Part shown: piece after piece, positions 1 to 64,000 of the stretch
Position numbering within the stretch: position 1 is the first letter of the stretch
How the letters are laid out: every line of letters begins with the position of its first letter
Assembly (NCBI RefSeq): GCF_007981265.1
Contig: NZ_CP034363.1
Span: 2,356,001-2,420,000 of the forward strand
Source: Pantoea sp. CCBC3-3-1
GTDB lineage: Bacteria; Pseudomonadota; Gammaproteobacteria; Enterobacterales; Enterobacteriaceae
Length of the DNA: 64,000 nucleotides
Direction: 5' to 3'
The notes under the pieces: model-generated
The model's input: only the letters and a program-made list of their open reading frames with translations
What the model was told of the DNA's origin: nothing
The model's database searches: none
Made by a program: the position numbers and the translations under genes

Positions 1-3000
1 CGGCATCGTCAGCGCCATCAGCGCCGTCCAGCAGGGCGGCGAGTTTCTCCACGCTGCGGGCGGTGATGATTTGGCCAATGCTGAGCGAGCGAGAGGCATT
101 ACGACGAAGTTCAGCGGCCAGCTGCATCGCCAGCAGCGAGTGGCCGCCTAAGGCAAAGAAATCATCGTCGGCAAACACCCGTTCACGGTTCAACAGGGCG
201 CAGAAGAGCCCGGCCAGCAGCTTTTCGCTGTCGCTCTGCGGCACGCGACCCGCAGCCCGGTCCAGCTGCGGTAACGGCAGGGCTTTACGATCGAGCTTGC
301 CGTTGGCGCTGAGCGGCAGGTGTTCAATCAGCATATAGCTCACCGGCTGCATATGCGCGGGGAGGATCGCCGCGAGCTGGGTTTTAACCGTTTCTGTATC
401 CAGCACAACGTTAGGTTCGGCCACCAGCCACGCCAGCAGCTGACGATTGTCCGCGCCGCTATGCTGCTGCGTCAGCGCCTTCGCGGCCACGATCGCCGTG
501 GCCACGCCCGACAGCGTTTGCAGCGCCTGTTCAATTTCACCGGGTTCAATACGCTGACCGCGAATTTTCAGCTGATCGTCGCTACGCCCTAAGTAGTCGA
601 CCGCGCCGTCTTCACGCCAGCTGGCAATATCGCCGGTGCGATACATGCGCTCGCCCTCGGCAAACGGTGAGGCGACGAAGCGTTGTGAAGTCAAATCCGC
701 GCGATACAGATAGCCTTCTGCCAGCTGCACGCCGCCGAGATAGAGATCGCCCGGCACGCCCACCGGCACCGGACGCAGCAGGCTGTCCAGTATATGCAGC
801 TGCGTGTTCCAGACCGGACGACCAATCGGCACGCCTGGTCCCGCGCAGCTCTCCAGCGCTTCGCCGCTGGCGGGTTGGTAAGTGACGTCCACGGCCGCTT
901 CGGTCGGCCCATAAAGATTGTGTAACGGTGCCGGGCACAACGCCTGCCAGCTGTAAGCCAGCTCGCAAGAGAGCGCTTCGCCGCTACAAAATACCCGCTT
1001 CAGGCTACTGAGCGTGCCATGTTGCCGTTGCAGATGACCCACAAAGGCCGACAGCATGGAAGGCACGAAGTGCAGCGTGGAAACCTGATAATCCGCGATC
1101 AGCTGTGCCAGTATCTCAGGATCGCGATGCGCGTCCGGCGGGGCCATCATCAGCTGTGCGCCCGTTATTAACGGCCAGAAGAATTCCCAAACCGAGACGT
1201 CAAAGCTGCACGGTGTTTTTTGCAGGATCACATCGTCGGCCTGTAGCGGATATTCATGCTGCATCCAGCGCAGGCGATTGACGATCGCCTGTTGCCCGAC
1301 CACCACGCCTTTCGGTTTGCCGGTTGAACCGGAGGTATAAAGCACATAAGCGGGGCGGTTTACGTTCGCAGAAGGCAACGCGTGCTGCGGGCGCGATACG
1401 GTGTCAAACCGGTCAAAGGTCAGCAACATGCCCAGCGATGAGAAACGTGATGCCAGCGACGATTCGGTAATAATTACCACCGGGCGAGCATCATCCACCA
1501 TCAGCGCAAGACGCTCATCGGGATAACCGGTATCCAGCGGCAGCCATGCGCCACCCGCCAGCAGAACGGCGGTCAGCGCCACGCTGAGGCGGGCGGAGCG
1601 AGGCAGCGCAACGGCCACAATATCGCCCGGGATCACACCGGCTTCGATCAGCCGATCGGCCAGCAGTTCGGCCTGACGCAGCATCTGACGATAGCTGAGC
1701 TGGCACTCCACGTCCCGCAATGCCAGCGCGTCCGGCGTCAGCGCCGCCTGGGTGCGAATCGCCTGTTGCAGCGTTTCAGCAGGCAACGCGAGCTGAGTAC
1801 GGTTGACGTCGGCTATCAGGGCCTGTTCAGCCGCCGTCTGCAGCTGCCATTGCGCCAGCGGTAAATCCGGCTGGCGAACCAGCTGCTCAAGCAGCAGCAG
1901 CAGGCGTTCTGCAAAGCGCCGCGGCTGAGTGACAGTGTCACGATACTCCATGATCAACGTCAGGCCATCGTGCGGCAGAACCAGCAGCGTGAGCGGATAA
2001 TGCGTGTAGCCACGGTTATGAATCGCTTCACAGCGAATGCCCGCCTCGCTTGTAAGCAGCGTCTGGTTATCAGGATAGTTTTCTACTACCAACAGCGTGT
2101 CGAATAGCGTCCCGCAACCGGCCAGCTGCTGAATGTCGGCTAATCCCAGGCAATCCTGCTCAATCAGCTGAATTTGCTGTTTCTGGTGATCGAAGAGCTG
2201 GTCAGGCAAGCTGCGTTCGGGCTGATAACGTATCCGCACCGGCAGCGTGTTGCTGAACAGGCCGACATGCTGATCCAGACCGTCAATTTGTCCAAAGCGA
2301 CCCGATACCGGCGAGCCGAATACCACATCGTTCTGACCGCTGGTGATGGCCAGCTGTAAGCCCCAAATGCCCTGCATCAGCGTATTCAGCGTCAGTCCCC
2401 GGCTGCGGCACAGCGCCAGCAAACCGCGTTCCAGTCCCGGCTCAAGCTTGAGACGGATTTCATGCACCTTACTGGCTGCCGCTTCCTCAAACAGCAGCGT
2501 CGGGCGCACATCCTGCAAACTCGCCTGCCACAGGGTGCGGGCCTGAGCAACCTCTCTGGCGCTCAGCTGCCGGACAATATCGGCATAGCTGTAGCTGTGC
2601 GCTTTCAGTGCCTGTTCGCCACGCCACAGCACGGTGAGCAGATCGCTGACGATCACCGGCGTTGACCAGCCGTCAACCACCAGATGATGCGCATTCAGCA
2701 ACAGCGTTGCCCGTTGACCATGGCGGATCAGCAGGGCGTGCAGCATCACCGGCTGGCGGAACAGATCGCGTTGCAGCGCCTGTTTTTCCCATTCGGTTAT
2801 GGCGGCAGCTTCTTCTGCTGCCGACATCTCAGGCAGCGTGATCTCCTCCAGCGGCCAGTGACTTTCATTATGCAACAGCGGCAGCAGCTGCATGGGCGGC
2901 AGGCAGAGGTCGCTGTCAAAGCGGGCGGCAAGCTGGGGATGATGGCGAACAACCGCATTTAGCGCAGCCTGAACGCTCGCCGTGGGTAACACACCGCTCA

Positions 3001-6000
3001 GCGTCAGGCTGGTGAGCGTGTTGTAACTGCCTTGCTGCGTCGTGGTTTGCGCATGGAACAGCAGTCCCTGCTGCAAGGGCAACAGCGGCAGCAGCGTGGT
3101 GAGCAAGCCATAACGTTTGGTGAGCTGTTGCAGCAGCGCGTCGTCTACCTGTTCAGGAATTTCAGCGGCAACCAGCGTATTTTGAGCCTGTTGCGGATGC
3201 TGGCGGGCGAAATGAATTAACGCATCAGCCGCCTCGCTCAGTGACTGATGTAGCGCGTCAATATCGGCTTCGCTGAAGATCTCTGCGGCCCAGCCCCAGT
3301 TCAACGCCAGGCGTTGTGCCTGCTCGTCGACAAAAATATTCAGCTCCAGCGCATGCAGCAGCGGCATGGTCTCTTCCTGCATGACGGCGAACGTATCACG
3401 GAACTGATTAGCCGTGCGCAACGGTGACCACTCATCGTCACTATGGCTGAAACGGCCAAGGTAATTAAACAGCACTTCCGGCGCATGTTGGCGGGCCATC
3501 TTCGCCAGCTGGCTACCCCGGTTCGCATCCAGCCAGCGCAGCTGCCCGTAACCCACGCCACGATCGGGAACCGCACGCAGGACTTGTTTAATGGCCCGCA
3601 CGCTGTCCGAACCGGGTGGGTTATCAGGGAGCGTGACCGCGACGGGATAAACGGTAGTCAGCCAGCCAAGCGTTCGCGACAGATCGAGCCACTCTTCCAG
3701 CTCGGCACGTCCGTGAGATTCCAGCGTAAAGCGGAACTGACTGGCGTTAAAACGCTGGCGTAACGCCAGAGAAAGCAGGGTGAGCAGCAGTTCTTCCGTC
3801 GTGGCGCGATACTGCTGCGGCAGCGATCCCAGCAGCGCCTGCGTTTGCGCCACGTTCAGCAGCGTGCGTTTTTGCCTGGCCTGGCGGCGGTTATCCTGTG
3901 CGGTTAAGGCTCGCAGGCCTAAACGCGGCACTTCATTTTGCAGCATTTGCTGCCAGAAGCCGAGTTCCGGAATGCGCTGGTCGAGCGTCGCCAGCAGATA
4001 AGCAGACCAGTCATGCAGCGAGGTTTCTTCACGTGACGGTGTCACATTATTCATGGCCGCGTCGCGCAACGCCTCCAGCAGCACACGCCAGGAAACCCCG
4101 TCTACCACGAGATGATGCACCGTCAGTACCAGCGCAACGCTTTGCTGATGCTGTTGCAATAATGCAGCCTGCATCATGATGCCCGCAGCCGGATCGATCC
4201 GCTGCGCATCGGTCAGAAAAGCTTGCTCCGCCGCGCTGTCGCGACTGGCATCGCCAATATCGGTGCTGTAACACCCGTTCACCGCTGTTGCCGTCTCGCC
4301 GACAATCAGTTGGCCTGCGCGCGTAAAGCTTCTTAACACCGGATGCGCCTCAGCCAGCAGATGCAGGGCGTTTTCCAGCTGTGCCTGAGTCAGTTGTGGC
4401 GGCACCGCCAGATAAACGCTGTGCACAAAGCGGGCATTGATGCCGGCCCACTCGTTAAACCAGTGCAGGATCGGTAGACCGCCGACAGCGCCTTGCTGCG
4501 CCACGCGAGGCGCGGCAACGTGCTGCGTTAGCGGCTGCATAATGTTGGCAATGCGGCCAATGCTGCGTTCGGCAAAGATATCGCGGGGGCGCAGCTGATA
4601 GCCGGCACGGCGGGCGGCGGTGCTCAGGCCCATGGCGGAAATACTGTCGCCGCCCAGCGCAAAGAAGTCGTCTTCCATAAAAACGTCATTGCAGCCTGAC
4701 AGCTCGCAGAATGCGCCAGCCAGCAGCAATTCTTTCTCGCTTTGCGCCACGCGACCTGCGCGCGGGGTCAACTGCGGCAGCGGCAACGCTTTACGATCCA
4801 GCTTGCCGTTGGCGCTGAGCGGCAGCTTATCGATCAGCAGATAGCTGACCGGCTGCATATGCGCCGGGAGCACCTCGTTCAGCTGGGCTTTAACCGTCCC
4901 GGTGTCCAGCGGGAAGCCCGGTTCGGCAATCAGCCAGGCCAGCAGCTGGCGGTTATCGGCCGCGCCGGTTTTCTGCGTCAGCGCCTTTGCGGCAACCACC
5001 GCCACGGCTACGCCAGGCAGTGCCTGTAGCGCCTGCTCAATTTCACCCGGTTCAATGCGCTGACCGCGAATTTTTAGCTGATCGTCGCTACGGCCGAGAT
5101 AGTCGACGCCGCCATCTTCATTCCAGCAGGCGATATCGCCGGTGCGGTACATGCGCTCGCCCTGACCAAACGGCGAAGCGACAAAGCGCTGTGCGGTCAG
5201 ATCGGCCCGATGCAGATAGCCTTCCGCCAGCTGCACGCCGCCAAGATAGAGATCGCCCGCCACGCCAACCGGCACCGGACGTAAGCGGTGATCAAGAATA
5301 TAGAGCTGGGTGTTCCAGACCGGGCGGCCAATCGGCACGCCTGAACTCTCGCACTGGGCCAGCGCTTCGCCGCTGGCTGGCTGGAAGGTGACGTCTACGG
5401 CCGCCTCGGTCGGGCCATAAAGGTTATGCAGCGGAGCCGCACAGAGCGCCTGCCAGCTGCGCGCCAGTTCACAGGAGAGCGCTTCGCCGCTACAGAAAAC
5501 GCGCTTAAGGGTGGGACACGCATTCGGTTGCTGAAGATGGCCGACAAACGCTGCCAGCATCGACGGCACAAAGTGCAGCGTGGTGATGCGATACTCGTCA
5601 ATCAGCTGCCAGAGGAGGTCCGGGTCGCGGTGTGCATCCGGCGGCGCCATCATCAGCTGTGCGCCGGTCATCAACGGCCAAAAAAATTCCCAAACCGAGA
5701 CGTCAAAACTGCACGGTGTTTTTTGCAGAATAACGTCGCTGGCATCGAGCGGATAGGCATCCTGCATCCAGCGCAGGCGGTTAACGATAGCCTGCTGACC
5801 GACCACCACGCCTTTGGGTTTGCCGGTTGAACCCGAGGTATAAAGTACGTAAGCCGGACGATCCACGTTGACGGGCGGCAGCGCGTGGCGCAGCGCCGTG
5901 TGTTCATCAGCCAGCCGATCAAAGGCCAGCAGCGTTCCCAGTGGCGTAAAGCGCGTCGCCAGCGCCGATTCAGTGATCACAACCACCGGGCGGGCATCCT

Positions 6001-7678
6001 CCACCATCAGCGCCAGACGCTCGTCGGGATAGCCGGTATCCAGCGGCAGCCAGGCAGCGCCGGCCAGCAAAATGGCGGTCAGCGTAATGCTTAAACGGAC
6101 CGAGCGAGGGAGGGCTACGGCAACGATATCGCCCGGGATCACGCCGGCTTCAATCAGCCGATCGGCCAGCAGTTCCGCCTGGCGCAGCATCTGGCGATAG
6201 CTCAGCTGGCAGTCGACATCCAGCAGCGCCAGCGCATCCGGCGTCAGGGCCGTTTGCGCGATAATGGCCTGTTGCAACGTCTCTTGCGGCAGCGTGACAG
6301 CGGTGTGGTTGGCCTGTTCGATCAGCTGCGCTTCCGCTGGCGTCAGCAGTGACAGCTCACCGCACGTTAGCTGCGGCTGTTGGGCCAGCTGGGTAAACAG
6401 CCAGCTGATGCGTTCACCATGGCGTTGCAAACTGCGGGCATCAAATCGCGCCGGATTGGCAACCAGGGTAATTTGCAGCTGGTTATGACGAAAGCCGACT
6501 TCGAATTCCAGATCGTCAACCGGCCCCATCGCCAGCGTATGCGTACGGGCCTCAATACCTGCCAGTTCCAGCGGCTGATGATAAACTTTCACGTTAATCA
6601 CCGGGCCGTACAGCTTGCTGCCGCTGCCGACCAGCCCCAGATCGCGACGCAGATCTTCCGCCTCATAGCGCTGAAAACGGCGTGCCTGCTTCACTTCCCG
6701 CTGGAGTTGTTGTACCAGCTCCGGCAGCGTAGTAGCCTCGCTAACATCGAAGATGAGTGGCAGCACATTGACCACCGGCCCGATGGCGCTGAGCGCGGCA
6801 GAACCCATACGGCGCATAAACGGGAAGCCCACCGACAGACGATGTCGGCCACTGATACGGGCTAAAAAGAGAATCAGCAGGGCGCTGGCAATATCGCCTT
6901 CAGTCACGTCTTTCAGCCCGGCATGCTGTTGCAGAGGAGCCAAAGCGTCACCGGAAAGATTGACCTGCTGTTTAATGGGCGCGGCGCTCGCGGCGGCACC
7001 CGCTTCACGCCGTGCGAGCGTCACTGCTTCCGGCAGTTCAGCCGTGTAGTGCTGCCAGTGGGCGGCTGCCCGCTGCTGCTGCGCGGAACCCTGCCACTGC
7101 TGATATTCCGTCACCACTTCGGCGAAAGAGGTAAACGGTGAAGCTGTTGGCTCCGCCTTGCGTTGCAAAAAAGTGTAAAGCGCCGCGATACGGCTGGTCA
7201 GCGCTTCAAAACTAAAACCATCCACCATCAGATGGTGGTAGCGTTGATACCAGAACCAGCAATCATCGCTGATACGCATCAGCACGTGGCGATAAAGCGG
7301 ACGATCGCCATCGGCAGGCAGTTCGGCCGCCAGATCTTCCTGCATCAGGCTCAGCGCCGCCTGTTTTGGGTTGGCACGCTGGCTCAGATCATACCACTCT
7401 GCTGCGATGACGCTGGCCGTTTCCGGGATCCACTGCATCGGCGTGCCGTCTTCCGCCAGACCAAAACGGGCATGGAGGGTATCCGCTTCTGCCAGAGCCA
7501 TACGAATCGCCCGATCCATCGAGGCGCGATTCAGATCGCCATGCAGTTCACTGTAGTGGGCGACGGCAAAGATGTTGCGGTGCCCGGCGATCTGGTCAGC
7601 CATCCAGATACCCGGCTGTGCGGCCACCAGAGGCAGGGCGAGAGAGGTTTGCGTCTCAGGCAAGATTAAATCGGTCAA
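1..7678 (-). CDS. Dimodular EntF-like non-ribosomal peptide synthetase (3' end outside window)
   Basis: About 2559 residues are visible and the reading frame stays open to the left edge. Rough domain order is C (1-440, HHLMVDG near 150), A (450-960), T (970-1045, LGGDSI), E (1055-1475, HHLVVDGVSW near 1190, later FNYLG), C (1485-1930, HHLVVDG near 1663), A (1945-2470), T (2480-2550, LGGHSL). A thioesterase should follow outside. The first C domain resembles that of EntF, which accepts dihydroxybenzoate from an aryl carrier protein. In both A domains the specificity positions read D-V-W-H-F-S-L-V-D, the serine code of EntF. Inference: a catechol siderophore synthetase assembling DHB-D-Ser-L-Ser units. 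Start: TTG preceded by AGGA; the nearby ATG at 7686 is in another frame and stops after three codons. The gene follows mbtH by 28 bases in the fes operon. Confidence 0.93.
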   Translation of the reverse strand, partial: MTDLILPETQTSLALPLVAAQPGIWMADQIAGHRNIFAVAHYSELHGDLNRASMDRAIRMALAEADTLHARFGLAEDGTPMQWIPETASVIAAEWYDLSQRANPKQAALSLMQEDLAAELPADGDRPLYRHVLMRISDDCWFWYQRYHHLMVDGFSFEALTSRIAALYTFLQRKAEPTASPFTSFAEVVTEYQQWQGSAQQQRAAAHWQHYTAELPEAVTLARREAGAAASAAPIKQQVNLSGDALAPLQQHAGLKDVTEGDIASALLILFLARISGRHRLSVGFPFMRRMGSAALSAIGPVVNVLPLIFDVSEATTLPELVQQLQREVKQARRFQRYEAEDLRRDLGLVGSGSKLYGPVINVKVYHQPLELAGIEARTHTLAMGPVDDLEFEVGFRHNQLQITLVANPARFDARSLQRHGERISWLFTQLAQQPQLTCGELSLLTPAEAQLIEQANHTAVTLPQETLQQAIIAQTALTPDALALLDVDCQLSYRQMLRQAELLADRLIEAGVIPGDIVAVALPRSVRLSITLTAILLAGAAWLPLDTGYPDERLALMVEDARPVVVITESALATRFTPLGTLLAFDRLADEHTALRHALPPVNVDRPAYVLYTSGSTGKPKGVVVGQQAIVNRLRWMQDAYPLDASDVILQKTPCSFDVSVWEFFWPLMTGAQLMMAPPDAHRDPDLLWQLIDEYRITTLHFVPSMLAAFVGHLQQPNACPTLKRVFCSGEALSCELARSWQALCAAPLHNLYGPTEAAVDVTFQPASGEALAQCESSGVPIGRPVWNTQLYILDHRLRPVPVGVAGDLYLGGVQLAEGYLHRADLTAQRFVASPFGQGERMYRTGDIACWNEDGGVDYLGRSDDQLKIRGQRIEPGEIEQALQALPGVAVAVVAAKALTQKTGAADNRQLLAWLIAEPGFPLDTGTVKAQLNEVLPAHMQPVSYLLIDKLPLSANGKLDRKALPLPQLTPRAGRVAQSEKELLLAGAFCELSGCNDVFMEDDFFALGGDSISAMGLSTAARRAGYQLRPRDIFAERSIGRIANIMQPLTQHVAAPRVAQQGAVGGLPILHWFNEWAGINARFVHSVYLAVPPQLTQAQLENALHLLAEAHPVLRSFTRAGQLIVGETATAVNGCYSTDIGDASRDSAAEQAFLTDAQRIDPAAGIMMQAALLQQHQQSVALVLTVHHLVVDGVSWRVLLEALRDAAMNNVTPSREETSLHDWSAYLLATLDQRIPELGFWQQMLQNEVPRLGLRALTAQDNRRQARQKRTLLNVAQTQALLGSLPQQYRATTEELLLTLLSLALRQRFNASQFRFTLESHGRAELEEWLDLSRTLGWLTTVYPVAVTLPDNPPGSDSVRAIKQVLRAVPDRGVGYGQLRWLDANRGSQLAKMARQHAPEVLFNYLGRFSHSDDEWSPLRTANQFRDTFAVMQEETMPLLHALELNIFVDEQAQRLALNWGWAAEIFSEADIDALHQSLSEAADALIHFARQHPQQAQNTLVAAEIPEQVDDALLQQLTKRYGLLTTLLPLLPLQQGLLFHAQTTTQQGSYNTLTSLTLSGVLPTASVQAALNAVVRHHPQLAARFDSDLCLPPMQLLPLLHNESHWPLEEITLPEMSAAEEAAAITEWEKQALQRDLFRQPVMLHALLIRHGQRATLLLNAHHLVVDGWSTPVIVSDLLTVLWRGEQALKAHSYSYADIVRQLSAREVAQARTLWQASLQDVRPTLLFEEAAASKVHEIRLKLEPGLERGLLALCRSRGLTLNTLMQGIWGLQLAITSGQNDVVFGSPVSGRFGQIDGLDQHVGLFSNTLPVRIRYQPERSLPDQLFDHQKQQIQLIEQDCLGLADIQQLAGCGTLFDTLLVVENYPDNQTLLTSEAGIRCEAIHNRGYTHYPLTLLVLPHDGLTLIMEYRDTVTQPRRFAERLLLLLEQLVRQPDLPLAQWQLQTAAEQALIADVNRTQLALPAETLQQAIRTQAALTPDALALRDVECQLSYRQMLRQAELLADRLIEAGVIPGDIVAVALPRSARLSVALTAVLLAGGAWLPLDTGYPDERLALMVDDARPVVIITESSLASRFSSLGMLLTFDRFDTVSRPQHALPSANVNRPAYVLYTSGSTGKPKGVVVGQQAIVNRLRWMQHEYPLQADDVILQKTPCSFDVSVWEFFWPLITGAQLMMAPPDAHRDPEILAQLIADYQVSTLHFVPSMLSAFVGHLQRQHGTLSSLKRVFCSGEALSCELAYSWQALCPAPLHNLYGPTEAAVDVTYQPASGEALESCAGPGVPIGRPVWNTQLHILDSLLRPVPVGVPGDLYLGGVQLAEGYLYRADLTSQRFVASPFAEGERMYRTGDIASWREDGAVDYLGRSDDQLKIRGQRIEPGEIEQALQTLSGVATAIVAAKALTQQHSGADNRQLLAWLVAEPNVVLDTETVKTQLAAILPAHMQPVSYMLIEHLPLSANGKLDRKALPLPQLDRAAGRVPQSDSEKLLAGLFCALLNRERVFADDDFFALGGHSLLAMQLAAELRRNASRSLSIGQIITARSVEKLAALLDGADGADDA
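240..1830 (-). repeat. Second copy of a duplicated A-domain segment inside the NRPS gene
   Basis: This part of the gene, coding the second adenylation domain, is closely similar at base level to about 4746-6330, with a shift of about 4.5 kb. Long stretches around the A3, A4, A5 and A8 motifs are nearly identical while the flanking C and E domains differ. This suggests duplication or gene conversion of the A domain. Edges are approximate. Confidence 0.8.
4746..6330 (-). repeat. First copy of the duplicated A-domain segment inside the NRPS gene
   Basis: Encodes the first adenylation domain and is the partner of about 240-1830. Both copies keep the same serine specificity residues, so the duplication has not been followed by a change of substrate. 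Edges are approximate. Confidence 0.8.
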
Positions 7679-7706
7679 GGTAACATTCCTGTCTTTAAGT
7701 TTAAAA

Positions 7707-7928
7707 TCAACGAACGGCAGAGGGCATTTCTGATGCTGCTGGCCGCATCTCCTGCCAGTGATTTTCGATGTAACGCGTGGCTTCCGTGCGCTCAAGCGGC
7801 CCGGCTATGCTTTTCCAGCCGGGCGGAACGGCAGCAAAAGCAGGCCAGAGACTGTATTGCTCGCGTGCGTTAATCAGCACGAGGAAGGTCAGCGTTTCAT
7901 CATCAAAAGGATTTTGTTGTTCAGTCAT
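7707..7928 (-). CDS. ybdZ: MbtH-like NRPS accessory protein (YbdZ family)
   Basis: 73 residues, the normal size of the family. The N-terminus NPFDDE, then VLIN, YSLWP and PGWKS are the family hallmarks. MbtH-like proteins bind NRPS adenylation domains and support their folding and activity; in E. coli YbdZ serves EntF. The ATG chosen overlaps the last 8 bases of fes, and the stop lies 28 bases before the NRPS start, so the three genes are one operon. The conserved N-terminus excludes the longer upstream reading. Confidence 0.93.
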   Translation of the reverse strand: MTEQQNPFDDETLTFLVLINAREQYSLWPAFAAVPPGWKSIAGPLERTEATRYIENHWQEMRPAASEMPSAVR

Positions 7929-9273
7929 GATCGATACCTGTAGAAGTAAGAAGTGCATCAGAAACCACAGAAGGGGGCAGAAAATCCGCCAGCAGCCAGC
8001 GGCAGCCTTCAATCAGGCCATCACGCCAGCAGCGGGCGTCGTGGCCGCCGGAATAGACCCGAAACTGCAAATGGTGTCCGGCAGCACGCAGCTCAGGCGC
8101 AATCTGCTGGTTAACAAATTCGATATTGCGTTCGCGGTTGCCCACTTCCTGAAAAATATGCAGCTGCCCGGCCGGTAAATTTCCGGCCTGAAGCTGCTGA
8201 AACAACAGCCCAGGCGGGTGCTGTTCTCGCCGGTCAAAAGCATGAATAAATTGCAGGTTGGGCCACCAGAAAGAGCCGGACTGGCTGAGGATGCGGCCAA
8301 AGCGAGCGGGGCGGTGCAGACCGGCATACAGCGCGGCCAGCCCGCCATAGCTTTGTCCGGCCACTAAAGTGCGATCGCCATCCTCACTGAAAGCCTGGTG
8401 CTGGCGGATTAACGGCATCAGCTCCTGCTCAATGGCCTGCCAGAACTGCGAATTGCAGGGAAGTTCCGCCTCGCGGTGCTGGCCGTTAATCGCATCAATA
8501 AATAACCAGCAGGCGGCAGGCAGATGACCCGCTTCGGTTTCCGCAGCCAGCGCGGAAAAAATCGGCTGGCCTTCCACCCAGTTTTGTCCGTCGAGCAAAA
8601 TGGCCAGCGGGCGCTGGTCAGGCCGGGAGGTATGTCCGCTGGTCCATAACCAGACACGACGCTGATTATTGAGTATTTCGCTCTGCCAGGTCAGTTGCAG
8701 CAGCGCATCTGGCGGCGTCGCTTCACCGCGATCCCACCCTTGCCATGCGGCGATCCACGGCGCTTTCGGCATGCGGGCGGCGCTTAACGGATGACGACGG
8801 CTGTTAAGAAAGGGCTGCTGATGATTAAGCGGATCGGCAACAGCCAGCGGCATCAGCGAAATCCACCAGGCTCTTTGCTGCAAACGCGCGGTCTCTGCAT
8901 CGCTGCTGAAAACTGGCGGCAGATGCTCCGCCGTAATGGGGATCAGGCTGTAGCTGCCGCGCCACCGGTCATCGATTACCGTTGACCAGTGCCAAACATT
9001 ACTGTTGCTTATGCGCTTTAGGCTGGTGGGCGTAGGGCTGTGATGATTTGTTACGCCGTTCACGTGCACATAGACGCGTTCAATAACGGAATTTTGTTCA
9101 TCGCCCTGCGGATCGCGCCAGAAGAAATGCATGTCAACGCGTCCTTCATCCACATATTCAACCAGCGGCGTGCCTGTTTCATGCAACCGTCGCCACCAGG
9201 TGTCTTCACCTAAATCGTTTTCTGACAACAGTTTAGATGCAGTTCCTGCGGGAAAATCTTGCCGTAACGTCAT
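7921..9273 (-). CDS. fes: Fes-type ferric catechol siderophore esterase
   Basis: 450 residues. Cytoplasmic esterase of the Fes family that hydrolyses the oligoserine backbone of ferric enterobactin-like siderophores to release iron. An N-terminal Fes domain (WWRDPQG, WRGSY, ADPLN) is followed by an alpha/beta hydrolase domain with the nucleophile elbow GQSYGG and a late GGHDARCW containing the probable catalytic His. The start at 9273 has GAGGG about nine bases upstream; an ATG at 9294 lacks a ribosome site. First gene of the fes-mbtH-NRPS operon, divergent from the receptor gene across a Fur-box-bearing spacer. Its presence implies an ester-linked (serine lactone) siderophore. Confidence 0.93.
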   Translation of the reverse strand: MTLRQDFPAGTASKLLSENDLGEDTWWRRLHETGTPLVEYVDEGRVDMHFFWRDPQGDEQNSVIERVYVHVNGVTNHHSPTPTSLKRISNSNVWHWSTVIDDRWRGSYSLIPITAEHLPPVFSSDAETARLQQRAWWISLMPLAVADPLNHQQPFLNSRRHPLSAARMPKAPWIAAWQGWDRGEATPPDALLQLTWQSEILNNQRRVWLWTSGHTSRPDQRPLAILLDGQNWVEGQPIFSALAAETEAGHLPAACWLFIDAINGQHREAELPCNSQFWQAIEQELMPLIRQHQAFSEDGDRTLVAGQSYGGLAALYAGLHRPARFGRILSQSGSFWWPNLQFIHAFDRREQHPPGLLFQQLQAGNLPAGQLHIFQEVGNRERNIEFVNQQIAPELRAAGHHLQFRVYSGGHDARCWRDGLIEGCRWLLADFLPPSVVSDALLTSTGIDHD

Positions 9274-9353
9274 ATCCCTTGCCCTCTGAAACATCTGGCG
9301 ACATTTTCAAACATTATTGCCAGACTCTTTACACTATCAAACGCAATGCAAAT

Positions 9354-9372
9354 GCTATTGATAACGATTTAC
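9354..9372. promoter_or_regulatory. Candidate Fur box between fes and the receptor gene
   Basis: The 19 bases here match 13 of 19 positions of the GATAATGATAATCATTATC Fur consensus, with a central TTGATAAC core. They sit inside a larger inverted repeat, GCAAATG...CATTTGC. Placed in the divergent spacer, it could give iron repression in both directions. Found by eye. Confidence 0.6.
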
Positions 9373-9512
9373 ATTTGCAATATGATTTTGACGTAAATTT
9401 TACTTACTGATTTCCGTACAGTTTCTGGGGAAACCGCAACCCCCGGTGGGCGTTAACACGCCTGTGCTGTGCAGGCGTCCGCGGATTTTTAATGACAAGG
9501 TAGTTTGAAGAG

Positions 9513-11720
9513 ATGGCATTCATGGCTGGTAAATTAGAAAATTCAGTGACCTCTGCAATGACGATCCCTTTTAAAAAATCCAGATTACATCTGGCGTTAA
9601 CACCGCTTTTTCTGCTGACGACGTTTTCGGGTACGGCCTTTGCCGAAGAGACCATGACCGTCAGTGCGGATACCCGCGAAAGCGTCACTGCCCCCATGCC
9701 GGGACTGGTGGCGAAAGAGAGTGCTTCCGGGACGAAAACCGCCACGCCGCTGCGCAAAACACCGCAGTCCATTTCGGTGGTGACGCGTCAGCAGATGGAC
9801 GATCAGGCTGCGGCTTCCGTTGCCGATGCGCTGAACTACTCCAGCGGCATCGTCACCAACTATCGCGGTAACTCTAATCGTAACGACGAGATCATCAGCC
9901 GCGGTTTTCGCTATGCGCCCAAGGTGCTGGACGGCCTGACTTATGGCCTGTCGGCCCGCAGCGGCGGGGGGGCCGGGCAAATTGACCCGTGGCTGCTGGA
10001 GCGCATTGAGATGATCCACGGTCCGGCCTCCGTACTGTACGGGCAGGTCAGCCCCGGCGGACTGGTCAGCATGACCAGCAAGCGGCCCACCGCGCAGAGT
10101 ATCCATAAAATTCAGCTCAGTACCGGCAACAAACACTACGGCGAAGCGGCGTTCGATTTTGGCGGTAAGCTGAACGATGACAACACGCTGTTTTATCGTC
10201 TGAACGGCGTTGGCAGCACCAGACATGAGTTTGTAAGAGGCGAAAAGCAGCAACGCGTGGCGATTGCGCCGGCCATCACCTGGCTACCGAACGCCGACAC
10301 CAGCTTTACCTTACTGACCAGTTACCAGAACGAACCCAAAGCGGGCTACCGTAACTTTCTGCCAGCCAGCGGCACGCTGCTGAGTACCAGCGCCGGCTAT
10401 TTGCCGTACGATTTTAACGTCAGCGAACCGAGCTTTAACCAGTCGAAACGTGAGCAGACGTCCGTTGGCTATAGTGTCGAACACACCTTTAACGAGGTGT
10501 TCAGCTTCCAGCAGAACCTGCGCTACAGCAATATCGATGAGTCGTACAAATACGTTGTCTTTACCACGGCGAATACCCGTAACAACGACCACACTATCAA
10601 TCGTCGCCCGCAGCATGACAAAGTGGAAACCGAAGAGTTGGGCCTGGATAACCAGCTGAAGGCGTTATTCAGCACCGGGCAGGTCGAACATACCCTGGTG
10701 GGCGGTCTGGATTACAAGTGGAGCGATATCGACAGCAGGCTGTGGCGGGACAATAACACCAGCCGCTATACCCTCGACTGGACAAATCCGACGCGCGTCA
10801 GCGTGAACGAAAGCGCCTTCACGCTTACTACCAGCACCCGCACTAAACTGGATCAGGTTGGCGTCTATCTTCAGGATCAGCTGGAATGGAACAACTGGAA
10901 CCTGCTGCTTTCGGGGCGTAACGACTGGACCGAAGTGCGCACGCAGGATGCCGTAGCGGATACCGATACCCAGCAGAATGACAACAAGATGACAGGGCGC
11001 GCTGGACTGCTGTATGCCTTTGATAACGGCCTGTCGCCTTATGTCAGTTACAGCACCTCGTTTGAACCGAACCTGAACACCGGCGCGCCGGGTGCCGATC
11101 CGTTTAAACCGACGACCGGCGAGCAATATGAAGCCGGGATCAAATTCCAGCCGGTGGGTTCGGACACGGTGATGACGCTCTCGGCGTTTCATATTAATCA
11201 GAAGAACATCAGCTCTTATAACAGCGTTACCGGCTATAACGAGCAGATTGGTAAAGTGCGCTCGAAAGGGGTGGAAACCGAGATCCATTCACAGATCACG
11301 CCAGAAATTGCGGTGATTGCGGCTTATACCTATACCGATTCGGTCACTAAAGCCAGCAACATTGCGGGCCAGACCGGCAACACGCCGCCAAATATTCCCC
11401 GCCATGCGGCGTCGGGCTGGGGAAGCTACAGTTTCCTGAACGGCGCATTGCAGGGACTGACGTTGGGCAGCGGCGTGCGCTATACCGGCACGGCAGCGGG
11501 CGACTACGTTGGCCAGCTTCGCGTACCGCATTACACGCTGTATGACGTCATGGCGAAATACGAGCTGGATCAGGCCATTCCCGCTTTGCGCGGCACAACC
11601 GTTCAGCTGAACGTTAACAACCTCGAAGATAAGCATTATGTCGCTTCGTGTAGTAATACCTCTGCCTGCTTCTATGGCAGCGGCAGAACGATTGTGGGTT
11701 CGGTGAGTTATAGCTGGTAG
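9513..11720 (+). CDS. TonB-dependent siderophore receptor (FhuA/FoxA/Fct-like family)
   Basis: 735 residues. Outer-membrane receptor: signal peptide ending near AFAEE (about residues 43-46), plug domain ([16 protein letters not shown], later [15 protein letters not shown]) and a 22-strand type beta barrel ending in a C-terminal aromatic residue (SYSW). Its plug resembles hydroxamate and chrysobactin receptors more than FepA/IroN. Because it diverges from fes-mbtH-NRPS and shares the candidate Fur box, it is inferred to import the ferric form of the locus's own product. The first ATG is used; an in-frame ATG at 9558 would give a more ordinary signal peptide but has no clear ribosome site. Confidence 0.9.
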
Positions 11721-11756
11721 GAGAGCGTTGGGCGGGGGCTTTTATAATGAAAAAAA

Positions 11757-11783
11757 ACCGCTGACTCAAAAGCCAGCGGTTTT
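11757..11783. terminator. Bidirectional rho-independent terminator
   Basis: CCGCTG (11758-11763) pairs with CAGCGG (11774-11779), flanked by A and T runs on both sides. It lies between the convergent receptor and mqo genes. Confidence 0.8.
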
Positions 11784-11817
11784 TATCTTTACTGCATCAT
11801 CAGATGCGAAAGAGAAC

Positions 11818-13467
11818 TTACAGCGCCATATCGTGCTTAGCTGGCGTCTTATCAGCCTGCCCGGTGATGGTTGACTGCGCAGGTTCCTGTGCAGGCATGT
11901 TGATCACCGGTGGCTTGGTCAGCTGAAGAGTCGCCGCCGTGTCATCCCACACTTTCTGGGTCAGCGCGGTGTTGCCGTTCAGCGTCTGGCCGTAGCTTGG
12001 TACCACGTTGCGGATCTTTTCCTGCCATGCTGGCGAGTTGAACTGCTCAGGGAACAGCTTCTTCATCACGTTGATAGCGATTGGAGCCGCGGTAGAAGCA
12101 CCCGGAGAGGCACCCAGCAGGGCAGCCACGGTTTTCTGCTGATCGGTCACAATTTCTGTACCCAGTTTCAGCACGCCGCCTTTATCCGCATCTTTCTTGA
12201 TGATCTGCACACGCTGGCCAGCCTGGATCAGTTTCCAGTCTTCTTTCTTCGCGTCCGGGTAGTACTCTTTCAGCGCGGCGAAACGGTCGTCGTCGCTCAG
12301 CATGACCTGACCCACCAGGTATTTCACCAGGTCGAAGTTATCCAGACCTACGTGTGTCATAGGGATCACGTTGCTGGTGGTAGTGGTGCTCAGCAGATCA
12401 AACAGTGAACCGTTTTTCAGGAACTTGGTAGAGAAGGTCGCGAACGGCCCAAACAGAACAACGCGCTTGCCGTCCAGCGTACGGGAGTCCAGGTGCGGAA
12501 CCGACATTGGTGGTGCGCCGACGGATGCCTGACCGTACACTTTTTCTACGTGACGGTTAGCGATTTCTGGATTTTCCGTCACCAGGAATGAACCACCGAC
12601 CGGGAAGCCCGCGTAGTTGTCACCTTCGGGAATACCGGTTTTTTGCAGCAGCTTCAGCGCGCCGCCGCCAGCACCGATAAAGACATATTTCGCATCAACG
12701 GTGCGTTCTGCGCCGTTTTTGGTGTCTTTGATCGTTACGTGCCAGGAGTTGTCGCCGTTACGTTTGAATTCGGTCACTTCAGAAGAGGTTTCCAGCTTGA
12801 AGTTATCGTTCTTCTTCAGGCTGCCCACCAGCTGACGGGTGATCTCACCGTAGTTAACGTCGGTGCCGACTGGCGTCCAGGTTGCCGCAACTTTCTGCTT
12901 AGGATCGCGGCCTTCAATAATCAGCGGCGCCCACTGCTTAATCTGATCCTGATCGGTAGAGAATTTCATGCCCTGGAACAGGGTGGTTTTCTGCAACGCA
13001 GCGTAACGTTTGGAGAGATATTCCACGTTAGCGTCGCCCCAGACAAAGCTCATGTGCGGGGTTGAGTTAATAAAGGAGTGCGGGTTATTCAGCACGCCGC
13101 TTTTAACTTGTGAAGTCCAGAACTGACGGGAAATCATAAAGGCTTCATTGATTTCCAGCGCCTTGCTCACGTCAATGGTACCGTCTGCACGCTCTGGCGT
13201 GTAGTTCAGTTCCATATTCGCTGAGTGACCAGTACCGGCATTATTCCAGCCGTTAGAAGACTCCAGCGCAACGCCGTCGAGTTTCTCAACCATGATCTGT
13301 TTCCAGTCTGGCTGCACGTCTTCCAGCAAGGTGCCTAAAGAAGCACTCATGATGCCGCCGCCAATCAGCAGCACGTCAGTTTTCTCTGGTGTGGTCTCAG
13401 CATGAAGGGCCGAACTAACCAGTAAGGCCGTTAGCGAAAGGGTCGGGAATAATTTAGTTTTAGTCAT
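11818..13467 (-). CDS. mqo: Malate:quinone oxidoreductase
   Basis: 549 residues, matching the Mqo family along its length. FAD-dependent, membrane-associated oxidation of L-malate to oxaloacetate with electron transfer to quinone, a TCA-cycle step. Visible are the N-terminal dinucleotide-binding [40 protein letters not shown] and the late [11 protein letters not shown]. The first 24 residues look like a signal peptide (AALHAE end), as in E. coli Mqo. The C-terminal tail after about 515 is Pro/Thr-rich and variable. Monocistronic, sharing the terminator at 11757-11783. Confidence 0.96.
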
Positions 13468-13551
13468 GGCAGGTGGTCTACAAGTCTGAATTTGACATTA
13501 GTTAAAAAGTGGTTGTAAATATTAAATTATTGTTACTTGCAAAGGCATGTA

Positions 13552-13573
13552 TTTTTAGTTACATAACTAAAAA
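13552..13573. repeat. AT-rich 10-bp palindrome upstream of mqo
   Basis: TTTTTAGTTA and TAACTAAAAA are separated by two bases, inside the AT-rich stretch 13468-13748 between mqo and the LysR gene. It lies about 85 bases upstream of the mqo start and could be an operator or a weak terminator for the LysR gene. The rest of this spacer shows no gene. Confidence 0.5.
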
Positions 13574-13748
13574 ATGTCATAATTAAGTTTAATTAGTTAC
13601 AAATAGGGGTTTTGACAGGGGTAATTTTTACAATCTAACTAAAGCGGCGCAATTATAGCATTAATTACAAGGTTTTAAATCCGCATGATTGTTGTGGTTT
13701 TGTTAAGCGTAATCAGTACCACTGAGGATTGATGTCAATCTGTCCCGC

Positions 13749-14711
13749 TCAGTCTTCCTGATTCAGCAGCCGCATCACCCTGGGATGTTCAGCTGCGGGC
13801 AGGCGCTGGAAAGAAGAGAGCAGCTGTTCCGCTGCCGTCTCCAGCGCAGCGATCAATGACTGCACGGCAAGCGACAGCTGGCGACCTTGTGGCGTGATCA
13901 CGCCGAAGAAATAGGGAATGTCTTCTTCCAGCGGGACAATCGTCACGCCTTCAAGCGGCATGCCCCAGGCCGTAACCGGTTCAAGGATTGCCACGCCGAG
14001 TCCCGCTCTGACGCAGGCAAGAATGTTAGCTGAGGAGTTGGTTTCGATGGTTTCGTGCGGCGGCACCTTCAGTTTTTTTAGTGCCTTTTCAAAGCGGCCG
14101 CGCAAACGCAGCGGATTCCACGGCGCAATCAGCCTGCGGCCAGCCAGGCAATTCAGCGTGATATGCGTTTCTTTCGCCAGCGGATCGTCCTGTTGCAGTG
14201 CCACTACGCAACGCGACTGCCCAATCCAGTGCAGATCCACCGCGTGATGCTCCAGCGGCAGGCTGCACAAACCGATATCCGCTTCGCCGCTAATCACCGC
14301 GTGCGCGGTTTGCTCAGCGGATTCACTGATGATATGCACTTTATTCTGCAACCCTAACGTTGCCAGCGCCTGCGGCAGCAGACCGGCAGCTAAGGCTGGG
14401 GTGGCTGCAATATGCAAAGGGCGGTGTTGCTGCTGACCGATTTCCTGCGCCCGCAGGCGGATTTGCTGCAAGGAAAGCAGCGCTTTTTGCACATACTGAT
14501 GGAGCTGTAGCGCTTCCTCGGTGGGGTGAATGCGCGGGCCGTTACGGGTAAACAACAGGTAGCCGAGCGACTGCTCCAGCTCCTGAATCAGGCGCGAAAC
14601 CGCCGGCTGCGAGCGATCTAACGCTTTCGCGGCGGCGGTAATATTGCCCGCAGAAATCACTGCGGCAAAGGCTTCCAGCTGGCGTAGATCCAGATCGTGT
14701 AAGGTGGTCAT
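13749..14711 (-). CDS. LysR-family transcriptional regulator
   Basis: 320 residues. N-terminal winged helix-turn-helix (about 7-66: LRQLEAFAAVISAGNITAAAKAL, then SQPAVSRLIQELEQ), followed by a periplasmic-binding-protein-like effector domain. It lies at the downstream end of the ABC transporter operon on the same strand but behind a terminator, so it is probably transcribed from its own promoter. Its likely target is that operon (14803-20334), by proximity only. The ligand cannot be read from sequence. Confidence 0.9.
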   Translation of the reverse strand: MTTLHDLDLRQLEAFAAVISAGNITAAAKALDRSQPAVSRLIQELEQSLGYLLFTRNGPRIHPTEEALQLHQYVQKALLSLQQIRLRAQEIGQQQHRPLHIAATPALAAGLLPQALATLGLQNKVHIISESAEQTAHAVISGEADIGLCSLPLEHHAVDLHWIGQSRCVVALQQDDPLAKETHITLNCLAGRRLIAPWNPLRLRGRFEKALKKLKVPPHETIETNSSANILACVRAGLGVAILEPVTAWGMPLEGVTIVPLEEDIPYFFGVITPQGRQLSLAVQSLIAALETAAEQLLSSFQRLPAAEHPRVMRLLNQED

Positions 14712-14763
14712 CCGGTGAACGTTTCCTGACTGTCAGGCACCCCCCGCTGACAGCGGGAAATGC

Positions 14764-14790
14764 CGAAAAAAACCGCCCACAAGGGAGGTT
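14764..14790 (-). terminator. Terminator after the ABC transporter operon
   Basis: Read on the minus strand, an 8-bp stem with one mismatch (14771-14778 with 14783-14790) is followed by a run of T. It follows the permease stop at 14803. Confidence 0.7.
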
Positions 14791-14802
14791 AGTTTTGCCG
14801 CT

Positions 14803-15495
14803 TCAGGTTCTGACCCGGAGCGCCGCCTCGATTTTATCAGCGATTTTTGTTACCACCCAGGCTATCACCATATAAAACACCACGGCAACCGCAAAGGCTT
14901 CAAGATAATAGAAATTCAACGCGGCAGTAAGCTGCGCCTGCGCGAAGATATCCACGACCTCAATGGCAAAGGCCAGCGACAGCGCCTTCATGATCACCAT
15001 AAATGAATTGGCTAAATCGGGAATGGCCGCCACGATAATCTGCGGAAACAGAACCCGCCGGAACAGCTGGCCGCCGGTATAGCCCAGCGAATGAGCGGCA
15101 TCCGCCTGACCCTGATCGAATGAATTCAGTGCCCCTTTGACCACCTCGGCCTGAAACGCCGCCACGCAGGCGGTGAGCGCAACCACGATAATCACCCAGT
15201 TCGGCAATGAGTGCGCATTGACCTCAATGCCCACCCGTGAGGCGACAAAATGCAGCGCGGGCGGCAGGCCGTAGTAGGCCAGAAAAATCACCACCACCAT
15301 CGGCACGCCTTTGAACGCCACTTTATAAGCAATCACCAGCTGACGCAGCACCGGGATGCGTTTGTGCTCAATAAACGCAAACAGACCGCCGGTGAGGGTC
15401 GACAACATAAAAATGGTTAACGCCATCGCCAGCGTGCCGGGTACCGCGTCAAGAATGCTCCAGAAATCCGGCAGCAAAACCTCAAGATCAAACAT
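14803..15495 (-). CDS. Amino-acid ABC transporter permease (HisM family)
   Basis: 230 residues, five to six hydrophobic segments. The inner-membrane permease signature appears as EVVKGALNSFDQGQADAAHSLGY (central EAA loop, G at its end). It would pair with the second permease gene just upstream (12-base gap), the ATPase and the binding protein to import a polar amino acid or similar amine-bearing compound. Last gene of the leftward operon that begins at 20334. Confidence 0.93.
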   Translation of the reverse strand: MFDLEVLLPDFWSILDAVPGTLAMALTIFMLSTLTGGLFAFIEHKRIPVLRQLVIAYKVAFKGVPMVVVIFLAYYGLPPALHFVASRVGIEVNAHSLPNWVIIVVALTACVAAFQAEVVKGALNSFDQGQADAAHSLGYTGGQLFRRVLFPQIIVAAIPDLANSFMVIMKALSLAFAIEVVDIFAQAQLTAALNFYYLEAFAVAVVFYMVIAWVVTKIADKIEAALRVRT

Positions 15496-15507
15496 CGTAT
15501 TTCTCCA

Positions 15508-16212
15508 TCAGAGGCTGCCAAACTTGATTTTCGCCGGTGCCGTTTTGGAAACGTATTTCCCATGACGATGCTCAAAGAAACGTACAACAAGCCAGGCAAT
15601 CAGGCACAGCAGCGAGTAGATCACCGCCAGTACCAGATAGGTGCCGAACTGATACTGGTTGTAGTCCCGTTCCATAATCAGGTGCGCGGTCGCCATCACG
15701 TCGGCCGCGCCGATATACATCACCAGCGCCACATTATGGATCAGATAAATTACCGCGTTACCGTAGCCAGGCAGGGCAATATGTACCGCCTGTGGTCCGA
15801 TGATGCGGGTGATTTTCTGCCGGAAGCCGTAGCCCAGGCTGTCGGCGGCATCGTGCTGGCCGCGCTCGACGGCCAGAAAGGCGGGGCGCATCACCTCGGA
15901 CAGATAACCCCCGTGATAGAAGCTTAAGCCAACCATCGACGCCGTCGTCGCCGAGAGAAAGTCGTCCACGCCAAACAGGCCGGTGATTAACGGCAAACCA
16001 TAAAATGCCACAAACAGCTGAAGGACAACGGGCACGCTGCGGGCATAGGAAACGTAGAGATCGGCCAGCTGGCTAATCCCCGGGATCCGCCGCACGCGCA
16101 GCGCGGTCGTCACCAGCGCCAGCATAAAGCCGGCGAGCAGGGCAACAAACATAATCGCCAGCGTCAGCGGTAATGCTGAAAGCAGCTCGGGGATCATGGA
16201 AGAAAGGTGCAT
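15508..16212 (-). CDS. Amino-acid ABC transporter permease (HisQ/HisM family)
   Basis: 234 residues, hydrophobic, with the EAA-type loop EVMRPAFLAVERGQHDAADS followed by LGYG. It is the second inner-membrane subunit of the importer, likely forming a heterodimer with the product of 14803-15495. It lies 33 bases downstream of the substrate-binding protein gene. The substrate is unknown; family members take polar amino acids, cystine or opines. Confidence 0.93.
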   Translation of the reverse strand: MHLSSMIPELLSALPLTLAIMFVALLAGFMLALVTTALRVRRIPGISQLADLYVSYARSVPVVLQLFVAFYGLPLITGLFGVDDFLSATTASMVGLSFYHGGYLSEVMRPAFLAVERGQHDAADSLGYGFRQKITRIIGPQAVHIALPGYGNAVIYLIHNVALVMYIGAADVMATAHLIMERDYNQYQFGTYLVLAVIYSLLCLIAWLVVRFFEHRHGKYVSKTAPAKIKFGSL

Positions 16213-16245
16213 GAAACGCTCCTGAACAAGCCCACGGACGGGCGA

Positions 16246-17061
16246 TTACTTCATGTATTTAACAACGTCTTCGCCAAACCATTTCTGCGAAAGCTTATCC
16301 AGCGTGCCGTCGGCTTTCAGCGCTTTTAGCGCGTTATTGACATCATCGTTCAGCGCGTTGTTTTTCTCAGAACGATGGATCAGTACGTAGGTGTTGTTGA
16401 CGGCTACCGGCTCGCTCGCTTTGATGGCCAGTTTCTGATTGTCGATAACGGTCTGTTCGCCCAGGTTGGAAGGCAGGATCAGCGCATCGTATTTGCCGCT
16501 CTGGACTTCTTTCAGACGGTCCGGGTAAGGAATGCCGGCGCTGGACGCTTTGATCGTCACTTTTTCGCCTGGGTTATCCTGCTGCCACTGATTAACGAAT
16601 TTATAAACGCCGCCGCCAGCGGTCACCGGCACGATGTTTTTACCCACCAGATCCTTCATACCGTTAATCGTGCTCTCTTTGCGGCTGTAGATTTTCATCA
16701 GGCTTGCGCCAATTGGGCTGTCCGGGATCAGAAACTGTTTGCTGCGGGCAGGGGCTTTATAATAGCCGCCGGTCGCCATATCGTATTTCCCGGTGACCAG
16801 GCCCGTTTCCTGGGCGATGTCCGCTGCGCCTTCCATCTGGAATTTATACTGCGGCAGTTTTGCGTTAATCGCTCTGAGCACGTCCGGCTCATAGCCCTGC
16901 GGCTCCACGCCGATAGCGCCCCATGACAGCGGCTTGGATTCGGCAGAGGTGGCAATTTTGATGGTGCGAACGGCGCTGTCAGCGGCCTGGGCAAAGCTGA
17001 ATGGCGCTAACAGGGCCAGAACAACGGCACCGCGACGTAATGGCGTTTTAATTGCAGGCAT
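16246..17061 (-). CDS. Periplasmic substrate-binding protein of an amino-acid ABC transporter
   Basis: 271 residues. A signal peptide ends at about AQAAD (residue 27). The mature part is a polar-amino-acid binding protein (SBP_bac_3 type: TIKIATSAESKPLSW, GYEPDVLRAIN, ending KLSQKWFGEDVV). It delivers substrate to the two permeases encoded downstream. The usual Arg that binds the carboxylate is not obvious near GGYYKAPARSKQF, so the ligand may not be a standard amino acid (weak inference). It lies 17 bases after the ATPase gene. Confidence 0.92.
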   Translation of the reverse strand: MPAIKTPLRRGAVVLALLAPFSFAQAADSAVRTIKIATSAESKPLSWGAIGVEPQGYEPDVLRAINAKLPQYKFQMEGAADIAQETGLVTGKYDMATGGYYKAPARSKQFLIPDSPIGASLMKIYSRKESTINGMKDLVGKNIVPVTAGGGVYKFVNQWQQDNPGEKVTIKASSAGIPYPDRLKEVQSGKYDALILPSNLGEQTVIDNQKLAIKASEPVAVNNTYVLIHRSEKNNALNDDVNNALKALKADGTLDKLSQKWFGEDVVKYMK

Positions 17062-17078
17062 AGTCTTATTTCCTCTTA

Positions 17079-17816
17079 TTAGATTACGCGCTCAGAACTG
17101 AGGAACTGAGCCAGTCGTGGAACGGCGGGGTTATCGAAAATTTCAGCCGGGCTGCCTTGTGCGGCAACCACGCCCTGATCCATAAACACAATGCGGTTAG
17201 AGATGCTGCGGGCAAACTGCATCTCGTGCGTGACCAGCAAAGAGGTAATGCCTGAAGAGGTCACGTCTTTAATGACCTTCAGCACTTCGCCGACCAGCTC
17301 AGGATCCAGCGAGGAGGTGGGTTCGTCGAACAGAATCACGTCTGGCCGAACCGCCAGCGCGCGGGCAATGCCGGTACGCTGAAGTTGTCCACCTGAAAGC
17401 TGTGACGGGTAGTGATCCTGCCTGGCAGTCAGGCCAACGCGATCCAGCTCCTGACGGGCAATTTCCCGCGCTTCATCTTTGGATTTACGCTGCACGACAA
17501 CTAACGGATCCATGACGTTTTCAATCACCGTCATGTTTTTAAAGACGTTGAACTGCTGAAATACCATCGCGGTGCGCAGACGAATGGCCTGGACGGCGGC
17601 TTTATCCACAGACTGATAATCCATACGGATGTCGTCAAAAACAATCGTGCCGGATGCAGGCTTAGCCAGATAGTTAATGCAGCGTAACAGCGTGGTTTTG
17701 CCGGTGCCGCTCGGGCCGATAATCGACACCACGTCGCCGCGATTTACCGTCAGGTTGACGCCTTTCAGAATCGGCGTGTTGCCGTAGGAAAGCGTTATAT
17801 CATTGAGTTCCAGCAT
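17079..17816 (-). CDS. Amino-acid ABC transporter ATP-binding protein
   Basis: 245 residues. Walker A GPSGTGKTT, Q-loop VFQQFNVF, signature LSGGQLQR and Walker B VILFDEPTS are all intact. Homologous to GlnQ/HisP; it powers uptake by the adjacent permeases. The start lies three bases after the stop of the alkylhydroperoxidase-like gene, so translation is tightly coupled to the redox-type genes of the same operon. Confidence 0.95.
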   Translation of the reverse strand: MLELNDITLSYGNTPILKGVNLTVNRGDVVSIIGPSGTGKTTLLRCINYLAKPASGTIVFDDIRMDYQSVDKAAVQAIRLRTAMVFQQFNVFKNMTVIENVMDPLVVVQRKSKDEAREIARQELDRVGLTARQDHYPSQLSGGQLQRTGIARALAVRPDVILFDEPTSSLDPELVGEVLKVIKDVTSSGITSLLVTHEMQFARSISNRIVFMDQGVVAAQGSPAEIFDNPAVPRLAQFLSSERVI

Positions 17817-17819
17817 GGC

Positions 17820-18392
17820 TCAGGCTCCTTTTACCGCAGTGGCATGTCCAAGAACGTGCATCAAACGGTTAGCCCAACCGAAGATGGAAATAGCATGGAT
17901 CAGATCGATAATTTCACGATCGTCCATACCGTTAGCGCGTAACGCAGCAATATCTCCCGGCGTTGCCTGTGACGGTGTCACCGAAAGGCGACGAGCAAAA
18001 CGGTCGATGGCGGCATCACGCGGGCTGAGTTTTTCTGTTTTATCGAACCAGAGCGCGCTAACAACCTGATTACTTTTGCTTAGCTGCGCATGACGGCGGG
18101 CGTGGACCACCGCGCAATATTTGCAGCCGTTAACGATAGAAGCGCTCAGCGCACCCAGCTCACGGTCGGCGCGATCGAGGCCGCCGTCGACATACATGAT
18201 GGCGTTGAACAGTACCGTGCGGGCCACGTAGCTTTCCGGGTCGTGCGCCAGCGTGCGCACATATTCCGATACCTTCTTGTTGGAAGGAGTGACTTTCATC
18301 GCGGCGAGCTGGTCTGGCGTGGCCGATTCCAGCTCGACCGGCTTGATATGCGGGTGCCAGCTAAGCGGCTTCAGGCTAACTTGTGGGATCAT
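17820..18392 (-). CDS. Alkylhydroperoxidase (AhpD-like) domain protein
   Basis: 190 residues. The CMD/AhpD core is visible at about 88-104: NGCKYCAVVHARRH, with the CxxC redox pair and the downstream His of peroxidase members. It matches what I recall of the 'Avi_7169' alkylhydroperoxidase-domain family, which occurs beside an 'Avi_7170' CMD protein and ABC transporters. It overlaps the upstream CMD gene by 4 bases. Role inferred: peroxide- or thiol-linked chemistry on the imported compound. Confidence 0.85.
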   Translation of the reverse strand: MIPQVSLKPLSWHPHIKPVELESATPDQLAAMKVTPSNKKVSEYVRTLAHDPESYVARTVLFNAIMYVDGGLDRADRELGALSASIVNGCKYCAVVHARRHAQLSKSNQVVSALWFDKTEKLSPRDAAIDRFARRLSVTPSQATPGDIAALRANGMDDREIIDLIHAISIFGWANRLMHVLGHATAVKGA

Positions 18393-18871
18393 GCAGACCT
18401 CATCAGGCGCAGGCCAGCGGCGACGCGCGTCTGGAAATTAATAAAGGCGATCAGCTCTGAAAGCGCCACGATCTGTGCGTTGTTCAGGCCTGCTTTCTCA
18501 AGCAGCCGAATATCCTCAGCCTGGGCGCGGTCCGGGGTCAGGGTGATGAAATCCACGTGCCGGGCGAGGGCAGCAAATAATCCGCTCAGCCCCTTTTCGC
18601 CGTTTGCCAGCGCCAGAAGCTGTTCGCCTGGCGACAGCGCAGCCAGCAGCGCGTCGTATTCTGCAATCAGCGGCGGGTCGTTGTTCAGCAGAGCCATGCG
18701 GCGAGCCAGCGCAATGCGTAATTCATGAGCGAGCCCCGCATCGTTTTCGGGTTGCAGCACGGACTGGCGGCATTGTTCCGCGCCCTGCACAAATTCCGGG
18801 CGAAAGCGTCGCGTTTGATAAAGCGCATCATCCGGTGAAAGACCAGCAGCCTGGTCAATAGCGTCAATCAC
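18389..18871 (-). CDS. CMD-domain protein (Avi_7170-like), partner of the AhpD-like protein
   Basis: 160 residues, predicted helical, with a degenerate carboxymuconolactone-decarboxylase/AhpD fold (LLEKAGLNNAQIVALSELIAFINFQTRVAAGL). It has no CxxC pair; its single cysteine falls in EQCRQ near the N-terminus, so it is unlikely to be an active peroxidase alone. It overlaps genes on both sides by 4 bases (18389-18392 and 18868-18871), which suggests a complex with the AhpD-like neighbour. No reaction can be assigned. Confidence 0.8.
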   Translation of the reverse strand: MIDAIDQAAGLSPDDALYQTRRFRPEFVQGAEQCRQSVLQPENDAGLAHELRIALARRMALLNNDPPLIAEYDALLAALSPGEQLLALANGEKGLSGLFAALARHVDFITLTPDRAQAEDIRLLEKAGLNNAQIVALSELIAFINFQTRVAAGLRLMRSA

Positions 18872-20334
18872 AACGCGTTCTCCTGTTTTAGCAAAGGGGT
18901 TGAGTCAGTCCATTCGTCGCCCTGAAGTTCCGGCACGTCGTAGGCGATCAGGCTGGCGAAATGCGTTGCCACATCCCCGGCAAACAGCGAGGCGGTAATA
19001 CCGCGCACCAGCCGATCGGCACCGGCGCTTACTGCCGGAATATCACCAGAGACTTTGCCGTGGGTCAGCATGGCGGCGTCATTAAAGCAGTGAATGCGGG
19101 ACAGCATCGGGCAGGCGCCCGGCGTACGCTCACGGAATTCGAAAGCCGGGCCAAGGTCCGGCGCCTCCAGCATAGCCGTGCGCGCTGGCCCCATTTCCGG
19201 CGTATAGCGACCATCGGCCCAGCTGCGGATATGCGGTGCCAGTGAGGCAAATTCCGGGCGACCGGTAAAGGTATTGGTAAAACCGGTTGCGGCGATCAGA
19301 TAGTCGTAGCGCATGTCGCCCTGAGTGGTGTGGATCAGCAGATCCTCTTCCTGTGTTACCGCCTTGATGCCGCAGTCGAGAAAGAAGCGGGCATTGGGAT
19401 GCCGCGAGACGCGCAGGGTGGACGATCGCGGCGGCGGTGTCTGTGTCGAAGCGGTATAATCCACAAACTTCCATTTCCACGCATCGGGCAACTGGTGCAT
19501 ACCGTGAACCACGCCCTGGCTGCCGATGCCGGTCATTTTATTGATGCGCGGCATCGCTTTGCGACGGATCAGCATATCCACCGATCCTGCACCGGCTTCC
19601 AGCGCGGTCGCGGCATTGTCCATAGACGATGCGCCCGCACCGATGACCGCCACGCGTTTTCCTTTCAGTGCGGCAAAGTCGATCTCATCTGCGGAATGCG
19701 CCCAGTAAGCGCGATCGATACCCTGCAGGAAGTCAGGGATGGCAAAGCCGCCCAGGCCGGAACGGCCGGTCGCCAGCACCAGATGGCGGGTTAGTACCCG
19801 ACCTGTTTCCGCGCCTTCTAAATCAATAGCAATCAGGTCGTCGACCGCTTCGATTCGGGTCATGCGGACATTATTGCGCACCGGCAGATTTAATACGTTG
19901 CGATACCAGACCAGATAGTCCATCCACTGGTTTTTTGGGATTTTATCCAGCGCCTGCCAGGCCTCGTTGCCCCATTGCGCGGCGAACCAGGCGCGAAAGG
20001 TCAGCTGCGGCAGACCCAGCGCCGGGCCGTGCAGGCTTTTTGGCGAACGCAGCGTCTCCATGCGGGCAAAAGTGACCCACGGCCCTTCAAGCCCGGCGGG
20101 TGCCGCGTCGTAAGCAACAACGTTATCGATACCGGTTAATATCAGCTTTGCCGTCGCTGCCAGACCGCACATCCCTGCACCAATAACCACCACGTCGCGC
20201 ACCGGCGCATCATGGTGAGTGCGCGACGGCACCCAGGGTTTGGCGGGCAGCTCAAGGAGGTCGAGATCCTGTTTTAGTCGCGCTTCGAGAGCGGCAAGAC
20301 TGCGGGTAGCGGGCGTTGATGCCGTATTTGTCAT
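18868..20334 (-). CDS. FAD/NAD(P)-binding oxidoreductase, flavin-monooxygenase-like
   Basis: 488 residues. There are two Rossmann motifs: VVVIGAGMCGLAA near 50 (FAD) and RVAVIGAGASSMDNA near 235 (NADPH). A late ATGF-type stretch (LIAATGFTNTF) is typical of class B flavoprotein monooxygenases and SidA/lucD-like enzymes. No signal peptide. First gene of a seven-gene leftward operon with an amino-acid-type importer and two CMD proteins. Inference: it oxidises the imported amine- or sulfur-bearing compound. The canonical Baeyer-Villiger fingerprint was not seen. Confidence 0.85.
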   Translation of the reverse strand: MTNTASTPATRSLAALEARLKQDLDLLELPAKPWVPSRTHHDAPVRDVVVIGAGMCGLAATAKLILTGIDNVVAYDAAPAGLEGPWVTFARMETLRSPKSLHGPALGLPQLTFRAWFAAQWGNEAWQALDKIPKNQWMDYLVWYRNVLNLPVRNNVRMTRIEAVDDLIAIDLEGAETGRVLTRHLVLATGRSGLGGFAIPDFLQGIDRAYWAHSADEIDFAALKGKRVAVIGAGASSMDNAATALEAGAGSVDMLIRRKAMPRINKMTGIGSQGVVHGMHQLPDAWKWKFVDYTASTQTPPPRSSTLRVSRHPNARFFLDCGIKAVTQEEDLLIHTTQGDMRYDYLIAATGFTNTFTGRPEFASLAPHIRSWADGRYTPEMGPARTAMLEAPDLGPAFEFRERTPGACPMLSRIHCFNDAAMLTHGKVSGDIPAVSAGADRLVRGITASLFAGDVATHFASLIAYDVPELQGDEWTDSTPLLKQENAL

Positions 20335-20722
20335 GATTCAGATCCCTGACTGATGCCTGACGTTGATACCCGGTGAACATCCGGCCATAAAAGACGCAAA
20401 ATCCACAAGGTTTTACTATCACATAAACGCATGCTGTAGCGTTGAGTATCAACTTAATGCATGGTAGCGAGTGAGGCCTGAATCATCCTTTTCGGCCCGA
20501 TAAGAGTCAAGGTCGCAGGTCAGTTATTGCCCTATGGATTTCTTATATCTTATGCTGGAAATGATATAAGGTGTGGGCGGGATGGAAGCACGTAGTTGAT
20601 GAATGAGTTGTTTTTACCCGGGCCAGATTCTGTATTTATGTCTTTCACGTGATAACGCTTGATTTGTACAAATTTGCACCGTAGCGTGCGATTTGGGTGT
20701 AAACGACAAGGAAATCTTAAGG
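20335..20722. other. Divergent promoter region between the flavoprotein operon and the unknown gene pair
   Basis: No gene seen. It contains an imperfect repeat around GCATGCTGTAGCG / GCATGGTAGCGAG (about 20428-20472) and the inverted repeat at 20542-20570. It must hold promoters for both directions. Confidence 0.6.
20542..20570. promoter_or_regulatory. Inverted repeat, possible LysR-type operator
   Basis: CTTATATC (20542-20549) and GATATAAG (20563-20570) are perfect 8-bp arms 13 bases apart, an arrangement compatible with LysR T-N11-A sites. It lies about 210 bases upstream of the flavoprotein start and 150 bases upstream of the rightward gene. Confidence 0.45.
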
Positions 20723-21424
20723 ATGAGTAAACGTAATGAAATAATCGATGGCGCACGGGCAGCTACGGCCAGAGGTGGATTAGTGTATACCGAAGTACTG
20801 GGGTGGATCGATCCTGGTCATGCAAGAGGAGATGATATAAGAATACTTATGGCTAAATTTAAGCAAGATGAAGCAGCCAGTACACTTTATTACGATATTA
20901 CTTATGCTCAGTCTATGGTCTCTCCCTATCAAGTCATTCGAGTAGGTAAATTCATAAAATGGCGTATTCGTAAGGGGCGCTCTTATCAGGAGTGTAAAAG
21001 CATTGCGCTGGCAATGATGATAACGTTAGCTGGGCGCTTTGAAAAATTTCAGAGTACATTCCCTAACAATATGGTGACTGCCAGTGGATTTAGTGGTGAG
21101 GATCTTGTTTCTGATCTATTGGGATTTTATCGTGTAATGTCAACTAAGGATCCTTTTTCTGTCCTGCGGCCGGTAAGCAAAGAGGAAGCACTCAAACGCT
21201 GGGATTATTACGGCAAAATCGGTTCCTGGAAAAATGAAAATTTTAAGCCAATTTTATTCCCGGACCCAGAGCGATTTCCTGGCTCAAGGCCACGTACAGG
21301 CGAGCTTCCCGATTTTATGCAAACCATTAAACCTTACAATGACTGGAGTTCTGGAAATGTAGCTATTGCAAGCATGGACGGTTCTTTTATCCAAAGTGGA
21401 AAGCAGAAGGATCTCATTATATGA
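20723..21424 (+). CDS. Unknown protein, first of a two-gene unit
   Basis: 233 residues, not recognised with confidence (a DUF4056-like resemblance is possible but unverified). No signal peptide or long hydrophobic segment. Conserved-looking features are an early GGLVYTEVLGWIDPGHARG and YYDITYAQSM, then KWRIRKGRSYQECKSIALAM and a C-terminal region rich in Pro, Arg and aromatic residues. Start ATG has AAGGA about ten bases upstream. More AT-rich than its neighbours. The last four bases overlap the next gene. Confidence 0.75.
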   Translation: MSKRNEIIDGARAATARGGLVYTEVLGWIDPGHARGDDIRILMAKFKQDEAASTLYYDITYAQSMVSPYQVIRVGKFIKWRIRKGRSYQECKSIALAMMITLAGRFEKFQSTFPNNMVTASGFSGEDLVSDLLGFYRVMSTKDPFSVLRPVSKEEALKRWDYYGKIGSWKNENFKPILFPDPERFPGSRPRTGELPDFMQTIKPYNDWSSGNVAIASMDGSFIQSGKQKDLII

Positions 21425-21849
21425 GAAAGCCGTTTAAAATCACGCTTGCTCTCATTATCGTTATAGCCGCTATATTTTCTTATTTATGGCCAGTGATAAA
21501 AATGGAACTGGCGGGTAGCGCGCACTATACCGAAGAAAATAAAAAAGAGTATGAATACTACACGCCTGACATTCTGAAGAAAATCCCAAGAGTATCTGCA
21601 AATTATGAATTCGATTTTTATAATGTGGCAGGCCCAGGGTCACTTATCTATTCGGTTATATTCTTTGGAACGACTGACACCAGCAAGATAAATGCTTACC
21701 TGATTTCTCGACACTACGTAAAACAAGACACCTGTTCCGTAGAAGGAGAGTGCTGGCGTGGGAGCGATCCCGGAGAAACGATAACCGTTAGCGTTGTGCC
21801 GAAAATTAATGCGGTGACAGTGCAAGTGGATAATTCACCGCAGTTCTGA
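21421..21849 (+). CDS. Unknown membrane-anchored small protein
   Basis: 142 residues, not recognised. One hydrophobic N-terminal segment (about 7-25) after two or three basic residues suggests an inner-membrane anchor or uncleaved signal, with the rest (YEYYTPDILKKIPRV, SRHYVKQDTC, GECWRG) in the periplasm. Two cysteines lie nine residues apart (DTCSVEGEC region). Translationally coupled to the preceding gene through a 4-base overlap. The pairing of a larger soluble protein with a small anchored partner resembles effector-immunity or toxin-antidote layouts, but nothing else supports that. Confidence 0.7.
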   Translation: MRKPFKITLALIIVIAAIFSYLWPVIKMELAGSAHYTEENKKEYEYYTPDILKKIPRVSANYEFDFYNVAGPGSLIYSVIFFGTTDTSKINAYLISRHYVKQDTCSVEGECWRGSDPGETITVSVVPKINAVTVQVDNSPQF

Positions 21850-21869
21850 ACAGGCTGGCTTAAATAAAC

Positions 21870-21897
21870 GGGGACGTCACGCAAACGCGACGTCCCC
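21870..21897. terminator. Hairpin between convergent genes
   Basis: GGGGACGTC (21870-21878) pairs with GACGTCCCC (21889-21897). T runs are short on both sides, so termination strength is uncertain. It lies between the unknown gene pair and citT. Confidence 0.6.
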
Positions 21898-21903
21898 AAA
21901 CGC

Positions 21904-23367
21904 TTAATTCCACAGCGCCAGGATCGGCCAGCCGACCAGCAGCAGCAGTGAGATATAAATCACCCCAAATATAGCGCCCAAACGCCAGTAATCACGGGAT
22001 TTCACGTAGCCGCAGCCGTAAATAATCACGCCAGGCCCGGTCGCATAAGGCGTCAGACAGCCCATAATCCCGATGGAAAGCACTAGCAGCAGGCTAAGCT
22101 GTTCCATTGGTACGCCCGGAATGCCTTTACCTAACGCCAGGATCACCGGCAGCATGGTGGCCGTATGCGCCGAAAGGCTGGCAAACAGATAATGTGCAAA
22201 ATAGAACACCAGCACTAATACAATCACCGTCGCATCCGGTGAGAAGCCCTCCAGATGCGTGCTCATGGTGTTGGCAAACCAGTCGATAAAGCCGGAGCGG
22301 GTCAGGCCGTTAGCCATCACCACCAGCGTAGCCAGGTTGACCAGCGTATTCCAGGCGCTGTGATAACGCGTGATATCCTTCCACGGCACCACATGCAGCG
22401 CCAGCATCAGCGAGACCGCCAGCAGGCCCACCGCGGTGGCGTTAATCACTTTGCCACCGAACACCCACAGACCCAGACTCAACAATACCAGGCCAATCAG
22501 CGTCCTCTCTTTACGCGTCAGGCCACCCATCACCTTTAACTCGTTACCGGCCCAGCTGGAGATTTCAGTACTGTGGGTAACGTCGGGTTTATACAACACG
22601 TAAGAGAGCCAGGGCGCTACGATCAGCAAAATCAAACCCACGGGCAAAAAGGCGAGAAACCATTGCAACCAGCTGATTTGTATTCCTGCGATCTTATGAA
22701 CAAACTCCAGGCCTAACACGTTAGGTGCCGCACCGGTGACAAACATGGAGGAGCTGAGGCTGGTGCCAATAACCATCATCCACATCAGATAACCGCCGAT
22801 ACGCCGCGCGGAAGGATCGTTAGGAAAAGATTGAAACAGCGGCGGCAGGTTTTTAACCACCGGAAATACCGTGCCGCCGGTACGCGCGGTATTGGAAGGG
22901 GTAAAGGGTGCCAGCAAAATATCGATAATGACGATTGCATAACCCAGCGTCAGGGTACGTTTCCCCATAAACTTGACCAGAAACAGCGCGATACGGCGGC
23001 CAAGGCCGGTCACTTCATAGCCTAAAGCGAAGATGAACGCACCGAAGACCAGCCAGACCGTGGTGCTGGAAAATCCGGCCAGCCCCCATTTCAGCGCCTC
23101 TTTTCCCGCATGAAAAGCAGGATTGGCCAGTTCACTGGCATCGAATAACAGAAAATTACCGCCGATAACGCAGATCGTAACGGCAATAAAACCGATCGCC
23201 GTGGCCGGGATCGGTTCAAGGATCATGCCGACAATCATCGCCACAAATACGGCAAAATAGTGCCAGGCCTGCGGCGGCATGCCGTCCGGCACCGGGATCA
23301 AAAACATAATGCCCATTACAACCAGCGGGGCCAGCAACTTCCATATATTATCTTTGGTTAAAGACAT
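21904..23367 (-). CDS. citT: Citrate:succinate antiporter CitT
   Basis: 487 residues, the same length as E. coli CitT, of the DASS (divalent anion:sodium symporter) family, with about 12 membrane segments. Motifs include [16 protein letters not shown] and [13 protein letters not shown], characteristic of the CitT/TtdT branch. It exchanges external citrate for internal succinate during anaerobic citrate fermentation. Its start overlaps the citG end by 10 bases, making it the last gene of the leftward citCDEFXGT operon. Confidence 0.96.
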
Positions 23368-24290
23368 GAGTGATTCTCCGTAGGGATCCTGGGGAAGTCA
23401 GGTTGAGGAATAACTTGCGAAAGGTGAGCGAGGAACCAGGTGACAATCAGCAAATCGGCGCTGCCGCCGGGGCTGAGATGACGAGCGATACACTGCCGGT
23501 CGAACTGCTGAAGATGAATGAGATCGGCGGATGTGCGAATACCGCCGTTGCGCAGCAATCGTTTTGCCTGTTGCTGAAGCCAGCGCAGGCCGTCCGCACC
23601 GCCACGGGATGCGACATTGGTGTCACCATTCAGCGCCATCAGCAGCAGCAGGGTATCAAGCAGGGCGAGTTCCGGATCGAGATGCTGCGCCAGCAACGCC
23701 CGATAATGCGGTAACGCATGACGAATGACCAGCGGATAACCGGCTTCCGCTTCTCCGCGCGCGCCGGTCAGTCCCAACTGCTGATAAAGACGCTGCCCAG
23801 CCGTGCGCTGCGGGTTATTCTGCTGTAATTCTCTTTGGGTTAAACCCTGACAAAACGCGGCAACCGTGGCGCAAATCGTTTCTGCCGTCAGGGGGTGCTG
23901 AGACTGATAAAGACGGCCCAGTGCGGCGCAGATTAGCCCAAGGGAAAAAATGGTGCCTTTATGCGTATTCACCCCTGCCGTTGCACGAAACATCGCGGTT
24001 TCGCAGGCCATACCCAGCGCACGCAAGCCCGGCAAAACATCTCCTTCCGGTCGTTTCGCGCTGGAGGCGCCATAGCTGACGAAACGCGGCAGCCAGCCAC
24101 GAATAGCAGCCGCACTGCAATAAAAATCAGCCAGCGCCATATCCCGATGTGCACCACAGTTGAAGCGATCCACCAACCCGGGCTTTGGTGACAGGTTAAC
24201 CTCAGCGATCATCGCTCGCCAGGCGAGGTCACACCAGGCGTGGATCAGTTTTTCAAAAGCATCAGTATTGCGCGTGGCGATCGGCATCAT
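23358..24290 (-). CDS. citG: Triphosphoribosyl-dephospho-CoA synthase
   Basis: 310 residues, aligning with E. coli CitG ([56 protein letters not shown]). It makes 2'-(5''-triphosphoribosyl)-3'-dephospho-CoA from ATP and dephospho-CoA, the prosthetic-group precursor for the citrate lyase acyl carrier protein. The start at 24290 overlaps the citX end by 29 bases. Works with CitX on CitD. Confidence 0.95.
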
Positions 24291-24813
24291 CCAGCAAATC
24301 CTCCATACGAATCAGTAAATCGGTCAGCGTGTGGGTGCGTGCACGGCCGCATTCCGCCGCGCTCTGTGAACACAGAAGGCAGCGTCGTGCTGTAAGAGAG
24401 AAATCGCGGCGGGAGAGGATCCCGCCGTCCGCGCTCAGCACATCGATATCCCATAACCGGCCGAGTGGATGCTGCTGTTCAAGCTGAATGGTGGCCAGCT
24501 TGATCCTGCGTGCCGGGGTATTGATGGCAAACAGCGCTTCCGGCCCGCTGGCGGTGGCAAGCGCCGCCTGTTCTCTGATAACCCAGCCCGACCGTTTTGC
24601 CAGGGTATGCAACGCAAGCACGCCGTGATTAAAAATCCTGCGGGTTAATACGCTGTCTTTAACCGGGCCGGGCGCCACCACGGTGAACGAGATCAGCGGT
24701 ACGCGATAGCCCGCCAGCCATGCATTTTGCCTGGCCTGTCGCGCATCGCGGCTGGCGAGCAGCTCTGGGATCGAAACAACATGGTGGCTGGCTTTATCAG
24801 GGAACAGGTACAT
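24262..24813 (-). CDS. citX: Apo-citrate lyase phosphoribosyl-dephospho-CoA transferase
   Basis: 183 residues. CitX loads the CitG-made prosthetic group onto the serine of CitD. Motifs of the family are [30 protein letters not shown] and the Cys-containing [19 protein letters not shown]. It lies three bases after the citF stop and overlaps citG, consistent with coupled translation within the operon. Confidence 0.94.
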
Positions 24814-24816
24814 GGT

Positions 24817-26337
24817 TTATTCTTTCACCTGATGAACAACATCGATCACCGAACCGTCGCGGTAACGCACCACGGCAATCACACGCCCGGTAAATTCAAC
24901 CGCATGCGGCTGGCCCGTGAGCAGCTGCGCCCGCTCGCGTAGCCATTCAACAGGGACGATTTTCATGCCCGCCTCCTGCAAGCGTTTAGCCAGTTCCTGA
25001 CGCGAAGGATTCACCGCGATACCGTGATCGGTCACAAGGATATCGATACTTGAACCCGGCGTGACACAGGTCGTCACTTCATCAACCAGTGTTGGAATGC
25101 GGCCCCGGACCAGCGGCGCGACGATAATCGAAAGCGCCGCGGCGGCAGCCGTATCACAATGGCCGCCGGAAGCGCCACGCAACACGCCATCGGAGCCGGT
25201 CAGCACGTTGACGTTAAAACCGGTATCGATTTCCAGTGCGCTTAACACCACCACATCGAGACGATCGACAGAGGCCCCTTTGGAATTCAAATTGGCATAC
25301 TGGTTGGCGCTGATTTCGATATGATTTGGGTTGCGGGCCAGTGATTCTGCCGCGCAGCGATCGAAACTCTGCACGTCCAGCAGCTTGCGGATCAGCCCTT
25401 TTTCATGCAGATCGACAATGCTGGCGGTGATGCCGCCGAGCGCGAAATCAGCACAAATCCCGCGACGACGCATCTTGTCTTCCAGAAAACGGGTGACGGC
25501 CAGTGACGCGCCGCCGGAACCGGTCTGGATCGAAAAACCGTCGTTAAAGTAGCCGGAACGGGCAATCACTTCTGCCGCGCTGCGGGCGATCAGCAGCTCG
25601 CGCGGGTTGGAGGTCATGCGGGTGGCATCCGCGCCGATTTTGTCGCTGTCGCCAACCCGATCGACCTGAACGATCAAATCCACCTGGTCCTGAGCAATGC
25701 TGGCAGGATGATGCGGATAGGGCAGCAGCGTTTCGGTCAGCAGTACAACCTGTGTGGCGTACCCGGCATCGACCCGGGCATAGCCCAGTGACCCACAGTT
25801 TGCGCTGCCGGTAAACCCGTTGGCGTTCCCGGCGGGATCGCACGATGGCACACCCAGAAACGCCACATCAATATTCAGCTCGCCACTTTCAATCAGCTGC
25901 ACGCGGCCACCGTGAGAATGGATCTGTACCGGCTCATTGAGTAACCCACGGGAAATTTCTTCCGCCAGCGGGCCGCGCAGACCGGAGGTGTAAATGCGGC
26001 TGATTACGCCGTGACGAATATGCTCAATTAACGGTTCGTGGCAGTCGCTCAGAGAGCTGGAGGCGAGGGTCAGATCTTTCAGACCGGCGCGGGCAACGGC
26101 TTCCATCACTAAATTGAGCGTCAGATCGCCGCCGCGAAAAGCGTGATGGAACGAAAGCGTCATCCCGTCCCGCAAGCCGGAACGGCGAATCGCCTCTTCC
26201 AGGCTGGCACACAGTTTGTTGTCGCGCGGGCGGGTCTGTTTCGGGGCGTTCTGATAAGCGGCCAGATCTTTTTCAGCACGGCGGAGCCAGGCCGCAGCGC
26301 GTGTGGCATGTTGAGAGTGTTCAGTTGTCTGCGTCAT
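24817..26337 (-). CDS. citF: Citrate lyase alpha subunit (citrate CoA-transferase)
   Basis: 506 residues, near the 510 of E. coli CitF and co-linear with it (SFHHAFRGGDLT, LASSSLSDCH, YTSGLRGPLAEEISRGL, GGITASIVDLHEKG, ASGGHCDTA). It exchanges acetyl for citrate on the acyl carrier protein CitD, giving citryl-ACP. Starts nine bases after citE. Cytoplasmic, part of the alpha6-beta6-gamma6 lyase complex. Confidence 0.97.
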   Translation of the reverse strand: MTQTTEHSQHATRAAAWLRRAEKDLAAYQNAPKQTRPRDNKLCASLEEAIRRSGLRDGMTLSFHHAFRGGDLTLNLVMEAVARAGLKDLTLASSSLSDCHEPLIEHIRHGVISRIYTSGLRGPLAEEISRGLLNEPVQIHSHGGRVQLIESGELNIDVAFLGVPSCDPAGNANGFTGSANCGSLGYARVDAGYATQVVLLTETLLPYPHHPASIAQDQVDLIVQVDRVGDSDKIGADATRMTSNPRELLIARSAAEVIARSGYFNDGFSIQTGSGGASLAVTRFLEDKMRRRGICADFALGGITASIVDLHEKGLIRKLLDVQSFDRCAAESLARNPNHIEISANQYANLNSKGASVDRLDVVVLSALEIDTGFNVNVLTGSDGVLRGASGGHCDTAAAAALSIIVAPLVRGRIPTLVDEVTTCVTPGSSIDILVTDHGIAVNPSRQELAKRLQEAGMKIVPVEWLRERAQLLTGQPHAVEFTGRVIAVVRYRDGSVIDVVHQVKE

Positions 26338-26346
26338 TAGAGAGCC

Positions 26347-27255
26347 TTATTCTTCACGAATGCCTGATAGTGCGGCGCGGGAAAGGACCAGCCGGGCACG
26401 TTCGATAACCGGGCTGTCGACCATTTTGCCGTTAAGTGAGACCACGCCACGGCCTTCGCGGGCCGCAGCTTCAGCGGCTTCCACCACCTGGCTTGCGTGT
26501 TCAACTTCTTTCTGCGTGGGCGCGTAGAGGTTATGCAGCAGCTCAATCTGACGCGGGTTGATCAGCGATTTGCCATCAAAGCCCAGCTGCTTGATGTGGG
26601 CGGCCTCATGCAGAAAGCCCGCTTCGTTGTTGGCATCGGAATAGACGGTATCGAATGCCTGAATTCCTGTGGCGCGAGCGGCCTGAAGAATGGAGGAGCG
26701 GGCGAACAGCAGTTCGATGCCGTCGGGAGAACGTTCGGTGCGCAGATTGCGTACGTAATCTTCTGCACCTAACGCGATGCCGATCAGGCGGGGCGACGCG
26801 TTAGCAATATTAACGGCCTGAGTAATGCCCTGCGCGGACTCAATCGCCGCCAGCAAACCGGTGCTGCCGGGTTCGCGACCGCAGGCTTTTTCAATTCTCA
26901 GGATCTCTTTTTCAATCTCAGTTACGTCCTGCGCGGTATCCGTTTTCGGCAAGCGCACGATATCGCAGCCGCCGCGCACTACCGCTTCCAGGTCGTCGAT
27001 ACCCCATTCGGAATCGAGCGCGTTAACGCGAACAATGGTTTCCACATCGCGGTAAAGCGGATGTTGTAAGGCGTGATAAACCAGCCGGCGGGCCGCATCT
27101 TTTTCTCTGAGGGCAACGGAGTCTTCCAGGTCGAACATCAGCGCGTCCGCAGGGTAGATAAACGCATTGCTGACCATGGCGGCATTCGCGCCCGGCACGA
27201 ACAGCATACTGCGGCGGGTGCGGGCTTTGCGCTGGAGCAGGGAGGCAGAAATCAC
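26347..27255 (-). CDS. citE: Citrate lyase beta subunit (citryl-ACP lyase)
   Basis: 302 residues with the GTG start at 27255, which overlaps the citD stop as GTGA and gives exactly the E. coli length; an upstream ATG at 27270 would add five residues. CitE cleaves citryl-ACP to oxaloacetate and acetyl-ACP. HpcH/HpaI aldolase-fold motifs: [57 protein letters not shown]. Confidence 0.96.
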
Positions 27256-27545
27256 GGGCGCTCCTCCCAAGGCAGTGCGTTAAGACCTGCGGAACGTGCC
27301 AGGACGGTTTCCAGCCGGGCGCGTAAGATGCAGTCGAGTGCCCCTTTATCATCAATCGTGAGCTGCGCGGCTTTGACGTCATAGCGAGCAAGAACATCCA
27401 GAACGGTGGTGCGAATGGCGTCACCAAACTGCTTCTCAACGCTGCTGTTGATTTGCAGGTCAATATCCGCGTTGAGCGGGGCGATGCGGATCATGACGTC
27501 GCCAGATTCAAGTGTGCCTGCGACGGCGGCCTGAGTTATCTTCAT
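27252..27545 (-). CDS. citD: Citrate lyase gamma subunit (acyl carrier protein)
   Basis: 97 residues. Ser14 in TLESGDV is the expected attachment site of the phosphoribosyl-dephospho-CoA group. CitD carries acetyl and citryl thioesters between CitC, CitF and CitE. It overlaps citC by four bases (ATGA) and citE by four (GTGA). Confidence 0.95.
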
Positions 27546-28639
27546 TTTTCACCTGTTAATGCGTGTAAAGCGTGGCGGGTTGCGGCACCGGTCTGATGGG
27601 TGCCAACCATGTTTTGCAGGTAGCTCAGCGTGACGGCTGGCACCAGCGGCGCGATAGCCGAAAAATCTTTTTTGACCAGCAGCTTGCGCACCCATGAGGC
27701 AGAAATCGGCGTTTCCTGGAAACAAAGCCGCTCAATTTCCACCAGTTCAATGGCGGGCGCGGAAAGGTCGGGCGTGTTCAGCCAGTGACGCATATCGTGG
27801 TTATAGCGGGCAGTTACGGTGCAAAACGGCTCGGTGCCGACAAAGCGGTGCGTAATCCCCAGCGCGGGCGCAAGATACTGCCGAAAGATCTTGAGATCGA
27901 TTTCGGTATAGCAGTGGTCAATAACACTCTGTTCTTTAATAAAATAGCAGGGGAAGGTGGCGCGGGAGATGATGTATTCGGACCCTCTGTGTACCGTTAA
28001 TCTGGCGATATCCGCCGTGCCTTTCAGCACTAAATCAAAGCGGTCTTCATAGGGGAAACGCGAGGTATCTTCTTTTACCAGGAACAGATGCAGCCAGTCG
28101 CACTGCGCCGCTGCCTGCTGGATCACGTAACGGTGTCCGTTGGTGAAAGGGTTAGCGTTCATCACGATACAGCCAATTTTTTTCCCTTCCCGACGCTCGC
28201 GGGCAAGCGAATCGGCATAGCGCTTCAGACGCGTCTTACTGTTTTCCATCAGCACCATAATGCCCGGCACGGAGGTTATCGTTGCAAAACCGCACTGCTT
28301 AAAAAGCGTTTCATAACCGGTTTTGGTGTAGATGAAGAGATGCGTGCAGTGCTTTTCATAAGCGAGGTTAATCAATTCTGTGGCCAGCGATAACGCCAAA
28401 CCTTCGCCGCGCACCGATTCACTGATGGCGACGCATTTAATGATATTTCCGGCAATACCCCCGCAGGCGATCAGCGTATCGTCACGCCTGACAGTAATAA
28501 AAACCTCGACCGTTTTATCCACGCTAAGATCGTTTTCTTTCAGAAATTGCTTTATTTCGGCCATCTTGTGCATTTCTGAACGTTTTACTTGCGTGAAGAC
28601 GTTATTACCCAACATGTTAAGCGGCGTCCTGACAGACAT
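27542..28639 (-). CDS. citC: [Citrate (pro-3S)-lyase] ligase
   Basis: 365 residues as listed. CitC uses ATP and acetate to acetylate the prosthetic thiol of CitD, activating the lyase. An N-terminal GNAT-like region ([17 protein letters not shown]) precedes a nucleotidyltransferase domain with the motif [18 protein letters not shown]. coli CitC begins at the equivalent of the ATG at 28615 (MLGNNVF), eight codons inside; neither start has a strong ribosome site, so 28615 is a real alternative. First gene of the operon; no citAB sensor/regulator pair lies upstream. Confidence 0.95.
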
Positions 28640-28769
28640 AAGTAAGCAGAGGCGGTAATGCTACAACCAGGCAGAAGGGGGAATACTGGGCGAGCGCAAG
28701 AAACAGGCGTTTTTTTGCGGTTAACGTTATAAACCGCTTGCTTGTATAACAATGGTTGAGGCAGGAGCA

Positions 28770-28811
28770 AAAAGGTTGCCTGAACAGAACTCGCTCCGAT
28801 GGCGTTCAGGC
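28770..28811 (-). terminator. Terminator after the DeoR regulator gene
   Basis: GCCTGAAC (28778-28785) pairs with GTTCAGGC (28804-28811); reading leftward the stem is followed by AACCTTTTT. It separates ygbI from the citrate lyase operon on the same strand, so the cit promoter lies in the remaining 130 bases (28640-28770). Confidence 0.7.
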
Positions 28812-28837
28812 GTTACGGCAAAAGCGGCGGTTTAACG

Positions 28838-29614
28838 CTAAACAGTGATGGCTGTCCCGGCCAGCATCAGCTGCCAGTTTCCGCCACTCAGGGCGTCACG
28901 CGCGCTGTTACTCAACTGCGTATCGGTGATAATGGTGTCGAAACAGTCAAGCGGCAGGGCAAGAAAAGTGGCGATTTTGTTATATTTTGAGCTGTCGCTC
29001 AGTAAAACGCGCCTGCTGCTGACCTCGCAGACCGTCTGTTTTACCGTCACTTTCTCCTCATCGGGTGTGAACAACCCACGCGGTCCCCAGCAGGATGCCG
29101 AGATAAAAGCGATATCAATGGCCAGATTGCGCAGGCTGCGTGCCGCGCTCTCCCCGACACACGATCGATTCTCACGGCAAACCGTACCGCCGGTATGGAT
29201 GACCCGGCACTGGCTGGCCTCCATTAACAGGTTGGCCACCATAAAATCATTGGTCACAACCAGCACATCATCCCGATCCAGCAGCTCACGGGCCAGCGCC
29301 AGCGTGGTCGTCCCGGCGTCAATATAGATGCAGCTGTTACGCGGAATATGCTGCGCGGCGTAGCGGCCAATCGCCTGTTTTTCAGCATTCGCCAGCGAGG
29401 TTTTGGTCAGATGTGAAGGCTCTGCTGCCAACCGTTCCGCCGAGCGGACGCCACCCGAAACCGAAAGCAGCGCGCCTTGCTCCTCCAGCTTCTGCACGTC
29501 GCGGCGGATCGTCATATGCGATACGCCAAGCCGTTCTGTCAGTTCAGAAAAGCTCACCACGCCGCGTTCGGCCACCATTGCCAGGATTTGTTGGTGTCGT
29601 TCAACCGGGATCAC
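28838..29614 (-). CDS. ygbI: DeoR-family regulator of L-threonate catabolism (YgbI-like)
   Basis: 258 residues. N-terminal helix-turn-helix (VSFSELTERLGVSHMTIRRDVQKLEEQGAL region, about 20-47) and a sugar-phosphate-binding DeoR C-terminal domain (IYIDAGTTTLALAREL, CDSSKY-type loop as SDSSKYNKIATF). It is co-linear with E. coli YgbI and diverges from ltnD as in E. coli. Start is GTG with AGGAG six bases upstream. A palindrome overlaps its own ribosome site, suggesting autoregulation. Probably a repressor whose inducer is a tetronate phosphate intermediate (inferred). Confidence 0.93.
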   Translation of the reverse strand: MIPVERHQQILAMVAERGVVSFSELTERLGVSHMTIRRDVQKLEEQGALLSVSGGVRSAERLAAEPSHLTKTSLANAEKQAIGRYAAQHIPRNSCIYIDAGTTTLALARELLDRDDVLVVTNDFMVANLLMEASQCRVIHTGGTVCRENRSCVGESAARSLRNLAIDIAFISASCWGPRGLFTPDEEKVTVKQTVCEVSSRRVLLSDSSKYNKIATFLALPLDCFDTIITDTQLSNSARDALSGGNWQLMLAGTAITV

Positions 29615-29623
29615 ATCGACTCC

Positions 29624-29648
29624 TGTGAAAATTTATCAATTTTTCACA
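29624..29648. promoter_or_regulatory. Candidate DeoR-type operator over the ygbI leader
   Basis: TGTGAAAA (29624-29631) and TTTTCACA (29641-29648) form perfect 8-bp arms around an AT-rich nine-base centre, ten bases upstream of the ygbI start. A related TGTGAAAA occurs near 29745. Confidence 0.55.
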
Positions 29649-29782
29649 GTGTAGTGGAAAAGATCTTTTCTGCGAACCAGAAATGACGAGGCTTAACTTC
29701 ATTGTTCCCTGAACGGTCGATATAGAGCAAGGCGTGATACGGGATGTGAAAAAATGTGCTCATTCAATCGCCAGGTCAGTTT

Positions 29783-29798
29783 TGTGACATCAGGCACA
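29783..29798. promoter_or_regulatory. Candidate CRP site upstream of ltnD
   Basis: TGTGACATCAGGCACA fits TGTGA-N6-TCACA with one mismatch, embedded in T-rich flanks. About 80 bases upstream of the ltnD start, so catabolite control of the threonate operon is plausible. Confidence 0.6.
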
Positions 29799-29873
29799 TT
29801 TATTCCGCACGCAAGCTGGCACGATTAACAACATTGAACAAATAATCACTTAATTTAACAGCGGAGGCTGACA

Positions 29874-30779
29874 GTGCCACTTGCAAATGTTTGTGTCATC
29901 GGCTTGGGTTCGATGGGAATGGGCGCAGCGACGTCATGTATTCGTGCAGGTCTGAACACCTGGGGTGTCGATCTCAATCCTGCCGCGCTGGAAACGCTGC
30001 GTCAGGCTGGCGCACAGGATGCGCAGAGCTCGGCCGACAGTTTTGTCGAACGACTTGAAGCCGTGCTGCTGCTGGTGGTCAACGCCGCGCAGGTCAACAG
30101 CATTCTGTTTGGCGACAACGGGCTGGCAGCAAAACTGAAGCCGGGCACGGTGGTGATGGTTTCTTCCACTATTTCCGCTCAGGACGCTCAGCAGATTGAA
30201 CAGAAGCTTACCGCTCATCAGTTGCTGATGCTGGATGCGCCGGTATCCGGCGGCGCGGCAAAAGCGGCCACCGGCGACATGACGGTGATGGCGTCCGGCA
30301 GCGATGCTGCTTTTGAACGGCTTCAGCCGGTTCTCGAGGCGATTGCTGCGAAGGTCTACCGCATCGGTAGCGAAATCGGCCAGGGCTCAACGGTGAAGAT
30401 TATCCACCAGCTGCTCGCTGGCGTGCATATCGCCGTGGGGGCGGAAGCGATGGCGATGGCTTCACGCGCCGGTATCCCGCTTGAAACAATGTATGACGTT
30501 GTCACCAACGCGGCCGGAAACTCCTGGATGTTTGAGAATCGCATGCGCCATGTGGTGGACGGCGACTACAGCCCGAAATCCGCCGTCGATATCTTTGTTA
30601 AGGATCTTAACCTGGTGGCGGAAACCGCGAAATCGCTGCATTTCCCGCTGCCGCTGGCCTCTACCGCGCTGAATATGTTTACTGAAGCCAGCAACGCGGG
30701 CTATGGCCGTGAAGATGACAGCGCGGTGATTAAGATTTTCAGCGGTATCACGCTGCCACACGGCAAGGAGGGAGTATGA
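29874..30779 (+). CDS. ltnD: L-threonate dehydrogenase
   Basis: 301 residues. NAD-dependent oxidation of L-threonate to 2-oxo-tetronate, first step of threonate use. Beta-hydroxyacid dehydrogenase family: N-terminal VIGLGSMGMGAA, substrate motif DAPVSGGAAKAATGDMTVMASG, catalytic region GSTVKIIHQLLAG (Lys). GTG start with GGAGG six bases upstream. Co-linear with E. coli YgbJ; overlaps the kinase gene by four bases. Confidence 0.96.
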   Translation: MPLANVCVIGLGSMGMGAATSCIRAGLNTWGVDLNPAALETLRQAGAQDAQSSADSFVERLEAVLLLVVNAAQVNSILFGDNGLAAKLKPGTVVMVSSTISAQDAQQIEQKLTAHQLLMLDAPVSGGAAKAATGDMTVMASGSDAAFERLQPVLEAIAAKVYRIGSEIGQGSTVKIIHQLLAGVHIAVGAEAMAMASRAGIPLETMYDVVTNAAGNSWMFENRMRHVVDGDYSPKSAVDIFVKDLNLVAETAKSLHFPLPLASTALNMFTEASNAGYGREDDSAVIKIFSGITLPHGKEGV

Positions 30780-32047
30780 CTCGCCTGGGCGTCATTGCCG
30801 ATGATTTTACCGGCGCAACCGACATCGCCAGCTTTCTGGTGCAAAACGGTCTCTCTACCCTTCAGTTCAACGGCGTGCCGCAGCAGCACGATGCGCCCAC
30901 CACGCAGGCGATTGTCATCAGTTTAAAAACCCGCTCCTGTGGTATTGAGCAGGCCGTGCAGCAGTCGCTGGCCGCGCTGAAATGGCTCCAGGAGCAGGGC
31001 TGCGACCGCTTTTACTTCAAATATTGCTCGACCTTCGACAGCACGGAAAAAGGCAATATTGGCCCGGTAACTGATGCCCTGCTGGCCGAGCTGGGTGAAA
31101 CGCAAACGGCGATCTGCCCGGCGCTGCCGGTAAATGGCCGTACTGTCTATCTTGGACACCTGTTTGTCGGCGAGCAGTTGCTGTCCGATTCCGGCATGCG
31201 GCACCATCCGGTTACGCCGATGACCGACAGCAACCTGCTGCGTTTAATGGAAAAGCAGGCAACGGGCAAAGCCGGGCTGATTAGCGCTGCGGTGCTCGAT
31301 CAGGGTGCCCGTGCGGTAGCGAAAAAGCTGGCTGAGCTGAAAAGCCAGGGCGTGAACTACGTGGTGCTGGATACGCTGAACGAACAGCATCTGCTGACGC
31401 AGGGCGAGGCGCTGGCTGATATGCGGCTGGTAACGGGCGGTTCCGGTCTGGCCATCGGACTGGCACGCCAGTGGGCAACGGGCAATGGCGCTCGCGGTGA
31501 GGCCGAAGCGGCGGGGCGTCCACAAGGCGAACGCGCGGTGGTGATTTCCGGTTCCTGTTCGCAGATGACCAATAAACAGGTTAATGCCTATCGTCAGCAG
31601 GCACCTTCTCAGGAAGTTGACGTCGCACGCTGTCTGGATCTCGATAAGGCAGGCGACTATGCACAACAGCTGTGCGACTGGGTCGCGGCCAACAGCGACC
31701 AGCCGCTGGCACCGTTGCTTTACGCCACGGCTGATGCGCAGGCGTTGCAGGCAATTCAGCAACAGTATGGCGCGCAGCGCAGTAGCGAAGCGGTCGAAAA
31801 TCTGTTTGCCGCCGTGACCCGGGAGCTGAAGCGTCGTGGCTGGCAGCGTTTCATTGTGGCGGGCGGCGAAACCTCTGGCGTGGTGGCGCAGAGCCTCGAC
31901 GTGACCGCTTTCCATATTGGCCCCTCGGTTTCACCCGGCGTCCCCTGGGTACGCGATATCGACCAGCCGCTGTCGCTGGTCCTTAAATCAGGCAATTTTG
32001 GCGATGAACAGTTCTTCCGCCGCGCACAAACGGAGTTTTCTTTATGA
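30776..32047 (+). CDS. otnK: 3-oxo-tetronate 4-kinase
   Basis: 423 residues, four-carbon acid sugar kinase family (two domains: N-terminal GVIADDFTGATDIASFL, C-terminal FIVAGGETSGVVAQSL nucleotide region and VSPGVPWV). Phosphorylates 3-oxo-tetronate at O4 using ATP. The E. coli counterpart is YgbK. It overlaps ltnD and otnC by four bases each, showing tight coupling. Confidence 0.96.
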   Translation: MTRLGVIADDFTGATDIASFLVQNGLSTLQFNGVPQQHDAPTTQAIVISLKTRSCGIEQAVQQSLAALKWLQEQGCDRFYFKYCSTFDSTEKGNIGPVTDALLAELGETQTAICPALPVNGRTVYLGHLFVGEQLLSDSGMRHHPVTPMTDSNLLRLMEKQATGKAGLISAAVLDQGARAVAKKLAELKSQGVNYVVLDTLNEQHLLTQGEALADMRLVTGGSGLAIGLARQWATGNGARGEAEAAGRPQGERAVVISGSCSQMTNKQVNAYRQQAPSQEVDVARCLDLDKAGDYAQQLCDWVAANSDQPLAPLLYATADAQALQAIQQQYGAQRSSEAVENLFAAVTRELKRRGWQRFIVAGGETSGVVAQSLDVTAFHIGPSVSPGVPWVRDIDQPLSLVLKSGNFGDEQFFRRAQTEFSL

Positions 32048-32670
32048 CTGAACAGCAGGCACGCCAGGAGATGGTCACGCTGGGCGCCTCCTTCTTCGCG
32101 CGCGGTTACGCAACCGGCTCCGCAGGCAATCTTTCTTTGCGCCTTGAAGACGGCATGCTGCTGGCCACGCCGACCGGCTCCTGTCTGGGCGAGCTGAATG
32201 GCGAGCGGCTTTCTAAAGTGACGCTGGAGGGCGAATGGCTCTCCGGCGACAAGCCTTCAAAAGAGATTGCTTTTCATCGGGCGCTTTATCAGAACGATCC
32301 CAGCTGTAAAGCGGTAGTGCATCTTCACAGCCATTACCTGACGGCGTTCTCCTGCCTTGAAGGGCTGGATCCGCACAACTGTATTCGTCCGTTCACGCCT
32401 TACGTTGTTATGCGCGTGGGCGACGTGCCGGTGGTGCCTTACTACAAGCCGGGCGACCAACGCCTGGCGGAAGATTTAGCCGGGCTGGCAGGACGGTATC
32501 GTGCGTTTTTACTCGCCAACCACGGCTCCGTCGTAGTGGGAAAATCGTTGCGCGAAGCGGCTGACAATACCGAAGAGCTGGAAGAGACGGCGCGCCTTAT
32601 TTTTACCCTGGGCGACCGCGCCATCAGATACCTGAATGATGATGAAGTTGCCGCGTTAAGGAGCCGATAA
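32044..32670 (+). CDS. otnC: 3-oxo-tetronate 4-phosphate decarboxylase
   Basis: 208 residues, class II aldolase/adducin fold (YgbL in E. coli). Splits 3-oxo-tetronate 4-phosphate to dihydroxyacetone phosphate and CO2. Zinc-site histidines appear in [11 protein letters not shown] and later in [12 protein letters not shown]-terminal GSAGNLSLR and TPTGSCLG are family motifs. Ends at the base where otnI begins. Confidence 0.95.
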
Positions 32671-33455
32671 TGCCAAAATTTGCCGCTAATTTGTCCACGC
32701 AGTTTACCGAAGTGCCTTTTTTATCGCGCTTTGCCGCGGCGGCCGCCGCCGGATTTGAAGCCGTGGAGTTTCTGTTTCCTTATGACTATCCGGCCGCGCA
32801 GCTAAAACAGCTGCTGGACGATAATCATCTCAAACTGGTGCTGTTTAATACCGCAGCCAGGAACGTGCAGGCAGGAGAATGGGGCGTGTCGGCGATCCCC
32901 GGTCGTGAAGCGGACGCCCGGGCCGATATTGACAATGCGCTGGCTTACGCCGTGGCGCTGGAGGTGCCGCAGGTACATATCATGGCTTCCGTGGTGCAGG
33001 AAGGGATGGACCGCGATGCCTGCGTTGAAACGCTCATCAGCAATATCCACTATGCGGCAGATCGCTTTGCACCACACGGCATCAACATTTTGCTGGAAGC
33101 GCTAAGCCCGAAGATTAAACCAAACTACCTCTATTCAAGTCAGTATCAGACGCTGGACGTCATGGCGCGTATCGACCGGCCAAACGTTTTTACCCAGCTC
33201 GATCTGTTCCATGCCCAGCTGGTTGACGGCAATCTGAGCCAGCTGATCCGTGCTAATCGGGGCCGCTACCGCCACGTGCAGATCGCCTCTGCGCCGGACC
33301 GGCACGAACCGGACGAGGGTGAAATCAACTATCCGTGGCTGTTTAGCCTGCTGGATGAAGTGGGCTACGACGGCTGGGTCGGCTGCGAATATATTCCGCG
33401 TCATTCGACGCTGGAAGGCCTCGGCTGGTTCCAGCCCTGGGCGAAAAAGCCCTGA
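32670..33455 (+). CDS. otnI: 2-oxo-tetronate isomerase
   Basis: 261 residues, hydroxypyruvate-isomerase-like TIM barrel (AP endonuclease 2 family; YgbM in E. coli). Converts 2-oxo-tetronate to 3-oxo-tetronate, the kinase substrate. Metal-site residues expected in [11 protein letters not shown] (Glu), [11 protein letters not shown] (Asp), [21 protein letters not shown] and VGCEYIPR (Glu). Follows otnC by a one-base overlap. Confidence 0.95.
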
Positions 33456-33463
33456 AAACCTGC

Positions 33464-33485
33464 CACCGGCGTTGCTGCGCCGGTG
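33464..33485 (+). repeat. Hairpin between otnI and ygbN
   Basis: CACCGGCG (33464-33471) pairs with CGCCGGTG (33478-33485) with a six-base loop. There is no strong T run, so it may be an mRNA-stabilising or attenuating stem rather than a full terminator. Confidence 0.5.
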
Positions 33486-33558
33486 TCTTCTTACCTCTGC
33501 CTGCACCAGGCAACCCTGCGCCTTACTTTAAAACGATAAAAAATATCTGAGGTTTACC

Positions 33559-34914
33559 ATGTCCACCGCCTTGCTGTTAGCTATCGCGACCGCCAGCATT
33601 GTTATTCTGCTGCTGCTGGTCATTAAAGCCAAAGTTCATCCGTTTGTGGCCCTGCTGATTGTCAGCCTGCTGGTTGCTTTTGCCACCGGCATTCCGTCCG
33701 AAAAAATTATGGAAATCATCATGAGCGGCATGGGCGGGCTGCTCGGTCATATCGCTATTATCATTGTGCTGGGGGCGATGCTCGGCGCGGTGATCGAGGC
33801 CTCGGGCGGCGCTGAATCGCTGGCCCAGCGCTTTAGCAAAACGCTGGGCATCAAGCGTACCGTCGCGGCACTGACCATGGCGGCGTTTATTCTGGGAATT
33901 CCGGTCTTTTTCGAGGTCGGCTTTATTATTGTTATCCCACTGATTTATGGCTTTACCAAAGTTGCCCGCGTCTCGCCAATGAAGTTTGGTCTGCCGATGG
34001 CGGGCGTGATGCTGACGGTGCATGTGGCGTTGCCGACGCATCCCGGGCCAGCGGCGGCGGCGGGGATCCTGCACAGCGATATGGGCTGGCTGATGATGCT
34101 GGGGATCGCCATTTCGATTCCGGTTGGCGTGGTGGGCTACTTTGTGGCAAAAGCGATGAATCGCCGTCGCTATCAGCTTTCGGTAGAAGTGCTGGAAAAT
34201 TTGCAAATGGCAAAACCGGAAGGCGTAGAGAAGAAAAATGAACCGGCTCCGCCCGGCGCGCTGATGATCTCCGGGCTGATTGTCGTCCCCATTGCGTTAA
34301 TTGTGCTCGGCACGCTGGCACATTCGCTGCTGGCAGAAGAGAGCATGCTGCGTAAAGTGATGATGGTTATTGGCACGCCGCCGATTGCCCTGTTAATCGC
34401 GCTCGCGCTGGCTGCATGGTTGCTGGGTCTGCGTCGTGGCTGGAGTAAAGATAAGCTGGAGGATCTGACCGGTCGCGCCATCCCCGGTTCGGCCAGCGTG
34501 ATCCTGGTGGCCGGTGCCGGTGGTGCATTCGGCAAGGTGCTGGTGGAATCCGGCGTGGGCAAAGCGCTGGCAACCACGCTGGAAACGCTGCATTTGCCGC
34601 TGGTGCCGGCCGCGTTTATTCTGTCGCTGGCGCTGCGGGCATCACAGGGTTCCGCCACCGTGGCGATCCTGACAACCAGCGGGCTGCTGACCACGGCGGT
34701 CGGCGGTGCAAATGAGATGGAAAGGGTGCTGGTAACGCTGGCGGCCTGTTTTGGCGGGTTGGGGTTGTCACATGTTAACGATGCGGGCTTTTGGGTGGTA
34801 ACGCGTTATCTGGGCCTGTCGGTGCCGGATGGCCTGAAGACGTGGACCGTACTGACCACCATTATGGGCCTGAGCGGTTTTGTCCTCACCTGGCTGGTTT
34901 GGGCTCTGGTTTAA
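33559..34914 (+). CDS. ygbN: GntP-family permease, probable L-threonate/tetronate importer (YgbN-like)
   Basis: 451 residues, about 12 membrane segments, gluconate:H+ symporter family. Motifs include GAMLGAVIEASGGAESLA, GIPVFFEVGFI, PTHPGPAAAAG and RASQGSATVAILTT. Last gene of a cluster identical in order to E. coli ygbIJKLMN, so threonate or a related tetronate is the likely substrate. It lies 103 bases after otnI, separated by a hairpin. Confidence 0.94.
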   Translation: MSTALLLAIATASIVILLLLVIKAKVHPFVALLIVSLLVAFATGIPSEKIMEIIMSGMGGLLGHIAIIIVLGAMLGAVIEASGGAESLAQRFSKTLGIKRTVAALTMAAFILGIPVFFEVGFIIVIPLIYGFTKVARVSPMKFGLPMAGVMLTVHVALPTHPGPAAAAGILHSDMGWLMMLGIAISIPVGVVGYFVAKAMNRRRYQLSVEVLENLQMAKPEGVEKKNEPAPPGALMISGLIVVPIALIVLGTLAHSLLAEESMLRKVMMVIGTPPIALLIALALAAWLLGLRRGWSKDKLEDLTGRAIPGSASVILVAGAGGAFGKVLVESGVGKALATTLETLHLPLVPAAFILSLALRASQGSATVAILTTSGLLTTAVGGANEMERVLVTLAACFGGLGLSHVNDAGFWVVTRYLGLSVPDGLKTWTVLTTIMGLSGFVLTWLVWALV

Positions 34915-34920
34915 GTGAGT

Positions 34921-34959
34921 GCTCCCTGGCCCGCTGGTGTTGCTGGCGGGGCAGGGAGC
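34921..34959 (+). repeat. GC-rich hairpin after ygbN
   Basis: GCTCCCTG (34921-34928) pairs with CAGGGAGC (34952-34959), with further inner pairing CCCGC/GCGGG. It starts six bases after the stop and precedes a second hairpin. Confidence 0.6.
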
Positions 34960-34975
34960 AGGGTCTTAACCTGAA

Positions 34976-35001
34976 AAAGTACGCCACTGAGGGCGTACTT
35001 T
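34976..35001. terminator. Bidirectional terminator between ygbN and the T6SS cassette
   Basis: AAAGTACGCC (34976-34985) pairs with GGCGTACTTT (34992-35001) around a six-base loop, with A and T ends. It serves convergent genes. Confidence 0.7.
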
Positions 35002-35014
35002 GATTAATGAATCA

Positions 35015-35458
35015 TCATTCACATCCAGGTTCGGGTTCGTCACTTAACCCATAAGTGCAAAGATAAGGATCCGTCCATTGATTATCCCTGTGGAAAAAAA
35101 CGACTTGTTCCCCCGTGTTAAAAAAAACAAAACCCAGCCCGCTGGATTGCAAATTCCAACGCCCACTTGAACCATCATCAAAAACAACTGTTCCTACAGC
35201 AAAACAGGGCGAGTAATATTCATGTAGCAGTGTTCCGCTTTCTTTTGACTCACTGGCAAGGCTGAAAAAACGCACAAGCTGATTTTGTTCAGGCCTGAAT
35301 GATTTACACGCTGTTTTTTCACTTTCTTCATTGTGTCCTTCATAAAGTAAACCGGTTTTTTCAATGTTGAGATGGCTGACCGTCCTTGCCTGTGCAGGAT
35401 ATAAAGCGGTTAAGAAAAAGGTTAAAAAAGCAATTATTTTATAATTTGATTTTACCAT
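35015..35458 (-). CDS. Candidate periplasmic immunity protein of an Hcp-linked amidase
   Basis: 147 residues, no family recognised. An N-terminal signal peptide (about 1-25, hydrophobic core IIAFLTFFLTAL, cleavage after AQA) sends it to the periplasm. The mature part has four cysteines (in TACKSF, YSPCFAV, YLCTYG, PGCE), likely two disulfides. The gene overlaps the 3' end of the amidase gene by 7 bases. An exported small protein directly behind a peptidoglycan-amidase gene is the standard arrangement of T6SS cell-wall effector immunity proteins, and that is the inferred role. The gene is AT-rich. Confidence 0.7.
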   Translation of the reverse strand: MVKSNYKIIAFLTFFLTALYPAQARTVSHLNIEKTGLLYEGHNEESEKTACKSFRPEQNQLVRFFSLASESKESGTLLHEYYSPCFAVGTVVFDDGSSGRWNLQSSGLGFVFFNTGEQVVFFHRDNQWTDPYLCTYGLSDEPEPGCE

Positions 35459-36069
35459 TTTGCTGTACTTGCCTCCGTTGTGTTTTTTCTGCCTATTTCA
35501 GGATGGCGGTATACCTCGGTCATTGGAACGTTAAGCATGTCACTAAGTTCTTGTATCAACCATTTCAGTGATTCGTTTTGCATATCGTTAACGGGTTCAT
35601 ATACAGGTTCTTTGCTGTCAGCGGCATTTGACTTACCGACAATTTCAATGCCGATACTGTCACTGTTTACAGGAAACCGACTGGGAAATGATTTTTTGTG
35701 TTCAATTCTGGATATTTCAGTTGCATTAACCCAGGATTTCTCCAGTGTTGCGATCCTTTTAAACTCCGCTGGTTTACACCTGGCCGTCAAAAAACATCGG
35801 GACTGAATTTTCCCAACATGCCATGTCACTTTATACAGTGAGGCCGTCTGATAGATAGTTCCGTCTTTGTCTATCAAAAAATGTGCGCCATTAGCGCCTT
35901 TATTTTGATAACTATTAAATGTGCTACCACTCGTTGAGGCGTTTGTCTGATGCACAACAATTCCATTTACTTTTTTAAGTTCTCCGCGCTCTATCGAAGA
36001 AAATCTTTTGACGGTAATACGCTCTGCATCGATTAAACCATTTTTATCTATAAATAACATGTTAATCAT
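35452..36069 (-). CDS. Amidase_2-type N-acetylmuramoyl-L-alanine amidase, probable T6SS effector
   Basis: 205 residues. AmpD/PGRP-like zinc amidase: His40 in IVVHQT, a central AHFLIDKDGTIYQTA beta-strand pair, WHVGK, IGIEIVG and a C-terminal His189 in YRHPEIGRKN followed by Glu199. Such enzymes cut the amide between MurNAc and L-Ala of peptidoglycan. No signal peptide, so export by another route is needed; the hcp gene 17 bases upstream points to loading in the Hcp tube. It overlaps the downstream immunity candidate. The first 15 residues are not part of the fold and may be a docking segment. Confidence 0.82.
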   Translation of the reverse strand: MINMLFIDKNGLIDAERITVKRFSSIERGELKKVNGIVVHQTNASTSGSTFNSYQNKGANGAHFLIDKDGTIYQTASLYKVTWHVGKIQSRCFLTARCKPAEFKRIATLEKSWVNATEISRIEHKKSFPSRFPVNSDSIGIEIVGKSNAADSKEPVYEPVNDMQNESLKWLIQELSDMLNVPMTEVYRHPEIGRKNTTEASTAKW

Positions 36070-36086
36070 CCTTGTGTTAATAACAG

Positions 36087-36569
36087 TTAAATTAAAAGAT
36101 TGCGTTTAATGTCATATCCAGTGGAAACTGTCCCGGCAGATTTCCCCAGAGCATTCTGCAAAACATAATCCACCTTGACCCGCGCGAAAGATAATTTAAC
36201 GTCCTCTCTGGGGCCATACATATTGTAAACCCCTGTTGGCTGAACCTGGGTAATGATGATTTCCTGTAAGGTTATTCTTATATATTCCAGCGGCGCTCCT
36301 CCAGCCTTGCGCATCGTCAAAATCGCCTCAGAAATTGGCTTTCCGACCAGGCAGTATTGGAGAAGGTTTGGGCTGGCTTTATCGATATAATGTTCAAAAC
36401 AAAGGTCTTTAACGGTACATTTACCTGAACCTCCGCCGCTGCCTGAATGCATATTTGACGTTTGACTGAGCGACCAGTTCCAGTTGAGCACCTCAATCTC
36501 ATCTTTATGAACCGGATCCTGGGATTCACCTGCAATGCCCTTAAATTTAATAAAAATATCCTGTGTCAT
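36087..36569 (-). CDS. hcp: Type VI secretion tube protein Hcp (orphan)
   Basis: 160 residues, the usual Hcp1-family length. Motifs: an N-terminal IFIKFKGIAGESQD, EVLNWNWSLSQ, then KDLCFEHYIDKASPNLL and LEYIRITLQEIIITQVQP. Hcp hexamers stack into the T6SS inner tube and carry small effectors in their lumen. No other T6SS structural gene is in the window, so this is an auxiliary hcp cassette dependent on a main cluster elsewhere. A ribosome site AAGGA precedes the start. Confidence 0.93.
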   Translation of the reverse strand: MTQDIFIKFKGIAGESQDPVHKDEIEVLNWNWSLSQTSNMHSGSGGGSGKCTVKDLCFEHYIDKASPNLLQYCLVGKPISEAILTMRKAGGAPLEYIRITLQEIIITQVQPTGVYNMYGPREDVKLSFARVKVDYVLQNALGKSAGTVSTGYDIKRNLLI

Positions 36570-36941
36570 ATTTCGTCCTTGTTAATTTACGGTTAAATAT
36601 TTCCCTGCTATGAATTTTTAGTCAGACAGGGCTTCACAAAGCGCCCCCAGACCGTGAGACCATGCTTCCCTCCGTTCTTTAGAACCCTCAGAGAAGGCCG
36701 CTGTTTAAAAATCATGCAGAAACAGAATATCGCATGGAAAAAATGCTTAATCAAAATATGTTTAGCATCAGGCAAGTTGGTCAGCAGCAGGTCAGGCAGA
36801 TACCCATCTTTTATGCGGCGATCGGCAATATGTCGGCAAAGGCAAAAAATTTTTTCATCCGACCGAAACTTTTACCGTTTCTCCGGCGAACCTATGATTA
36901 AGGAAACAATTCCTGTTATCTGTCATTCAATGGAGAGCATT
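36570..36941. other. Divergent promoter region between hcp and the redox operon
   Basis: No gene seen. It should carry the hcp promoter and, on the right, the promoter of the peroxiredoxin operon, which is a natural place for an autoregulated ECF promoter. No -35/-10 pair could be fixed by eye. Confidence 0.5.
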
Positions 36942-37505
36942 ATGCGTATGAAAAACAATCTGAAAACAGTCGTTGCCGCCTCACTTTTAGCCCTTAGCCT
37001 GCCCGTGACGTCCGCTTTTGCTGCCTTACAGGTGGGTGAGAAAGCGCCTGACTTCAAGCTTGAAGCCGCACTGGCCGGTAAAGCAACGACCTTCTCACTT
37101 CAGCAAGCGTTGCAAAAAGGGCCGGTCGTGCTCTATTTCTTCCCGGTGGCGTTTAGCGCGGGTTGTACACTGGAAGCGCACGATTTTGCCGAGGCCACCG
37201 ATGAGTTTAAAAAGCAGGGTGCGACAGTGATTGGCGTTACTGCCGGCAATACCGATCAGATTGCTAAGTTCTCCCAGCTGGAATGTCGCGATAAATTTAC
37301 CGTCGCTGCCGATCCGGGTGCAAAAGTCGCCACTGAATATAAAAACACTCTGGAAATAAAAGGGAAAACTTATTCAGACCGCACGTCTTATGTGATTGCG
37401 CCGGACGGTAAGATCCTGCTCAGCTATACCGATAAAAACCCGGATGCGCATATTGAGAAAGCGATGGAAGCAGTGAAAAAATATCGTCAGGCCAACCCGG
37501 CTTAA
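36942..37505 (+). CDS. Exported peroxiredoxin (AhpC/TSA family)
   Basis: 187 residues. A signal peptide of about 27 residues (SLLALSLPVTSAFA) precedes a peroxiredoxin fold: PDFKL, then the active site PVAFSAGC with peroxidatic Cys75 and Thr76, and a second cysteine, Cys115 (QLECRDKF), that may resolve it. It would reduce peroxides in the periplasm. The ATG at 36942 has GGAG about seven bases upstream; longer in-frame readings lack a signal. First gene of an operon with a DsbD-like reductant source, 24 bases downstream, and an ECF sigma/anti-sigma pair. Confidence 0.9.
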   Translation: MRMKNNLKTVVAASLLALSLPVTSAFAALQVGEKAPDFKLEAALAGKATTFSLQQALQKGPVVLYFFPVAFSAGCTLEAHDFAEATDEFKKQGATVIGVTAGNTDQIAKFSQLECRDKFTVAADPGAKVATEYKNTLEIKGKTYSDRTSYVIAPDGKILLSYTDKNPDAHIEKAMEAVKKYRQANPA

Positions 37506-37529
37506 TTTTCTAACCTGAGTGGATTTATT

Positions 37530-38768
37530 ATGCTGACCGCAATCGCTGCCGCTTTCCTTGGCGGCCTGATCCTGAATTTAATGCCGTGCGTCTTTCCGGT
37601 CATCTCGCTGAAAGCGTTGAGCCTGATCCGCCATCACGACAAGCCCGGACACGCCCGAGCGGAAGGCCTGGCTTTTTTGCTCGGCGTTGTGCTCACTATG
37701 ATCGCACTGGTAGCGGTATTGCTGCTGGCGCGAGCTGGCGGCGCTTCCGTCGGGTGGGGCTTCCAGCTGCAATCTCCGCTGGTGATTGCGCTGTTGATCC
37801 TGGTGATGTTGGGGTCGGCGCTTAATCTTTTTGGCCTTTTTGAGGTCGGACTGGCAGTGCAGCGGGTTGGGGGGATCGGCGGCGATCGCGGCGGTTTGAT
37901 TGGTTCGGCGCTGACCGGCGCGCTGGCTATCGTTGTCGCTACGCCGTGTAGCGCACCGTTTATGGCCAGCGCTGTCGGCTATGCACTGACTCAGCCGCCT
38001 TTCATTAGCGTGGTGATCTTTATTTCGCTGGCGCTAGGCTTTGCGGCACCGTTTACTTTGATTTCGTTTTTCCCGGTACTGGCGCGCGTATTGCCTGCGC
38101 CAGGTGCCTGGATGATTACGCTAAAACACGGCCTGGCGTTTCCGATGCTGGGTGCGGTGGGCTGGCTGATTTGGGTATTGGAGCGTCAGGCGGGATCGGC
38201 CGCGCTGGCTGCGATCCTGGTCTGCTGTCTGTTATTCAGTTTTGCCGCCTGGCTGTATGGCATGGCGCAAAAACGCCGTATGATGGGTAAAGGCCACTGG
38301 GGGCTGCACATTGCAACGCTGGTGTTTCTGCTGCTGGTGGTGCCGCCACTGGCAAACCTGAAAACAACCGCCACCTCACCGGATGGTGCAGAAGCTTCTG
38401 AAGCGGCGGCTGCCGTTGCCTGGTCGCCACAAAATGTCGACGCCATTAAAGGGCAGGGTAAACCGATTCTGGTTAACTTCACCGCCTCGTGGTGCATTAC
38501 CTGTCAGGTTAACGACCGTACCTCGCTCTCTACACAAGCGGTGAAAACGGCAATGGCACAGACCAGCACGATTTATATGGTCGCGGATTCAACCAAATAC
38601 AATCCTGATGTCGAACAGGCACTCAGCGATTTTGGCCAGGGTGGATTGCCGCTTTATGTGGTTTATCCGGCCGATGGCGGCAAGCCTGTCGTGCTGCCGC
38701 AGGTACTGACGCCGCGTATCGTGATTTCGGCGCTGGAACATGCCGCGGTAAGCGACAAAAAATCCTGA
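37530..38768 (+). CDS. DsbD-family thiol:disulfide transporter lacking the N-terminal domain
   Basis: 412 residues. Eight or so membrane segments of the DsbD/CcdA type (LMPCVFPVISLK and ATPCSAPFM hold the two membrane cysteines), then a linker and a C-terminal thioredoxin domain with FTASWCITCQVN (CxxC at about 326-329). The N-terminal nDsbD domain of E. coli DsbD is absent. It is inferred to carry electrons from cytoplasmic thioredoxin to the periplasmic peroxiredoxin encoded just upstream. Confidence 0.9.
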   Translation: MLTAIAAAFLGGLILNLMPCVFPVISLKALSLIRHHDKPGHARAEGLAFLLGVVLTMIALVAVLLLARAGGASVGWGFQLQSPLVIALLILVMLGSALNLFGLFEVGLAVQRVGGIGGDRGGLIGSALTGALAIVVATPCSAPFMASAVGYALTQPPFISVVIFISLALGFAAPFTLISFFPVLARVLPAPGAWMITLKHGLAFPMLGAVGWLIWVLERQAGSAALAAILVCCLLFSFAAWLYGMAQKRRMMGKGHWGLHIATLVFLLLVVPPLANLKTTATSPDGAEASEAAAAVAWSPQNVDAIKGQGKPILVNFTASWCITCQVNDRTSLSTQAVKTAMAQTSTIYMVADSTKYNPDVEQALSDFGQGGLPLYVVYPADGGKPVVLPQVLTPRIVISALEHAAVSDKKS

Positions 38769-38823
38769 AACTGACGAGTAAACTTCTTTGTAATGAACCG
38801 AACAGAGAAAATATTCAGGGCCA

Positions 38824-39381
38824 ATGATGGCCGGGACTGAAATCAGCGTTCAGCACTGGCCAGCACTTATGGCTCGCGCGCAGGCTGGCGACAGGGAAGC
38901 CTATAACCAGTTACTGAAAGCGATGGTGCCAGCCATTCGTGCCTTCGTGCGCAAAAAAATCAGTGATGAAGCGTTAATTGAGGACGTTATTCAGGAGACG
39001 TTGCTGGCGATCCACCGGGTGCGCCACACCTACGATCCGCAACGGCCTGTTTTGCCCTGGGTGGCGGCTATCAGTTCTGCCAGAGCGATTGATGCTTTGC
39101 GACAGCGCGGTCGTAATCAGGAAGTTCAGGATGAAGAGGCATTAAATCTTTATCCCGCAGAGTTGGACGATGTTAGCCCTGAACCGCATGACCTCGCCGG
39201 CTATTTAGGCAGCCTGCCGGTGCGTCAGCGTGAGATTGTTGAGTCCGTTCATCTGCGGGAACAAAGTCTGGCGCAGGCGGCAGCAGAAACCCATCTTTCC
39301 GTTTCTGCCGTCAAATCCCTTTTGCATCGCGCGATGCTTAACCTTCGGAAATATGGAAGCGGTAATCGTGAGAAATCATGA
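38824..39381 (+). CDS. ECF-type RNA polymerase sigma factor (SigF/NrsF-associated type)
   Basis: 185 residues. Region 2 (AFVRKKISDEALIEDVIQETLLAIHRVRHTY; PWVAAISSARAIDALR) and region 4 (LPVRQREIVESVHLREQSLAQAAAETHLSVSAVKSLLHRA) are present, with no region 3. It directs polymerase to stress promoters, probably including its own operon. Its C-terminus overlaps the DUF1109 anti-sigma gene, the arrangement known for Caulobacter SigF-NrsF, which responds to oxidative and metal stress. It lies 55 bases after the DsbD-like gene. Confidence 0.92.
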   Translation: MMAGTEISVQHWPALMARAQAGDREAYNQLLKAMVPAIRAFVRKKISDEALIEDVIQETLLAIHRVRHTYDPQRPVLPWVAAISSARAIDALRQRGRNQEVQDEEALNLYPAELDDVSPEPHDLAGYLGSLPVRQREIVESVHLREQSLAQAAAETHLSVSAVKSLLHRAMLNLRKYGSGNREKS

Positions 39382-40009
39382 GCAGTTTATAGATCACCTC
39401 AGTCAGTCGGCGCAGCCGGTGAAACGCTTACGGCCTGTGGGCTGGCGTGTTGCCGGTTGGGTTGCTTTGGCCCTCCCTTGCGGCATGCTGAGCAGCTGGA
39501 TACTCCATCATCGTTTCACAGACTGGTCCCAGCCAGGCGCGTTGCCCGCGATGCTCACTTTGCTGCTGGCTTTTATTATTGGCAGCAGCGCTATCGCCGC
39601 CGCTTTCACCCTTAGCATTGCCGGACGCCAGCCCGTACGCATGAGATGGCCGCTGTTGCTGGCGCTCTGCTGGCTGGTGCTTAATCTGATTAATATGTCC
39701 CTTTCCGGGACAAGAGCTGGAGCGGGTCAGTTTGGTGAAGGGATCCACTGCTATCTGTTTATGCTGTCGGCCAGCCTGCCGATGATGGTGATTTCGGTTA
39801 TCAGCCTGCATCGCTCGCGTTCGCTCTATCCTGGCAGGAGTCTGGCTCTGGCAGGATGCGGTATCGCGTTTATGTCATCCATGCTGCTTTCGCTGTGCCA
39901 TGAAACGCATCTGCATCTGCTCGACTTCATTATGCACCTCGCGGCAGGCATCACCATTGTTGCTATTACCGTGTTGGCGGGAAGGCGCTGGATCGGGCTG
40001 GATAAGTGA
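39368..40009 (+). CDS. DUF1109 (NrsF-like) membrane anti-sigma factor
   Basis: 213 residues from the GTG at 39368; an ATG at 39353 would add five. Short cytosolic N-terminus, then six hydrophobic segments typical of DUF1109. Two cysteines sit at family-conserved places, in GEGIHCYLF and in LSLCHETHLHLLDF, and are candidates for sensing oxidation or metals. It overlaps the sigma gene by 14 bases and is inferred to hold the sigma factor at the membrane until the cysteines react. Confidence 0.88.
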   Translation: MRNHEQFIDHLSQSAQPVKRLRPVGWRVAGWVALALPCGMLSSWILHHRFTDWSQPGALPAMLTLLLAFIIGSSAIAAAFTLSIAGRQPVRMRWPLLLALCWLVLNLINMSLSGTRAGAGQFGEGIHCYLFMLSASLPMMVISVISLHRSRSLYPGRSLALAGCGIAFMSSMLLSLCHETHLHLLDFIMHLAAGITIVAITVLAGRRWIGLDK

Positions 40010-40320
40010 TGATACTTGAGAACTAAAAATGGCTTCTTTTTATTATTTTTGAATGATTTATAAATTCAATGACGCCTATATTAATAAGCATCAGTAGGCC
40101 TTCGTAAAGCCTCCCCAATAATATAAGTTGACAAAAATTTTACTATCGATTATATCATAATAAATACCTCCAGGTATTCATTCTCTTTTTCATTTCAGAA
40201 AAAAACAGGCGTTATTATTTTAAATCTCCACTATAAGGCGCCAGTTATATTAGGTTTAAACTCTGTCACGGCACAGCATCGACAGGTTTTCTGTCTGTTT
40301 TTAACTTTTAATGGTGATGA
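40010..40320. other. AT-rich spacer before the orphan nuclease gene
   Basis: No gene or clear repeat. Base composition becomes markedly AT-rich here, matching the following gene and contrasting with the sigma operon, which hints at a transferred segment starting near 40010. Confidence 0.5.
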
Positions 40321-41403
40321 ATGGAAATTTTAGATGAATTGAATGCACTTGCAGTCAAAATCAAACAACAATCGCTTTTAATTCAAACGGAAGAGGCCAC
40401 TAAGAGTGCACTGGTCATGCCCTTTATCAGCAAGATATTGGGTTATGATGTTTTTAACCCTACGGAAGTTATTCCCGAATTTATTTGTGATGTTGGAATA
40501 AAAAAAGGCGAGAAAATTGACTATGCCATAGTCAGGGACTCTGAGATTCAGATGCTCGTCGAATGTAAAAAAATTGGCGATTCACTCAATATAAAACACG
40601 CTTCACAGCTTTTCAGATACTTTCATGTGACTACAGCCAGAATATCCATCCTCACAAATGGCCAGGTTTACAGGTTTTTCACGGATTTAGATGCACCAAA
40701 TAAAATGGATGAAAAACCTTTTCTGGAACTGGATCTTCTCGATATCGATGAAAACGTGGTTCCAGAGATACTCAAGCTAACCAGAAGTGCTTTTGATGTG
40801 GAGTCAATAGTCAACGCCGCTGGAGAGCTTAAGTATGTCAGTCAGATTAAAAAAATAATTTCGGCACAATTTCAAAACCCCGAAGACGATTTTGTAAAGC
40901 TTGTAGGATCTCGGGTATATGAAGGGGTTTTTACGCAAAAGGTCAAAGAGCTTTTCCTGGTTTTAACAAAAAAAGCGGCAAATCAATGGTTAAACGATCA
41001 GGTCAATGAAAGGTTAAAGTCAGCTATCAGCGGTTCTGTTACGGATAAGACTGAGGTTGATACTCCCACCACGCTTAGTGAGGGTGGTAAACAACAGACC
41101 GATGTAGATGACGGAATTGTAACTACAGCTGAAGAAATTGAAGGATTTCATATTGTCAAATCAATCATAAGGAAACATTTTGCTTCTGAAAGGATTTCAT
41201 ACAGAGACACAAGGAGTTATTTTGGCATACTAATCGATGACAATAACAGGAAGCCAATATGCAGGCTGCATTTGAATCGAAGTCAGATGTATATTGGTCT
41301 CTTTGATGCTAATAAAGTTGAGACTCGGCATCCTGTTTCAACCCTTGATGAAATTTATGACTTTACCGATGTCCTGATTGAAACAGCACTAAGATATAAC
41401 TAG
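40321..41403 (+). CDS. Orphan HsdR N-terminal-type nuclease protein
   Basis: 360 residues. The first 150 residues look like the N-terminal nuclease domain of type I restriction HsdR subunits (HSDR_N): TEEATKSALVMPFISKILGYDV, then Asp67 (KIDYAI) and Glu81-Cys-Lys83 (LVECKK), the PD-(D/E)xK catalytic pattern. No helicase motifs and no hsdM/hsdS neighbours. A separate C-terminal module (about 270-360, HIVKSIIRKHF, CRLHLNRSQMYIGLFD) follows a polar linker. AT-rich and flanked by unrelated genes. Possibly a stand-alone defence or DNA-processing nuclease. Confidence 0.82.
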   Translation: MEILDELNALAVKIKQQSLLIQTEEATKSALVMPFISKILGYDVFNPTEVIPEFICDVGIKKGEKIDYAIVRDSEIQMLVECKKIGDSLNIKHASQLFRYFHVTTARISILTNGQVYRFFTDLDAPNKMDEKPFLELDLLDIDENVVPEILKLTRSAFDVESIVNAAGELKYVSQIKKIISAQFQNPEDDFVKLVGSRVYEGVFTQKVKELFLVLTKKAANQWLNDQVNERLKSAISGSVTDKTEVDTPTTLSEGGKQQTDVDDGIVTTAEEIEGFHIVKSIIRKHFASERISYRDTRSYFGILIDDNNRKPICRLHLNRSQMYIGLFDANKVETRHPVSTLDEIYDFTDVLIETALRYN

Positions 41404-41409
41404 CGAAGG

Positions 41410-41433
41410 CAGGGGAGCTTTGTCGCTCCCCTG
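41410..41433. terminator. Hairpin between the nuclease and aminotransferase genes
   Basis: CAGGGGAGC (41410-41418) pairs with GCTCCCCTG (41425-41433) around TTTGTC. It starts seven bases after the nuclease stop. Nearly the same stem occurs at 43101-43122. Confidence 0.6.
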
Positions 41434-41538
41434 TAAGATTAGACAGCCGGGAATTAACGTTACGAACTACTTAATTCATATTTATCCCATTTTGAGGTTT
41501 CTTACGCCTCCATGCCCAGACGCCTTTAAATCCTGAAA

Positions 41539-42726
41539 CTAAACCCAGCCTTTTTGACGAAATTCGTGCATCGTTTTGGCCACCCATTGCATTTCTTCTG
41601 GCGTGCCGAGAGAGATACGACACCAGCTATCCGCGGGGGGAAAGGCACGACCAATCAGCACACCGGATTCGGCCATATGCTGCTGATAGTCTTTCAGTGG
41701 CGTGTTGAGCTGGTGAAAAACAAAATTTCCTTCGGAAGGTAAATAAGGCAGCTTTAACTCGTCGAGTGCTTTCACTAAAATCTGGCGGGAGAGGTCGATA
41801 GTCTTTTTGCTGTAAGCAATAAATGCAGGATCGTCCATCGAAGCCAGTGCCGCATCAACGCCGCAAAAATTGATTTTCTCCCCGGCGACATGCCTTTCCA
41901 GCAGCGCAATCACATTCGGATGTGCCACCGCGTAACCAACACGCATTCCCGCCATCGCATGAATTTTGGAAAAGGTTTTTAGCAGAATAATATTTTGTGC
42001 TCCGTTGTGCAGGAGCGGAGTGACAGAGCGAAAGCGTTTGTCATTAACAAATTCCGCATAGGCTTCATCAATGATAAACATCGTGTCGGCAGGCTTACTG
42101 GCGATCCATGGCTCAATCAGGTCAGCAGGGGTAATCGTCGCCGTCGGATTATTCGGATTGACCAGATAAACCAGCGAAGGGCCATTATGACTGGCTACCG
42201 CCGCTTTCATCCCGGCGATATCAAATGCCCAGTTATCAAGCATTTTGACTTTGGTAACTTTCATTCCGGCGATTTTGGCAAACTCTTCGCCGTCGCCATA
42301 GGTCAGTTCAGGGATAACCAGTTGCGATCCCAGCGGCGACCAGGCTTCAACCGCTGCCCGGATGCCTTCCGACGATCCGGCAGTCAGTAATATGGATGAA
42401 GATGGAACCTGATGATGTTGAGCGACCTTGTCACGCAGATTGACGATCTCATCTTTTGCATAACGGTTCGCTATGGCGACGGCATTGCGTGCCGCTGCCT
42501 GCGCTTTTGGGGACATGCCCAGTGGATTTTCGTTAAAGTTAATACGGATAGGGTTCGCCTGCGTGGGCGGAGAGAAGGTCGCCGTGCCGACAGGATCGGC
42601 GGCAAAAGCACGGGATAATCCTGACGATAAGGCAGCCGTGCCCAGTAGTGCGCCCGATAACTTGAATAAGGTTCTACGTTTTGAATCCACAGTCTCGTTT
42701 TCATTCACCAGAGTACTCATCGACAT
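41539..42726 (-). CDS. Tat-exported PLP aminotransferase, HisC-like
   Basis: 395 residues. The N-terminus carries a twin-arginine signal: Arg17-Arg18 in KRRTLFK, hydrophobic GALLGTAALSSGL, cleavage near AFAAD. The rest is a class I/II aminotransferase closest to histidinol-phosphate aminotransferases (INFNENPLGMSP, LTAGSSEGIRAAVEAW, NPNNPTATI, FIIDEAYAEF, and PLP lysine in LKTFSKIHAMAGMRVGY). Export folded with its cofactor would suit the Tat route. Substrate unknown; it is not in a his operon. The start has a Shine-Dalgarno-like GGAG. Confidence 0.88.
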   Translation of the reverse strand: MSMSTLVNENETVDSKRRTLFKLSGALLGTAALSSGLSRAFAADPVGTATFSPPTQANPIRINFNENPLGMSPKAQAAARNAVAIANRYAKDEIVNLRDKVAQHHQVPSSSILLTAGSSEGIRAAVEAWSPLGSQLVIPELTYGDGEEFAKIAGMKVTKVKMLDNWAFDIAGMKAAVASHNGPSLVYLVNPNNPTATITPADLIEPWIASKPADTMFIIDEAYAEFVNDKRFRSVTPLLHNGAQNIILLKTFSKIHAMAGMRVGYAVAHPNVIALLERHVAGEKINFCGVDAALASMDDPAFIAYSKKTIDLSRQILVKALDELKLPYLPSEGNFVFHQLNTPLKDYQQHMAESGVLIGRAFPPADSWCRISLGTPEEMQWVAKTMHEFRQKGWV

Positions 42727-43133
42727 ATTCTCCTTTTTAATTAATGTCGCAGAGGACTATGCAGTAAATATGCCAGGCTGGAAAAAAAGGTTTTCTTTAA
42801 CCTTCTGTTATAGCTGTGTAATTAATGGTGAGCGTTGTTGGAGTGCGATATTGATAAGAGCAGCATCTGATAGTTTCGCTGTGAAAATACAAATTATCTT
42901 TATGATTAGAATAATGACCAGGGCATTTTTTGGTGCACTTTGCACCAAAATATATCCCTGCGGCCTTCTCGCGCGGTTCTCTCTTGCCCGTTAGTTCAGA
43001 TTGGCTTTGTGCATGAGAGCAGTGCCTCTGCGCTTACCGGGGCTTGTGTGGGAGAGGGCGAGCTTATGGCACTGATATTAAGGGTAGTCGACGTTTTCAG
43101 AGGGGAGCTGCATCGCTCCCCCTGTGTTGCGGC
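42727..43133. other. Spacer between the aminotransferase and the chemotaxis transducer
   Basis: No gene supported. It holds the promoter side of the aminotransferase gene and a hairpin at 43101-43122. Confidence 0.5.
43101..43122 (-). terminator. Hairpin after the chemotaxis transducer gene
   Basis: GGGGAGC (43102-43108) pairs with GCTCCCC (43115-43121) around TGCATC, 12 bases beyond the stop. Only a short T stretch follows leftward. Same stem family as 41410-41433. Confidence 0.55.
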
Positions 43134-44420
43134 CTATACGTTCAGCCGATGGATAACGCTAACAAACTGATGCACGCCGCTGTTGATTTCCCGCAGGCTG
43201 CGGGACAGCTCGCCGATTTTATCCTGTTCGGTCACCACAAATTGTTTTACTGAATCCAGCTGGTGATGCATTTGCTGGATCAGCTGCGTGTTTAGCTCCA
43301 CCACCGAGGTAATTTTCTGCGTGGCGCTGGCGGTTGAAGCCGCCAGGCGACGAACTTCACCGGCAACCACGCTAAATCCGCGGCCCGCTTCGCCAGCTCG
43401 CGCAGATTCAATCGCGGCATTCAACGCCAGGATATTGGTCTGTGAAGCGATAAGATTGATGGTTTCGACCACTTCGCTGATGCTTTTTGCCGAGGCGTTC
43501 AGCTGGGCGCCAATCTCAGCCGCGGCGTTCATCTGTATCGTCACCTCGCCGGAGTTCCGCACGGTTTCATCCAGCACTTCATTAGCATTGTGCGTAATTT
43601 GCGACGTCTGTTCCGACGTGGTGACAGCGATATCCGCCACGCGCTTTGCAGCCTCCACACGGGCGGTAATGTCAGAAGCGATCTTAATGACCTTACAAAC
43701 TTTCCCATCGGCGTCGTAAACCGGATTGTAGCTTGCTTCAAGCCAGATGCGTTCGCCCGATGCCGTTTTACGCTCAAAACGCCCAACAAAGTGCTGACCT
43801 TTAGCAATTTTTTGCCAGAAATCGGGGTTCTCCTGATAGAAACTTTCATAGCAAAAAATGCGATGATGCTGGCCAACAATATCAGAAAGCGCATAGCCCA
43901 TATGGGTAAGGAAATTATCGTTGGCCGTAATGATCTTGCCGTCAGTCGTGAACTCAATGACCGCCATAGAGCGATCCAACGCGGTGATCACCGCTTCTTT
44001 ATGCTCCAGCTCCTGATGTCGGGCGGTGATATCAGAGGCAATTTTAATGACCTTGTACACGGTGCCTTTGTCATCGCAGACCGGGAAGTAGGTGGCGCTG
44101 AGATAGAAGCGCTGATGCTGTTTATTAAAACGCTCAAAAATGCCCGTAACCGATTCACCCGCCGCCAATGTCTGCCAGAAAATAGCGTAGCCTGAGGAGT
44201 GGGAGTAGGTCGGATGGCAGAAAATCCGGTGATGCTTGCCCTGGATCTCACTTAGCGAGTAGCCAGTCAGGTCCAGAAACTGCTGATTGGCGCTAATGAT
44301 TTCTCCATCGGGCAAAAATTCAATCCATGCCACATGCTGCTTGATCGCATTGATGTCCTTAACAAGGGCGTTGTTTCTGGATAAGGGCAGAGAAATATTC
44401 GATTTTTTCACACCAAACAT
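43134..44420 (-). CDS. Soluble PAS-PAS methyl-accepting chemotaxis protein (BdlA-like)
   Basis: 428 residues with no membrane segment. Two PAS domains (about 28-145 and 150-270), each with the HHRIFC loop and the [12 protein letters not shown] end, possibly binding heme or flavin. Then comes an MCP signalling domain with the hairpin tip [39 protein letters not shown]. The layout and size match Pseudomonas BdlA, which controls biofilm dispersal. No chemotaxis genes are adjacent. The PAS pair is probably an internal duplication. Confidence 0.9.
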
Positions 44421-44607
44421 ATAAACCTCAGGAAGTTATCTTGTCTCAATGATCCATCTGCGGGCGGGCAGCCCTCTGCCTGCAACCCCGTGCAAATGAA
44501 TATATGCGGCAACATGAGTCCGCATTTTTCCCGCCTGACGCTTTGCCATTTTGTGGCTAAAGGCCGTGTCTCTTGATGTGCACTGGTGTGCAGGCTGGGA
44601 GGCTGTT

Positions 44608-44790
44608 TTAACTTTCCTGATGCATTAAATTTATGGGACCGATCAAAAAATCCGTCCAGATCCAGATATCGGCAGGGCAGCCAAAAGTTTGAGCGATATT
44701 TGCCAACTGTTTTATCAGGCCTGTTTTTTTCAGGGCAACAGGCTTTAGCGCCTTGTTAAGGCCCGAGTATACACGTGGTGGCAGCAACAT
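44608..44790 (-). CDS. Possible small protein, weak evidence
   Basis: 60 codons, basic N-terminal half (LKPVALKKTGLIKQL) and a hydrophobic aromatic C-terminal half (DIWIWTDFLIGPIN). AGGTG lies about ten bases before the ATG. No family recognised; it could equally be a chance frame in the galP upstream region. Confidence 0.22.
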   Translation of the reverse strand: MLLPPRVYSGLNKALKPVALKKTGLIKQLANIAQTFGCPADIWIWTDFLIGPINLMHQES

Positions 44791-44932
44791 CGGCTATGTT
44801 CACCTGCTACAAGGTGAGCAAGCGGACGCAGGCAGATAGTCGTATTATGTTAAATAGCCAGGTGTTGGGAAGCGGAGCGTCACCTGAAATGTGTGACCGG
44901 TAACGCATCAGCACGCCGCTCATTTACATAAT

Positions 44933-44953
44933 ATTAACATCCTTGATGTTAAT
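44933..44953. promoter_or_regulatory. Palindromic operator candidate upstream of galP
   Basis: ATTAACATC and GATGTTAAT are perfect 9-bp arms around CTT, 24 bases before the galP start and over its likely leader. It does not match the GalR/GalS operator. Confidence 0.5.
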
Positions 44954-44976
44954 TGACGTAAGCGAGGAGAGACGGC

Positions 44977-46365
44977 ATGAATGCCAGTAAAATTTCAGGG
45001 AGTAAACAGAACCGGTTTACCTGGTTTGTCTGCATGATGGCGGCACTTTCGGGCCTGCTGTTCGGGCTTGATATTGGCGTGATCGCCGGGGCGCTACCGT
45101 TTTTAGCGAAAGATTTGCAGATCAGCAACCATGAGCAGGAGTGGGTGGTCAGTTCGATGATGTTCGGCGCGGCAATAGGTGCGCTGGCTGCTGGCTGGAT
45201 GTCTTCAAAGCTCGGGCGCAAGAAAAGCATGCTGGTGGGGGCGACACTGTTTATCATCGGCTCTTTATGGTCGGCGCTGTCACCGGATGTGGAATCGCTG
45301 ATTTTCTCCCGCGTGCTGCTCGGCCTGGCGGTTGGCGTAGCGTCCTACACCGCGCCGCTGTACCTGGCTGAGATTGCGCCGGAGCGTGTTCGCGGTTCAA
45401 TGATCTCCATGTATCAGCTGATGCTGACGACCGGCATCGTGGTGGCTTATCTTTCTGATACCGCGTTCAGCTATAGCGGCAGCTGGCGCTGGATGCTGGG
45501 CGTTATCGCGATCCCGGCGGTTATCCTGTTTATTGGCGTGCTGTTTCTTCCTAACAGTCCACGCTGGCTGGCTTCACACGGTCGCTTTAATGAAGCGCAG
45601 CGCGTGCTGGATCGTCTGCGCAACACCAGTGAGCAGGCAAAGCAGGAGCTGGATGAAATTCGTGAAAGCCTGCAAGTTAAACAACACGGCTGGTCGTTGT
45701 TTAAAAACAATGGCAACTTCCGCCGTGCGGTATGGCTGGGTATGTTATTGCAGCTGATGCAGCAGTTCACCGGCATGAACGTGGTGATGTACTACGCGCC
45801 GAAAATTTTTGGCATCGCCGGTTTTTCCAGTACCGGTGAGCAGATGTGGGGAACGGTGATTGTCGGGCTGGTCAATGTGCTGGCAACGCTAATCGCTATT
45901 GGTCTGGTCGATCGCTGGGGACGCAAGCCGATGCTCACGACCAGCTTCCTGGTGATGGCGGTAGGGATGGGCGTCCTGGGTACGCTGCTGCATATCGGCG
46001 TGGAAACCGAGTTCCGTAAATATTTTGCGGTGGCGATGCTGCTGATCTTTATTGTAGGTTTCGCGATGGCCGCCGGGCCGGTGGTATGGCTGCTGTGTTC
46101 AGAGATCCAGCCGCTGAAGGGGCGCGATTTTGGCATCACGGCTTCAACAACCACCAACTGGGTGGGCAATATGATTGTCGGCGCAACGTTCCTGACCATG
46201 CTGGAGAAGTTCGGTAACGCCAACACGTTTTGGTTTTACGCCGCGCTGAACCTGGCGTTTATCCTGCTGACGATATGGCTGGTGCCGGAAACGAAGCACG
46301 TCACGCTGGAACATATCGAACGAAATCTGATGAAGGGCAAACCACTGCGTGATATCGGTGCCTGA
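44977..46365 (+). CDS. galP: Galactose:H+ symporter (GalP-like sugar transporter)
   Basis: 462 residues, 12 membrane segments, major facilitator sugar porter family. Signature motifs: [18 protein letters not shown], a [12 protein letters not shown] loop, [39 protein letters not shown], and an ending close to E. coli GalP ([17 protein letters not shown]). Imports galactose or glucose with a proton. Monocistronic. AraE-like pentose transport cannot be wholly excluded from sequence, but the C-terminus favours GalP. Confidence 0.93.
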
Positions 46366-46386
46366 CAGGCCGTAAGATGAAGCTGC

Positions 46387-46443
46387 CGCTACGTGAAATC
46401 TGCAAGGGATTGATGCTGAGGATTTCTCAGATTTCACGTAGCG
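46387..46443. repeat. 16-bp perfect inverted repeat downstream of galP
   Basis: CGCTACGTGAAATCTG (46387-46402) is repeated in inverse orientation at 46428-46443 with a 25-base spacer. It lies in the 282-base gap between convergent galP and LysR genes. No T run follows, so it is not a typical terminator; it could be an mRNA 3'-end stabiliser or a small mobile-repeat remnant. Nothing else is seen in this gap. Confidence 0.75.
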
Positions 46444-46647
46444 CGATCGGTTTAATCTGCGGCTTGTTCAGGTTAAGGCAAACATGTAAAGAACGGCGAG
46501 TGAAAGGCAGCCTCAACAAAGGATGGGAAAAGGCAGGTTAGGGACCAGAAGCAGGTCTCCGGATTTCGGCCCGGCTGATGATTATCTAATTTAACATAAT
46601 ATACATTATGCGCACCAAGGTAACGGTACGTTAAAATTATATCCAGG

Positions 46648-47583
46648 TCAGTCAAACTGCCAGTAAAGCGGCGTGCCGAAGACTTCCACAAAATAGTCAA
46701 TCACGGCTCTTACGTTTAACGGCGGATGGCGCACGTTGGGATAAATGGCGGCGATATGCTGTGGCTCTGTTTTGATTGCGGCTTCGAATCCCATCATCAC
46801 TCTGACCAGCTCGCCTTTTTTAATGCTGTCACCAATCAACCAGTCAGGAAACAGCACCATTCCCATGCCGCCCAGCGCGCTGGTAAGTAAGGATTCAGCA
46901 TTATTAGAAGTGAGTAATCCGGTAACCGGATAATGGATCCAGCTGCCTGCTGGCTCCCTGAACAACCAGCGATTAGGCCCCGACCAGCCTTTGTAGACCA
47001 GACACTTATGATGGTTCAGCTCGGCTGGCGACGCCGGTTCTCCCTGCCTTTCTATATAGCCTGGAGAGGCAACCAGATGATAACGCTGTGTCCCGAATAT
47101 GCGGGCATGGAAAGAGGAATCCGTCAGTGTGCCGATTCTGAAAATGACATCTGAGGCATCCTTGTGCGGATCGATGTAATCATCGGTTTGCGTCAGCTCA
47201 ATCAGTAGTTTCGGATAGCGCACAGAAAGCTCAGTCAGCCACGGCGCAATATGGCGCTGACCGAAAAAGACGGGCGCATTAATTCTTATCAATCCGGCCG
47301 GTTCCAGAGATCTGTCCAGCATCTCTTTACGGGCTTCACTGAGCTGTTCAGTCATGGCCCGGGCATAATCGATAAACAACCTGCCCGCTTCGGTAGGAAT
47401 AACGGCCCGGGTATTGCGATAAAAAAGCTGCTGACCCAGCGTGTCCTCCAGTTGCAGAATAACGCGTGAAATCATCGAGGCCGAGACCCCTTCACGCCTT
47501 GCTACAGCTGAAAAACTCTGGTCGTCGTAGACACCGATGAAAAATAACAACGTGCGAAAATTGATCGTGGCGGGATCGTACAT
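46648..47583 (-). CDS. LysR-family transcriptional regulator
   Basis: 311 residues from the ATG at 47583, which has AGGAAATGAG just upstream; a longer frame to 47655 lacks this. Helix-turn-helix at about 8-66 (SFSAVARREGVSASMISRVILQLEDTLG), then an effector domain. It resembles the CrgA/YafC-like branch that acts on divergent neighbours. The YdcZ-type transporter pair starts 98 bases away in the opposite direction and is the probable target. Confidence 0.9.
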   Translation of the reverse strand: MYDPATINFRTLLFFIGVYDDQSFSAVARREGVSASMISRVILQLEDTLGQQLFYRNTRAVIPTEAGRLFIDYARAMTEQLSEARKEMLDRSLEPAGLIRINAPVFFGQRHIAPWLTELSVRYPKLLIELTQTDDYIDPHKDASDVIFRIGTLTDSSFHARIFGTQRYHLVASPGYIERQGEPASPAELNHHKCLVYKGWSGPNRWLFREPAGSWIHYPVTGLLTSNNAESLLTSALGGMGMVLFPDWLIGDSIKKGELVRVMMGFEAAIKTEPQHIAAIYPNVRHPPLNVRAVIDYFVEVFGTPLYWQFD

Positions 47584-47680
47584 TATCTCATTTCCTGCAA
47601 AGGTGTTTCCTGGATTATACCGTTTTTCATTATGCCTTACTGCTATAGGATCCACCGCCTTAATTACTGGGGATTGTGTT

Positions 47681-48115
47681 ATGCAGCTGTTATTTATATT
47701 ACTCGTTGTTGCAGGCGGGATGGGATTGTCCGTTGAAGCCGGATTATTAGGGCCGTTGGGCAGCGCGGTTGGAGATTTGTGGGCAACGTTCAGTATTTTT
47801 GGCGTTGGCGCAGCGCTGACATTTCTGCTGATGCTGTTCTTTAGCCCACGTAACAGCCCTTCTTTCTTTGCTCAGCCATCATGGACGCTGCTGGGCGGCA
47901 TCCTGGGGCCGGTGTACGTGGTCATTCTGACCGTTGCCGTTCCCAGCATCGGAATCGCGATGACGATGATTGGCATTCTGGCAGGACAGGTGTTCAAAAG
48001 TCTGGTGATCGACCACTTTGGCCTGTTCGGTACCGCTCACCGCAAAATTGACAACAAACGCATCATCGCGCTGTTTTTTATTATTGCCGCGCTGTTCCTT
48101 GTGGCAAAAGGCTAA
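47681..48115 (+). CDS. DMT-superfamily small transporter, YdcZ/DUF606 type, subunit A
   Basis: 144 residues with about five hydrophobic helices. DUF606 features are the N-terminal VVAGGMGLSVEAGLLGPLG and central LLGGILGPVYVVI. It is paired with a second, different DUF606 gene 10 bases downstream, suggesting a heteromeric exporter. Substrate unknown. Divergent from a LysR gene. Confidence 0.87.
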   Translation: MQLLFILLVVAGGMGLSVEAGLLGPLGSAVGDLWATFSIFGVGAALTFLLMLFFSPRNSPSFFAQPSWTLLGGILGPVYVVILTVAVPSIGIAMTMIGILAGQVFKSLVIDHFGLFGTAHRKIDNKRIIALFFIIAALFLVAKG

Positions 48116-48125
48116 GGTAAAAACT

Positions 48126-48620
48126 ATGAATATAATAATGATAATTCTGGCTGTAGTGGGTGGCGCGTGCTTAAGCGTGCAGGCTGCAATGAATGGCAAG
48201 TTAGGCAGTAAGGTTGGCGTATTCCGTAGTGCATTTTTGACCTTCTCAATTGGCGCACTGGTCACTGCCCTTCTCATCTTCTTCTTTGAACCGAAGCAGA
48301 CTGTGACCTTGCTGGACGTGCCAAAATGGCAACTGCTTGGCGCACTTTGTGGCGTTCCATACATCGTCATTATGGTGCTGGCTGTACAGCGTATTGGTGC
48401 GGCTGTCGCGACCGTTGCGGTGATCTTTGGTCAGTTGGCAATGAGCATGCTTATTGATAACTTTGGCTGGTTAGGGAATGACGCGATCCACTTCTCAGCA
48501 ACACGCCTTGGTGCAGTTGTTTGCCTGGGCATCGCGCTTTACTTTATTTATTCGAGCAGTAAGACGGAGAAAAAAACGGCGGGAAATAGTTCCTCCACGG
48601 CTTCTTCATCAGGCGCATAA
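48126..48620 (+). CDS. DMT-superfamily small transporter, YdcZ/DUF606 type, subunit B
   Basis: 164 residues with five hydrophobic helices (VVGGACLSVQAAMNGKLG, LLGALCGVPYIVIMVLAVQRIG) and a polar Ser-rich tail of about 20 residues. Homologous to but clearly distinct from the preceding gene. Inner-membrane partner; function inferred only from the family, whose members include small-molecule exporters. Confidence 0.87.
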   Translation: MNIIMIILAVVGGACLSVQAAMNGKLGSKVGVFRSAFLTFSIGALVTALLIFFFEPKQTVTLLDVPKWQLLGALCGVPYIVIMVLAVQRIGAAVATVAVIFGQLAMSMLIDNFGWLGNDAIHFSATRLGAVVCLGIALYFIYSSSKTEKKTAGNSSSTASSSGA

Positions 48621-48941
48621 ATTATTTTGCCGGGATTGTAAGGTCATAAGTCAGTGATAAAAATGTGAACAGGAGTGCTCCTCCGGTACTCAGCCCGCGC
48701 CGCCTCTGGCGGTTACAAAGCCGTTCTACAGCGCTCTTGCTGTGGAACGGCTTCAAGAGTGAAACAAACCTCGAATTCGAAGCCCGTAAGCAGCGGCTTT
48801 GCCAATCCAGCTCAAGATGTGAAGGTTTCCTTTTCTGTCTGGCTTTCCCGCACGGTGTTGACATATTCGTATTCTGTTCGTTCAATTACGCGCGGCACAA
48901 CAAGGGTAAACTCACTTTTTAAGCAAAATTAACGAGGGACT
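48621..48941. other. Structured non-coding spacer
   Basis: No convincing protein gene; frames on both strands are short and overlap. It contains AGGAGTGCTCCT near 48671-48682 and the strong hairpin at 48718-48753. It could hold a small RNA or a decayed gene. Confidence 0.45.
48718..48753. repeat. Long hairpin in spacer
   Basis: AAGCCGTTC plus TACAGC (48718-48732) pairs with GCTGTG plus GAACGGCTT (48739-48753), 15 pairs with one wobble, loop GCTCTT. Not followed by a T run on either strand. Confidence 0.7.
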
Positions 48942-49280
48942 ATGACACCTTTATTTGTTTACGGCACGCTCTGTCCTGGCCGTTCTAATGCGCATATCCT
49001 GGAAGCTATCGGTGGCAAATGGCAGCAGGGTTTTGTTACCGGCACTTTTTATGAAAAAAGCTGGGGCGCAGCGGCTGATTTTCCCGGCATCGTGCTGGAT
49101 GACGAAGGACCGCGCGTAAACGGCTATCTTTTTCTCTCCAACCACATGGCAAACCACTGGCCAATGCTGGATGAATTTGAAGACGGTTACGATCGGGTTG
49201 AAGTTACTGTTACGACAGCCAACGGGCAGAAAGTTACCGCATGGATTTATCAGTTGCAGCCTGAGTCTGTACCGGCATAG
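48942..49280 (+). CDS. Gamma-glutamylcyclotransferase-like (AIG2/YtfP-type) protein
   Basis: 112 residues. The GGCT-fold signature FVYGTLCPGRSNAHIL is at the N-terminus, followed by ADFPGIVLD and the acidic LDEFEDGYDRVEV containing the catalytic Glu. Family members release 5-oxoproline from gamma-glutamyl amines or peptides. The true substrate cannot be read. Preceded by an AACGAGGGAC ribosome site; monocistronic with its own terminator. Confidence 0.88.
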   Translation: MTPLFVYGTLCPGRSNAHILEAIGGKWQQGFVTGTFYEKSWGAAADFPGIVLDDEGPRVNGYLFLSNHMANHWPMLDEFEDGYDRVEVTVTTANGQKVTAWIYQLQPESVPA

Positions 49281-49425
49281 GGTATTCTCGTTGCGGTACC
49301 CGGCCATCGAAACTCGATGAAATGTGTCTGAATACGTAACCTGTAAGCAGATGATAATATTGCCGCTAAACCTTCACGGAAATGTGGCCAGACCTTTCTC
49401 CGCACGCTAATTAGCAGTTAAAGCT

Positions 49426-49452
49426 AAAGACGCCGTGGTAAAAGCGTCTTTT
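49426..49452 (+). terminator. Rho-independent terminator
   Basis: AAAGACGC (49426-49433) pairs with GCGTCTTT (49444-49451), followed by TTATAAC. It lies between the AIG2-like gene and the DUF1471-like gene. Confidence 0.65.
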
Positions 49453-49505
49453 ATAACAACTACCGAAATCAATTAACTCTTTATTAGCATTTCAGGAGTC
49501 AGACC

Positions 49506-49811
49506 ATGAAAGATTTAGTGCAGGATGTGTTATCTATCTTCACGCCTCAGTCCGTTGAGCCGGTTTTCATTCGCGCAGGCTTAACACATCGTGAAAAAAA
49601 TGCTGCTCAGCCGACGGGCGTGACGACGGTAAGCTGGGCAACCTCGATGGAAGAGTTAAACGATGCCCTGCTGCATAAAGCGCTGGATGCAGGTGCCGTT
49701 GCGTATCACATTACTGAAGTGGAATCGCACAAGCCGGGCAATGACGCTCAGTCACTGCTGGCGGCTACCGCCACGCTCTACACCATTAATGACAAAGTGG
49801 CTTACGGCTGA
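49506..49811 (+). CDS. DUF1471-like (YdgH/BhsA/McbA-type) small protein without signal peptide
   Basis: 101 residues. The C-terminal half, ALDAGAVAYHITEVES...LLAATATLY, follows the DUF1471 pattern of 'GA.aY.I' and 'TA.lY'. BhsA/McbA relatives are stress-induced envelope proteins with a signal peptide, but none is seen here, so this copy may be cytosolic or only distantly related. Ribosome site AGGAG eight bases upstream. Confidence 0.7.
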   Translation: MKDLVQDVLSIFTPQSVEPVFIRAGLTHREKNAAQPTGVTTVSWATSMEELNDALLHKALDAGAVAYHITEVESHKPGNDAQSLLAATATLYTINDKVAYG

Positions 49812-49824
49812 GTGGTGATTAAGG

Positions 49825-50754
49825 TCATTCCGCACCGCAATTATGGCCCGCTGGTGAAAGCGTTGATTTCAGATGTTCAACCAGCGTTTTCACCTTCGGC
49901 AGCTTTTCCCGGCTTCTCAGCCAGGCGATATTCATCGGCAGTCCTTCGGACTCCAGTCCAGGTAAAACCTGAACCAGGCGACCGCTTTTCAAATGTTCCC
50001 GGACCAGCCACAGCGGCAGCTGCGCGATACCGTGCCCGGCAATAACCGCGGTTGCCTGCCCTTCTATATCGCCAATGGCGATTCTTGTGGCAGCAGGCCT
50101 TTGCACTTTCCCCGTACCGATTTCCAACCCGTGTAAAGGGGATGCGGTACCCTCCGCTGTGCCATAAAGTACGCAACCGTGCTCTGCTAATGTCTGTTCA
50201 TCGACGGGCTCACCTCTCTGATGCAGGTAGTCCGGAGAGGCGCAGAAAATAAGTCGCTGTACACCGATCGGATAATGATCCAGCGCGGCTGGCCAGCTGC
50301 CCGAACCGCCAATGCGCACGATAATATCAATGCCCTCTTCAACCGGATCCACAAAACGATCGCTCAGCGTAATGTGCGGCTCAAGCTGCGGATGCTGTTT
50401 AACGAAATCCAGTATTGCCGGCAGGACATGCAGCCGCCCGTAAGAGGCAGAGAGATCGATCCGCAATCGGCCCTTAAATTCATTATTATTTGCATGCAGC
50501 GACAGCTCTGCCTCTTCAAGATGGGCAAGCACACCGGTGCAGGTATGGTAAAATTCCCTCCCCGCTTCGGTTAGCGCCAACCGTCTTGTGGTGCGGTCAA
50601 AAAGCCTGACCTGTAAGCGCTTTTCGAGCCTGGCGATTGCTTTACTGACGGCTGAGGTGGTGAGGTGCAGACGTTCTCCCGCGCCGGTGAAACTGCCGGT
50701 ATCTGCCACGCAGACAAAAACGTCGATGCCTTTCAGCCGTTCAGAAGAGTGCAT
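49825..50754 (-). CDS. LysR-family transcriptional regulator
   Basis: 309 residues. N-terminal helix-turn-helix (FTGAGERLHLTTSAVSKAIARLEKRL, about 20-46) and a substrate-binding domain. It diverges from the nitroreductase gene with 158 bases between starts, so that gene is the likely target. Convergent with, and only 13 bases from, the DUF1471-like gene; no terminator was found in that gap. Confidence 0.9.
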   Translation of the reverse strand: MHSSERLKGIDVFVCVADTGSFTGAGERLHLTTSAVSKAIARLEKRLQVRLFDRTTRRLALTEAGREFYHTCTGVLAHLEEAELSLHANNNEFKGRLRIDLSASYGRLHVLPAILDFVKQHPQLEPHITLSDRFVDPVEEGIDIIVRIGGSGSWPAALDHYPIGVQRLIFCASPDYLHQRGEPVDEQTLAEHGCVLYGTAEGTASPLHGLEIGTGKVQRPAATRIAIGDIEGQATAVIAGHGIAQLPLWLVREHLKSGRLVQVLPGLESEGLPMNIAWLRSREKLPKVKTLVEHLKSTLSPAGHNCGAE

Positions 50755-50912
50755 TCTTCCGCTCCCATTGTTGAATTTTTTTCAATTGATTGAGTAAGAA
50801 TCGCCAAAGATGGCATCTGAATTCCAGTATAAGCTGCATGCATTCGTTTTTGGAACCGAACCCGACACGGGAATTTCGGTTTCTGGTTACCCCAGCATGG
50901 AGTTTTATCTTT

Positions 50913-51587
50913 ATGAATACGCTCTCTTTTGAAGAAACCGTCCGTCAACGCTTTTCACCGCGCGCCTTTTTACCAACGCCTTTATCGGATGAGCAAATCC
51001 AGGCAGTCCTGCTGGATGCGCAACATGCACCATCAAACTGCAACACGCAGCCATGGCATGTGCATATTGTTTCCGGGCAAAAAAAGGATGAGCTTGCCGC
51101 CGCGATGATTCGCAATGCGGAAAACGGGGTTATGACGCCTGATTTCACTTTCGATTATGGCGATTTTTACGGTGACTACTTCGATCGCAGCCAGGAACAG
51201 GCGCGTATCTACTATGATGCTCTGGGAATAGCGCGGGACGATCGGGCAGGCCGCCATGAAGCCTATCTGCGTAATTTTACGTTCTTTAACGCACCCCATG
51301 TCGCCTTTTTGTTTATGCCGTCATTTGGTGACAATGTGCGTGTGGCTTCTGATATCGGCATGTACGGACAGAACTTTTTGCTGTCGCTGGCTGCAAGAGG
51401 TTTTGCCGGCATCCCGCAAACGCTGTTGGGCTTCCAGGCCGATACAATAAGAGAGAGGCTGGGTGTGGACGACAGTTTCCGTCTGCTGTTTGGCATTTCG
51501 TTTGGTTATGCCGATGACAAGGCGCCATCTCGCCACGCCAATATGGGACGGATGCCGGTATCCGAAAGCGTGGTCATTCACCGCTAA
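50913..51587 (+). CDS. Nitroreductase-family FMN oxidoreductase
   Basis: 224 residues. The nitroreductase start SFEETVRQRFSPRAFLPTPLSDEQIQ holds the FMN-binding Arg residues; APSNCNTQPWHVHIVSG and a late GFAGIPQTLLGF are also family motifs. It reduces quinones, nitro compounds or enones with NAD(P)H. ATG chosen with GGAG ten bases upstream; the longer frame reads through promoter sequence. Divergently paired with a LysR regulator, as in drug- or quinone-responsive systems. Confidence 0.92.
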   Translation: MNTLSFEETVRQRFSPRAFLPTPLSDEQIQAVLLDAQHAPSNCNTQPWHVHIVSGQKKDELAAAMIRNAENGVMTPDFTFDYGDFYGDYFDRSQEQARIYYDALGIARDDRAGRHEAYLRNFTFFNAPHVAFLFMPSFGDNVRVASDIGMYGQNFLLSLAARGFAGIPQTLLGFQADTIRERLGVDDSFRLLFGISFGYADDKAPSRHANMGRMPVSESVVIHR

Positions 51588-51593
51588 CAGCCT

Positions 51594-51623
51594 GCCCCGA
51601 CAGCCTGTCGGGGCGTCATTTTT
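51594..51623 (+). terminator. Terminator after the nitroreductase gene
   Basis: GCCCCGACA (51594-51602) pairs with TGTCGGGGC (51606-51614), followed by five T at 51619-51623. Confidence 0.8.
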
Positions 51624-51632
51624 GTCAGAGCG

Positions 51633-51923
51633 TTATTCTTCTTTCTTCGCTTTCCAGTTAGCCCAGGGACTGTCGGCCGGCAGTTCCGCTTCTGGCGCGG
51701 TGGGTTCATCAAGAGACTCAATATAGAAAGCTTCAACTTCTGCACGCGCCCACGGCGTGCGACGCAAAAATTTCAGGCTCGATTTGATGCTGGGATCGCT
51801 TTTAAAGCAGTTAATATTGACGCGTTTGCCCATCTCGTCCCAGCCGTAGCGAGCGACAAGGGCGTTAAGAATGGCTTCCAGCGTCATACCATGAAGCGGA
51901 TCTTTTGAAGTATGGGGGGACAT
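51633..51923 (-). CDS. VF530-family (DUF2132) DNA-binding protein
   Basis: 96 residues. The N-terminal 70 residues fit the VF530 family: [51 protein letters not shown]. Family structures show a DNA-binding-type alpha helical fold; cellular role unknown. A Pro/Glu-rich tail of about 25 residues ends the protein. Convergent with the nitroreductase gene. Confidence 0.9.
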
Positions 51924-52806
51924 CGTTATCTCTCAGCAATACATTAATGGCGCTACCATACTGGCTGAAAGATTGTGGTGCAAATTTACGATGTTATCCG
52001 GCAGTTATGGACGGCTACCCGGATCGCCTGGATTGATGCAGCCAACGCCTGGAATATATGTCCAACCCTCCGCGCAGCCTCCGGGCAATCTCCATCTTGC
52101 AGATGATAATCGACGGTTAGCGCTTCATTATTAGTGAATGTAATGTAATAAAATTAGCAGGGACATTATTAATAATTTATATAAACAAAATCCAAAGGAT
52201 GCCGAATAAATAAGTCAGGATAGTGAGTAAGCTTCCGGCTCAAAATTCTTGTCGCGCCGGTTATGCCCCGCCAGGTCTGGGCACACAATATGCTAATTTT
52301 CTGTAAGCGGGTGGATAATACCCGTTTGTTTCCAGCTTTCGTCGTTCATCAGTAAGCCATCGAGAAAAATGACCAATAGGCCAAATTCCTCACAGGAATA
52401 ATTTAATTTACAATAACTCAACATAGTTAACCCTTTTTTACCTGTCTGACGCCCTGTTCCGTACAGATAAAACCCTGAGGGACTATAATAGATTTGAGTT
52501 AAACGATCGCGTGTGTAACGTATCGGCTGAGTCTTTTTTATCAACCGTCGCTTAACAAGATCCTGAACCGCGGTGCTTTTTTGTGCCTTATCGTTAACGG
52601 TCGAAGCGGCTATACTCGGCAGCAACGGTCACTAAATCAACAACATATTGATTCATATAAGAAAATAGTAAACAAATTTAAACAAATTTATTTATTGAGT
52701 AGCGACTCAAAAAGCCATATATTGGCCGCGTTTTTTACACCCTAACCCTTTTTAATCCCATTTATTCAACTGCGGCGTTGCTGATAACCCCAGTTGTAGG
52801 AGTGAT
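51924..52806. other. Long spacer upstream of dat
   Basis: Apart from one weak frame (52293-52625, minus) no gene is seen. Near the right end are a tandem AACAAATTTA repeat (52671-52690) and a TTGAGT/ACTCAA inverted repeat (52695-52710), probably part of the dat promoter-operator region. Confidence 0.5.
52293..52625 (-). CDS. Possible hypothetical protein, TTG start
   Basis: 110 residues if started at the TTG at 52625, which comes one codon after an in-frame stop and has no clear ribosome site. Basic N-terminal half (KSTAVQDLVKRRLIKKTQPIRY) then a hydrophobic stretch (EEFGLLVIFLDGLLM). No family recognised. The composition looks protein-like, so it may be a real small gene or a decayed one. 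Confidence 0.35.
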   Translation of the reverse strand: MLPSIAASTVNDKAQKSTAVQDLVKRRLIKKTQPIRYTRDRLTQIYYSPSGFYLYGTGRQTGKKGLTMLSYCKLNYSCEEFGLLVIFLDGLLMNDESWKQTGIIHPLTEN

Positions 52807-54192
52807 ATGATGACGGATAAAGTCCGTATTGATACTTTAGGTGCCAATTCCTCAAACAGCAGCAATGAAACCTATTTAGCCCGTCAGGCTGAGTTCGAAT
52901 CGAATGTCCGCAGCTATCCGCGTAAACTGCCGTTCGCCATTGCGAAAGCATTGGGCGTGTGGATTACCGACGTTGAGAATAATCAATATCTTGACTGCCT
53001 GGCCGGTGCGGGAACGCTGGCGCTTGGACATAACCATCCAGACGTTCTGCAAAGCATCCAAAATGTCATTACCAGCGGCTTGCCGTTACATACACTTGAT
53101 CTGACCACGCCGTTAAAAGATCAATTCTCTGAGTACCTGCTTTCTATCCTGCCTGGTCAGGGTAAAGAGTATTGCCTGCAGTTCACCGGTCCATCCGGTG
53201 CGGATGCCGTTGAAGCTGCGCTGAAGCTGGCTAAAAAGCACACCGGCCGCACTGGCGTGATCAGCTTCTCTGGCGGCTACCACGGCATGACGCATGGTGC
53301 GCTGGCGGTTACCGGCAACCTGTCACCGAAAGAAGCCGTGAACGGCATGATCCCGGAAGTTCAGTTTATGCCTTACCCGCATCAGTACCGTTGCCCACTG
53401 GGGATTGGCGGTAAAGCGGGTGAAGATGCCCTGACTTACTACTTCGAAAACCTGATCAACGACGTTGAGAGTGGCGTACGCAAACCTGCTGCCGTCATTC
53501 TGGAAGCGGTTCAGGGCGAAGGCGGTGTGAACCCGGCTCCGGCTGAGTGGTTGCAGCGCATTCGTAAAGTCACCCAGGAACACGGTATCCTGCTGATTAT
53601 TGATGAAGTTCAGGCTGGTTTCTGCCGTACCGGTAAACTGTTCGCCTTTGAACATGCTGGCATTGAGCCAGACATCATCGTGATGTCCAAAGCTGTGGGT
53701 GGCGGTCTGCCGCTGGCCGTCCTGGGTATTAAGAAAGAATTTGACGCATGGGAGCCAGGCCATCATACCGGCACCTTCCGTGGCAACCAGCTGGCGATGG
53801 CGACCGGCCTGACCACGCTGCAATACCTGAAAGATAACCAGGTTGCAGATAAAGTGGCAGCGCAAGGTGAATGGCTGAAAGGCAAACTGGCCGATTTGCA
53901 GAAACGTTACCCGGTGATTGGTCACGTGCGTGGTCTGGGCCTGATGATCGGTATTGAAATCGTCAAACCAAACGAAGCGCAGGATCATATGGGTTGCTAC
54001 CCGGCTGATGGTCAGCTTTCTGCCCTGTTGCAGAAGAAATGCTTTGAAAACGGTCTGATCCTGGAGCGCGGTGGCCGCCACGGTTGCGTGCTGCGCCTGC
54101 TCCCTTCTCTGCTGATTACCAATGCAGAGCTGGATATTTTCCTGGATAAATTTGAACACGCCCTGCTTGATGCTGGCGTTAAACCAGTCTGA
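52807..54192 (+). CDS. dat: Diaminobutyrate-2-oxoglutarate transaminase
   Basis: 461 residues, class III PLP aminotransferase. Makes L-2,4-diaminobutyrate from L-aspartate semialdehyde and glutamate. Motifs: [73 protein letters not shown], and the PLP lysine in [14 protein letters not shown]. The next gene, ddc, starts 15 bases downstream, so together they produce 1,3-diaminopropane. Ribosome site GGAG upstream. Confidence 0.96.
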
Positions 54193-54206
54193 GTGGAGTA
54201 AATTCG

Positions 54207-55673
54207 ATGTCCAGGTCTAACCCTATTCTGGCAGGCTCGGCGCAGAGCACCGAGTCCTATCAGCAGGCGATTGCGCAGGCAAGTGAAGCGGTCGTGCAGT
54301 GGCTGCAACAGCCTGAGATGTATCAGGGCAAAAGCGTTGCCGAGCTGCGTGAACGTATTCAGCTGGACTTCAATCCTCAGGGCCTGGGCAACCAGGCCGC
54401 GATTGAACGCGCCGTGGAATATTTCCTGAAAGACAGTCTGTCAGTGCACCATCCACAGTGTGTTGCGCATCTGCATTGCCCGAGCCTGGTGGTTAGCCAG
54501 GCTGCTGAAGTGCTGATTAACGCCACTAACCAGAGCATGGACTCATGGGATCAAAGCCCGTCAGCGACCATTATTGAGGTCAAGCTGATTGAATGGTTGC
54601 GTACACAGGTGGGTTATCAGCCTGGCGATGCGGGCGTGTTTACCAGCGGCGGCACCCAGAGCAATCTGATGGGCCTGATGCTGGCGCGCGATGCGTTCTT
54701 TGCTGCACGCGGTCACTCCGTACAGCAGGATGGCATCCCAGGCGATCTGCGTAAGATCAAAGTGCTTTGTTCTGAAAACGCCCACTTCTCCGTGCAGAAG
54801 AATATGGCGTTGATGGGCCTGGGCTATCAGTCCGTTACGCTGGTGAAGACCGATCGCTTTGCTCGTATGGATCTGACCGATCTGAAAGAGAAAGTTGAGC
54901 AGGCGAAAGCCAACGGCGAGCAGATTCTGGCGATTGTTGCGACGGCGGGCACCACCGACGCGGGCGCTATCGATCCGCTGCGTGCCATTGCTGAACTGGC
55001 GGCAGAGCATCAGATTTGGGTACACGTTGATGCGGCCTGGGGCGGCGCGTTGCTGCTGTCTGAAAAATATCGTGATTATCTGGACGGTATTGAACTGGTA
55101 GATTCCGTTACTCTGGACTTCCATAAGCAGTACTTCCAGACCATCAGCTGCGGCGCATTCCTGTTAAAAGATGCGCGTCATTACGAGCTGATGCGCTATC
55201 AGGCGGCTTATCTCAACTCCGAATTCGATGAAGCACATGGCGTGCCGAACCTGGTGTCTAAGTCTTTGCAGACCACTCGCCGTTTTGATGCGTTAAAACT
55301 GTGGATGGGACTGGAAGCTTTAGGTCAGACCCAGTATGCCGAAATCATCGATCACGGCGTGACGCTGGCACAGCAGGTTGCAGAGTATGTGACCACGCAG
55401 GCCTCGCTTGAGCTGGTTATGCAGCCGCAGCTGGCAAGCGTCCTGTTCCGTTTCCGTCCTGCTCAGCTGGCAAACATCAGCGATGCCGCTATCGCGCTGC
55501 TGAACCAACAGATCGGCGACGCCCTGCTGGATTCAGGCCGTGCCAACGTTGGCGTAACCGAGCATGGTGGCGTGACCTGCCTGAAATTGACCCTGCTGAA
55601 CCCAACGGTGACGCTGGAAGACATTAAGGTGCTGCTGGCGCTGGTAGAGAAAACGGCTCAGCCTTTGCTGTAA
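54207..55673 (+). CDS. ddc: L-2,4-diaminobutyrate decarboxylase
   Basis: 488 residues, group II PLP decarboxylase. Converts L-2,4-diaminobutyrate to 1,3-diaminopropane and CO2. Motifs: [59 protein letters not shown] and the PLP lysine in [14 protein letters not shown]. Forms a two-gene operon with dat, ended by a strong terminator. Confidence 0.96.
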
Positions 55674-55690
55674 TCTTTTCTGCGTTAAAC

Positions 55691-55722
55691 AAAAAGCCGA
55701 TAACAAATGTTATCGGCTTTTT
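55691..55722. terminator. Strong bidirectional terminator after ddc
   Basis: AAAAAGCCGATAAC (55691-55704) pairs with GTTATCGGCTTTTT (55709-55722), loop AAAT, T run continuing. It lies between convergent ddc and fhuE. Confidence 0.9.
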
Positions 55723-55750
55723 TTATCGCTGCTTTTCAGTGCATCACTAA

Positions 55751-57958
55751 TCAGAAGTGATAGCTGGCGGTCAGTGAGAAGTTACGCGGTTCGCCGTAGA
55801 CGATATAGTTACCGACGTTGGTGTCGTATTCTTTATCAAACAGGTTGTTCAGGTTGGCCTGCAATGTGAGCTGTTTGGTCAGCTGGTAACGGCCAAACAG
55901 GTTCACCAGTGCATAGCTGCCCTGCTCTGCATGCCAGGTGCCGTTGCCTTCCGGTGCATCAACATCATCCCAGACGTGCGTCTGCCAGTTAACGCCGCCG
56001 CCAACGGTCAGTGCCTGCAACATTGGCAGACGATAGCTGGTAAACATTTTCAGCTGGGTACGCGGTAAGGTTGGGTTCACCGCTGTGCCATCGCGCTCTT
56101 CTGCAATATAGCGCGTGCCGCCGACGGTCATCTGCCAGTTATCGGTTATCGCGCCATTCACTTCAAACTCAACGCCACGGCTTACGGTACCTGATTTACC
56201 GACGTAAGCGGTATCGTTAGAGCCTGCGATAGTTTGGTTGGTGCTTTGCGCCACGTTATCCAGTTCTGAGCGGAAAACGGTCAGTGAGGTGGTCAGGCGG
56301 CTGTTAAACCAGTCTGATTTCAGGCCCGCTTCGTAGTTTTTGCCCACCACCGGTGCCAGGTAGCTGCCGTTGATATCACGATAGGATTGCGGCTGGAACA
56401 CAGAGGTATAACTGCCGTAGGCGGACCAGTTTTCGTCGATGTCATAGATCAGGCCAGCGTAGGGCGTAATGTTATTTTTTTCGACGTTTTCAGTCAGCGT
56501 GTTGGTGCTCCAGCGCGTATAGCGCGCGCCGAGGATCAGGTGCAGCGGATCGGCCAGTGAAATACGGGTAGCGACGTAGGCGGATTTCTGGCGCGTGGTG
56601 TCATCCTGCGACAGCGATCGTTCGCCCCAGTCAGTTTCTGGATACTGGCTGTTGTAGCTGTTGAAGTCGCCCAGCGATTCGGAAGAGATATTATCAAAGG
56701 CGCTGTAGTAGGTATTTTCCTGCTTGCTGTAGCTCACGCCCGCCATCAGTTCATGCTGACGACCAAACAGTTGATAAGGGCCGCTGGCAAACGTATCGAC
56801 AGAATTTATTTTACGTTTGCCGGTGTTGTAGCCCGTGCCGCCAACGACCGGGTAATCAGCATAAGAGGAAACGCCGGCGCCGGTGTTTTTATCGAAGAAA
56901 CCGTTGATATAGAGCTGTCGGCTGTCGAGATAGGTTTCGTTATGGGTGCCGTTCAGGGTTAGCTGCCAGCCGTTATCAAAGCTCTGCTTCAGCGTCACGA
57001 ACGCTTTTTTACTCTCTTTGTCGTTATAGGCCCAGTCAGGCGCGGTATTAAATCCGCGACGGTAATGGGTCAGGCTGCCGTCGGTATACCAGCGCGGCGC
57101 CCCGCCCCAGGTTGGACTGTCGGCATTCACTTCCTGATATTCGTAGCCCACTGAAAGTAAAGTAGAATCCGTCAGGTCGGCATCGACCACGCCATAAATA
57201 AATTTCTTCTCGGCGCTGTAGCGCTCCACGAAGCTGTCGTTATCCTGATAACCGGCAACCAGGCGACCGCGAACGTTGCCCGACTCACTCAGCGGCGCAG
57301 ACAAATCAGCGACATAGCGCTGTTTGTTCCAGCTACCGTAAGTCGCGGAAACGTCGCCGGTGAATTCTTTGCTGTCGGCATGCTTGCGCACCATATTAAC
57401 CGCGGCGGAAGGATTCCCCGCGCCGGTCATCAGGCCGGTTGCGCCGCGCACCACCTCAACACGCTCATATAGCGCCGTATCGGTCTGGGAATCGCCCAGG
57501 TTCCAGCGCCCTTCAAAGACGGTTGGAATGCCATCGACCATATAGTTGTCGATTAAAAAACCGCGCGAGTAATACGTTTTGCGGTCCATATCCGCACCAG
57601 AAACGCTTTCCTGAATCGCGGTGGTGTTATTCAGTACCTGCCCCAGAGACTGAAGCTGCTGATCCTGCATGCGCTGCTTGCTGATAATACTGACCGATTG
57701 AGGAATATCACGCGCCGTCAGAGACATTTTGGTGCCGGCGTTAGTGACCGGCACGCTGTAATCGGTAGCGGCAGTGTCGCTGGCACTATTGGCCGTGGCG
57801 TCTACCGTCAGGGTCTGCTGTTCTTTTGTCACTTCTGCCGCTGAGGCGTGCGGCATTTGAATAGCGACAGCGACCAGCGCAGCGACGACGGAATAAGGCG
57901 TGCCGGTTTTGAGGCTACAACAGCTACTTTCCCTGATACGGTTTAAGTCAAAAAACAT
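55751..57958 (-). CDS. fhuE: FhuE-like TonB-dependent ferric hydroxamate (coprogen/rhodotorulate) receptor
   Basis: 735 residues, close to E. coli FhuE (729). Signal peptide of about 40 residues ending ASAAE, plug domain (RDIPQSVSIISKQRMQDQ; YERVEVVRGATGLMTGAGNPSAAVNMVRKHA) and beta barrel ending in SYHF. The VNMVRKH plug and GAGNPSA motif are typical of the FhuE/FpvA branch. Ribosome site AGGAAAT before the ATG. A candidate Fur box lies 170 bases upstream. Confidence 0.92.
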   Translation of the reverse strand: MFFDLNRIRESSCCSLKTGTPYSVVAALVAVAIQMPHASAAEVTKEQQTLTVDATANSASDTAATDYSVPVTNAGTKMSLTARDIPQSVSIISKQRMQDQQLQSLGQVLNNTTAIQESVSGADMDRKTYYSRGFLIDNYMVDGIPTVFEGRWNLGDSQTDTALYERVEVVRGATGLMTGAGNPSAAVNMVRKHADSKEFTGDVSATYGSWNKQRYVADLSAPLSESGNVRGRLVAGYQDNDSFVERYSAEKKFIYGVVDADLTDSTLLSVGYEYQEVNADSPTWGGAPRWYTDGSLTHYRRGFNTAPDWAYNDKESKKAFVTLKQSFDNGWQLTLNGTHNETYLDSRQLYINGFFDKNTGAGVSSYADYPVVGGTGYNTGKRKINSVDTFASGPYQLFGRQHELMAGVSYSKQENTYYSAFDNISSESLGDFNSYNSQYPETDWGERSLSQDDTTRQKSAYVATRISLADPLHLILGARYTRWSTNTLTENVEKNNITPYAGLIYDIDENWSAYGSYTSVFQPQSYRDINGSYLAPVVGKNYEAGLKSDWFNSRLTTSLTVFRSELDNVAQSTNQTIAGSNDTAYVGKSGTVSRGVEFEVNGAITDNWQMTVGGTRYIAEERDGTAVNPTLPRTQLKMFTSYRLPMLQALTVGGGVNWQTHVWDDVDAPEGNGTWHAEQGSYALVNLFGRYQLTKQLTLQANLNNLFDKEYDTNVGNYIVYGEPRNFSLTASYHF

Positions 57959-58125
57959 CTTATTTCCTCAAAAGAATTTTTATTGTGTTTTATTTAAACG
58001 CCTGTCGAATGGCGCTCAGCCACGCTTAACAACTCGCCGGACTAAAGGCGGCGATCCCCCTGTACCTGAAGAGGTTTTTCTGCTTTCCGCCCCGCGGGCA
58101 CCCACAGAGACGCCAGTCCATAAAT

Positions 58126-58144
58126 GCGAATGAGAACTATAATT
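58126..58144. promoter_or_regulatory. Candidate Fur box upstream of fhuE
   Basis: 12 of 19 positions match the Fur consensus, with the typical AATGAGAA half. About 170 bases upstream of the fhuE start. Found by eye. Confidence 0.5.
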
Positions 58145-58348
58145 TTTTTTATTTAGCATGTAAAAGATTATTAATGAACTTTTCAGGATTTTGTTAGTCC
58201 CCTGTTAAGCTCGTCTAAAGGTATGAAGGTTGAGTGAGTGGTGTTTAAAAGAAATAGATATGTATGTTGTAACTAAATATGGGCGGAGCCACCCGCTCTT
58301 CGCTGAACGTGTCGGCTGCCACGCCGGGTTCCGTCACAAAAGAATCCT

Positions 58349-58365
58349 CTTAATGTTTCCTTAAT
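58349..58365 (+). promoter_or_regulatory. PmrA box upstream of the pmrR-like gene
   Basis: CTTAAT-GTTTC-CTTAAT fits the YTTAAK-N5-YTTAAK PmrA consensus at every position. It lies 42 bases before the start of the small gene, placing that gene under the PmrA regulator encoded at 59600-60280. Confidence 0.82.
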
Positions 58366-58407
58366 ATAAACCTGAGAAACTCCTCAGACGACATAGAGGA
58401 GTTTCCG

Positions 58408-58509
58408 ATGAAATCTGCACGCATCCGTCCGGCCAGTGAATATGCCACCGCGCTGTTTTGCGCCCTGGTGATCGTCTCTTTTCTGAAAATCTGGTTCACC
58501 ACCTTTTAG
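58408..58509 (+). CDS. pmrR: PmrR-like small membrane protein (33 residues)
   Basis: A 33-codon gene with GAGGAG before the ATG and a perfect PmrA box upstream. After a short polar N-terminus (MKSARIRPASEY) comes one membrane helix ending VSFLKIWFTTF, which closely resembles the end of Salmonella PmrR (SSFLYIWFATY, from memory). PmrR is a PmrA-induced peptide that inhibits the lipid A kinase LpxT, freeing phosphate sites for EptA. Its place, convergent with and 11 bases from pmrB, matches the enterobacterial locus. Too short for ordinary gene finders. Confidence 0.82.
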   Translation: MKSARIRPASEYATALFCALVIVSFLKIWFTTF

Positions 58510-58520
58510 CGCCCCGCTTC

Positions 58521-59603
58521 TCAGCCGCCAGAGGTAAAGGTTATCCTGGCGGAACAGCCATGCTGCTCGCGACGATTTTCAAGGAAAAAGTGAGCCTGAT
58601 GCAGTTGGGCAATGCGGGTGACAATACTCAGTCCCAGCCCAATCCCGCCGTAACGGCTGTCCATACGGACAAAAGCTTTGGTCAGTTCGCCGCTTTTACT
58701 CTCATCAATGCCCGGTCCCTGATCTTCCACCACCATTGCTGGCGCAGGCTGATGATCAATCCGAAGCGTGATAACCGTTCCTTCCGGGCTATAGCGATGG
58801 GCGTTCTCAACCAGATTACGTAACAGAACCCGTAACAACGTGGCGTCGCCGCGAACGCTCACCGCTGTGGTAAAGTCCATTTTCAGGGTCTGCTGACGCT
58901 GTGCCAGCATGGTGTGCAGTTCATGCTCCATTGGGATCGCCACATCCTCCACCAGCGAGACGTTCTGATAATTACCGGAAGTGAACGACTGACCCACCCG
59001 CGCCAGCTGCAACAGCTGCGAAACGCTGTTGGTCATCTGATCCAGCCGTTGCAGCAGCGGTTTGACGTTAATATTATTTTTTTTCTCAATCAGTTCCAGA
59101 TGCAGGCGAAGCCCTGCCAGCGGCGTGCGTAGCTCGTGCGCCACGTCAGCGGTGAACATTCTTTCACGTTCTATACTGGTGGTTAAACGAGAGACCAGCT
59201 GATTAATCGCCAGGGTAACGGCATCCACTTCATTAACCGACCGGCGAAGATTGATCGGGTCGAGATCGTCGTCCCGGCGATTCTCAAGATGATGCTGAAG
59301 CTCATATAAGGGGCGGGTGATCCATTTCACCGCCTGATAGCAAATCAGCAGCGTCATGGCGATCATAATCAGGCTGGGCAAGGCCAGACTCGCTACCGCT
59401 TCATGGATCTCTTTCTCAACATGCTTGTGCTGATCGTGCTTGTGAACTTCCGCATCCACCAGCAGCTGAATTTGTTCTTTGCTTTCATGCCACAGCCAGG
59501 CGACGCTGATAACCTGACAAAAAAGCAGGATCAGGCCAATGACCAACAGCAGACGAAAGCGTATCGTGCTGCTACTCCGTTTTAGCTCGGACAGGTGTTT
59601 CAT
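58521..59603 (-). CDS. basS: Sensor histidine kinase PmrB (BasS)
   Basis: 360 residues. Two membrane segments (about 17-37 and 72-90) flank a short periplasmic loop with the two ExxE motifs known for Fe(III) sensing in PmrB, E40-E43 (HESKE) and E65-E68 (EIHE). Between them is a histidine-rich stretch, H54 to H61 (HKHDQHKH). Then HAMP, phospho-acceptor [15 protein letters not shown] and ATPase ([30 protein letters not shown]). Phosphorylates PmrA; overlaps its gene by four bases. Confidence 0.95.
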
Positions 59604-60280
59604 TCAGGTTTTCCGCACGTTTCCGCCGTTATCAGCGCATAACCAAACCCCCGTAGCGTGCGAATTGACGATTTGCCAATCTTCTCGCGAAGGTTATGGA
59701 TATGCACTTCAAGGGTGTTCGTTGACGGCTCCGTTTCCCAGTTATAGATATCATTGTAAAGCACTTCGCGGTGTACCGGCTTACTTGCTTTCAGCATCAG
59801 CCTGGAGAGAATGGCATACTCTTTTGGCGTTAAGTCCAGCAGCTCACCGGAAAAATGAATCTGACGGTGCGCCATATCCAGCGACAGATTGCCAGCCTCA
59901 ATGCGGCTGTCACCCTGATTCACGTGTCGGCGGATCAGCGCGCGAATACGTGCCAGCAGCTCGTCCAGGGCAAAAGGCTTAATTAAATAGTCGTCAGCAC
60001 CCGCGTCGAGGCCCGCAATACGTTCCTGTACGGTATCCCTTGCGGTCAGGATCAGTACCGGCAGCTTTATTTTCTGTCGTCGCTGCCGCAACAGCAGATG
60101 CAGGCCATCCTCATCGGGCAATCCCAGATCCAGCACCAGCAGGCTGTACAGCCCGCTCGCCAGATGCGCTTCCGCCTCGCGAACGCTAGTGACACCGTCA
60201 CAGACATAGCCTTCACCTTCCAGCGCGATAATCAGCCCCTGCAACAGCAAGGCATCGTCTTCAACTACCAGTATTTTCAT
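59600..60280 (-). CDS. basR: Response regulator PmrA (BasR)
   Basis: 226 residues, OmpR family. Receiver with acidic pocket E7-D8-D9, phospho-acceptor Asp51 ([13 protein letters not shown]), Thr (ILTARD) and Lys ([10 protein letters not shown]), then a winged-helix DNA-binding domain ([38 protein letters not shown]). Activates eptA, itself and pmrR through PmrA boxes. Its start abuts the eptA stop. Confidence 0.96.
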
Positions 60281-61918
60281 TTACGCTTTACTCCGACAGG
60301 CCGTCAGAATGTCATCGGAAGTCATGTACTCACGGGTCATCGTCCCCGTCAGGCCCAGTACCGTTGAAAAAAGATTATCCTGGGAAAAATGTTGCGTCGC
60401 GGCTGCTTTATTCAGACACCGCGTGTCCACAGCATAGCGTTTCTGATAGTCAGGAGATAACCAAATCACCATGGGAACATGCTTTTGCGCTTCTGGTGCA
60501 ATGGCGTAAGGCATGCCGTGCAGATAAACGCCGTTCTCGCCCAGCGATTCGCCATGATCGGAGAGATAGACCAGGCTGGTGGTAAAGCGATCCTGATGAG
60601 CCTGTAGCAGCCTGATGGCCCGATCGACGATGTAATCTGCATAGAGCAGCGTGTTGTCATAGGTGTTAATCAGCTGCTGCTGAGAACAGGTCTGAATCTC
60701 ATTGGTGTCACACGTCGGCGTAAACTGACGAAACGCGGGCGGATAGCGATGGTAATATGTTGGACCGTGGCTACCAATGGTATGCAGCACGATAACGCCG
60801 TTGCCTTTCAGCCGGTCGATATACGCCTCCAGCCCGTGGAACAGGACGTCGTCATAGCATTCGCCATCAATACACATTCCGGGAAGGTTAAGGCGGGTCA
60901 TATCCTGATGCGGCACGCGGTCGCAGGCACCTTTACAGCCGCCGTCGTTTTCATTCCACAACACATTGATCCCGGCTCGCTGAATGATATCCAGTAAGCC
61001 TTCCTGATGGCTGGCCAGCGCATCATCATAATGCGCACGCGGCATATTCGAAAACATGCACGGAACTGACACCGCCGTCGAGGTGCCACAGGACACGGTA
61101 TTCGGGAAGCCGATAACGTCATCGTTAGCCAGTCGCGGCGTCGTCTGACGTTCGTAACCTAACAGCGAGAAATGGTCTGCACGGGATGTTTCCCCAACAA
61201 TCAGAATCGTTAAATTCTGTTTGCCTTCGAGCCGTTGCGGATTTTGATGCGCGTCCTCACCGATGCGTACCAGCGGCAGATTCGCCAGACGATGATGAGA
61301 GTAATAAGACCAGGACGCGACAATGCTGTTGGAAGGACTCAGCGACTTGACCAGCTCTTTATTATTACGGAACAGCGAGGCGTAATCTTTATAGAACGGC
61401 AGCGCCACCAGCCCAATCAGCAGCGCCGAAATCAGCAGACTGCCCAGACGATAAAATACGCTTTTCCATACTGGCTGCCTCTTTTTAACGCGGATCAGAA
61501 ACAGCAGCACGATGGGTAAGATAGCGGAAACGAGCAAGGTAAGCAGCAGCTGCGGCGTCACTAAGGCAAAGCTTTCGGACGCGGTGGTATCCAGCATGTT
61601 AACAATCATCGACCTGTCGAGCACGATACCAAAGCTGATAATAAAGTACTGAGCCGCAGCGGAAACCAGGATGAAAACCGCCAGCAGCACCCTTTCCAGC
61701 CGGAGAAACGAAGCCAGCGTCGCGGCTATATTGATTACGCTAAATGCCACTAACGGCATAGAGAGAAAAACCAGCGTGGTGTGCACTGTCGTCAGGGGCA
61801 TAACTGCCAATACCTGACGGTAGTAAGCAATATTAAGGAATACGGCAATATAGAGTGAAAAAGCAGTCAGTAGCCAAAGCCGACTCAGTGTCGGTCTTTT
61901 CAGTGTAAACAGGGACAT
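60281..61918 (-). CDS. eptA: Lipid A phosphoethanolamine transferase
   Basis: 545 residues. Five N-terminal membrane segments (to about residue 180) and a periplasmic sulfatase-fold domain. Zinc-site Glu in IVGETSRADHFS, nucleophile Thr in SCGTSTAVSVPCMFSN, later DHGESLGENGVYLHG and several disulfide-type cysteines. Transfers phosphoethanolamine from phosphatidylethanolamine to lipid A phosphates, lowering binding of polymyxin and other cationic peptides. First gene of eptA-basR-basS, behind a PmrA box. Confidence 0.96.
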   Translation of the reverse strand: MSLFTLKRPTLSRLWLLTAFSLYIAVFLNIAYYRQVLAVMPLTTVHTTLVFLSMPLVAFSVINIAATLASFLRLERVLLAVFILVSAAAQYFIISFGIVLDRSMIVNMLDTTASESFALVTPQLLLTLLVSAILPIVLLFLIRVKKRQPVWKSVFYRLGSLLISALLIGLVALPFYKDYASLFRNNKELVKSLSPSNSIVASWSYYSHHRLANLPLVRIGEDAHQNPQRLEGKQNLTILIVGETSRADHFSLLGYERQTTPRLANDDVIGFPNTVSCGTSTAVSVPCMFSNMPRAHYDDALASHQEGLLDIIQRAGINVLWNENDGGCKGACDRVPHQDMTRLNLPGMCIDGECYDDVLFHGLEAYIDRLKGNGVIVLHTIGSHGPTYYHRYPPAFRQFTPTCDTNEIQTCSQQQLINTYDNTLLYADYIVDRAIRLLQAHQDRFTTSLVYLSDHGESLGENGVYLHGMPYAIAPEAQKHVPMVIWLSPDYQKRYAVDTRCLNKAAATQHFSQDNLFSTVLGLTGTMTREYMTSDDILTACRSKA

Positions 61919-61965
61919 AACAGATTTCCGTTAACCAACAATGACCGATAATGTGGCAGAGGAAG

Positions 61966-61982
61966 ATTAGGAAAACCTTAAG
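61966..61982 (-). promoter_or_regulatory. PmrA box upstream of eptA
   Basis: On the minus strand CTTAAG-GTTTT-CCTAAT fits the PmrA consensus with one mismatch, 48 bases before the eptA start. It overlaps a perfect palindrome, AACCTTAAG-CGG-CTTAAGGTT. Confidence 0.7.
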
Positions 61983-62308
61983 CCGCTTAAGGTTACGTCG
62001 GAAGCGAAAGCTAGCTGCCACCCCTGGCATCATTGAGCCAAATTCAATACTTACGGCAGGTAACGAAATATAACCCCGCGTTTTTTCGCACTCCGTTTAA
62101 TTAAGCTCAACAAAACCCGCTGATTTCCCCCTACCACGGAGACAAGTGCGAAAGCCGCTTTCCCCCAGCCGATGGTTTAAGCATGATCTGAAGGAATTTG
62201 CAGCGGTTAGCGTTTTTAAGATGAACCCGAACCGTTACTGGCTGTATTCGGCAGCGCGGTAGCGGTAATATGGGCATCTCAAAGTGTGTTGCTTGATAGT
62301 GAGGTTCA

Positions 62309-63127
62309 ATGATTTGTCGTTTTACTCTGGCCGCTGTAATGGCCACCCTGACGCTGGCTGGCTGTGCAAGTCAGCATAAAAGCGAACCGAGCGCGCCAAC
62401 CGAGTCGGCGGATACCCGCTTTTTTAAAGGCCCTGCGCAAATATCGGCAAATGACTTCTCTGAAGGTCCGACCGAAGTCAAAGTCTCGCACGTCATCAGC
62501 CGTACGGATGATGGCTCGCCCATTTACGTCACCGTAGACGGTAACGATGCTGGCGCGATTATTCGTGGTCAGAGTCTGGAGCTGCACCTGCCCGCAGGCG
62601 ATCATCAGATTGGGGGATATGTCCCTACACTGCTTGGCTTTGGCCGCGTAACCGTTCAGTCGATTAAAATCACCACCCGACCTGACCAGGTAAAACAGGT
62701 CGCCTATTCCGTTACCCGCAGTAAACCTGCCTTTACTGAAAAAGCCGCAATACCGGTAACGACAGCTAAAGCGGCACCGGCACCAGAAAACATTAAGACG
62801 GCAACAGCCGCCGTATCGACGCCTGCCACCACCACCAGCGCCGCGCCGGTCTCAACGCCAGCATCTTCTTCTGAAGCAGCAACGGCGACTCAGACAACGT
62901 CAGCACCCGTAACCGCACCCGCTGCCGCGACAGTGCCGTCGGCCCCGGCAACGACGTCGACCACTGAGTCAGGCACCTCCGCTGAAACTCAATCTGCGCC
63001 AGCAACCACGTCGGGCACGGAAGCAACGGCTTCGAAAACAACCTCAACGTCTGAAACGGCGGCAGGTTCTGAATCTGCGTCGACGGAGAAAACCACGTCT
63101 GCCGAAGCCGCATCAACTCAGGGTTAA
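62309..63127 (+). CDS. Lipoprotein with long Ser/Thr/Ala-rich tail
   Basis: 272 residues. A lipoprotein signal ends in LAGC with Cys19. Residues about 55-130 form a small folded domain (IYVTVDGNDAGAIIRGQSLELHLPAGDHQIGGYVP), reminiscent of PEGA/DUF2846-type carrier domains. From about 134 to the end the sequence is almost only Thr, Ser, Ala, Pro and Glu, a low-complexity periplasmic or surface-exposed spacer. No function assigned. GAGG lies five bases before the ATG. Probably monocistronic. Confidence 0.85.
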   Translation: MICRFTLAAVMATLTLAGCASQHKSEPSAPTESADTRFFKGPAQISANDFSEGPTEVKVSHVISRTDDGSPIYVTVDGNDAGAIIRGQSLELHLPAGDHQIGGYVPTLLGFGRVTVQSIKITTRPDQVKQVAYSVTRSKPAFTEKAAIPVTTAKAAPAPENIKTATAAVSTPATTTSAAPVSTPASSSEAATATQTTSAPVTAPAAATVPSAPATTSTTESGTSAETQSAPATTSGTEATASKTTSTSETAAGSESASTEKTTSAEAASTQG

Positions 63128-63226
63128 CGATCGCGCTACCCGAAATCATTCTTTCTGCAAGCGAAGGCACCATGCCTTCGTTTCGCCCCGCACTGAATCT
63201 CAGCGATAACATTCTGCTTCAAAACT

Positions 63227-63256
63227 AAAAAAAACGGCCACCCACAGGGTCGCCGT
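63227..63256 (-). terminator. Terminator of the ahr gene
   Basis: ACGGC-C-ACCC (63234-63243) pairs with GGGT-C-GCCGT (63247-63256) with one internal mismatch; leftward a run of eight T follows. Confidence 0.75.
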
Positions 63257-63293
63257 TGATGATGTGTAACGCGCAGCTAATCCGCGCGAAAAA

Positions 63294-64000
63294 TCAGAAG
63301 TCCGCTTTCAGTACTACACGGTAATTCGCCTTACCGGCACGCACGTGCTCCAGCGCGTCGTTGATCTTCGACATCGGGAAGAACTCAACTTTTGGCGCAA
63401 TATCGCGACGCGAAGCCAGTTTCAGCAGCGAACGCAGCTGGCCTGGTGAACCCGTTGAAGAACCGGTCAGCGCTTTATCACCCATAATCAGCTCGAAGGC
63501 AGACACTTCAAACGGCTTCATCACCGCACCGACGGTGTGGAACTTGCCTTTAGGCGCCAGCGCGGCGAAGTAAGGTTTCCAGTCCAGATCGACAGCAACG
63601 GTGCTGATAATCAGATCGAAGCTACCCGCCAGCGCTTTCAACGCCTCCGGATCGCGGCTGTTAACCACTTCATCCGCACCCATATCCAGAATCGACTGCT
63701 TTTTAGCAGGTGATGAGCTGAACGCCACCACTTCTGCGCCCAGCGCATGCAGCAGTTTAATAGCAATGTGGCCCAGGCCACCGATACCAATAACGCCAAC
63801 GCGGCTGGTCGCCGTGATGTTGCTCATCAGCAGCGGTTTGAATACGGTAATACCGCCACACAGCAGCGGACCGGCAGTCGTCGGATCCAGTTTTTCTGGC
63901 AGAGGAATAACCCACTGCCAGTCGGCACGCAGCTTCTCGGCAAAGCCGCCGTGGTTCAAAATGGTTGGCGTGGAGCCGTTTTCACAGTTAACGTGCTCGC
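63294..64000 (-). CDS. ahr: NADPH-dependent aldehyde reductase Ahr (3' part)
   Basis: About 235 residues are visible; the frame continues past the right edge, so the start and catalytic zinc site are outside. Closely follows E. coli Ahr (YjgB): [38 protein letters not shown], the nucleotide motif [22 protein letters not shown], and the ending [21 protein letters not shown]. Zinc-type medium-chain dehydrogenase reducing aliphatic and aromatic aldehydes. Followed by its own terminator. Confidence 0.92.

Follow-up and report, generated by a model that had tools for sequence, protein, structure and literature searches.

A chrysobactin-type synthetase of Pantoea with an apparently replaced adenylation domain and a predicted DHB-D-Ser-L-Ser product

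Introduction

The synthetases closest to the one described here are those that make chrysobactin-type catechol siderophores. CbsF of Dickeya, whose products are chrysobactin and cyclic trichrysobactin, has the order C-A-T-E-C-A-T-TE with an epimerisation (E) domain, and in CbsF and its Lys-type homologues module 2 supplies Ser and the chain carries a DHB cap (product facts from the parts of PMC8480324 covered). The same DHB-amino acid-Ser triscatechol plan underlies frederiksenibactin (made by FreF), turnerbactin (TnbF) and trivanchrobactin, again with a basic spacer, and X of DHB-X-Ser is basic in all four compounds, chrysobactin included; unlike CbsF, FreF and TnbF have no E domain according to the parts of these sources covered (PMC8480324, PMC3795760). 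The stereochemistry of Lys sets the handedness of the iron complex, with D-Lys giving Lambda and L-Lys giving Delta complexes (PMC8480324, in part). In the covered part of the turnerbactin report, the second condensation domain (C2) falls in the D-accepting group, yet the chemistry indicates an L residue (PMC3795760).

Here we follow up a sequence-only reading of a locus in Pantoea sp. CCBC3-3-1, which proposed that an NRPS at one end of the window (the whole 64,000-nucleotide stretch of DNA analysed) builds a DHB-D-Ser-L-Ser siderophore. Judged from its sequence, this NRPS is a chrysobactin-type (CbsF-like) synthetase in which the adenylation (A) domain of module 1 has been replaced by a copy of the enzyme's own module-2 Ser domain. 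We consider it likely that the account as a whole holds, that is, a replacement origin together with a Ser-Ser pathway to oligo-(DHB-D-Ser-L-Ser).

Results

Architecture of the synthetase

The NRPS frame starts with a TTG at 7678 on the minus strand and continues 734 bases beyond the left edge of the window. With the adjoining genome sequence added, the full gene spans contig C1:2355267-2363678 and encodes 2803 residues in an intact frame. Pfam finds three condensation-type, two AMP-binding, two PP-binding and one thioesterase (TE) stretches, which the motifs order as C1-A1-T1-E-C2-A2-T2-TE. The C-A-T-E-C-A-T order first read from the window is therefore confirmed on the complete protein, and the TE that was to be sought left of the window is indeed present at the end of the gene (Pfam; motif GYSLGG). 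This is not the single C-A-T-TE module of the EntF type, since there are two modules and an E domain. The features of the gene are as follows.

1..7678, minus strand: dimodular NRPS, residues 1-2559 of 2803 (open reading frame and Pfam)
C1:2355267-2356000, minus strand, left of the window: remainder of the NRPS, including the thioesterase (genome sequence and Pfam)
6320..7636, minus strand: C1, EntF-like starter condensation domain (Pfam PF00668, residues 15-453; alignment to EntF 5ja1)
4699..6283, minus strand: A1, Ser-coding adenylation domain, the transplanted copy (blastn self-match, code, tree, breakpoints)
4544..4726, minus strand, approximate limits: T1, carrier domain of the E-associated type, GGDSI (motif; collinear with congeners)
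3179..4501, minus strand, approximate limits: E, epimerisation domain with intact motifs (motifs; congener and structure alignments)
1778..3178, minus strand, approximate limits: C2, condensation domain (motif, Pfam, congener comparison)
193..1777, minus strand: A2, Ser-coding adenylation domain, source of the A1 copy (self-match, code, tree)
29..217, minus strand: T2, carrier domain, GGHSL (Pfam PF00550, residues 2488-2550)

The HHxxxDG motif is intact in C1, E and C2. Alignment of residues 13-997 with EntF of known structure (5ja1), together with the PF00668 match, bears out the description of the first condensation domain as EntF-like. We take the hallmarks of an epimerisation domain to be HHxxxDG and the Glu of an EGHGRE-type motif, and the E domain has both (HHLVVDG and LESHGRAE). 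It also retains RTLGWLT, PDRGVGYG and FNYLGR in an alignment with solved E domains, in agreement with its having been called intact.

Adenylation codes

Both A1 and A2 read DVWHFSLVD at nine code positions, as does the genome's own EntF; the positions were set by EntF-like anchor motifs rather than by a structure-based predictor, and the tenth letter, K, is assumed. The string DVWHFSLVDK is the code printed for the domain of enterobactin synthetase that activates Ser (PMC3795760, in part). The EntF serine code attributed to both A domains was thus recovered, and module 1 is predicted from its code to take Ser, not Lys, Arg or Orn.

The genus set comprised 37 genomes including the window's own, and a dimodular NRPS could be read through A1 in 8 of the 36 congeners, complete in seven and ending early in one (G003). 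A ninth (G030) has a dimodular NRPS cut by a contig end, and G015 was matched only by other NRPS at 28-30%. By the same anchors A1 reads D-WDMGYID in 8/8 congeners and A2 carries the Ser code in 8/8; printed out for two of them, A1 contains FDSSWE...NYYGPSEYTID. By descent we take this A1 for the Lys-type domain of chrysobactin synthetases, presumably selecting Lys. In the early-ending case (L045, G003:C18) the frame has 2390 aa with no T2-TE match and may be broken or interrupted; that assembly is listed at 10% contamination.

Origin of the module-1 adenylation domain

The A1 domain of the window is 81% identical to its own A2, 70-76% to congener A2 domains and 36-38% to congener A1 domains (8/8). 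The remaining domains are collinear with those of the congeners (C1 54-59%, T1-E 57-61%, C2 64-67% and T2-TE 64-68%, the last in 7/8), and the scaffold of C1, T-E, C2 and T-TE shares descent with CbsF-type synthetases (54-68% to the eight congeners). Self-comparison by blastn gives one in-frame 1.6-kb block of 79.4% DNA identity, pairing gene nt 1396-2980 with the A2 block. Sliding identity shows two switches, one in the C-A linker (around residue 450-465) and the other at FFALGG within T1 (around gene base 3030; window ~4649), so that T1 keeps its E-associated part. Lys is the presumed original module-1 substrate.

A maximum-likelihood tree of 43 A domains (from the window, six of the eight congeners, the genome's EntF and 14 of 23 dimodular proteins described below) is in keeping with this picture. 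The A1 and A2 domains of the window and of one such protein, P0002, form a single clade (100/99) inside the A2 side, and the other A1 domains, 19 of 19, group on the opposite side (100/100). The clade adjoins nine A2 domains, of which the named ones come from three Pantoea and one Enterobacter ludwigii; the A2 side also includes the EntF A domain, on a long branch. The tree is most simply explained by a single duplication in the ancestor shared by the window gene and P0002. Between A1 and A2, dN/dS is 0.16 (dN 0.12, dS 0.77; 527 codons), and the A1 branches (stem 0.076, tips 0.054 and 0.038) are about equal to or below those of A2 (0.091, tips 0.076 and 0.037). These values fit continued selection on A1.

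Two other origins were considered and rejected. The genome's own EntF is excluded as donor by its lower identity to A1 (59%, versus 81% for A2) and by the tree. An assembly artefact is excluded because the A1 and A2 copies differ at ~20% of bases and P0002 has the same layout.

Distribution and relatives

A protein search with the A1-T-E region returned 2919 matches, and 23 of the best 120 have 2600-2950 residues. Among these 23 listed dimodular proteins the A1 code is D-WDMGYIDK (K assumed) in 21 and the Ser code in two, P0001 and P0002. P0001 is the cluster of the window's own protein and has three members; P0002 is 91% identical to it, with 89-96% identity to the window protein in every domain (T1-E 90%). 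Among the matches listed from 392 family and 394 order genomes, no full-length match to the A1-T-E junction was found outside the window's own genome, in two overlapping searches that scored at most three candidates per genome. Compared with 12 Pantoea/Enterobacter-type proteins (four named Pantoea, one Enterobacter ludwigii), the scaffold is 59-76% identical, and C1 (61-64%) and T2-TE (73-76%) lie above the congener values.

Homologous synthetases are carried on large plasmids: those of Pantoea species and Erwinia aphidicola are 58-61% identical and one of Serratia grimesii 54%, over 99-100% of the protein. This distribution suggests that the locus moves between genera, and its horizontal arrival in this genome is likely. 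Among the best 80 of 542 relatives from a two-peptide-pattern scan, only those of Brenneria alni (L069; 57%) and Xenorhabdus bovienii (L070; 54%) exceed 50% identity, and both have an A1 of the FDSSWE type; in these two species the collinear dimodular NRPS lies beside entC, entE and an EntS-like MFS gene in a compact layout. DNA similarity to E. coli genomes (best 5 of 164) is confined to entF, at 72% over 11% of the query.

Judged by A2, the closest relative is G274 from another genus, which combines an A1 of the FDSSWE type with an EntF, so the change to Ser should not be read as forced by the presence of EntF. In that genome the FDSSWE-type dimodular synthetase coexists, without a Ser swap, with an ent cluster that includes EntF and FecCD/ABC genes (L211, L212). 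Congener G021 has entCEBA, with no EntF within 20 kb around EntE. Elsewhere, predicted chrysobactin, achromobactin and enterobactin clusters are described for E. sorbitola (PMC9978198, in part), and chrysobactin-like synthetases for Serratia marcescens, with no Ser-Ser product in the parts of these papers covered (PMC4117218, PMC6498229).

DHB supply

An ent cluster lies at contig C1:3.126-3.138 Mb, ~0.77 Mb from the NRPS. We read its frames as entC, entE, entB, entA, an EntF-like protein (1310 aa), an MFS transporter and a second Fes-like gene; the names are our own reading of the frames, and the MFS assignment is by Pfam. At E <= 1e-60, EntE is matched once in the genome. Isochorismatase has six matches, the one beside EntE being a 299-aa frame and the longest of the six, and the chorismate-binding family has three, one of them beside EntE. 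Searching elsewhere for entCEBA, as had been advised, thus located an operon with a separate EntF alongside. The DHB pathway on which the original proposal depended is present, though not adjacent to the NRPS, and both synthetases would have to share DHB from this cluster.

Neighbouring genes and transport

The genes next to the NRPS within the window are listed here.

7707..7928, minus strand: MbtH-like protein, 73 aa (Pfam PF03621; sequence reading)
7921..9294, minus strand: Fes-like ferric-catechol esterase, 457 aa (Pfam Enterochelin_N and Esterase)
9359..9373, plus strand: weak Fur-box-like site between fes and the receptor gene, three mismatches to TGATAATNATTATCA
9513..11720, plus strand: TonB-dependent receptor, 735 aa, divergently transcribed (Pfam)

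The receptor is 64-68% identical to four listed receptors recorded as ferrichrysobactin receptor, and 74-77% to most listed Pantoea receptors. With the 15-base Fur consensus the window holds four such sites against 1.6 expected, a number reached in 5 of 100 shuffles, and the 19-base consensus gave no match; the site at 9359..9373 is suggestive at most. The neighbouring fes had been cited in support of an ester-linked backbone. It is compatible with one, but a Fes-like gene also adjoins the Lys-type synthetase in 7/7 congener loci run and is not specific to the product.

An EntS-like MFS gene (50-52%) stands near the NRPS in 7/7 congener loci run, and the two loci checked for importers (L041, L046) have two FecCD permeases and an ABC ATPase. 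Neither the MFS nor the FecCD/ABC genes were found in the 19 kb left of the NRPS or in the window, where the only match to these transport genes is an ABC ATPase at 29%. The L041 FecCD protein has matches in 14/37 genomes, namely all nine dimodular carriers and five others, and none anywhere in the window's genome. That genome has six FecCD-family matches, which look like FhuB (two halves, fused), BtuC, a heme importer, one more single permease and, weakly, a zinc-type permease; no FepD/FepG-like permease pair was recognised genome-wide, despite two catechol synthetases and two Fes-like genes. Given the absence of exporter and FecCD/ABC genes at the locus, this could be a reduced system.

Two further observations concern the surroundings. 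The left neighbour of the NRPS (L011 17970-18995) encodes 341 aa with a DUF3472 and a StcE-type beta-sandwich domain. The window also contains a second TonB-dependent receptor at 55751-57958 (Plug match at C1:2413407-2413715), 27-28% identical to the NRPS-adjoining receptor over 153-258 residues.

Discussion

Our analysis upholds the Ser-Ser prediction, and the sequence points to an altered chrysobactin-type synthetase rather than to a new kind of system. With CbsF and the homologues examined it shares the domain order, the E domain, the module-2 Ser, a predicted DHB cap and the adjoining Fes and TonB receptor genes; it differs in that module 1 reads Ser instead of the Lys-type code, and in that DHB genes, exporter and FecCD importer are away from the locus or were not found. 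With EntF it has in common the starter condensation domain, the Ser code, the TE, the DHB supply and a probable ester oligomer, whereas its two modules and E domain lead to a predicted unit with an extra D-Ser.

In the pathway that we propose, DHB made by the distant entCEBA would be loaded on EntB and passed to C1, and A1, to go by its code, would load L-Ser on T1. The E domain, its motifs being intact, would convert DHB-L-Ser to DHB-D-Ser, which C2 would join to the L-Ser supplied by A2 on T2. The TE would then release the product, most probably once units have been joined through esters into a linear or cyclic trimer, (DHB-D-Ser-L-Ser)n; the adjoining TonB receptor would import the iron complex and the Fes-like esterase would open it. 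The predicted product is accordingly oligo-(DHB-D-Ser-L-Ser), probably an ester-linked trimer as in trichrysobactin, from which the suggested oligomer size is borrowed. The computed [M+H]+ values are 329.098 for the monomer, 639.178 for the linear dimer, 949.258 for the linear trimer and 931.248 for the cyclic trimer.

As the genome also has an EntF, selection for a second product is only a possibility. It is conceivable, although we think it unlikely, that the locus is a relic or near-silent, with a synthetase that is intact in sequence but yields little or no product in a cell relying on EntF enterobactin. The exporter and FecCD/ABC genes present at congener loci are missing here, the congeners' FecCD protein has no match in the genome, and the EntF cluster is at hand. 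Such decay is hard to square with an unbroken 2803-aa frame, an A1/A2 dN/dS of 0.16, 89-96% identity to P0002 across the domains and the retention of receptor, Fes and MbtH; moreover, the MFS of the ent cluster could export both products.

The middle residue is predicted to be Ser rather than a basic amino acid from the module-1 code, and D-Ser, as originally proposed, from the intact E-domain motifs. That it is D-Ser is less certain than that it is Ser, because the C2 grouping and the chemistry of turnerbactin disagree. An E domain that evolved on another residue and now faces an exchanged substrate might be inactive on the Ser intermediate, with C2 taking the L form to give DHB-L-Ser-L-Ser. 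The turnerbactin precedent lends this some colour, with the proviso that TnbF has no E domain in the portion of the report covered (PMC3795760). Against it stand the intact E motifs, a T1-E region 90% identical to that of P0002 and a T1 of the E-associated GGDSI type, and we give DHB-L-Ser-L-Ser only a slender chance. Still less plausible is module skipping, which would make the enzyme a second enterobactin synthetase releasing enterobactin or DHB-Ser: C1, A2, T2 and TE do resemble EntF, but both modules and the E domain are intact and the genome has a separate EntF. Drift of A1 towards another small residue (Thr, Ala or Dap) despite its Ser code is very improbable, for although about 18% of positions separate A1 from A2, the nine code positions are the same as in A2 and the genome's EntF, the tenth, Lys, being assumed.

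We return, then, to the D-Ser-L-Ser product. The remark that such an oligomer was not recognised among described siderophores agrees with our searches, which found no DHB-D-Ser-L-Ser siderophore, nor strings such as DHB-Ser-Ser, in a mostly open-access literature. The covered parts of three reports describe enterobactin-type, cepaciachelin and cyclic trichrysobactin products, with no DHB-Ser-Ser (PMC12971057, PMC10188961, PMC13251462). The only D-Ser-L-Ser siderophore in the literature searched is anachelin of Anabaena cylindrica, likewise a catecholate with D-Ser-L-Ser in its peptide; in the parts of the sources covered it differs in having a salicylate/polyketide start, an L-Thr-D-Ser-L-Ser tripeptide and an alkaloid catechol, has no DHB cap and is not described as an oligoester (PMC6562677, PMC4247773).

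We see an even chance that the compound represents a new DHB-X-Ser subclass, with a neutral D-Ser spacer and a free hydroxyl per unit, made beside enterobactin from one DHB pool. Neutral spacers (Gly, Ala), like the one predicted here, are known from the DHB triscatechols bacillibactin and paenibactin, but in these the ester is carried by Thr, not Ser, and no D-Ser spacer is known. If the prediction is true, the free hydroxyl on each unit could be a second esterification or branching site. We speculate, by analogy with the Lys compounds, that a D-Ser spacer may give an iron complex of the opposite handedness to one with an L spacer. A neutral D-Ser would also help to separate charge from chirality in iron binding and receptor choice.

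The wollamide/desotamide exchange (PMC9205934) and a pyoverdine case (PMC11366639) resemble the present one in that specificity was altered by A-domain recombination within one genome or cluster. According to the parts covered, the exchanged piece lay inside the A domain in wollamide and the exchange limits were undefined in the pyoverdine case, whereas here the exchange took in the entire A domain, starting in the C-A linker and ending inside the T domain, with limits that can be placed. The locus offers a clean natural whole-A-domain replacement, retained in a second protein cluster, and the splice points used by evolution (the C-A linker and the carrier-domain FFALGG) are relevant to NRPS engineering. 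It also seems that E and C2, which lie downstream, accommodated the changed module-1 residue.

Finally, the genome carries a large NRPS locus outside the window, at C1:2162277-2197887, whose open frames of 2118 to 3907 aa contain 13/17 of the genome's condensation-type matches; frames of 3013 and 3923 aa occur in congener G015.
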